A program made the position numbers and the translations under genes. Positions 1 to 24,096 of a DNA stretch of 24,096 bases are shown one piece after another. The notes beneath the pieces are model-generated. The model saw only the letters and a list, made by a program, of their open reading frames with translations. It was not told where the DNA came from and did not search any database. Position 1 is the stretch's first letter, and every line of letters begins with the position of its first letter. Origin of the DNA: a virus; IMG/VR virus record IMGVR_UViG_3300034073_003583, positions 1 to 24,096 of that record; one strand, 5' to 3'.

Positions 1-171
1 GCGCGCCAGCACTTTGCCCAGGGCGAGCAGGCGGCGAAGGTGATACTCGGCGTTCGCAATGGCCTTGCCGGGCACGCTGGCGCAAAGCTCGGCGGTGGTT
101 TGCCCAGGCCGCGCCCGGAGGCTGGCCAGCAGCGCGGCGCGGTAATTGTCCGTGATGAGGCTTCTGGCCAT
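1..171 (-). CDS. Partial small DNA-binding-like protein (N-terminal 57 residues)
   Basis: An open frame starts with ATG at 171 and runs off the left edge of the window. The visible 57 residues begin MARSLITDNYRAALLASL and continue with a segment containing TTAELCASVPGKAIANAEYHLRR in pattern. A helix, then a TTAEL-type turn, then a basic amphipathic helix is what the N-terminal part of a winged-helix fold looks like, so a small DNA-binding protein is a reasonable guess (inference). It starts 5 bases after the stop of the 72-residue gene upstream. Its first 36 bases are repeated exactly at 422-457. The C-terminus is not visible, so neither length nor family can be fixed. Confidence 0.6.
   Translation of the reverse strand, partial: MARSLITDNYRAALLASLRARPGQTTAELCASVPGKAIANAEYHLRRLLALGKVLAR
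136..171 (-). repeat. 36-base direct repeat, copy 1
   Basis: These 36 bases, encoding the first 12 residues (MARSLITDNYRA) of the left-edge gene, are identical to 422-457. The two copies are in the same orientation, 286 bases apart start to start. The repeat encloses the 72-residue gene at 177-395. Confidence 0.95.
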
Positions 172-176
172 TGTCT

Positions 177-395
177 TTACCTATCGGTCGAGATTAAAAC
201 CACGGGGATTCTTTTCCCGTACTCGGCTTCCGGCGTGTCGTCCTCGCCGTAGTCCTCCGAGATGCCCCATTTACCTCGCAGGGCTGTGGTTATTTCTGCC
301 CCAGCGGGCAGGTAGTTGTGGTCGCACCCATGAACTACCACGAGCGCCCCAGGAGGGGCGTCCTGTAGCAGCCTCAATAATTCACATGCTTTCAT
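177..395 (-). CDS. Small unknown phage protein, 72 residues
   Basis: ATG at 395 is preceded by a strong GGAGAA ribosome binding site 5 bases away. The protein starts MKACELLRLLQ and contains PPGALVVVHGCDHNYLPAG followed by an acidic EDYGEDD stretch and a C-terminal VVLIST strand. No signal peptide or membrane segment is visible. The opening (a short helix, then PPGALVVV) resembles many small uncharacterised phage proteins that begin with a helix followed by a strand of the form 'D..VVV', but I cannot name a family. It lies inside the interval bounded by the 36-base direct repeats, so it may have arrived as an insertion between the 43-residue gene and the left-edge gene. Confidence 0.7.
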   Translation of the reverse strand: MKACELLRLLQDAPPGALVVVHGCDHNYLPAGAEITTALRGKWGISEDYGEDDTPEAEYGKRIPVVLISTDR

Positions 396-457
396 TGCAC
401 TTCTCCAGCGCCGGGCAGGTTGGCGCGGTAATTGTCCGTGATGAGGCTTCTGGCCAT
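392..457 (-). pseudogene. Truncated copy of the start of the left-edge gene
   Basis: ATG at 457 opens a 21-codon frame. Its first 12 residues are identical to those of the left-edge gene (MARSLITDNYRA), then it diverges to NLPGAGEVQ and stops at 392-394. It begins one base after the stop codon of the 43-residue gene. Its last bases contain the ribosome binding site of the 72-residue gene. The simplest reading is a broken duplicate left by recombination or insertion. It may still be translated as a short leader peptide coupled to the 72-residue gene, because its TGA overlaps that gene's ATG (ATGA). Confidence 0.7.
422..457 (-). repeat. 36-base direct repeat, copy 2
   Basis: Identical to 136-171 in the same orientation. 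The identity stops abruptly after codon 12 of the duplicated gene start. Recombination between the two copies would remove 286 bases, including the 72-residue gene, and place the left-edge gene directly behind the 43-residue gene. Confidence 0.95.
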
Positions 458-458
458 G

Positions 459-590
459 TCAGATTACCCGAAGATAATCGCCGCAAGGCCAATCGTGATC
501 AGGAACGGGGTCAGGGCTTGCCAGTGCGTTTCTCGTGGCTTTGGCGCGGGCCTTTTTCAGCTTGGCCCGCTTTTGCTCTTTAGCGCCCAT
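459..590 (-). CDS. Small basic protein, 43 residues
   Basis: ATG at 590 overlaps the end of the upstream 62-residue gene by 11 bases, with a GGGGCGAC purine-rich site upstream. The N-terminal half is very basic and helical (KEQKRAKLKKARAKATR). The second half is short and contains PVPDHDWPCGDYL. It could bind nucleic acid through its basic helix, but that is only an inference from composition. The tight overlap on both sides supports translation as part of the leftward strip of small genes. Confidence 0.55.
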   Translation of the reverse strand: MGAKEQKRAKLKKARAKATRNALASPDPVPDHDWPCGDYLRVI

Positions 591-768
591 TGTCGCCCCG
601 AATAATCCGCAAAATTTCTTGCTCTAGCTCAGGCTTCCGCGCCATTTCGGTACACAGGCGGTTCAATGTGTCGAACTGTCCCGCCAGGCAATAGCCGAGG
701 CGTCTGAACTTGTCCGGGTTTCTTCCTGGTGAATCGCCGCCAGGCCAGCGAGATAATGGGCCTTTCAT
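580..768 (-). CDS. Small unknown protein, 62 residues
   Basis: ATG at 768 overlaps the stop of the upstream gene in an ATGA arrangement and is preceded by a strong AAGGGGGAAGC site. The protein starts MKGPLSRWPGGDSP and has a helical second half (FDTLNRLCTEMARKPELEQEILRII). No recognisable domain or membrane segment is present. Start/stop overlaps with both neighbours indicate translational coupling within the leftward operon. A frame at 629-811 on the same strand overlaps it, but lacks this context. Confidence 0.65.
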   Translation of the reverse strand: MKGPLSRWPGGDSPGRNPDKFRRLGYCLAGQFDTLNRLCTEMARKPELEQEILRIIRGDNGR

Positions 769-920
769 GCTTCCCCCTTATAACAATGCCCGGTGCGCGG
801 CAACTCGTCAAGCACAGTCTGCGCCGTGCCCGGAGTCATGCGCTTCTTCTTTCTGAAGAATCGGTTCTTTTGGTCTTTGCAGCGCTCGATGTGGCAACGC
901 CTAGCGAGGTAATGCTTCAT
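765..920 (-). CDS. Small basic Cys-containing protein, 51 residues
   Basis: ATG at 920 has a GGAGACTGAAGA site upstream, and the TGA at 765 overlaps the ATG of the next gene. The sequence starts MKHYLARRCHIERCKD and contains FFRKKKRM and a C-terminal GHCYKGEA. Three cysteines and several histidines (C9, C14, C46; H3, H10, H45) could form a small metal site, but spacing fits no family I know. It overlaps the upstream 59-residue gene by 20 bases, which is compact even for phage genes. Confidence 0.6.
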   Translation of the reverse strand: MKHYLARRCHIERCKDQKNRFFRKKKRMTPGTAQTVLDELPRTGHCYKGEA

Positions 921-1080
921 TCTTCAGTCTCCAAATCGCCTCGCGGACAACATCCGCCGAGTCGGTATCTTTCGCCATTAGTGCCGCCCTGGCTTTGTCG
1001 AGGGATTTTAGTGCTGTTTCCTCAGCCAGAATCGCCTCATCAATTGCCGCCAGGGCTGCGGCCCGCTCTTCATTCGTCAT
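901..1080 (-). CDS. Small helical protein, 59 residues
   Basis: I chose ATG at 1080 (MTNEERAAALAAIDEA) rather than a longer in-frame start at 1164, because 1080 sits 11 bases inside the end of the upstream gene with GAGG just ahead of it, a typical coupled start. The product is almost entirely helical, alanine- and glutamate-rich with heptad-like spacing (AAIDEAILAEETALKSLDKARAALM), and ends in WRLKNEALPR. It probably forms a short coiled coil. Function unknown. Confidence 0.65.
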   Translation of the reverse strand: MTNEERAAALAAIDEAILAEETALKSLDKARAALMAKDTDSADVVREAIWRLKNEALPR

Positions 1081-1513
1081 TGTCAGCCTCAAACCAATCC
1101 GCCTCGGCCTGCAACAGTTCGTCGGCCCACGGTTCGAGTTCTTGAACCTCGGCCATTTCGGCATAACTCAGGTGAGAATATTTGGCCCAGAGTTCCGCCG
1201 GGATGACGGTTTCAATGCTAGACTCAATGAGTTCAACGCCATAGCTGCCTGGGAATTCGACAATCAAGGCGCTGCTCCCTGGATACTTTTTACTGATTTC
1301 CTGACCTGTCGCTTTGTCAACGACTCGATAGAATCCATCGAATCCTCGCGGCAGTTCTTTGAATTGCTCAGAAAATGGGTCTAAGCCAAAATCAGCCAAA
1401 ATTTCGCTGGCGTCGTCTAGGTCTTGCTCGGTTATTTCCTCATTTTTACCCTGGCGAATGACAACTGCTTGATTTTCGCTGAATTCTACGCCGTGAGTTT
1501 TGTAAATGTTCAT
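1070..1513 (-). CDS. Acidic unknown phage protein, 147 residues
   Basis: ATG at 1513 (MNIYKTHGVEF) is preceded by GGAG 8 bases away, so it is preferred to the in-frame ATG at 1534. The protein is strongly acidic, especially at the end (ELEPWADELLQAEADWFEADNDE), with an EEITEQDLDDASEILADFG helix and a small central beta-like part (FDGFYRVVDKATGQEISKKYPGSSALIVEFPG). No membrane segment or known motif is seen. Small acidic early phage proteins sometimes act as DNA mimics that inhibit host factors; here that is only a possibility suggested by composition and context. It overlaps the upstream gene by 68 bases. Confidence 0.7.
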   Translation of the reverse strand: MNIYKTHGVEFSENQAVVIRQGKNEEITEQDLDDASEILADFGLDPFSEQFKELPRGFDGFYRVVDKATGQEISKKYPGSSALIVEFPGSYGVELIESSIETVIPAELWAKYSHLSYAEMAEVQELEPWADELLQAEADWFEADNDE

Positions 1514-1718
1514 GATGTTTCTCCACTGTGTCAAGTGTATAGCCTCTAATATTTAGATATTCTTTTGCCGCCGCTAGGTTACTAAAGAATTTCCTAGGGT
1601 ACGGCCACCAATGGCCGGGCCATATGGATTCTGTGACCTGGTAGCGGTATCCGGGGTGGCCTTTTGAGCGTTCCAGCTTAAGGTCTGGCTGGCCGGGATT
1701 TGTGTAGATTTTTTTCAT
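1446..1718 (-). CDS. Small unknown protein, 90 residues
   Basis: ATG at 1718 follows a leader of the form CCACACACACTAGGAAACAGCC, with an AGGAA ribosome binding site. The protein starts MKKIYTNPGQPDLKLER. It has an aromatic and glycine-rich centre (GYRYQVTESIWPGHWWPYPRKFFSN) resembling a small beta sheet, then a helix and a basic tail (SRRRIQRKSSS). The last 22 codons overlap the next gene in another frame, so the tail may be poorly conserved. Function unknown. Its leader resembles those of genes at 11541 and 12861 on the opposite strand. Confidence 0.65.
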   Translation of the reverse strand: MKKIYTNPGQPDLKLERSKGHPGYRYQVTESIWPGHWWPYPRKFFSNLAAAKEYLNIRGYTLDTVEKHHEHLQNSRRRIQRKSSSCHSPG

Positions 1719-1751
1719 GGCTGTTTCCTAGTGTGTGTGGTTACTGCTTAT

Positions 1752-2000
1752 TTATGCCCAATTTTCACGAGCATATTGGACAACCTCATTAACCGACTGC
1801 CCGATGTATCCATACAGCGCATTGTTATCCATGAAATCGAACAGCGCTTGCAATTCCGGGGTGTCCCGATAGTGCTTTTCCAGCATCGCACGATGCCCAA
1901 AAAGCGCCAGGACGGTATGCGAGGCTTTGCAATAGTTGCGGCGTTGTTCTGAAGTCAAACATTCGCATGACTCTATTAACGATTGGCTCAGCGGGTTCAT
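1752..2000 (-). CDS. Small protein, 82 residues, paralogue of the gene at 11541-11768
   Basis: First gene of the leftward strip, with ATG at 2000 and an AGGAG site 7 bases upstream. It contains LIESCECLTSEQRRNYCKA near the N-terminus and ends VVQYARENWA. The same two signatures, ESCEHLT near the start and V..YALDNWA near the end, occur in the 75-residue product at 11541-11768, which lacks about 20 residues of the middle. I take them as diverged paralogues. The protein is probably helical. No function is known to me. It is expressed from the consensus promoter at 2048-2076, which shares an 18/20-base block with the promoter of its paralogue. Confidence 0.75.
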   Translation of the reverse strand: MNPLSQSLIESCECLTSEQRRNYCKASHTVLALFGHRAMLEKHYRDTPELQALFDFMDNNALYGYIGQSVNEVVQYARENWA

Positions 2001-2047
2001 TTTGATGCTCCTGGTGGGTGGTGGTGAACTGCTCTACTATGTGAACA

Positions 2048-2076
2048 ATTATAGCCTATGCTTTTTACTATGTCAA
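2048..2076 (-). promoter_or_regulatory. Perfect consensus sigma70 promoter, leftward
   Basis: On the minus strand TTGACA (2076-2071) and TATAAT (2053-2048) are separated by 17 bases, an exact match to consensus. CATAGTA occurs twice around it: once overlapping the end of the -35 element and once just after the -10 element (2041-2035). The block from 2054 to 2035, CTATAATTGTTCACATAGTA, is almost identical to the promoter at 11492. It should fire the small-gene strip ending at the left edge; the flanking repeats are candidate operators. Confidence 0.9.
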
Positions 2077-2084
2077 GAGTATTT

Positions 2085-2201
2085 TACCCTCTTTTACCCT
2101 CTACCCTTACCCTCAATTTTTTTACCCTTGAGGGTAAAAAGTCAATTCTACCCTCATTTACCCTCACCCTCTTTTAGAGAGGGTGAGGGTAAAGAGGGTA
2201 A
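2085..2201. repeat. ACCCTC/GAGGGT repeat array, candidate replication origin (iteron-like)
   Basis: ACCCTC occurs at 2086, 2096, 2109, 2150, 2160 and 2166, and its complement GAGGGT at 2130, 2179, 2185 and 2194, with ACCCTT variants at 2103 and 2124. Many copies are followed or preceded by A/T runs (TTTTACCCTC). Two stems form: TTTTTACCC with GGGTAAAAA around 2119-2140, and a perfect 16-base stem at 2156-2171 / 2177-2192 with a 5-base loop. The array lies directly upstream of the leftward small-gene promoter and downstream of the primase-helicase gene. Clustered short repeats next to a replication gene are typical of phage and plasmid origins; function here is inference. Confidence 0.65.
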
Positions 2202-2374
2202 GACCGAATCCGCCATGATATAGGGCAATATTGCCGATGCTGTTAGTCAATATCGACTAGAGCGCCACAGGAAGCCATACAAGGCGCTCTAAGCAATTTT
2301 TGGTATGGGTGTCAGGGTGCGCTGTTTTTGAGCGTTCCTAGGCGATTCTAGGGATTGCGGTATTTTTGGGGTTT
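2202..2374. other. Non-coding spacer with palindromes
   Basis: I see no gene here. The stretch holds a perfect 12-base palindrome GGCAATATTGCC (2224-2235), an imperfect palindrome AGTCAATATCGACT (about 2246-2259), and a 9-base perfect inverted repeat TAGAGCGCC / GGCGCTCTA (2258-2266 and 2283-2291) with a 16-base loop. None is followed by a convincing T-run on the minus strand, so they do not look like a terminator for the primase-helicase gene. They may be protein-binding sites belonging to the same non-coding regulatory or origin region. Confidence 0.5.
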
Positions 2375-2403
2375 TTACCCTCACCCTGAGCGGGTGAGGG
2401 TAA
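2375..2403. repeat. Perfect 12-base stem built from the array unit
   Basis: TTACCCTCACCC (2375-2386) and GGGTGAGGGTAA (2392-2403) are perfect inverted repeats around a TGAGC loop, reusing the ACCCTC unit of the main array. On the plus strand a T-run follows after two bases, so it could also terminate plus-strand transcription, but no plus-strand gene lies upstream. On the minus strand, the direction of the adjacent gene, the stem is followed by A residues. A further AGGGTAA lies at 2414-2420. I regard it as an outlying element of the origin-like region. Confidence 0.65.
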
Positions 2404-2446
2404 CTTTTTTGGCAGGGTAATCGGCAAGTGTTGCAATTTGAAACAC

Positions 2447-4453
2447 TCAACCGCTGGATTTTTTCAGCACCAGCGCCAGGGCGTCCGACTCACTGGCGAG
2501 CGTCCATCCGTGGTTAACCTCGGAAATAATGCAGGCATTTAATAATGACCCGATTAATCTATCAGGGTATCCGCCAGCATTAACGGCATTTTGCGCGGCC
2601 CGCTCCTTTGCGCCGTCTGTGATTAATTTATTAATCAGTGCGCTCTTGCTCAGGTACGGCTTCCCGTCTATCACCTCCGCGCCAGATGCCCACCATGCTT
2701 TCTCCCACGTGGCGCGGTGCGCGTCTAGCTTCCTGTCCCGCTTCTCCGGCGCCGGCCCTGGCGCGTCCGCTGACTCTATTGTGGCGCTCGTGACCTGCTC
2801 GCCGTCTTCGTCAAGCCAGCCGGGCACCGGCGTTTTTTTCAGGTTCACATAGACCGGTTCCGCGAGTTCGCCGTCTTTATTTTTGCGCTGCGCCACTTCC
2901 ATCGGGCGCTCGTTTTTGCTTGGCGTAACAGATATTTCAATGTCGAGCGCACCGCGCCAGGCGCTAGACCCGCGCCCACGGTCTTGCGCCTCCGGGTTTA
3001 GGCCCGTATGGTGTACAAGCACCACAGACGCACCGAACTCGGCGCTTAGCCGTGCGCATGAATCGAGCATCGCGCGCACGTCCTGGGGCTTGTTTTCGTC
3101 GCCTTTTAGGAAACGGTGCAAGGTGTCGACGATTATCAGGCCCGGCTTTACAGGCAATCGGCGGATTTCTTTGGAGGTGCCGTTGTAACCTACTGGCGTA
3201 TCCAAATCACAGCCTGACCGGCTTACCCACATACTCAGCCGCTCCGCACCATGCGCCGCCTTCCAGGCCGCAATCCGCGCCCGCATGCCGTGGTGGCCTT
3301 CGCCAGCTAGATAAATCACAGGGCACGGGCGCACTATATGCCCCTGCCATGCGGCGAAACCTGCCGCCAAATGCATGGCCATATCCAGCATCACAAAACT
3401 TTTCCCGCCCCCACTTGGCCCGTGAACCATCATGGTGGCGTCGGCCTGTAACCATCCTTTAATCAGCCAACGGATTGGCGCAGGTTTCGCGCTAAATTCG
3501 TCGGCCTGCATTAGCCAGGTTTCTGGCTCAGGATTAAGCAACGCCGCTAAATCGCCCCCGGCCCGCGCGAAGTCATTCGCGTCCCCTGTCGTCGGCACTA
3601 GTATCATTTTTGCGCCGTGCTTGGTGGCTGCCTTCTCCGCGTAGCGCGCACCTGTGCCAGATTCGTCATTATCCGCCACTATAACAAGCTCCGCCTCCGG
3701 CCCGAGTTTGGCCCGCGCCGTTGCGGCGGTGGCTTCCAGGTTCCCGGCGCTGTACGCCACGAAACATGGTGCGCCCGTGGCTTCGTGGATGCTGGCACAT
3801 GTGGCGAACCCTTCGCCGATGAATGCCCGGCGCGCGCATTCATCCGCGCCAATCACCCAAAACCGGCCCGCAACCTGGGCGCCAGTGTGGTAGCGTTTTT
3901 CGCCAGTGTCGGCGATGTATTGGAGACTGGATAACTCGCCGCTCGGCGCATACAGCGGTAGCAATAGCCGCCCATCCTGGGCGATGCGCGCACCGTGGGC
4001 GGCTACTCCTTTATTATATAGATACGGGTGCGATCTATCGGCAGGCGTCGCACGCTCCCAGATTGCCGCCGCCGCTTGCGCCGCTTCCTGGTGCGCCTTG
4101 GCCTGCTCGGCATCGCGCAGTTTCCGCGCCTCGTCCATGCGCCGCATGTGTTCCAGCCGTTCGCCTGGCGTCATTTCGTCATTCATGTCCGCATGCCAGG
4201 CTTTATCTACGCCTGAGCGCCAGCAACCGAAGCGGCCCGCAGGGATGCCGTCCATGTATGCCACATACCAGCCGGCGCGGTTATGCTCTGGCCCGCCGCC
4301 ATTGGTGCCAGATTTGAAGCGGTGGATTTGACCATCAAAAATCAGGCGGTCAGGCGGGGTTAGCCCCTCGCTAATCATTGCCTGGCGGAGTTGCGCGTCT
4401 GGTGGCGTGGTTGTGGGTGCGGCGTCATTCTCTAACAGCCATGATAGTTCCAT
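2447..4453 (-). CDS. Toprim primase fused to RecA-like replicative helicase
   Basis: Predicted bifunctional replication enzyme: primer synthesis and DNA unwinding at the phage fork. I chose ATG at 4453 (MELSWLLEND), two bases after the stop of the regulator gene with GGGG ahead, over an ATG at 4498 that would overlap that gene; this gives 668 residues. The Toprim domain shows the glutamate in FIGEGFATCASI (about residue 214) and the DND in VIVADNDESGTG (about 261-263). The helicase domain has Walker A GPSGGGKS (about 345-352), Walker B LIIVDTL (about 439-445) and VVLVHHTG (about 490-498), as in RepA/AAA_25 hexameric helicases. No CxxC zinc ribbon precedes the Toprim part, unlike many primases of this kind. 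The gene borders the repeat array. Confidence 0.9.
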   Translation of the reverse strand: MELSWLLENDAAPTTTPPDAQLRQAMISEGLTPPDRLIFDGQIHRFKSGTNGGGPEHNRAGWYVAYMDGIPAGRFGCWRSGVDKAWHADMNDEMTPGERLEHMRRMDEARKLRDAEQAKAHQEAAQAAAAIWERATPADRSHPYLYNKGVAAHGARIAQDGRLLLPLYAPSGELSSLQYIADTGEKRYHTGAQVAGRFWVIGADECARRAFIGEGFATCASIHEATGAPCFVAYSAGNLEATAATARAKLGPEAELVIVADNDESGTGARYAEKAATKHGAKMILVPTTGDANDFARAGGDLAALLNPEPETWLMQADEFSAKPAPIRWLIKGWLQADATMMVHGPSGGGKSFVMLDMAMHLAAGFAAWQGHIVRPCPVIYLAGEGHHGMRARIAAWKAAHGAERLSMWVSRSGCDLDTPVGYNGTSKEIRRLPVKPGLIIVDTLHRFLKGDENKPQDVRAMLDSCARLSAEFGASVVLVHHTGLNPEAQDRGRGSSAWRGALDIEISVTPSKNERPMEVAQRKNKDGELAEPVYVNLKKTPVPGWLDEDGEQVTSATIESADAPGPAPEKRDRKLDAHRATWEKAWWASGAEVIDGKPYLSKSALINKLITDGAKERAAQNAVNAGGYPDRLIGSLLNACIISEVNHGWTLASESDALALVLKKSSG

Positions 4454-4455
4454 AA

Positions 4456-4632
4456 TCAGCCCCAGAGCGCAGCTTTGATTTTCTCCATAGTTTCCCATTC
4501 CGGGTTTTGAATTTTCCCGGCCCGGAGTCTATACAGTGTATTAGGATGCACACCACAGACTAGCGCAAAGGCTTGAATTTGGCGGGTTTTCAATTCCTCT
4601 CGAATCTTTTCGAGCATAGGGACATTCGGCAT
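4456..4632 (-). CDS. Small Cro/CI-like helix-turn-helix regulator, 58 residues
   Basis: ATG at 4632 (MPNVPMLEKI) has a near-ideal GGAGG site 5 bases upstream, so the longer in-frame start at 4686 is rejected. The protein is a single HTH domain: IREELKTRQIQAFALVCGV forms the first helices, HPNTLYRLRAGKIQNP the turn and recognition helix, and WETMEKIKAAL the last helix, the usual layout of Cro/CI-type repressors. It is probably a dimeric transcriptional repressor acting on the divergent promoter region just upstream (4672-4705) and perhaps on the other early promoters. It is cotranscribed with the primase-helicase, two bases apart, so it may set the balance between leftward replication and rightward recombination genes (inference). 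Confidence 0.85.
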   Translation of the reverse strand: MPNVPMLEKIREELKTRQIQAFALVCGVHPNTLYRLRAGKIQNPEWETMEKIKAALWG

Positions 4633-4671
4633 ATTACCTCCGTTACTAGCTGAATATTTTTTACTACAGTG

Positions 4672-4705
4672 TTGACAGATTAACACTACGCTGGTATTCT
4701 GTCAA
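4672..4705. promoter_or_regulatory. Divergent promoter region with 34-base inverted repeat
   Basis: Rightward promoter: TTGACA (4672-4677), 17-base spacer, TATTCT (4695-4700), upstream of the ATPase gene. A second TTGACA lies on the minus strand at 4705-4700, facing the regulator gene; its -10 (TAATCT at 4682-4677) is weak. The whole block starts TTGACAG and ends CTGTCAA, and the 17-base arms match at 12 positions, so the two -35 elements are symmetric. TTACTA occurs twice between this block and the regulator gene (4643-4648 and 4661-4666), in the regulator leader. This layout suits a repressor switch controlled by the 58-residue HTH protein. Confidence 0.75.
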
Positions 4706-4744
4706 ACATGAGTTGCGGATTGGCCGCGATCAATAGGGGGAATC

Positions 4745-5488
4745 ATGAATAAAATCCTAGAATCTGTAAGCCGAACTAGGCGACTAGTTGCGCCTAAAGC
4801 CGTAATAGGCGGACAAGGGAAAATCGGCAAAACAACTTTTGCCGCATCCGCGCCTGATTCGGTTGGCATACTCACCGAGGACGGGGCCAGCGCAGTTGAT
4901 TCAATGGCTTTCCCGCTTTGCCAGACGCTAGACGATGTGTACGCGGCAATCGCCACGCTGGCGAATGAAGAGCATTCTTTCCGCTGGGTATGGGTGGATT
5001 CTCTGGACTGGCTGGAGCCGTTGATTCATGCTCAGGTTTGCAAGGCGAACAATTGGAATAACATAGAATCGCCTGGCTATGGCAAAGGTTACGTGGCTGC
5101 CGCCGCAGAGTGGCGCGTCTTTTTAGACGGCCTAGACTACCTGCGCAATCATCGCGGAATGGGCGTAATCCTGATAGTGCATAGCATTATTAGGCGCATT
5201 GAGGACCCGATGCACGACCCGTATGACGCGCACGATATTAAGCTGCACTCGAAGGCTGCGGGCCTGGTGAAAGAATGGGCGGATATTATCGGGTTCTGTG
5301 ACTACGACCTAGCGATAAAAGAAGGCAAGGGCGATTTTGGCAAAACCGAACGACGCGCCCTCCGAGTAAAAAACCGCATTCTTCACCTTGAACCGCACCC
5401 CGCGCACTTTGGCGGGAATCGGCTAGGCTTGGTGAACTGTGAACTTGATTTTACGAAACTTGCTGAACAACTTGAGGCTATGAAATGA
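4745..5488 (+). CDS. RecA-fold ATPase, Sak4-like / AAA_24 family
   Basis: Predicted P-loop ATPase of the phage Sak4-like group (AAA_24), which assist single-strand annealing or strand exchange during phage recombination. Walker A is GGQGKIGKTT (residues 22-31) and Walker B is WVWVD (81-85). Near 145 the sequence GVILIVHSIIRR occupies the sensor-like strand position. At 247 residues it fits this single-domain family. ATG at 4745 follows GGGGGAATC, a strong site used repeatedly in this genome. It is the first gene of the rightward operon, and its last codon overlaps the DUF669 gene by 4 bases. Sak4-like ATPases next to DUF669 proteins are a known phage arrangement, which supports both calls. 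Confidence 0.85.
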   Translation: MNKILESVSRTRRLVAPKAVIGGQGKIGKTTFAASAPDSVGILTEDGASAVDSMAFPLCQTLDDVYAAIATLANEEHSFRWVWVDSLDWLEPLIHAQVCKANNWNNIESPGYGKGYVAAAAEWRVFLDGLDYLRNHRGMGVILIVHSIIRRIEDPMHDPYDAHDIKLHSKAAGLVKEWADIIGFCDYDLAIKEGKGDFGKTERRALRVKNRILHLEPHPAHFGGNRLGLVNCELDFTKLAEQLEAMK

Positions 5489-6030
5489 ACCTGAACCATT
5501 TTGACTTAGACAACATCCCGACCACTGGCGGCGAACCTGGCGAATACGCGCCACTTCCGGCTGGCTGGTACTCGGCTACGGTTGCCGATATTGTGGAGAA
5601 AACCACTAAAGACGGCACTGGCGAATACCTGAATGTCCGCTTAAACATCACCGGCCCCACGCATGCCGGGCGGGTTGTGTTTACTAAACTGAACATCGTA
5701 AACAATAGCGCCACGGCGCAGGATATTGGGCGCAAACAACTTGCCGCGCTGTGCGATGCGTGCGGGTTCGGCGTTGGGCGTCGGCCTGCTGATACTGATG
5801 AATTAATCGGTGGCGATGTCCAGATTCTTCTCTCAATCCGCCCAGAGTCGAACGGGTATAAAGCGTCTAATGATGTTAAGGCGTTCAAGCCCGCGAACGG
5901 CGCGCCGATACCGAAGCCTGGGCCGGAAAAGTTATCTTCTACGTCTTTCTCTCCAACTGCCTATGAGTCGGAAAACCCTGCGCCGCGCGAGGTGCAAACC
6001 GGGCGCAAGCCGTGGGAAAAAGCAAAGTAA
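5485..6030 (+). CDS. DUF669 family protein, likely single-strand DNA binding partner
   Basis: The 181-residue product has the DUF669 pattern: an N-terminal YAPLPAGWYSATVADIVEKTTKDGTGEYLNVRLNI segment, a VVFTKLNIVNNSATAQDIGRKQLAALCDACG helix, then a GGDVQILLSIRPESNGYKASNDVKAF strand pair. The first and third parts look like an OB-type beta fold. The C-terminal 50 residues are proline- and serine-rich and end in charged residues, as in SSB-like tails. The family is widely suspected of binding single-stranded DNA. Translation is coupled to the ATPase gene (ATGA overlap). A hairpin terminator follows the stop codon. Confidence 0.8.
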   Translation: MNLNHFDLDNIPTTGGEPGEYAPLPAGWYSATVADIVEKTTKDGTGEYLNVRLNITGPTHAGRVVFTKLNIVNNSATAQDIGRKQLAALCDACGFGVGRRPADTDELIGGDVQILLSIRPESNGYKASNDVKAFKPANGAPIPKPGPEKLSSTSFSPTAYESENPAPREVQTGRKPWEKAK

Positions 6031-6038
6031 TCAAACCC

Positions 6039-6060
6039 GCCCCGCTTCGGCGGGGCTTTA
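6039..6060 (+). terminator. Intrinsic terminator-like hairpin
   Basis: GCCCCGC (6039-6045), TTCG loop, GCGGGGC (6050-6056), then TTTATC. The stem is strong but the T-run is short, so termination is probably partial and allows transcription into the downstream nuclease and helicase genes. Confidence 0.7.
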
Positions 6061-6078
6061 TCAGACTTTGGGGGATTT

Positions 6079-6252
6079 ATGGATAAAGAAACAAGGCAGT
6101 TAATTAATGACCTGCTCGACGAGGCCGATGGCTGCCGGAATAACGGCGTAAATGATTTGGCCTACCTGTTAGAGCGAGCAGCGGCAAAAATTAACAGGCT
6201 TTCGCAGTTGGGAAATGCGGCCAAACTGAGCACGCCGGAATGGTGGAAATAA
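6079..6252 (+). CDS. Small helical protein, 57 residues
   Basis: ATG at 6079 is preceded by GGGGGATTT, a ribosome binding site identical to those ahead of 10215 and 12679. The protein starts MDKETRQLINDLLDEADGC, is almost all helix (DLAYLLERAAAKINRLSQLG) and ends STPEWWK. Its TAA overlaps the next ATG (TAATG), so the two are translationally coupled. Position between recombination genes suggests a small accessory to replication or recombination, but no family is recognised. Confidence 0.7.
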   Translation: MDKETRQLINDLLDEADGCRNNGVNDLAYLLERAAAKINRLSQLGNAAKLSTPEWWK

Positions 6253-6767
6253 TGCACCATCTAACAGAATCACAGCGCCACCAAATAGCCGCCCGCATTT
6301 ATAAAATCCTGCGCGATAATCCGCTAGGGATTTCGCGGACAAACCTACTCGCGCACTTTGACGGCGTTTGTACTCGCGACCAGGCTCTAACGCAACTCGC
6401 CGAGTTGCGCGGCTGTGGCCTGGCGCACAATTTCAAACAGGCAGGCACAGGCACAAGAGTTTGGCGTCCATTCGCCACCAAAATCCGCCAGCCGCATGTT
6501 AGGCACGTAAAAGACCCATCCGCCGAAGCGCCGGGGCGCAAAATGAACCGGACTGAGATTATCCGGCCCGGTGATTTGGTATGGTCACGCGGTGGCTGGC
6601 GTCCGGTTATGGCGCAGTCTCTTGAAGACGGCGACCCCGTAGGCAATCGCCTAGTGGTGCGGCCAAAACCGGAAAAACCCGCCAAGCGGCGCGGCTCAGG
6701 CGTAAACAATGCACCAGCCTCGCGGGCTGATATTCGCGCGGCGCTTGATTGGAGTCCGCTAGAATGA
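6252..6767 (+). CDS. Winged-helix-like protein, 171 residues
   Basis: I take ATG at 6252 (MHHLTESQRHQIAARI), coupled to the previous stop, over an ATG 12 bases earlier that lacks a ribosome binding site. Residues 8-70 read as a winged helix: IAARIYKILRDNPLGISRTNLLAHF, then CTRDQALTQLAELRGCGLAHNF and a GTGTRVWRPF wing. The second half holds a short beta segment (EIIRPGDLVWSRGGWRPV) and a basic linker (KPEKPAKRRGSGVNN), ending RADIRAALDWSPLE. A DNA-binding role in replication or regulation is likely from the fold and context, but the family is not identified. Confidence 0.75.
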   Translation: MHHLTESQRHQIAARIYKILRDNPLGISRTNLLAHFDGVCTRDQALTQLAELRGCGLAHNFKQAGTGTRVWRPFATKIRQPHVRHVKDPSAEAPGRKMNRTEIIRPGDLVWSRGGWRPVMAQSLEDGDPVGNRLVVRPKPEKPAKRRGSGVNNAPASRADIRAALDWSPLE

Positions 6768-7741
6768 ACATAGTTGAGGCAATTGACGCATATCATTTTG
6801 CACAAACCGATACGCCACGCCAGCATTTAGGCGCGTCGGAAATCGGGCATGGCTGCGACCGCTGGCTGTGGCTCTCGTTCCACTGGGTGGTGAAAGATGA
6901 AAAGTCCGGGCGCATTCGCCGATTATTGCGCCGTGGGCAGCTAGAGGAATCGCAAATAATCGCCGATTTACAAGCAATCGGCGCAAAGATTTACGGCGAG
7001 CAAAGGCGCGTATCCTTTGGCCCGCACGTGGGCGGCCAGATTGATGCAATCGGGCGCGATTTGCCCGGATTAATCGGCGAGCATATCCTGGAATTTAAGA
7101 CCCACTCGCAAAAAAGCTTTAACGCAACTATCAAGCATTCCTTGACAGTTGCCAAACCGATGCACTTCGCACAGCTACAGGCGTACATGCTCGGCACAGG
7201 CATCCCGCGCGGCCTTTATATCGCCGTGTGCAAAAACACCGACGATATGTATACGGAGGTGGTTGAGCTAGATAGGCAGTTTGCTACTGAGCTAGTAGAG
7301 CGCGCTAACAGAATCGCGGCGCTAGACTATATCCCTGGCGGAATCAGTTCAAACCCGGCTTGGTACGAGTGCAAAATGTGCGCGGCCCATGATTTTTGCC
7401 ACGTCTCTAAACTGGCGAAACAGATTAATTGCCGCACGTGCGCAAGCGCGGAGCCACAATCGGCGGGTGGTTGGAAATGCGGCCAGTTCGGCGATTTAAT
7501 CCCAGCCGATTTCCAGGCAATCGGGTGCGATAATCACTTAATGCGCCCCGATTTAGTGCCCTGGCCGGCGATTGATGCCGGTTCCGACCATGTGATTTTC
7601 GAGATTGAAGGCGCACAGGTACGGAATGGCGTGGGCGGGTTCCTCAGTCGGGAACTAGTGGCGAATGCGCCGGCCTGCGCGTCGGGGGATGCGCTGCTTA
7701 TGGACATGCGAGAGAAATTTGAGGGGGAAATAAATGGCTGA
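6764..7741 (+). CDS. RecB/Cas4-type PD-(D/E)XK nuclease with Fe-S cysteine motif
   Basis: Predicted exonuclease for DNA end processing in phage recombination. ATG at 6764 overlaps the previous stop (ATGA) with GGAG 9 bases upstream; 325 residues. The nuclease core shows D94 in GGQIDAIG, E110-x-K112 in ILEFKTHS, and the RecB-family Q137-xxx-Y141 in AQLQAYM. C31 in HGCDRWLW together with C203, C206 and C212 (C-x2-C-x5-C in ECKMCAAHDFC) matches the four-cysteine Fe-S cluster of AddB, Cas4 and Dna2 type nucleases. A second set, C223, C226, C239 and C255, follows and could form an added zinc site. It sits between a winged-helix protein and a helicase, overlapping the latter by 8 bases. Confidence 0.85.
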   Translation: MNIVEAIDAYHFAQTDTPRQHLGASEIGHGCDRWLWLSFHWVVKDEKSGRIRRLLRRGQLEESQIIADLQAIGAKIYGEQRRVSFGPHVGGQIDAIGRDLPGLIGEHILEFKTHSQKSFNATIKHSLTVAKPMHFAQLQAYMLGTGIPRGLYIAVCKNTDDMYTEVVELDRQFATELVERANRIAALDYIPGGISSNPAWYECKMCAAHDFCHVSKLAKQINCRTCASAEPQSAGGWKCGQFGDLIPADFQAIGCDNHLMRPDLVPWPAIDAGSDHVIFEIEGAQVRNGVGGFLSRELVANAPACASGDALLMDMREKFEGEING

Positions 7742-9488
7742 GTTGCGCGATTATCAAAAGCGCGGGATGCGCATGCTTTATGAATGGTTTGAAAAAAATG
7801 ACGGCCACCCATGCCTTGTCATGCCTACTGGCTCAGGCAAAAGCCACATTATTGCGCAAATAGTAAAAGACGCAATGCAATGGTCAGGAACGCGCGTCTT
7901 GATGTTGACGCATGTTAAAGAACTCATCGAGCAAAACGCCGCCAAACTCCGCGCGGTCTGGCCTAATGCGCCGCTGGGGATTTACAGCGCAGGATTGGGT
8001 AAACGCGAGTTGGGCGAGCCGATTATCTTTGGCGGTGTTCAATCGCTCAGGAATAAATCGGAATTAATCGGCTTTGTCGATTTAATAATAATCGATGAGG
8101 CGCACTTGATTAATCATGATGCTGAAGGCGGCTATCGCCGATTAATCGCCGATTTGACCGCGATTAATCCCGATTTGCGAGTAATCGGCCTGACTGCTAC
8201 GCCTTACCGATTGGGGCACGGATTAATCACCGATGCGCCGGCGATTTTCTCCGATTTAATTGAGGTTGTCACGATTGAGGAGCTAGTTCATAAAGGACAA
8301 CTGGCGATTCTCAAAAGCAAAATCACCGAGGCGCGCTTAGACGTGTCAGGAGTCCATAAGCGCGGGGGCGATTACATAGAAAAAGAACTACAAGAGGCTG
8401 TTGATACTGCTATCAATAATTCTGCCGTTGTCGATGAGATTATCAGCCTTGCCGGTGACAGAAAAGCCTGGCTGATTTTCTGCGCCGGTGTTGACCACTC
8501 GCGCCATATCGCCGAGTTGTTAAACGACCGCGGAATCCAGACAGCATGCATTACAGGCGCAACGCCGAAAGCCGAGCGCGCCGATATTTTAGCCAGGTAC
8601 AAAGCCAGCGAGATCCGCGCGGTGACGAATGCGAATGTTTTAACTACTGGCTTCGACTACCCGGACATTGATTTAATCGCCATGCTCCGCCCAACAATGT
8701 CGCCTGGTCTATACGTCCAAATGGCCGGGCGCGGTCTGCGCCTGAAGTCGCATACGGATCACTGCTTAGTCCTAGATTTTGCTGGCGTCGTCTCACAGCA
8801 TGGCCCGATAACTGGTGTTAAGACGCCGGAGAAGAAACCCGGCAACGGCAAAGGCGATTCTCCGGTGAAGGCTTGCCCAGAATGCCACGAGCTTGTCGCC
8901 ATATCCACGCGCGTATGCCCTGATTGCGGGTATGTGTTCCCGCTCCAGGCATTAAACAATAAATTTGAGTTACACAACGACGATATTATGGGGCTGAAAG
9001 TTTGCCCGAAATGCCGGAAAATTCATGGCACACTGGCGATTAATTGCGAATGCGGCTATGAGTTTGATGACGTAGACCCTGAGGACATTAAGCGCAAGGC
9101 AAATAGTTCACAGCGGGAAATGAAAGTTTCTCGGTGGGCGTGGTTTGTCCATAAATCGAAGGGAAGCGGCAAGCCGTGCTTGGCGGTCACATACTCCAGC
9201 GGCGATAGCCATATGACAGAATATTTCACGGTTTGGCATCCTGGCTACCCTGGCGAAAAATCCAGAAAAACGCTTTTCAATAAAGCGCTCGGTGGCGTGT
9301 ACGCCTTAATTGATGGGGAATTGGAGGGTGTAGACGTTTTTGGCGGGATGGTTAAGGAAAACGGCGAAATTGACCAAGACAAAGCGCTAGAATTTGCCGA
9401 ACTTGTAACCGAGTCAGTCAAGCCCCCGCGCTCCATAACCTACGAATACGATGGCAAATTTCCACGCATTATAAAGAGGGAGTTTTGA
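7734..9488 (+). CDS. Superfamily 2 DEAH helicase with two C-terminal zinc ribbons
   Basis: Predicted ATP-dependent DNA helicase or translocase of the type III restriction/UvsW-like branch. Motifs in order: LRDYQKRG (Q-like, 4-11), MPTGSGKS (motif I, 30-37), DEAH (II, 121-124), GLTATP (III, 152-157), NVLTTGFDYP (V, about 301-310) and QMAGRGLR (VI, 329-336). After the helicase core two cysteine clusters follow: C381/C384 with C395/C398 and C424/C427 with C438/C440, both ribbon-like. The last 130 residues (KVSRWAWFVHKSKGSGKPC onward) form a separate beta-rich domain often found after such ribbons in phage helicases. ATG at 7734 overlaps the nuclease gene by 8 bases with GGGGGAAATA upstream. Likely role: branch migration or fork restart. 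Confidence 0.9.
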   Translation: MAELRDYQKRGMRMLYEWFEKNDGHPCLVMPTGSGKSHIIAQIVKDAMQWSGTRVLMLTHVKELIEQNAAKLRAVWPNAPLGIYSAGLGKRELGEPIIFGGVQSLRNKSELIGFVDLIIIDEAHLINHDAEGGYRRLIADLTAINPDLRVIGLTATPYRLGHGLITDAPAIFSDLIEVVTIEELVHKGQLAILKSKITEARLDVSGVHKRGGDYIEKELQEAVDTAINNSAVVDEIISLAGDRKAWLIFCAGVDHSRHIAELLNDRGIQTACITGATPKAERADILARYKASEIRAVTNANVLTTGFDYPDIDLIAMLRPTMSPGLYVQMAGRGLRLKSHTDHCLVLDFAGVVSQHGPITGVKTPEKKPGNGKGDSPVKACPECHELVAISTRVCPDCGYVFPLQALNNKFELHNDDIMGLKVCPKCRKIHGTLAINCECGYEFDDVDPEDIKRKANSSQREMKVSRWAWFVHKSKGSGKPCLAVTYSSGDSHMTEYFTVWHPGYPGEKSRKTLFNKALGGVYALIDGELEGVDVFGGMVKENGEIDQDKALEFAELVTESVKPPRSITYEYDGKFPRIIKREF

Positions 9489-9490
9489 TT

Positions 9491-9856
9491 ATGAAAATTA
9501 GCGCATTAATGCCTGAAAAAATCCACGACGAACATTGGGAGCAGCGCGAGTTTGTTTCATGGTTCCGCAAAAATTACCCAGGCGTTCTAATTTACGCCAC
9601 GCCGAACGGCGGTGAGCGTTCAATTTCCACAGCCGCGCGCCTGAAAGTCGAGGGCGTTGTTGCCGGCATCCCGGATTTGTTTGTCCCTGAGTGGCGGCTG
9701 TTTATCGAAATGAAGCGCACGGTGGGCGGGCGGCTATCGCCAGCACAGAAAGAGATAATCACGCATTTGGAGTGCGTCGGTTATCGCGTCTTTGTCGCGC
9801 ACGGTTGCCAAGCGGCAATAGATTTTATTGTCGAGAATTATGGGCCTGGTGTATAA
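9491..9856 (+). CDS. VRR-NUC domain nuclease, 121 residues
   Basis: Stand-alone VRR-NUC domain, a PD-(D/E)XK-like fold seen in phage nucleases and in the FAN1 nuclease. Residues that fit: E17 and E20 in HWEQREF, ATPNGGERS near 37, D62 in GIPDLF, E73-x-K75 in LFIEMKR, and the conserved LSPAQKE at about 82-88. I use ATG at 9491, 8 bases after GGGAG, rather than the TTG six bases earlier, which is too near that site. Its usual partners in phages are superfamily 2 helicases, as here. It probably cuts branched or structured DNA during phage replication. Confidence 0.9.
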   Translation: MKISALMPEKIHDEHWEQREFVSWFRKNYPGVLIYATPNGGERSISTAARLKVEGVVAGIPDLFVPEWRLFIEMKRTVGGRLSPAQKEIITHLECVGYRVFVAHGCQAAIDFIVENYGPGV

Positions 9857-9885
9857 TTTTACCTGGCTAAATTTTCGGAGGTCAT

Positions 9886-10194
9886 ATGGCACGCTTAAGC
9901 ATTGATGAGTTAATAGACAGTATTGGCTTTTTCCCTGGCGGGAAAGTCGGGGATATCCCGAAGGCATTCACGCGCAAGGCATTTGCGGCCAAACTCGGGG
10001 GGGAGGAGTGGGATTACGCAAAGTACAATCTCACGGAGGTCAAAAAGCGCGCACGGGAGCGGGCTTTAGCAGAGAAGTACGCACCGAAGGAGGCTGGCGT
10101 GTTGGTAACTGGCTTTCGCGGCGAGGTGCTGACTGACGAAAGCCGCGCTCAGCTTGTGGCGATGCTTGAATCCGCTGGTTATAACATCGCTTAA
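9886..10194 (+). CDS. Small unknown phage protein, 102 residues
   Basis: ATG at 9886 follows a near-perfect GGAGGTC site. The protein begins MARLSIDELIDSIGFFPGGKVGDIPKAF, then a KAFAAKLGG segment, a basic helix (LTEVKKRARERALAEKYAPK) and a C-terminal helix (ESRAQLVAMLESAGY). It is soluble and mixed in charge. No catalytic motif is recognised. It is in the rightward replication operon between the VRR-NUC nuclease and the membrane protein. Confidence 0.7.
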   Translation: MARLSIDELIDSIGFFPGGKVGDIPKAFTRKAFAAKLGGEEWDYAKYNLTEVKKRARERALAEKYAPKEAGVLVTGFRGEVLTDESRAQLVAMLESAGYNIA

Positions 10195-10214
10195 TGACTG
10201 CATACGGGGGATTT

Positions 10215-11459
10215 ATGGAAATTACACAGAGAGAAGCGCACGGCCAAAGGCTTGAAAAAGTCGGTCTGTTCATGGCTGGCGCGGCGATTTTTATTGATGC
10301 CGGCAGTATCCTAAAGCTGGCGTCCGGCCCGGTGCAATCAATCGCTGGCCTGATGCTTTTGACGGTGTTGGTTTTGTCGCGTGTGTACCTGCCTGGGATT
10401 ATCATGCGCTCCAAGGCGTTGCGTATGCACGCAAGCGCCGGGGTGGTGTCGGTAACGCTGGTTTTGTCCCTGGCGGTGACTATGGCCTTGCTGGCGTCCG
10501 CTATCGCGGACACTTTGAAAGAGCGCGCGGCGGACATGCGCGCCCAAGGTGCAAACGCTGTGTTTGCGCGGCAGAATCTAGAAACCGCACAGGCACGGCT
10601 TAATGAACTGTTGGCGCAAGCCGGCGATGTAACGGCGCTTGCCGGTTCGGGTGCGATGCTGCGCTCTCTGGATTCGAGCATCCAACGGGCACGTGCTGGG
10701 TTTGATGAGGAAATGCATGCGCTTTTGGCCAGTGAAGCCAGGAACGCCAGCGGCGCGAATACCGGCGTAAAAGTGGGCGATTTTATGGCTTCCAACTGTG
10801 CGCTAATTTCCAATCAATACAAAGGGTTGCATGCGATTTATGCGGGCCAGTGTCGGGCGATTCTGGACAATCGGCGGGCGGCCACGGCGCAGATTGATGC
10901 GGACAAAAACCAGGCGACCGCTAACGCTCAATTGTATGGCGAGATTGAGGCGGCCCGCGCTCAGTTGGCGGAAGCGCAGCGGGCGGTTTTAGCCGTCGGC
11001 AGCCAGGCCGTGGAAGGCGATGGTTATCCGAGTTTCACGAAGTTTTTTATGCCGGTTCTGGCCTGGCCTTGGCTTGGTATTGAACCGACCCACGAAAACG
11101 CGGCGGTTCTTTTTGCCTGGGTGGTGGCGTTCATTTTTGCGATGACGGCTTGGGCATTCGCCCACGGTGCGGCCATTCATAACCAGCCAACGCCGCGCAC
11201 GATGCCCGCCGCCCGTGGGTTTTCTGCTGTGATTGCCGACAGACTGAGAAACAGCGAGACGCGGCCACAGCCTGCCCAGGCGGCGGGGATTGGGTTTGTG
11301 CTCGGCGATTCACCGGCCCAGGGCGGCGGTAATCGCCAGGCCGCCTATAATCGGGCACGGGCGGCGGGGAAAAATTGCAGCCAGGCGGCGGCGGAGGCTG
11401 GCATTCCACCGGGAAGCGCTTCACGGCACGAGGCTAGATACCGGGATGTGAATAAATAA
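10215..11459 (+). CDS. Four-helix membrane protein with HTH-like C-terminus, 414 residues
   Basis: ATG at 10215 follows GGGGGATTT, the repeated strong site; an in-frame ATG at 10194 is possible. Hydrophobic segments lie at about 16-36, 42-64, 74-99 and 295-320. Between the third and fourth is a long alanine- and glutamine-rich coiled-coil region (about 100-265) with two cysteines (195, 213). If both ends are cytoplasmic, this loop is periplasmic. The C-terminal tail after 320 is basic and proline-rich and ends in a segment, RQAAYNRARAAGKNCSQAAA then AGIPPGSASRHEARYR (about 374-410), that looks like a helix-turn-helix. A membrane-anchored DNA tether or sensor is conceivable. I know no characterised homologue. 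Confidence 0.75.
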   Translation: MEITQREAHGQRLEKVGLFMAGAAIFIDAGSILKLASGPVQSIAGLMLLTVLVLSRVYLPGIIMRSKALRMHASAGVVSVTLVLSLAVTMALLASAIADTLKERAADMRAQGANAVFARQNLETAQARLNELLAQAGDVTALAGSGAMLRSLDSSIQRARAGFDEEMHALLASEARNASGANTGVKVGDFMASNCALISNQYKGLHAIYAGQCRAILDNRRAATAQIDADKNQATANAQLYGEIEAARAQLAEAQRAVLAVGSQAVEGDGYPSFTKFFMPVLAWPWLGIEPTHENAAVLFAWVVAFIFAMTAWAFAHGAAIHNQPTPRTMPAARGFSAVIADRLRNSETRPQPAQAAGIGFVLGDSPAQGGGNRQAAYNRARAAGKNCSQAAAEAGIPPGSASRHEARYRDVNK

Positions 11460-11468
11460 AATATTCTC

Positions 11469-11510
11469 TTGACACTGTATTAATGCCGTACTATAATTAT
11501 TCCCATAGTA
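11469..11510 (+). promoter_or_regulatory. Perfect consensus sigma70 promoter with candidate operator
   Basis: TTGACA (11469-11474) and TATAAT (11492-11497), 17-base spacer. TACTAT (11489-11494) and ATAGTA (11505-11510) form an inverted repeat spanning the -10 element and start site. The block 11491-11510, CTATAATTATTCCCATAGTA, matches 18 of 20 bases of the leftward promoter near 2035-2054. It drives the gene at 11541 and probably the whole right accessory strip. Confidence 0.9.
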
Positions 11511-11540
11511 AGGCAGCACCACACACACCGGAGAATAGCC

Positions 11541-11768
11541 ATGTTAAGCCTGACCAAAACCTTTCTGGAATCTTGCGAACATCTGACCGCCAAAGAAAAA
11601 GCCCGTTACCTGAGCGGCGCGAATTGCCTCCGAGACATGGTAATCCATGTTAAAGAAAACGGCGGGAACGGCGATATTTTAGAAGCGGCCTCACAAGTCC
11701 ACGACTACGCGCTTGATAACTGGGCTTACACCGCACCAGGCGCCCATCGCTGGGCGCCAATTCACTAG
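11541..11768 (+). CDS. Small protein, 75 residues, paralogue of the gene at 1752-2000
   Basis: ATG at 11541 with CGGAG upstream, behind a CACCACACACACC leader. It starts MLSLTKTFLESCEHLTAKEKARY and has VHDYALDNWA near residue 62, matching the start and end signatures of the 82-residue protein on the other side of the replication module. Where that protein stops right after NWA, this one carries 13 more residues (YTAPGAHRWAPIH). They are encoded largely by a perfect hairpin at 11739-11758, suggesting the ORF was extended into a structural element. Function unknown. Confidence 0.75.
   Translation: MLSLTKTFLESCEHLTAKEKARYLSGANCLRDMVIHVKENGGNGDILEAASQVHDYALDNWAYTAPGAHRWAPIH
11739..11758. repeat. 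Hairpin, left member of an inverted pair
   Basis: GGCGCCCATCGCTGGGCGCC: an 8-base perfect stem with a TCGC loop, inside the last codons of the 75-residue gene. The reverse complement of the hairpin at 12045-12064 differs at only two positions, and these keep the stem paired. No T-run follows, so it is not a standard terminator. Confidence 0.85.
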
Positions 11769-11776
11769 GGGGAGTT

Positions 11777-12037
11777 ATGAGATTCGGCGGAAGCGAAGTG
11801 ACTAGATACGAAGTAATTATGAATGCTGGCGGGGGCCAGAAAAGAATAGGATTTTCACGGCTCGGCAGAAACGGCTTGCTGTCTTTAATCAGGAACAGCG
11901 AATTAGCACAATCTGCGGTTAAACACATTAGCGACGATTGCCCTTTGTACATAAAGGGCGGCAACAAAAAAACCGTGATTACTGTTTCTGATGTTAGTTT
12001 CTTTTTCAGCGGCAAAACTGAAAAAGATAGCCGGTAA
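11777..12037 (+). CDS. Small unknown protein, 86 residues
   Basis: ATG at 11777 follows GGGGGAGTT, a close variant of the repeated strong site. The protein begins MRFGGSEVTRYEVIMNAGGGQKRIGFSRLGR and contains LLSLIRNSELAQSAVKHI and a C-terminal VITVSDVSFFFSGKTEKDSR. It is predicted to be a small mixed alpha/beta protein without membrane segments. Two closely related hairpins in opposite orientation flank it (11739-11758 and 12045-12064), so it may be an exchangeable cassette. Function unknown. Confidence 0.65.
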   Translation: MRFGGSEVTRYEVIMNAGGGQKRIGFSRLGRNGLLSLIRNSELAQSAVKHISDDCPLYIKGGNKKTVITVSDVSFFFSGKTEKDSR

Positions 12038-12044
12038 ACTACAA

Positions 12045-12064
12045 GGCACCCAGCGATGGGTGCC
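12045..12064. repeat. Hairpin, right member of an inverted pair
   Basis: GGCACCCAGCGATGGGTGCC: an 8-base perfect stem with a GCGA loop, 8 bases after the stop of the 86-residue gene. Compared with the reverse complement of 11739-11758, one G-C pair has become A-T, a compensated change. It is followed by CAACACCACAG, not by a T-run. Confidence 0.85.
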
Positions 12065-12086
12065 CAACACCACAGCAGGAAAAGCC

Positions 12087-12407
12087 ATGAATACGAAAAT
12101 CCCAGAATTTAACAGCCGTGCCGAGTTTGAGCGCTGGTTTGCGGACGGCAATCCGGCATCTGTCGAGAGAGACGCGGCAGGCCATTACAAACTAATTCAG
12201 GCTTCCAACGCTTGGATGGCCTGGCAGTGCGCAGTAATCGCGGCGGCGCAGTATGTTAGTGCGGCCTATTTGGACATAGGAAACGAAATTTCCGCCGAGT
12301 TGCACGGCAATTTTGACGCCGCTAATTTTTCCAAGCTGACCGGCGCACGTGATGCACTTGTGGCGGTTGCGGATGGATTACGTGGAGGTGTGGAATGGAC
12401 AAGCTGA
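12087..12407 (+). CDS. Small unknown protein, 106 residues
   Basis: ATG at 12087 (MNTKIPEFNSRAEFERWF) follows a CACCACAGCAGGAAAAGCC leader with AGGA; a longer in-frame start at 11991 would run through the previous gene and the hairpin and is rejected. The protein has an acidic-aromatic N-terminus, a central helical stretch (ASNAWMAWQCAVIAAAQYVSAAYL) that is only mildly hydrophobic, and a C-terminal helix (ARDALVAVADGLRGGVEW). The stop overlaps the next gene by 13 bases. No family recognised. Confidence 0.65.
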   Translation: MNTKIPEFNSRAEFERWFADGNPASVERDAAGHYKLIQASNAWMAWQCAVIAAAQYVSAAYLDIGNEISAELHGNFDAANFSKLTGARDALVAVADGLRGGVEWTS

Positions 12408-12640
12408 GCGAACTAAAGGCCGCCGCCAAGGCCGCTAAAGATGCGTTTTTTAATTCCGGCGACTACAGGCTTGAGAAAGCATGGAAAAAAGCCGCAGATG
12501 CTGCTATCCGTGCCGAGATTGATGAACTGTCTCGGCGCAACAGCGACCCGCTTGCCGGATTCGAGCGTAAACATTCCAGCGAGTCTAAAGCGTCAGAATA
12601 CCACGATAAGCGCATGTGGTTCGCCGACATCAAGTATTAA
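12395..12640 (+). CDS. Small charged helical protein, 81 residues
   Basis: ATG at 12395 with GGAGG upstream, overlapping the previous gene by 13 bases. The first half is a lysine- and alanine-rich helix pair (DKLSELKAAAKAAKDAFF and LEKAWKKAADAAIRAEIDEL). The second half is charged and less ordered, ending KRMWFADIKY. A terminator follows 7 bases after the stop. Function unknown. Confidence 0.65.
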   Translation: MDKLSELKAAAKAAKDAFFNSGDYRLEKAWKKAADAAIRAEIDELSRRNSDPLAGFERKHSSESKASEYHDKRMWFADIKY

Positions 12641-12646
12641 CAATCC

Positions 12647-12668
12647 TGCGCCCCTCGGGGCGCATTTT
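12647..12668 (+). terminator. Intrinsic terminator
   Basis: TGCGCCC (12647-12653), CTCG loop, GGGCGCA (12658-12664), then TTTT. It closes the transcription unit begun at 11469 and directly precedes the ribosome binding site of the 22-residue peptide. Confidence 0.75.
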
Positions 12669-12678
12669 AGGGGGATTT

Positions 12679-12747
12679 ATGAAAACTGCCACTTTGGTTC
12701 TGTTTATTATCGTGCTGTATTTTTTCGCCGCATACATAGCGGCCTAG
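12679..12747 (+). CDS. 22-residue single-span membrane peptide
   Basis: A 23-codon frame starts at ATG 12679 behind GGGGGATTT, a site identical to those of two clear genes (6079 and 10215), which is the main reason to believe it. The peptide starts MKTATLVLFIIVLYFF and ends AAYIAA; apart from one lysine at the N-terminus it is fully hydrophobic, so it should insert as one transmembrane helix. It is bracketed by two hairpin terminators (12647-12668 and 12753-12776). It could be a membrane-active or regulatory micropeptide; function is unknown. Confidence 0.6.
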   Translation: MKTATLVLFIIVLYFFAAYIAA

Positions 12748-12752
12748 CCAAC

Positions 12753-12776
12753 AAAGCCCGCTCTCGCGGGCTTTTT
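12753..12776 (+). terminator. Strong intrinsic terminator, usable in both directions
   Basis: AAAGCCCGC (12753-12761), TCTC loop, GCGGGCTTT (12766-12774) and a five-T run from 12772. The minus strand reads AAAGCCCGC-GAGA-GCGGGCTTTG, so it may also slow leftward transcription coming from the tail operon. Confidence 0.85.
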
Positions 12777-12795
12777 AATGTCTTGCAAAAAAGAC

Positions 12796-12840
12796 TTGCA
12801 TGTTACCGGAAACATGCTATACTTACTTATATCTAGTAAG
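12796..12840 (+). promoter_or_regulatory. Promoter with palindromic operator in its spacer
   Basis: TTGCAT (12796-12801), 16-base spacer, TATACT (12818-12823). The spacer and part of the -35 form the near-perfect palindrome GCATGTTACCGGAAACATGC (12798-12817), with only one mismatched pair. A second inverted repeat, CTTACT (12822-12827) and AGTAAG (12835-12840), covers the start site. Both are well placed for repressors. CTTGCA also occurs 13 bases earlier. Confidence 0.75.
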
Positions 12841-12860
12841 CACCACACAAGGAAAAACAC

Positions 12861-13196
12861 ATGAACGCCGAACTTCAAGAACTGAAAGCCTACCTTGACG
12901 AAATAGCGTCGAACATTAAAGCGCTTGATTTGGACGCCGAAGATTACCATGAAAAGTATCAAGCCGGCGCCAAAGCCTATAATAGCCTGAACGCGATTTA
13001 CCGCAAGAAGCTGGCGAACTATCGCACCGACGCAAAACAGGCCAAGGCACACGAGGCTTACCAACATGGTTTAGAATATGTCCGGGAAGTTGGCTACCTT
13101 GACATTTTCCAGGCCCGCGAGAAGGCTAAGATTTACAACACGAAATATGAACGCGAAAAATTCATTAATGCCCTCGTCGGGCAATGTTATGAGTAA
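12861..13196 (+). CDS. Helical unknown protein, 111 residues
   Basis: ATG at 12861 follows a CACCACACAAGGAAAAACAC leader with AAGGA. The protein is mostly helical: MNAELQELKAYLDEIASNIKAL, then a tyrosine-rich charged stretch (EDYHEKYQAGAKAYNSLNAI) and KKLANYRTDAKQAKAHEAY. It ends FINALVGQCYE. It has its own promoter with two operator-like palindromes (12796-12840), so it is regulated apart from the rest of the strip. The stop overlaps the next gene by 8 bases. Function unknown. Confidence 0.7.
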   Translation: MNAELQELKAYLDEIASNIKALDLDAEDYHEKYQAGAKAYNSLNAIYRKKLANYRTDAKQAKAHEAYQHGLEYVREVGYLDIFQAREKAKIYNTKYEREKFINALVGQCYE

Positions 13197-13356
13197 GCAA
13201 AAAGCCCCGCAAGGGGCTTTGCCACGCCTTGAGAGGCACCGCAAGAACGAGGCTAACAAGGGCCGCAAGCGCCGCGAAATTTCCGCAACAGATGCGGAAT
13301 TTGAAGCGCTCAAGGCGCACCTTGCCAGACTTCGGCTAGACCATCTTCCCCGTTAG
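13189..13356 (+). CDS. Small basic protein, 55 residues
   Basis: ATG at 13189 overlaps the previous stop (ATGAGTAA), indicating coupled translation, since no strong ribosome binding site is seen. The N-terminal half is very basic (RLERHRKNEANKGRKRREI), followed by SATDAEFEALKAHLARLR, a helix pair that could be a small DNA-binding unit such as a ribbon-helix-helix (weak inference). A hairpin terminator is embedded in codons 5-11. The last 21 bases overlap, in opposite orientation, the end of the tail operon. Confidence 0.65.
   Translation: MSKQKAPQGALPRLERHRKNEANKGRKRREISATDAEFEALKAHLARLRLDHLPR
13201..13220 (-). terminator. Terminator of the tail operon, embedded in an early gene
   Basis: AAAGCCCC (13201-13208), GCAA loop, GGGGCTTT (13213-13220). 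Read leftward the stem is followed by a T-run (GGGGCTTTTTGC), a good terminator about 115 bases past the last tail gene. Read rightward the run is only TTT, so early transcripts can pass into the 55-residue gene. Confidence 0.75.
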
Positions 13357-14106
13357 AATAACCTGCCGCAAAGCCGGCCCCGTGTATCTCCCGCGCGGAT
13401 AGTCATCAAGCACAATCTCGCCACTGTTCGCCACGAGTTGCGCAGCCGGCAGCGCTGTATCCACACAAAGCCAGCCATAAGCCCCAATGCCGGCAAGCCT
13501 GCATAGGTCTAGCAGCGTTTGCGCATCGCCCCATGATAAATTGTCGAGCGTCAGCTTAATATCCGAGTAATCTACTCCGATAACACTAGCGAACGCTGTC
13601 CCCGCACTGGATAACTCAATTTTCGTCGTACTTGTCCGGCTAACCTCTGTATCCCAGGATACGCCCCACGGCGGGTTAAAGTCGTTCCCAATGTAAGCGG
13701 CGGTCGCTTCCACATAGCCGACTGGGTTTGTCGCGTCGGCGAAATCAATTTGGATTGAGCGCCAAGCCACGGCAGGGAAAAAGATTTGCCAAAAGGTTGC
13801 GCCGCTCACCATGCCCGTGGCTGTGGAGTCATAGACAAGCGTAGTCCAAGCGGCGTCCGAGTACAGCCGCGCCCGCACGGTGGCGGTTGCGCTTAGATTC
13901 GTTCCAGCGACCGCAACGCCCCCGCCTGTTTGGCTGGTCGCGGCAGTCCCTTTCAGCCACTCGGCGGTGCATCCTGTTGCGCGCCAGACTTCGCCACGGT
14001 ATGGGTTGCTGACATTTTGCGCCACAGAATCGCCGCTTGTACTGGACGCGGTAAACGTCAAATCCGGCGCCGCGTTCGGCATGATTAAATGAAAGCCACT
14101 AGCCAT
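13336..14106 (-). CDS. Distal tail structural protein, 256 residues
   Basis: Last gene of the tail operon; its ATG at 14106 shares a base with the previous stop (TAATG). The protein is beta-rich with few charges. The first part (APDLTFTASSTSGDSVAQNVSNPYRGEVWRA) and the segment WRSIQIDFADATNPVGYVEATAAYIG look like a jelly-roll or discoidin-like sandwich. The second half is a distinct domain ending RYTGPALRQVILTGKMV. Position after the tape measure and other tip proteins suggests a tail-tip or receptor-binding role. The family is not certain. The stop codon overlaps the opposing early gene by 21 bases. Confidence 0.75.
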   Translation of the reverse strand: MASGFHLIMPNAAPDLTFTASSTSGDSVAQNVSNPYRGEVWRATGCTAEWLKGTAATSQTGGGVAVAGTNLSATATVRARLYSDAAWTTLVYDSTATGMVSGATFWQIFFPAVAWRSIQIDFADATNPVGYVEATAAYIGNDFNPPWGVSWDTEVSRTSTTKIELSSAGTAFASVIGVDYSDIKLTLDNLSWGDAQTLLDLCRLAGIGAYGWLCVDTALPAAQLVANSGEIVLDDYPRGRYTGPALRQVILTGKMV

Positions 14107-15776
14107 TAAATTCTCCCTCTGAGCCTAACGGCCCCGTTTTCTAGCCAGGTTACGCCAGTTATCCGCATAAATCGCCCATTCTCGAAGCCAAAGCCAGGCG
14201 CGCTTAGCTCAATTTCGTCGCCTATTTGAACATGCCTAGCCTTGCGTATGGCGATAAATTCAAATATCGGCACAGGCGCAAGACACGCGGCCAAGCGGCG
14301 TAGCAGTTCGCTGTAGGATTCCGACTCGCTGGTCATTGCCGTAGTTATAGCCTCGTCAACTGCGCCGAGGTAATTGCTCGATAGCGGGTTTTGCGCTGCC
14401 TGATATTCGTATTCCTGCAAGAGCAAATCTTTTGCCGATTCGCTAAGCAGCGGGGACACGCGCTCCCTATCCAACGGCGAAAAATTACGATTGTAGCCGA
14501 GGCGCAGCGATTTAAGCGGCGTAACAGTATTCACCAGGCGCAGCGAATCCTGAATTATATCATCCGGCCCATAGGTGGCTATCTGCATTCCGGCGTCGCC
14601 AGTGGGCGCGGCGTTCTGATAAAGCTCAAGCTGGCCTGAGCGGTTCACCCTCACGCCAAGCTCCAGAGAATCAAGCACCGGCCCAATGAGTTCGCTAATG
14701 GTGGTCTCTTTGCCGCCAGACGGCAAACCGAGGCACATTTTCTGCGGCCAGGTTGTGTATGCGCCGATGAGGTTCCCGGCATTAAAATCAGCCTCGCCGA
14801 GATAGCCACTATAGACAGCCAGGGCGTATAACATCGTCGCCACGTTGTCTATTGGCACGCCCTCCAAGCCGAAGCCGGCAAAGGAAATATCAGGGAAAAT
14901 GATGCCGTTTATGTCGCACGTCACGGCCCCCGCTGGTGGAGTGGCAAGCGTAAAGGAGCCGGCAGCCGCGTCCGCTGTGTACTCGGTTCCCGGCGTGAGT
15001 TCCAGCCCCATGTCATAGATTGCCAGGAAGCCGCCGATAGCAAGCGGCGCGACTGTGTACTCTAGCGTATTGCCGTCAACTAGCTCAGGTCTGACATTCC
15101 GGCACGCGCCAAGGTAGGCCGGATAATTGCGCCCGTCGGCTAGGACGGGGTAGGGATAGAATGGCTTTTGGAGCAAGGCCAGTTTGGTGGTCAGGCCAAG
15201 CCGCATAACAATCGGCGTCTCAAATATCGCGCCGCTCGATTCCACTACCAAGCCGCGCACGGCGTCAAACTCGCTAAACGCCTGATTCTTAAACCCGTAA
15301 TAAAGCGTTGCCGGCCTTAAGGCAAAATCCCAGCGCCACCACTCAGTCCCCGCCGTGCTTATCTTGACCTCGCCGTACCCCATTCGCCCGCTGCCGTCTT
15401 GCTGGAATACCGGCGCAAGCAATAGGCGCTCGGTAAACCCCAGGGAGGCAGGCGCATCAGTCGGGCGCGATACGAATCCGCATGTAGAGAGATAGAGCGT
15501 TTTAACTGAGTCGGAAACCGGATCATAGCCCTGTAGCTCAAAAAGCACACAGCTACCATCCTGAATCGTCGGATACGCGCCGATTGAGATAGCCGTGTTG
15601 AAGTCCAGGTAAGCCGGGTGGGCAACCTCCGCCAGGATTTCAAGAATGACCTGCGATACCCTGAGCGATGGCGTGCCGCTTACAAGCGCCTCGACTGATA
15701 CCTGCGACACGGCAAGTTCAGGCGTGCCGCTAACAAGCGCTTCAACCGCTACCTGAGAAACAACGGCGTCTGTCAC
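14106..15776 (-). CDS. Tail-tip protein with N-terminal 17-residue repeats, 556 residues
   Basis: Begins at a GTG (15776) overlapping the previous stop (GTGA). Residues 6-22 (VSQVAVEALVSGTPELA), 23-39 (VSQVSVEALVSGTPSLR) and 40-48 (VSQVILEIL) are tandem repeats. The rest is beta-rich, with a possible hub-like part (GKETTISELIGPVLDSLELGVRVNRSGQLELY) and a C-terminal beta domain (KARHVQIGDEIELSAPGFGFENGRFMRITGVTWLENGAVRLRGRI) typical of phage tail hub or baseplate proteins. It probably belongs to the tail-tip complex beneath the tape measure protein. A host-binding role for the repeats is possible but unproven. Confidence 0.8.
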   Translation of the reverse strand: MTDAVVSQVAVEALVSGTPELAVSQVSVEALVSGTPSLRVSQVILEILAEVAHPAYLDFNTAISIGAYPTIQDGSCVLFELQGYDPVSDSVKTLYLSTCGFVSRPTDAPASLGFTERLLLAPVFQQDGSGRMGYGEVKISTAGTEWWRWDFALRPATLYYGFKNQAFSEFDAVRGLVVESSGAIFETPIVMRLGLTTKLALLQKPFYPYPVLADGRNYPAYLGACRNVRPELVDGNTLEYTVAPLAIGGFLAIYDMGLELTPGTEYTADAAAGSFTLATPPAGAVTCDINGIIFPDISFAGFGLEGVPIDNVATMLYALAVYSGYLGEADFNAGNLIGAYTTWPQKMCLGLPSGGKETTISELIGPVLDSLELGVRVNRSGQLELYQNAAPTGDAGMQIATYGPDDIIQDSLRLVNTVTPLKSLRLGYNRNFSPLDRERVSPLLSESAKDLLLQEYEYQAAQNPLSSNYLGAVDEAITTAMTSESESYSELLRRLAACLAPVPIFEFIAIRKARHVQIGDEIELSAPGFGFENGRFMRITGVTWLENGAVRLRGRI

Positions 15777-16780
15777 GATACGACCTCAATGCCTGCCCGG
15801 ACAGCCTCAACGCCGCTCACAGTCCAAGCGCCGCTTGTGGCCGGGTCTGTCTCGGTGATTTTCTCGAACCACATCGCGGAAGTGGTGATAGCGATGGTTG
15901 CGCCGCTCAAAGTGCTCGAACCTGACAGCAGGTTAACCCTCGCCGTCCTGCCGCCTGCGTCGGTTTTCCAGCCTCGCGCGCTCACGGCTACACCAGCGAC
16001 CACTTGTGGAGTGCCAGGAGTGCTGAGCGCCGATAGGCCATAAACGTCGGTATCGCCTGGCGTTGCGCTAGAGACATAATCGGCGTCGCCAGTGCTAACT
16101 TGGCCAACTAGCGGATAATTCGCCGCGCCGGTGCTTGGGGTAAAACTCACGGATTCGTCGCTGGCGGGGTAGCGGGTGAAAACAGCCACATCGCCCAAAA
16201 AATCATTGTTAAACGTGCCGGCATCGTCTAACACATAAATATCATCAAAATACACATACCCTACGCCAACGCCAGACTGCCCGATACTGAACTTATTGGC
16301 GTAGGCGTTGGCGGTGTCCTGAGTGTCCGCGCTAGTGCCTGATAGGATGGGTTTTCCGTTTAGGCGTAGCTCGTAGCTTCCGGTTGTGTTGTTGATGGTG
16401 GCTTTGAACTCTAGGTAGTGCCATATGCCAGTAGACAGCACAGCGGCGCTTGTGGCCAGTACCGTACTGCCGCGCGACACACTGAGCGCGCCGCTTGCGG
16501 TTTCTGCTACTGCCAACTGGACGCTTGAACCATCCAACAGACGCAGAATGGTGGCGGCGCGGAACGCTGAGAACTGGATTGCCATTCCCACAATCCATGT
16601 CGCCGTGTTCGGCATGGTGATACTGGTTAAAATATCGCTGTTCACGGTTCGCCAGGAGTTGCCGCCAAGCCGGCCCGTGGTTAATGTGCCCGCGCTGGTA
16701 ACATTGGCCCATTTAGCAGTGCCGATAATGTACGTCTGGTCTTTGTACTGGTCAAAGCCTTCCATAAACAATAGGGACAT
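15773..16780 (-). CDS. Tail protein with LamG/concanavalin-like domain, 335 residues
   Basis: ATG at 16780 (MSLLFMEGFDQY) has AAGGAG upstream; a longer in-frame start at 16873 would run deep into the previous gene and is rejected. Residues 1-195 have the pattern of a laminin G-like beta sandwich: MEGFDQYKD at the start, TGIWHYLEFKATINNTTGSYELRLNGK (about 117-143), and VYFDDIYVLDD (about 176-186). The remaining 140 residues form a second beta domain (VSFTPSTGAANYPLVGQV onward). Such LamG-type tail proteins usually contact surface sugars. It overlaps the 556-residue gene by 4 bases. Confidence 0.8.
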   Translation of the reverse strand: MSLLFMEGFDQYKDQTYIIGTAKWANVTSAGTLTTGRLGGNSWRTVNSDILTSITMPNTATWIVGMAIQFSAFRAATILRLLDGSSVQLAVAETASGALSVSRGSTVLATSAAVLSTGIWHYLEFKATINNTTGSYELRLNGKPILSGTSADTQDTANAYANKFSIGQSGVGVGYVYFDDIYVLDDAGTFNNDFLGDVAVFTRYPASDESVSFTPSTGAANYPLVGQVSTGDADYVSSATPGDTDVYGLSALSTPGTPQVVAGVAVSARGWKTDAGGRTARVNLLSGSSTLSGATIAITTSAMWFEKITETDPATSGAWTVSGVEAVRAGIEVVS

Positions 16781-16791
16781 GTTGAACTCCT

Positions 16792-17538
16792 TTAGATTAC
16801 AGAAAGCCGAAAATTGTCGAAATAATCGCCAGGGATGCCAGGTTTTGAGACTAGGCGAATCCAAAAAGCGCACGCCTCGCCAGGGTCAAGCGCCCCGATT
16901 AAGATGTAATCGCCAAGCGGCGCCATTGGTGAGGAAAAGACTACGCCAGTAGGTGCAAGATTTTCGTTCGCTATGGTGGTGGCTGTGCCGCCCGGCCCCG
17001 CTGGGTCTGTGCCTACAGCTAACAGGCTATTCGTCGGGCTGGTGACTACGCCAACGCGCGCCCGCCAGACATCAATCCCGGAATTATAGGCGTAAATGCA
17101 GCGATAGCGGTTTTTACTCTCTACTGGCGAAACACTGAGCGCGCCGAATAAATTGTTAGTGGGCGCCGAGATGGTTATGTTGTCGGTGGCGCTGCCACCT
17201 GGCAAATTTGCCACGGTTACGGAGACCAGTAATCCGCCGATTTTGTTTGGGTCTTGGAGCATGAACTCGCCCCCGGCCCCAACGCTTACCGGCGTGCCTG
17301 CTGATTTGCCCGGCGCGGCCCAGGCCAACGTGCTGGCCGCAGATACAAATTCCAGCGTACCGCTTCCGGTGGCATTCCCGCGCGCCTCAAGGATGGTAAC
17401 GCCCGTAATATTGACCGGCTGCGTTACTCCCTGGTTGCCCACCATTTTTGTGGATTTAGCGCCCCCAAGGCTTAGCGCTGGGTTGCTGTTTGCCGCGCCG
17501 CCGCTCAGGTAAAAGCGCGAAATATTTGAAGCTACCAT
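16792..17538 (-). CDS. Tail structural protein, 248 residues
   Basis: ATG at 17538 overlaps the end of the tape measure gene by 7 bases and has AGGGGAA upstream. The protein is beta-rich, glycine- and serine-rich and low in charge. It starts MVASNISRFYLSGGAANSNPALSLGG and includes RCIYAYNSGIDVWRARVGV and a C-terminal GEACAFWIRLVSKPGIPGDYFDNFRLSVI. Its place directly after the tape measure protein suggests a tail-tip component. The family is not identified; structural role rests on composition and context. Confidence 0.75.
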   Translation of the reverse strand: MVASNISRFYLSGGAANSNPALSLGGAKSTKMVGNQGVTQPVNITGVTILEARGNATGSGTLEFVSAASTLAWAAPGKSAGTPVSVGAGGEFMLQDPNKIGGLLVSVTVANLPGGSATDNITISAPTNNLFGALSVSPVESKNRYRCIYAYNSGIDVWRARVGVVTSPTNSLLAVGTDPAGPGGTATTIANENLAPTGVVFSSPMAPLGDYILIGALDPGEACAFWIRLVSKPGIPGDYFDNFRLSVI

Positions 17539-20500
17539 GATTCCCCTGCCCCCGCTGTTAACCGGATATTGCGCGCGACATACTCACTTGCCGCGTCAAA
17601 GCGTTGAATGATTGATTTTAGCAGCCTCTCCTGCTCGGCGTCCCCGGTTTTAATCGCGTCCACAAGCTGGGAAAACAGCGTCCGCATAAGGCTTTCTGTC
17701 ACGCCGAACCCACCGCCCCCTTGGGGTTGTTGCGGTGCTGGCAACTGCGGTGATTGTGCTGGCGCTTGGCCGTTCACAGGCGCGCTTGCCTGTGGCTGCG
17801 TGCCTTCCATGCGGCCCGCTACGCGCGCGGCCCCTGAGCGGATAGCCGCCTCGTATTCGGCGTATCCCTGTGAGCCATAGACCGCGCGCCGATGAGCAAG
17901 CAAGGTGTCGAGCGCTTGCGGTAGCCTACCAGCCGCCTCAACATCGCCAGCCATTGCGGCGTTGTATAAGCTCATCGCCTGGCGCTCGGCTTCGGCTAGT
18001 TGCTCCATTGGGTTTAGGCTGGACGTATCGCCAAGCGCCTGACGATCCAGCCAATCCCAAAGGCTTTGTGCCGCCTGCATTGCGCGGTTGGCGAAGTCGC
18101 TAATCGCGTCCCCGGCTTCGCTCATGGCTGGCGGGATTTGATGCACCTGGTTCATGTACGCTTCTTGCGCGTCGGTCAGGCTATCCATGGCGGTGGTTTG
18201 TTCTTCGGCGTTCTCGGTGGTATCGTCTGCGCGCTCTGCCGCCGCTTCCACTGCGTCATATGCCACATCAGCCGCGCCTGCCAGGTCCATAAGGGCTTTG
18301 AACAATTGCCGCCCTGATTCCGTGCTTAAATCCAGACTAGACACCAGCGCCCGGAATTCTTCGCGCGTTTTCGGCACTTCCATCCCTAGATCTTTAAACC
18401 CGGAATTGAGCCGAGAAGTCGCACTCTCTAGCCGGTAAGCTTCGCGTTCGGTTTCGCTGAAAAACTCTTGATAGTACGCGCTTGTTGCTTGCCCGAATTG
18501 CTCCAATCCGCCGAACAATTCCGCCAAACCATCCGCCGCTTGTACGCCTGCCGTATCTACGCCAAGCGCAGAAATGCGTAGCGCGCCAAGCACAGGATTA
18601 ATCCCGGCAAGTGCTTGCACGCCAGAGATAATCTCTTCCGGCTTCAGGTCTTTGGCAAGCTGGCCAAAGTCCCCGCCCATTGCCTTGAACGTGGCGCTTG
18701 CTTGGGCCATGCCTTGCAGGTTGGCAGTGAGTGAATTAACTTGCTCTTCGTTCAACAGGCCAATATCAATATCAAGCATGGCCTGTGCCCATTCCGGAGT
18801 GTCCGGCGCGGCCTTGATGCCCTCAAGCACCGATTGACCAAGCTGCAAGCCAAACGCCTCCCCGGCTTCTTCGCCTGTCAGCGTGCGAGATACGCGCGGA
18901 TCCCAGACGTTTTGACCGCCAGGCGTTTGCACTTCGCCAAAACTTTGGCCCGTGCTCAGTGTGCCGCCTGCGCCCACGCCGCCGCGCCCCTTGCCGCTCG
19001 TTTCCAGGATGCCGGAGTAGGTGTTAACACGCGCCGAACTGCCCAGCATGGCAAGCAATCCGTTAAGCGTATTCGATGCCGCTTGCATGCCGGTTTGCAC
19101 AGCGCTACGGCCCTCTGAGCCTCCGATATCCCCGCCGCTTGGCCCGCGCATTCTGTCGAATGCGCCCTCGCCGCTCAGGCTGTAAGCCCCGCCTCCGCGC
19201 GTCTCGCCTTTGAATTTGTCGCCTAGCAGGGAGAATAACGCCATCCCGCCAGCAAGCCACGGTGCCGCCGCTCCCAGGATTGAGCCTACCCCGGCCATAG
19301 TTGACCCGGCCCCTATCGCGCTTGCCCCATAGCTTAAGCCACCGCCGAATAGCCCTAACTGACTGCCAACGCCAGCGCCGCCTAGCAGCGAACCAAGCCC
19401 GGTAAAGCCCGCGCCGGTTGCCAATGATGCGCCGTACTGCAAAAGACCTCCAAGCATCCCAAGCCCGCCGCCACCGCCGCCACCACTTGCGCTGGCTGTC
19501 CCTGCCGCTCCAAGCCCGCCGAATACGCCAGCCAACTGGCCAAAAATGCCTCTGCCAGCCGTGGCTGAATCAATGAACATTTTGATAAGAACTTTTTTGG
19601 CATAATCTGCCAGGCTCTTGAAGTCCGCTTTCCCATTCACTAGCAAATCGGTAAAGAATTCTTCGGCTTTCTGGCCTATCTCATCCCACATGCGCTTATT
19701 CTCAGCAAGCGCGGCCTGTTGCCCCTCCAACGCTGTTTGCTGGTCATAAAGTGCTGCCGCCGCTGCCCGGTGCTTTTCGTCGTATCCGTCCAAGAATTTC
19801 GCCCGCGCGCGCTCCTCAGAATTGACTATCTTCATGTAGCCAATTTCCTCTTTGAGTTCGTCAAGGCTGGCGCGTTGGCTTGCGGCGCGCTGGTCTGCCG
19901 CTTGCGCCATCTTCTCGTTCATCTCTACGGCGTTTTCGAATTCTTCATTTAGGCGTAATTGGGTTTCGTATTCTTCGGTCTTGGTCTTAATCAGCCCCTC
20001 ATCCGCGCCCACCGCGCGCATGGCTTCGGCTAGGCTCCAAGCCTTTTTCTCAATTTCATCCATGCCGAGCGTTGCGGATTCGTCGGCGATTCGTTCCCAA
20101 AGGTTTTCGACTTCATCCGCCGCGCGCTTAGCGGCCTTCTCGGCTTCGCTCAACTTCCCGCTCGCCTTTGCGGTTTCACCAGCAAGCGAGGCCATACCGG
20201 CCCCTGCGCTCTTTGTGGCTGTGCCGGCATTCATCAATTCGGCGTTTTCTTTCTCAATAGCCGCGATGGCCTTATCAGTTTCGCGCGAATAAGCCGCTTT
20301 TTCTCTGGCTTGCGCGGTTGCGCCCTTAGCCGCCTCGTGCCTGGCTACAGATTCCTCAACTAGCGCGGTTGCCTGCGCGTAAGATTCCGCTGTTGCCTTC
20401 TCTTGCTCTATACCTAACTGGTGATAGTTGGCTATCTGGTCTTGTATTACGGCGGTGCGGGTTTTTAACTCCTCCCGTAATGCATTGCCGGCCATTACGC

Positions 20501-22172
20501 CATCAATCGCAAACCCGCCAACGGCGTCGCGCGCCTGGTTTATTTCTCCGGCTAGTGCGCTCATTGGCCCGCCGAGCATGGCCAGCTTGTTGTAGACGCT
20601 CGCCACAACATCAATTGTATCGCGTAAAAAGCGCCCGACTGCCGCCTGAGCGTCCGCAAGGATAAGCCGAACGCTTGCAATGGCATTTGCGATTCTGCCA
20701 AATGCATCTATTGCCGCCTCTTTGCCGGCCACCCATATGTCTATAAAAGTGTCTTTCACGCGCCCAAACTCGGCTGCCGCCATTGCGACAAAAACTTCTA
20801 GCGCCGTGTTTAGGTGCATTATTTCGTCATACGCATCCTTGAACAAATCCAACAGCGTGGTATTCCCGCCAAACCAGTCTAGCGATACGCCAACGGAATC
20901 TAAACCGGTTGGAATCTCGTTTACAACGTCAACAATTTGGACAAAGCCGGAAGCGATTAAATCAAGCGCCGGCAAAAGGCTCTCAAAATTCTCCCGCCAG
21001 ATGTCTACCTCGTCGCCAAGCGCGGCAAAATCTTCGGATTCTGAGAAGGTTTGTAGGCTCTCGAAAATCTCTTTTAGTAGTTTATTGACCTCAATTAATG
21101 CCGGAGTTAAAGCCGGGCCTAAAACATTATCAATTGAAAATGCTGCAATGTTTTGCAACATGCTAATGGATATTTCAGTCTGGCGCGAAAACGATTGCAT
21201 GCCAGCGGCGGCTTGGTCTGCCGCTGTAGTTGTTCCGGTTAGTTTCCCGGTTAGCGTTTCGATTGATTGCGCACCCTGAATAAGAATTTGGGCGCTTGCC
21301 ACGTTCTCGGCATTAAAGACTTTTGCCAGTGCCGCCGTGTTATTCATAATCGGCGCGAGGCGTCCTAATGCGGCGGATAAGCCCTCCGTTTTAAGCGTGG
21401 CATCCAAGCCGGAAATGCCGAAATCTTTTAAGCGGTCGCCATTCGTCTGGATTGCAAGCAAGATATTACGTAACGCCGTGCCAGCTTCCGACCCCTTTAA
21501 CTGGCGTTGTGCCATTACCTGTAACGCGGCGTTGTATTCCTCAAAGCCTACGCTTGCGGCGGATGCCACGGCGCCGCTTACGCGCATCGCCTCAACTACC
21601 TGAGTAATAGACGATGAACCTAGCTGAGCGCCAGCGGCCAAGACATTGCCGAACCTGTCCGCCTCTTTGGCGGCATCCTTGGCCGCTACAGCCCATTGAT
21701 TAAGCCCTGCCGTAATCGCGGCAGCGGCATCGGCGTCAGTCATCGCGTCGCCCGTGGCTTTGGCGGCGTCGGCAAGTTCAAGGCTTTGGTCGGTGACGGC
21801 TTTGAGCGCGGCAGGCATTTCTAGCAGGGAGGGCATTTCGCTACCGATTACGCCAAACGCCTGCGCCACATCGGCGGCAAATCGCCCCATAGCCACGCCT
21901 GAACTAAGCGCCGCTGCCTTTATGTCAGCAAGCGCCGCGCCGGTCAGGTTGGCGGCGTTTTGAGTGGCGGCATCGTATTTAATCCAGGCGTTTGCCGCCG
22001 CACCGATTGTCAGCATCTCACCGGCAAATTTAGCGGCGCTTAATGCGAGGTCTTTAAGGCTATCGTCCGCGCCATGGGCTGAGCGCTCAATCTGGTTTAG
22101 TGCGTTGCGCACTTCCAGCGAACCTGACCGCGCCCCGGATGAATCCACGATAATACGTATAACTCTATCCAT
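17532..22172 (-). CDS. Tape measure protein (TP901 family), 1546 residues
   Basis: Sets tail length and is ejected ahead of DNA in siphoviruses. The TP901-type core lies at about residues 60-335 (for example FAADVAQAFGVIGSEMPSLL and VEAMRVSGAVASAASVGFEEYNAALQVM). Residues about 590-825 are long charged coiled coil. About 890-990 are very glycine- and alanine-rich with hydrophobic stretches, suited to membrane interaction. A proline/glutamine linker lies at about 1457-1487. With the usual 0.15 nm per residue this predicts a tail of roughly 230 nm. ATG at 22172 lies within the end of the frameshifted chaperone ORF, 8 bases overlapping. Many open frames on the opposite strand are shadows. Confidence 0.95.
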   Translation of the reverse strand: MDRVIRIIVDSSGARSGSLEVRNALNQIERSAHGADDSLKDLALSAAKFAGEMLTIGAAANAWIKYDAATQNAANLTGAALADIKAAALSSGVAMGRFAADVAQAFGVIGSEMPSLLEMPAALKAVTDQSLELADAAKATGDAMTDADAAAAITAGLNQWAVAAKDAAKEADRFGNVLAAGAQLGSSSITQVVEAMRVSGAVASAASVGFEEYNAALQVMAQRQLKGSEAGTALRNILLAIQTNGDRLKDFGISGLDATLKTEGLSAALGRLAPIMNNTAALAKVFNAENVASAQILIQGAQSIETLTGKLTGTTTAADQAAAGMQSFSRQTEISISMLQNIAAFSIDNVLGPALTPALIEVNKLLKEIFESLQTFSESEDFAALGDEVDIWRENFESLLPALDLIASGFVQIVDVVNEIPTGLDSVGVSLDWFGGNTTLLDLFKDAYDEIMHLNTALEVFVAMAAAEFGRVKDTFIDIWVAGKEAAIDAFGRIANAIASVRLILADAQAAVGRFLRDTIDVVASVYNKLAMLGGPMSALAGEINQARDAVGGFAIDGVMAGNALREELKTRTAVIQDQIANYHQLGIEQEKATAESYAQATALVEESVARHEAAKGATAQAREKAAYSRETDKAIAAIEKENAELMNAGTATKSAGAGMASLAGETAKASGKLSEAEKAAKRAADEVENLWERIADESATLGMDEIEKKAWSLAEAMRAVGADEGLIKTKTEEYETQLRLNEEFENAVEMNEKMAQAADQRAASQRASLDELKEEIGYMKIVNSEERARAKFLDGYDEKHRAAAAALYDQQTALEGQQAALAENKRMWDEIGQKAEEFFTDLLVNGKADFKSLADYAKKVLIKMFIDSATAGRGIFGQLAGVFGGLGAAGTASASGGGGGGGLGMLGGLLQYGASLATGAGFTGLGSLLGGAGVGSQLGLFGGGLSYGASAIGAGSTMAGVGSILGAAAPWLAGGMALFSLLGDKFKGETRGGGAYSLSGEGAFDRMRGPSGGDIGGSEGRSAVQTGMQAASNTLNGLLAMLGSSARVNTYSGILETSGKGRGGVGAGGTLSTGQSFGEVQTPGGQNVWDPRVSRTLTGEEAGEAFGLQLGQSVLEGIKAAPDTPEWAQAMLDIDIGLLNEEQVNSLTANLQGMAQASATFKAMGGDFGQLAKDLKPEEIISGVQALAGINPVLGALRISALGVDTAGVQAADGLAELFGGLEQFGQATSAYYQEFFSETEREAYRLESATSRLNSGFKDLGMEVPKTREEFRALVSSLDLSTESGRQLFKALMDLAGAADVAYDAVEAAAERADDTTENAEEQTTAMDSLTDAQEAYMNQVHQIPPAMSEAGDAISDFANRAMQAAQSLWDWLDRQALGDTSSLNPMEQLAEAERQAMSLYNAAMAGDVEAAGRLPQALDTLLAHRRAVYGSQGYAEYEAAIRSGAARVAGRMEGTQPQASAPVNGQAPAQSPQLPAPQQPQGGGGFGVTESLMRTLFSQLVDAIKTGDAEQERLLKSIIQRFDAASEYVARNIRLTAGAGESW

Positions 22173-22542
22173 TGAAAATCTCCAGCGCGCCGTGTTCGAT
22201 TATCTCAAGGCCGGCAAGTGTTTCGGGTTCAACTGCCAGGCTAATCAGGCTTAGCTTCGCCTGGATTTGCTGCCAGTCTAGGCCGGAAATATTGCCGTTT
22301 GGGGCATACCGCCATAAGCCGGAAACGCGGAAAAATAACGAGATTGTTGGTTCATTCTCTGGGAATAAAAAGAATTCATCATCATCAATTTTCCGCTTCC
22401 GCTTATTTATCTTCTCAAGCGTTGCGGCGTCCAGATAGGTTGCCGCGCCGCTTGTTTCATCTTTTACTTTTGGGCGCTTGGATTGCCGCGCCCAGGCTTT
22501 TGCGAAATCACTTAGGTTTCCGAAACTGATTACCTCGGTAAT
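22165..22542 (-). CDS. Tail assembly chaperone, downstream frame (DUF1799-like), no own start
   Basis: Continuous open frame between a TAA (22545-22543) and a TAG (22167-22165), with no ATG, GTG or TTG codon in frame. From the likely junction it adds 118 residues, including FLFPENEPTISLFFRVSGLW and SGLDWQQIQAKLSLI. These resemble DUF1799, a small protein normally found just before the tape measure gene. The frame is +1 relative to the upstream chaperone gene and overlaps it for the stretch 22508-22542. It is thus expected as the C-terminal part of a fusion, like lambda gpGT, of about 217 residues. Coordinates give the open frame, not a start codon. Confidence 0.8.
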   Translation of the reverse strand: MTEVISFGNLSDFAKAWARQSKRPKVKDETSGAATYLDAATLEKINKRKRKIDDDEFFLFPENEPTISLFFRVSGLWRYAPNGNISGLDWQQIQAKLSLISLAVEPETLAGLEIIEHGALEIFNG

Positions 22543-22819
22543 TTACCAGGGCCGCCGCCGTCGCTGCGCTCAAAATGAAGTCGGTTTTGACAAAGTTCAC
22601 CGCGTCATCCGCGCTCAAGGTTTCGCCGTTCTCGTTTTCCAGTTCCAGACCTTCAACGGAAAGCAAAAAGTTGTCTAATAGGTCGCCGTCTTCGGTGTTC
22701 TTTTTGAATTCCGCCATAGTCGGCACGCGGAAAGTAGCCATGAAAGAACCGGCATCATTACCTTCGCCGTCCTTAACTTCAACTTTCAACTTCTTAGTTC
22801 CACTGATTTTGTATTTCAT
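22508..22819 (-). CDS. Tail assembly chaperone, upstream frame, 103 residues
   Basis: Equivalent in position and role to lambda gpG: a small acidic protein between the tail tube and tape measure genes that chaperones tape measure protein during assembly. It starts MKYKISGTKKLKVEVKDGEG and contains ATFRVPTMAEFKKNTEDGDLLDNFLLSVEGLELE, then a helical end with SADDAVNFVKTDFILSAATAAALVNYRG. This fold pattern (short beta start, helical rest) is common to such chaperones. Most ribosomes should stop at TGA 22508-22510. A fraction should shift to the +1 frame near TTT-C (22525-22522), giving the long form. Confidence 0.85.
   Translation of the reverse strand: MKYKISGTKKLKVEVKDGEGNDAGSFMATFRVPTMAEFKKNTEDGDLLDNFLLSVEGLELENENGETLSADDAVNFVKTDFILSAATAAALVNYRGNQFRKPK
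22522..22525 (-). promoter_or_regulatory. Candidate +1 ribosomal frameshift site (TTT-C)
   Basis: In the 35-base overlap of the two chaperone frames, CAG-TTT-CGG-A is the only place where a tRNA can move forward one base and re-pair fully: phenylalanine tRNA from UUU to UUC. The other codons of the overlap would mispair. A -2 shift would give the same frame, but no codon there re-pairs cleanly two bases back. The site is inferred. Confidence 0.5.
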
Positions 22820-22833
22820 CGCCTAATTTCCTC

Positions 22834-23979
22834 TTAATAAAACGCCAAAAACCACTTGGGGTTTACGCCGTCCTTAGTACAAGCCGCCTCGATGCTGTAT
22901 TCGTCTAGGCCGTCGCTATCGGATTCGGTTAAGCCGGTGATCTGCGCATTCGGCACGCCAAGCGCAACACGTTCGCCGGCCCCGGTTCCGTAAATGGTCA
23001 GCACTTCAAACGTATCATCAGCATCGCGCAAGGCGAACGGGTTAAAGTCGCTCAAATCCGGGCGCGTCACGTTAATGCTCACGGTAGGCTTGGCGTCAGT
23101 AATCATGATAGCGGTGATGCCGTCGCCAGCTTCCGCGCATTTGATTTGCGAGACGGTGTTCCCCATGTCGAAATTCAGGGACTTCAGCGCCCCCGTACAG
23201 CCGGCAGGCATCGCACCTAGTTTCAGCGTGGCACCATTGAACGGTTGCGGGTCAACATCCGAGACAGTGCCAGCGGTGGCTGCGCTGTCCACAGGTGCGG
23301 CATAAATGCCGGTGATGGTAAAGTCCAACGTGGGCAAGCCGTCCGATTCCATAGCAATCGTGGCGGTTCCCATCGCGCCCGTGACCTGCTTGATAATTCC
23401 GTCCGGGTAATCGCGAATGCTGGCGGTTTGCATAACTGCGTAGTCGCTAGTAGGCGTATAAAGCGCGCTGGTGACTACGCTAGACGGGGTGGCCGTGGCG
23501 CTAGAAGTCCCGCCAGTGACCAGGGCAGCGTCGGTAAACGTGCCGGCCACGTCGCGCAGGAAAATGTTGGTTGCCGTGGTGGCCAAGACAACGCCAGAGA
23601 TAGCCGTGGTTCCCTGCGTTACGGTTTCGCCAACGGTGAAGGTGCCGGTAATCGAAGGGACAACCAACACCTTGCCAGCCTCGTACTTAGCCGCGCACGC
23701 CTGCAAAAGCGGGTCAACTTCAGGCACGGGCGAAACAGCCCCGCCGCCTTTGACCTCGGCTTGCGCCTTAAAATCCCAGACTTTAGAAGTGGTGACGCCG
23801 CCGAACGTGCCGAAGTCGGCGCTCAATACATCGCGCTCAATGAAGTTGGCGGTAGAGTCATTCGATACACCCACGTTTAGCAACATGGTGTTGTATCCGG
23901 TATTCGGGTCTGTGCCTTTGGTGGTTTCAGTTACGGCGGAAACCCAGCGCTTGCGCGCGATTTTAGGTGTAAAAGCCAT
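22834..23979 (-). CDS. Major tail tube protein with inserted domain, 381 residues
   Basis: Forms the tail tube as stacked hexameric rings. ATG at 23979 has GAGGAATAAAGAC upstream. The first 100 residues (MAFTPKIARKRWVSAVTETT to DPLLQACAAKYE) and the region after about 175 (SIRDYPDGIIKQVTGAMGTATI to the end) show the usual tail tube layout. Residues about 102-170 (VLVVPSITGTFTVGETVTQG and on) form a threonine- and glycine-rich extra segment that looks like a small beta domain inserted in a surface loop. The order tube, chaperones, tape measure, tip is canonical for siphoviruses and supports the call. Confidence 0.85.
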   Translation of the reverse strand: MAFTPKIARKRWVSAVTETTKGTDPNTGYNTMLLNVGVSNDSTANFIERDVLSADFGTFGGVTTSKVWDFKAQAEVKGGGAVSPVPEVDPLLQACAAKYEAGKVLVVPSITGTFTVGETVTQGTTAISGVVLATTATNIFLRDVAGTFTDAALVTGGTSSATATPSSVVTSALYTPTSDYAVMQTASIRDYPDGIIKQVTGAMGTATIAMESDGLPTLDFTITGIYAAPVDSAATAGTVSDVDPQPFNGATLKLGAMPAGCTGALKSLNFDMGNTVSQIKCAEAGDGITAIMITDAKPTVSINVTRPDLSDFNPFALRDADDTFEVLTIYGTGAGERVALGVPNAQITGLTESDSDGLDEYSIEAACTKDGVNPKWFLAFY

Positions 23980-23983
23980 GTCT

Positions 23984-24096
23984 TTATTCCTCGCTGTAAA
24001 CGTCCCAGCCTGCCGACTGGAACAATGAAATTAAATCCGATTCACTAATGCGCGGTTCCTGGCTTTCCGCCTCGCACCATGCGCGCGCTACGCCGG
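23984..24096 (-). CDS. C-terminal end of a partial gene upstream of the tail tube gene
   Basis: An open frame enters from the right edge and stops with TAA at 23984-23986, four bases before the tail tube ATG. The last 36 residues include ARAWCEAESQEPRISESDLI and end QSAGWDVYSEE. In siphoviruses the gene before the tail tube protein is often the tail terminator or a head-tail connector; the visible piece is too short to decide. Confidence 0.65.
   Translation of the reverse strand, partial: GVARAWCEAESQEPRISESDLISLFQSAGWDVYSEE

Follow-up and report, generated by a model that had tools for sequence, protein, structure and literature searches.

A hexamer repeat array downstream of a phage primase-helicase gene: a probable replication origin whose unit co-varies with the enzyme's C-terminal domain

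Introduction

Short repeats packed beside a replication gene raise the question of whether they mark the place where replication starts and, if they do, which protein recognizes them. We address this question for the virus record IMGVR_UViG_3300034073_003583, whose 24,096 bases are here called the window. The initial annotation had noted an array of ACCCTC/GAGGGT hexamers next to the primase-helicase gene and had taken it for a candidate replication origin. Comparison with related phages supports this reading: the place and layout of the array are kept, its unit tracks the C-terminal domain of the primase-helicase, and perfect DnaA boxes accompany it in many relatives. We consider it very probable, from comparative sequence analysis, that the array is the phage replication origin and that the C-terminal domain of the primase-helicase itself reads it.

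Results

The repeat array of the window

An exact hexamer count over the whole length of the window located every repeat listed in the initial annotation, ten copies of ACCCTC or GAGGGT and two ACCCTT variants, at positions 2086-2199. Within these 114 bases the units of the main iteron array are placed in both orientations, with ACCCTC starting at 2086, 2096, 2109, 2150, 2160 and 2166, GAGGGT at 2130, 2179, 2185 and 2194 and the variant at 2103 and 2124; the core unit reads GGGTAA/GGGTGA. Two extra copies, at 2377 and 2396, lie within an outlying stem, and only three others (9324, 14647 and 15936) were found in the rest of the 24,096 bases. When the window was shuffled 30 times with a first-order Markov model, no hexamer surpassed 6 copies per such stretch. 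As is typical of iteron origins, a cluster of short repeats denser than chance thus lies beside a replication gene.

The three stems described previously were also recovered. A perfect 16-base-pair palindrome of inverted iterons occupies 2157-2193 (minus strand; arms 2157-2172 and 2178-2193), a short inverted pair of the variant units TTTTTACCCT and AGGGTAAAAA forms, by eye, a 9-base stem at about 2119-2140, and a perfect 12-base-pair palindrome built from the array's units is found at 2375-2403 (arms 2375-2386 and 2392-2403), some 176 bases from the main array. Another inverted repeat, TAGAGCGCC ... GGCGCTCTA, is present between both iteron clusters at 2249-2300. The array occupies the intergenic gap that follows the primase-helicase gene, 446 bases (2001-2446) bounded on one side by that gene (2447-4498, minus strand) and on the other by a small ORF (1752-2000, minus strand). 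Directly beyond the array, towards this ORF, there is a minus-strand sigma-70-like promoter matching the consensus at 12 of 12 positions (TTGACA-17-TATAAT, 2048-2076, read from 2076 to 2048).

The primase-helicase and its neighbourhood

The enzyme encoded at 2447-4498 is a protein of 683 amino acids with a TOPRIM primase and a RecA-fold (RSF1010 RepA-like) helicase, and its Pfam matches are AAA_25 and Toprim_3. The closest solved folds to its full-length model were Twinkle, T7 gp4 and RSF1010 RepA; as in T7 gp4 and Twinkle, TOPRIM and RecA-fold helicase are joined in one chain. Residues 585-683 (2450-2746, minus strand) were predicted by AlphaFold2 as a confident winged helix (pLDDT 90.8, pTM 0.83). 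Within it, residues 628-652 (2543-2617, minus strand), which co-vary with the iteron unit, comprise a predicted helix at 632-639, the one following the first helix of the HTH, and the subsequent loop. The 600 matches that Foldseek returned for this domain had E values of up to 10, none at or below 0.001, and a structure aligner gave generic winged helices, the highest Z being 6.7, so we do not claim a specific structural relative for it.

Upstream of the primase-helicase lie a small gene of the Cro/CI HTH type (4456-4635, minus strand) and a Sak4-like annealing ATPase gene (4745-5488, plus strand), the start of a divergent recombination block that is conserved in relatives and encodes Sak4, an SSB-like protein, a Cas4-type exonuclease and a helicase. 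Idiomarinaceae phage 1N2-2, Salicola phage CGphi29 and Alteromonas phages XX1924 and PB15 share this gene order, and their primase-helicases have 46-47% identity to that of the window.

Arrays in related phages

In 1N2-2, CGphi29, XX1924 and PB15 an array was found in the corresponding gap, made of other units (GGTACA, GGGACA, GGTTCA and GGTTCA, respectively); a fifth relative, record MW202475, had no array in that gap. A single-protein search retrieved no relative of the enzyme, but a profile search did, with 80 viral and 43 genomic loci among the matches listed. Only the 24 genomic loci with a long match entered the array count, before removal of redundancy. Of 88 non-redundant loci four were without the array side, leaving 84 with the window included; a stricter limit of 250 bases drops five and leaves 83. 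Each locus was scored by its best hexamer count in the 400 bases around the stop codon, against control windows of the same contig, and exact hexamers were counted, an expectation-maximisation motif finder being too loose.

A best count of at least 7 was reached in 63 of the 84 loci vs 21 of 3289 control windows. Sixty-four loci outscored all control windows from their contig, and 70 tied or exceeded them. Among held-out loci, from contigs not used before, the same count was reached in 22/44 vs 5/1003 control windows, and 28/44 exceeded, or 36/44 tied or exceeded, all controls of their contig (27/44 exceeded denser controls). The loci not above all own-contig control windows, 20/84 in the first set and 16/44 among the held-out (17/44 with denser controls), are explained in part by the degeneracy of GGGAAC arrays. 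By hexamer counts, no array was seen in L033, L073, L104 and L128 of the first set or in L219, L223, L224, L225 and L227 of the held-out one. An array at the same place in relatives, another trait of iteron origins, is therefore the rule here, though several relatives are without one.

In most relatives no more than tens of bases separate the array from the stop codon. Within lineages a common layout is kept, with unit pairs in one orientation, a palindrome, and pairs in the opposite orientation. The relatives' units fall under 24 labels, a label being the commonest GG-hexamer and about twenty loci having been labelled by eye, with the judgement that this involves; most units are GG followed by four bases. 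The expectation that the same repeats would recur at the same place in relatives thus held for place and layout and failed for the sequence of the unit, which differs by lineage. A literal search for the same repeats would give a false negative: the exact 16-base palindrome arm of the window was found in 26 stretches of viral contigs with at most 4 units per 300 bases, none of them an array, and the window's exact unit has therefore no sampled sister. By eye, its reading segment is nearest to the GGGTCA type, and its unit GGGTAA is one base from GGGTCA. The array regions of L093 and L105 show CGTATC/GATACG beside a few words resembling GTACGC, and their unit may be in transition.

Co-variation of the unit with the C-terminal domain

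Among pairs of enzymes with a core identity of 0.80-0.98, mean C-terminal identity was 0.83 when the unit was the same (n=104) vs 0.59 when it was different (n=236). In a test of single alignment columns, those that best separated same-unit from different-unit pairs were 638, 636, 640, 630, 637, 631 and 634, the segment 628-652 contributing two more among the next five; the column statistic was 0.445, vs at most 0.106 in 300 trials of a label shuffle that ignores kinship.

The unit of each locus was also predicted from its nearest relative, with relatives of more than 97% core identity excluded. This leave-one-out set had 104 of 117 rows, since the thirteen rows with a once-seen unit were excluded; five first-set loci labelled 'none' had been dropped (L077 among them, whose array was found later). 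Segment 628-652 gave the correct unit in 95/104 cases vs 61/104 for the core; the segment alone was correct 34 times and the core alone 0. The held-out test comprised 38 loci, that is, 45 new contigs minus one without the array side, five without a clear unit (the five held-out loci named above) and one near-duplicate, and the segment was correct in 35/38 vs 25/38 for the core. Concerning the three misses, the units of L186 and L216 were absent from the training set and that of L230 was present once.

Particular residues go with particular units. Residue 637 is Q in 21/21 GGTAAC, V in 18/19 GGGAAC and K in 5/5 GGTCCG loci, and N in both 21/21 GGGTCA and 17/17 GGGGGC loci. Residue 636 is R in 21/21 GGGTCA loci, E in 17/17 GGGGGC loci and D in 9/9 loci with GGTCCG or GGTACG, and residue 644 is Y in 5/5 GGTCCG and S in 3/4 GGTACG loci. 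On a FastTree tree of the core (117 sequences) the unit changed at least 48 times. Taken together, these comparisons indicate that it is a 25-residue stretch of the predicted C-terminal winged helix, and not the catalytic core, with which the unit changes.

The upstream HTH regulator was considered as the reader of the unit and rejected: among 126 close pairs whose units differ, 24 have an upstream ORF with 90% identity or more. In L055 and L246, with units GGGGGC and GGTAAC, the core is 0.99 and the HTH protein 0.98 identical, and segment 628-652 only 0.17.

Possible origin marks at the arrays

Perfect copies of TTATCCACA, the E. coli DnaA-box consensus, numbered 61 in 33,033 bases of array regions vs 26 in 726,796 bases elsewhere, a density of 1.85 vs 0.036 per kb. 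Such boxes are frequent, if not universal, at iteron-type origins; they were present at the array in 27/83 loci and absent in 56/83, and a search for perfect TTATCCACA boxes near the window's own array found none. Hairpins whose loop is TTTA or TAAA and whose stem is 6 or longer were identified in 33/83 array regions vs 4/3270 control windows. Stem sequences vary (among them CCCCCCC, CCCCAACCC, ACACACC and GTAACTCTTTC), and on the strand that codes for the primase the loop is TTTA in 32 of the 33 cases; this strand bias, together with the varied stems, favours a single strand that folds over a symmetric site in duplex DNA. The 16-base-pair palindrome of the window, with the loop CTAAA on the minus strand, is without the common TTTA loop and is the counterpart of this hairpin.

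With regard to the AT-rich unwinding region of iteron-type origins, array regions were lower in G+C than their own locus in 74/83 cases (median -0.053). The initial annotation had proposed a check by cumulative GC skew, and in 4/4 complete relatives the minimum lies about 1-3 kb from the array; it also falls at the divergent promoter, and the agreement, confounded by divergent transcription, is consistent with an origin but is not independent evidence for it.

Arrays apart from the enzyme

In a search for the GGGTCA array by DNA pattern only, 93 of the 103 contigs found had a primase-helicase end within 700 bases. Arrays without the enzyme, as possible hijackers, were sought among these 103, and the ten that lacked a primase-helicase end within that distance were five near contig ends, two short loci, and L295, L377 and L391. 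In L295 some 2 kb separate the GGGTCA array from an enzyme whose segment is of the GGGTCA type. L377 carries, at 4982-7048, a gene for an AEP Prim-Pol with an AAA_25 helicase in place of the TOPRIM primase-helicase, and its array (about 8880-8985) is found some 1.8 kb downstream of it, adjoining the small-terminase gene; a similar origin design may exist on another primase type and so be shared more widely. L391 has a complete array (3747-3860) between small ORFs and the large terminase gene and no primase-helicase in 11 kb; it may be a fragment, or an element borrowing another phage's initiator.

The array of L077 was found through its enzyme. This locus, first labelled array-less, has a GGTAAC-type segment; that unit was therefore looked for, and seven GGTAAC copies with three DnaA boxes were located about 1 kb further on, beyond an inserted gene (about 6190-7150, acyltransferase-like by eye). 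The same contig contains an unrelated repeat, perhaps coding, at 1851-2139, where GCCAGA occurs about 22 times per 290 bases in steps that are multiples of 6.

Discussion

Alternative explanations

Co-variation of the unit and the enzyme could stem from joint inheritance only, if the 3' end of the gene and the array recombined as one block with no contact between protein and repeats. The short distance between most arrays and the stop codon would suit this explanation, as would the C-terminal domains that were plainly swapped between near-identical cores. However, linkage alone fails because the signal peaks inside the domain and persists where enzyme and array have parted, by 1 kb in L077 and about 2 kb in L295. 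In 20-residue windows the fraction of correct predictions was 0.29-0.53 in the sampled core windows, 0.92 at 628-647 and 0.69 at 658-677, the last being nearer to the array than 628-647 and yet the poorer predictor; the signal is highest at the modelled recognition helix, not at the residues closest to the array, and drops towards it. Moreover, the domains of L095 and L109 are three letters apart (a change from Q to V at 637 and two further changes in the loop, at 644-645); one base of the unit separates their arrays, which have the layout in common. We consequently regard joint inheritance as quite unlikely.

The units could also be operators, bound by a transcription regulator or by the primase-helicase acting as one, and controlling the adjoining strong promoter. 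Such a role would account for the 12-of-12 promoter beside the window's array and for the HTH gene that precedes the primase-helicase gene in the window and the four named relatives, but a strong sense promoter adjoins the array in only 5/83 loci, so it is not general in relatives, the HTH protein is not what determines the unit, as seen in the 24 of 126 pairs and in L055/L246, and DnaA boxes are not expected at operators; we find this role improbable. A terminator, or another RNA structure ending the primase-helicase transcript, had already been thought unlikely in the initial annotation. The palindromes are certainly strong, and the outlying stem at 2375-2403 is terminator-like, with a run of T after it on the plus strand. 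This is, however, the wrong strand for the primase-helicase gene, and the only candidate at the array is on that strand. The relatives' listed hairpins are almost all without a T tail, a search of Rfam gave no match, and hexamers rekeyed in both orientations would be left unexplained, all of which makes a terminator very improbable. Although CGphi29 carries a TIGR array according to part of one report (PMC12045711), a guide-RNA array, a packaging site or a recombination site has hardly any likelihood here: the units are of 6-7 bases, irregularly spaced, in both orientations and without spacer-sized inserts, and in the named relatives the array stays with the primase-helicase gene and not with that of a terminase or integrase.

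A putative mechanism of initiation

If the array is the origin and the primase-helicase reads it, initiation could be envisaged as follows. Several copies of the enzyme would attach to the hexamer units by their C-terminal winged-helix domains, and the mixed orientation of the units would place these copies on both sides of the palindrome. The AT-rich spacers of the array would then melt, and the RecA-fold helicase would be loaded at the array itself. The TOPRIM domain would prime, possibly at the TTTA-loop hairpin once this is single-stranded, and in many relatives host DnaA may assist at the flanking boxes. We infer binding, melting, loading and the start of replication at the array from the features described above.

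Comparison with known systems

To our knowledge, no iteron-reading C-terminal domain is known in T7 gp4, Twinkle or RSF1010 RepA, and RSF1010 uses the separate protein RepC for its iterons. Although these are the closest folds, a predicted iteron reader sets the enzyme of the window apart from them. The SaPI and SCCmec enzymes are AAA+ type helicases without a TOPRIM domain, and the class of SaPI Rep and P4 alpha consists of SF3/AAA+ helicases. P4 alpha is a primase-helicase with an SF3 helicase, another type of primase and a C-terminal origin-binding domain, and the iterons of the P4 origin are in mixed orientation. We did not assign the window enzyme to this class, as its helicase matches were to Pfam AAA_25 and the RecA fold. 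Unlike the SaPI and SCCmec enzymes, the window family combines a TOPRIM primase with a RecA-fold helicase in a single chain and has 24 labelled units. It resembles P4 alpha in being a primase-helicase with mixed-orientation iterons and differs from it in the types of helicase and primase. By prediction and co-variation, it shares with SaPI Rep a C-terminal reader of short iterons placed 3' of its own gene and, with both SaPI Rep and P4 alpha, a C-terminal DNA-binding domain with the origin beside the gene. For SaPI Rep, and for SCCmec Cch2, part of a published account describes an initiator helicase whose C-terminal domain recognizes short iterons that immediately follow the gene encoding it (PMC7581432), and a portion of another states that P4 fuses helicase and primase (PMC7145576).

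An origin of the lambda O type was also considered and rejected, given that the iterons of the window lie outside the gene of the putative initiator and that this protein has a helicase. Lambda O is neither a helicase nor a primase. It binds an iteron cluster inside its own gene, as one section of a published text indicates (PMC7466680). PLE RepA_N differs from the window family in having no primase or helicase, iterons of about 30 bp and few variants. Part of the work on PLE (PMC8263062) reports that the RepA_N DNA-binding domain and the origin co-vary and swap as a module, that only cognate pairs replicate, and that the ICP1 nuclease Odn copies the origin specificity of RepA_N. Within the open-licence literature we found no published account of a TOPRIM-RecA enzyme with its own swappable iteron reader. 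The designs of SaPI Rep, P4 alpha and lambda O are known, and what appears to be new, as far as our searches reach, is a gp4/Twinkle-like TOPRIM-RecA enzyme with a predicted swappable iteron reader.

Implications for the phage family

A more far-reaching picture, tentative and as a whole rather doubtful, is that of a one-protein replicator of a large phage family: a gp4/Twinkle-like enzyme that would locate its own origin, open it and load there by means of a swappable C-terminal reading head, and a readable base-by-residue code, in which residue 637 would correspond to the third base and 644 to the fourth, with dozens of mutually exclusive natural pairs, priming at the TTTA hairpin, and rekeying driven by origin-copying parasites or rival phages. 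The 24 labelled units and their readers, which include pairs close to point mutations of each other, could allow a DNA recognition code to be derived, and matched pairs of unit and reader are possible orthogonal replicons for laboratory use. In uncultured phage genomes, origins could be sought by checking beyond the stop codon of the primase-helicase and reading the helix. That the unit changed 48 times or more on the core tree also raises the question of what causes the address of the probable origin to change so often. The arrangement resembles a lock and key in more than 100 related phages, the repeat acting as a password that is rekeyed together with the small putative reading domain of the enzyme. 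If our reading is true, a single chain would recognize the origin, unwind it and prime in this phage family.

Follow-up and report, generated by a model that had tools for sequence, protein, structure and literature searches.

A Candidate +1 Frameshift at a UUU_CGN Site in the Tail Assembly Chaperone Gene of a Siphophage

Results

Two overlapping reading frames in the tail operon

An IMG/VR virus record of 24,096 bases (the whole stretch is referred to below as the window) contains two overlapping open reading frames that probably form a tail assembly chaperone pair of the gpG/gpGT type, the long form being made by +1 programmed frameshifting, for which we propose a UUU_C site. The fit of the gene slot and of the downstream DUF1799 domain, conservation in a second contig, and tRNA re-pairing at UUU_C support this reading, and with it the tail chaperone fusion by +1 (or −2) recoding that the first-pass annotation had suggested. 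The features are listed in Table 1; a check of the sequence and its ORFs reproduced the earlier coordinates of the upstream ORF, the overlap, and the TTTC tetranucleotide.

Table 1. Features of the tail chaperone locus in the window.
Feature	Coordinates	Strand	Remarks
Major tail (tube) protein gene	22834..23979	-	381 aa; adjoins the upstream chaperone ORF on its 5' side; phrog_290, E 6.5e-17
Whole frameshift gene	22165..22819	-	predicted 217-aa fusion product
Upstream chaperone ORF (gpG-like short form)	22508..22819	-	103 aa; stop TGA 22510-22508
Overlap of zero and +1 frames	22508..22542	-	35 nt; between +1-frame TAA 22545-22543 and zero-frame TGA 22510-22508
Proposed +1 slip site TTT_CGG	22520..22525	-	TTTC 22525-22522; counterpart in contig L002 is TTT_CGC
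Start-less +1-frame ORF (T-like extension, DUF1799)	22165..22542	-	opens after TAA; ends at TAG 22167-22165
Tape measure protein gene	17532..22172	-	1546 aa; PF10145, E 1.4e-15; several tape measure phrogs; TIGR01760

The upstream ORF occupies the slot that separates the tail tube gene from the tape measure gene, as do the corresponding ORFs of the −1 relatives. It is overlapped by a downstream ORF that is out of frame and lacks a start codon of its own. The two are thus flanked by the tube gene on one side and by the tape measure gene on the other, as in lambda, and the ATG of the tape measure gene overlaps the 3' end of the T-like ORF. Elsewhere, at window positions 2447-11459, lies a replication module encoding a Toprim/AAA_25 protein, an AAA_24 ATPase, a DUF669 protein, a ResIII-type helicase, and a VRR-NUC nuclease; the helicase is ~53-55% identical to helicases of Alteromonas, Idiomarinaceae, and Manatee Spring phages.

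The upstream protein of the window had no match above threshold in a Pfam scan, and neither it nor its counterpart in L002 matched Phage_TAC_4 (PF08748), a family found in four of the five upstream proteins of −1 relatives that were scanned. Profile similarity between the window protein and those of the relatives is weak (39 columns, E 0.0024, probability 12%), and its predicted structure is of low confidence (pLDDT 47).

The downstream frame is coding

The downstream ORF matches DUF1799 (PF08809) with an E-value of 3.3e-9 (37.3 bits, against a curated cut-off of 26) and phrog_680 with an E-value of 9.2e-13. An hhalign profile comparison with DUF1799 proteins of −1 relatives yielded an E-value of 1.5e-14. 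Homology thus identifies the downstream ORF as a genuine gene.

Further evidence is provided by L002, a 7,156-base contig from a separate metagenome that is ~64% identical to the window at the DNA level. The tube proteins of the two sequences are 61% identical over their full length, the upstream proteins 51%, and the +1-frame products 43%. When substitutions in the downstream region were sorted by codon position in the +1 frame, 74 of 113 third positions were found to differ, compared with 47 and 46 of 113 at the other two (Fisher P = 3e-5). Conservation of the protein read in the +1 frame begins at the slip site (NLxxFAxxWA); upstream of the site this frame contains a stop in the window and none in L002. 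The pattern is that of a coding +1 frame.

The junction is conserved in L002

Recalculation placed the downstream frame at +1 (or −2) relative to the upstream ORF, as annotated in the first pass, and L002 keeps the same relation, with a DNA alignment free of indels between the frames at the junction. The junction codons common to both sequences are CAR TTT CGN AAA CCT ARN TGA; the TTT codon is identical and the CGN is conserved. Within the 18 bases starting from the slip site, 15 are identical, against a mean of 10 of 18, which places this segment among the best 21 of 658 such segments; the stretch is thus well conserved, though not uniquely so. Because L002 conserves both the frame relation and the junction codons, the comparison supports selection on the overlap. 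Conservation of TTT_CGN and its flanks is based on two sequences, as viral and genome scans revealed no relatives with the site beyond L002. Comparison of the overlap in related phages had been proposed as a check; in L002 its outcome is positive, TTT CGN AAA CCT being retained.

UUU_C as the probable slip site

Each codon of both overlaps was checked for tRNA re-pairing after a +1 or a −2 move, assuming E. coli-like anticodons. A move from UUU to UUC is the sole perfect +1 re-pairing in the overlap, in the window and in L002 alike, in agreement with the earlier description of TTTC as the single clean +1 slip site. The zero-frame UUU_CGN at this position lies within the overlap in both sequences and is followed by an ORF in the +1 frame. 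By chance, an overlap of 11 codons would contain a TTT with C as the next base in ~4% of cases and TTT_CGN in <1%, values that cannot simply be multiplied over the two sequences since these are related. When TTTC is read as a single phenylalanine step, a product of exactly 217 residues is predicted, with the junction GNQF-GNLSD and with 118 codons (22521-22168) used after the slip; both the length and the junction are those foreseen in the first pass.

A +1 shift at another codon of the overlap is, in our estimation, unlikely. The likeliest such codon is CCU_A, decoded by tRNA-Pro, with AAA_C less likely, since a move from AAA to AAC creates a mismatch at the third position. Slippage at CCU_A would yield a product with the junction ...QFRKP-SDFAK.... 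In its favor, the CCT A sequence is conserved in the window and L002, two codons before the stop, tRNA-Pro can re-pair on moving from CCU to CUA with a single G.U pair, in the middle position, and Listeria phage PSA shifts by +1 at proline codons (PMC5009743). However, UUU_C re-pairs perfectly and is likewise conserved. The codon after CCU is in both sequences a sense codon and not a stop, and the need to encode K-P in one frame and N-L in the other can account for the conservation of CCT.

Sequences that could stimulate slippage at UUU_C were also sought. Folding of the RNA downstream of the site revealed nothing significant in the window (z of −1.5 for 100 nt and +0.6 for 80 nt) and nothing unusual in L002 (z about −1); no stem-loop or pseudoknot stood out, and there was no Rfam match. 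Of the arginine codons in the window genes, CGC, the A-site codon in L002, is the commonest, and CGG has a moderate usage, so a slow or starved A-site codon is not obvious. A Shine-Dalgarno-like GAGGT is located at 22536-22532 on the minus strand, and GGGGT in L002, in both cases six nt before TTT; this GRGGT may pause ribosomes or merely encode Arg-Gly. In RF2, the spacing of the internal Shine-Dalgarno sequence is 3 nt, and with its unlike, six-nt spacing GRGGT is not claimed here as an internal Shine-Dalgarno stimulator. Lambda requires ~30 short products per long one (PMC5009743), so a low efficiency would suit the window gene.

Relatives use the −1 frame

The corresponding stretch was compared in 22 GenBank phages with the same gene slot, including Rhodobacter RC1, RcapMu, ThpS-P1, HK578, eiAU, Medea1, and cyanophages. 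Limits of the upstream genes were taken as annotated, and for S-LBS1 and yong1 the longest open frame was taken as the downstream one. Without exception these phages have a −1 downstream frame, which bears out the earlier remark that tail frameshifts are mostly −1, and in 19 of them an AAAAAAC or GGGAAAC heptamer abuts the stop. Their genes follow the fusion logic proposed for the window, which supports the reading as a chaperone pair. The overlap in the window, with its +1/−2 relation, contains no X_XXY_YYZ heptamer, and its −1 frame meets a TAA within the site. The first residues after the shift align in spacing: the −1 phages have G-K-L or K-K-L, the window has G-N-L, and L002 has A-N-L. 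The lineage of the window thus apparently switched its slip direction from −1 to +1; the switch could have come about if the length near the junction changed by other than a multiple of three and a forward slip site made up for it. We are inclined to go further and to believe that a bacterial siphophage lineage replaced the −1 heptamer of DUF1799 chaperones with a bare UUU_CGN +1 site, a motif hitherto described in eukaryotic viruses.

Two DUF1799 phages, K70PH128C1 (L012) and Koroua (L028), have a −1 relation and no standard heptamer, with CAA AAG just before the stop. A plasmid prophage of Azospirillum sp. TSH58 (L030:4120-5260, an unannotated region) encodes a distant tube protein, and the next ORF pair is of the −1 type with AAAAAAC.

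The out-of-phase overlap in all 22 relatives, together with the heptamer at the stop in 19, also argues against separate initiation of the DUF1799 ORF at a rare start (ATT at 22542, ATC at 22530, or a later CTG), without any fusion, which we regard as quite improbable. The two chaperone genes do appear to be expressed separately in Microbacterium EA subclusters (PMC7302621), the GAGGT sequence could be a ribosome binding site, and L002 has TTG and GTG codons in the downstream frame. However, the spacing to the rare starts is poor, GAGGT being too near ATC 22530, and ATG, GTG, and TTG are all missing from the 125 codons of this frame in the window (22542-22165), as had been noted previously, where the remaining window ORFs would lead one to expect ~7.2 (P = 0.0006). 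The absence, which L002 does not share, perhaps reflects selection against internal starts.

Since the frame alone cannot separate +1 from −2, a −2 shift, which would add one extra residue, has to be weighed as well. It is the mode used for the tail chaperone of phage Mu (PMC3498833, PMC5009743). Here, however, no acceptable P-site re-pairing two bases upstream was found at any codon shared by the overlaps of the window and L002, and there is no homopolymer run; we judge a −2 shift to be very improbable. Transcriptional slippage was rejected on the same absence of a homopolymer run. Finally, that the frame break is an assembly or sequencing error or marks a decayed gene can almost certainly be dismissed: the window is a single metagenome record, but L002, a separate contig, has the same frame relation and codons with no indel at the junction, no long homopolymer is present, and both sides are under coding constraint. 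The error that might have restored one frame, raised as a caveat in the first pass, is thus excluded unless both records carry it.

Discussion

We infer from the two sequences that slippage takes place, that UUU_C is its site, and that the products act in tail assembly. Most ribosomes would terminate at the zero-frame TGA and produce the short form. A minority would pause while tRNA-Phe occupies UUU (22525-22523) and the arginine codon CGG stands in the A site; at this UUU_CGN, tRNA-Phe would slip by +1 from UUU to UUC, and the fusion with a DUF1799 tail would be made. If the proteins act as in lambda, coating of the tape measure protein would fall to the short part, and recruitment of the tube protein to the DUF1799 part.

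The window gene plausibly represents a familiar phage mechanism in a +1 version, with a conserved UUU_CGN site. Tail assembly apparently needs a certain ratio of short to long chaperone rather than a particular slip direction, and if most members of a family shift by −1 and one branch by +1, slip direction would be exchangeable in evolution. If the proposal is true, UUU_CGN can make bacterial ribosomes slip forward in a programmed manner with no strong stimulator, and the compact, simple site allows a direct test of whether UUU_CGN is sufficient for +1 slippage there. Annotation is affected too, since the DUF1799 half of the window gene would escape tools that look for heptamers.

In the literature searched, with subscription journals mostly outside it, papers linking UUU_CGN to frameshifting dealt only with eukaryotic viruses and, in one case, the ASXL genes, with no tail site of a bacterial virus, and no paper combined DUF1799 with frameshifting; absence from this literature is weak evidence. 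Frameshifting of lambda gpG/gpGT and other −1 tail chaperone frameshifts were reportedly described by Xu, Hendrix and Duda in 2004. Like lambda gpG/gpGT, the window has the order tube, G, T, and tape measure, a short form and a predicted frameshifted long form, and a T part without a start; unlike lambda and the relatives examined above, which shift by −1 on a slippery heptamer, it has a +1 frame and no heptamer at this site. With the Phage_TAC_4 (PF08748) and DUF1799 pair of T1-like phages, Dhillonvirus, Rhodobacter RC1, and related phages it shares DUF1799, the G-[K/N]-L spacing, and the gene slot, whereas all 22 sampled phages are of the −1 type and the upstream protein of the window lacks the PF08748 match.

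Tailed phages use −1, −2, or +1 shifts at the tail chaperone position, with −2 in Mu and, very likely, +1 in HSTV-2 (Atkins et al., PMC5009743). Both recode the tail chaperone into the same frame as does the window (PMC5009743, PMC8211752), but Mu shifts by −2 and HSTV-2 is a haloarchaeal myovirus. Frameshifting by +1 in phage structural genes is also known from Listeria phages PSA, A118, and A500 and from SPP1, where the products are proteins of the capsid and tail shaft rather than chaperones; PSA shifts in its capsid and tail shaft genes, at proline codons followed by a stop or a pseudoknot (PMC5009743). The PRFect study accepts a run of three identical bases ahead of a rarer codon as a +1 motif for phages, and lists CCC and UUU as the next most slippery codons in an RF2 context (PMC10885494).

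The closest likeness in the site itself is to influenza A PA-X and the plant amalgaviruses. For PA-X, +1 slippage was proven at UCC_UUU_CGU, and a class of UUU_C sites was predicted (Firth et al., PMC3498833); in amalgaviruses, UUU_CGN is conserved, with all four CGN codons found (Nibert et al., PMC5052127). These viruses and the window have in common an identical UUU_C, the class of the A-site codon, the +1 direction, and the lack of a strong stimulator. They differ in that the former are eukaryotic RNA viruses translated by 80S ribosomes, and in that UUU is preceded by UCC in influenza and by CAG or CAA in the window and L002.
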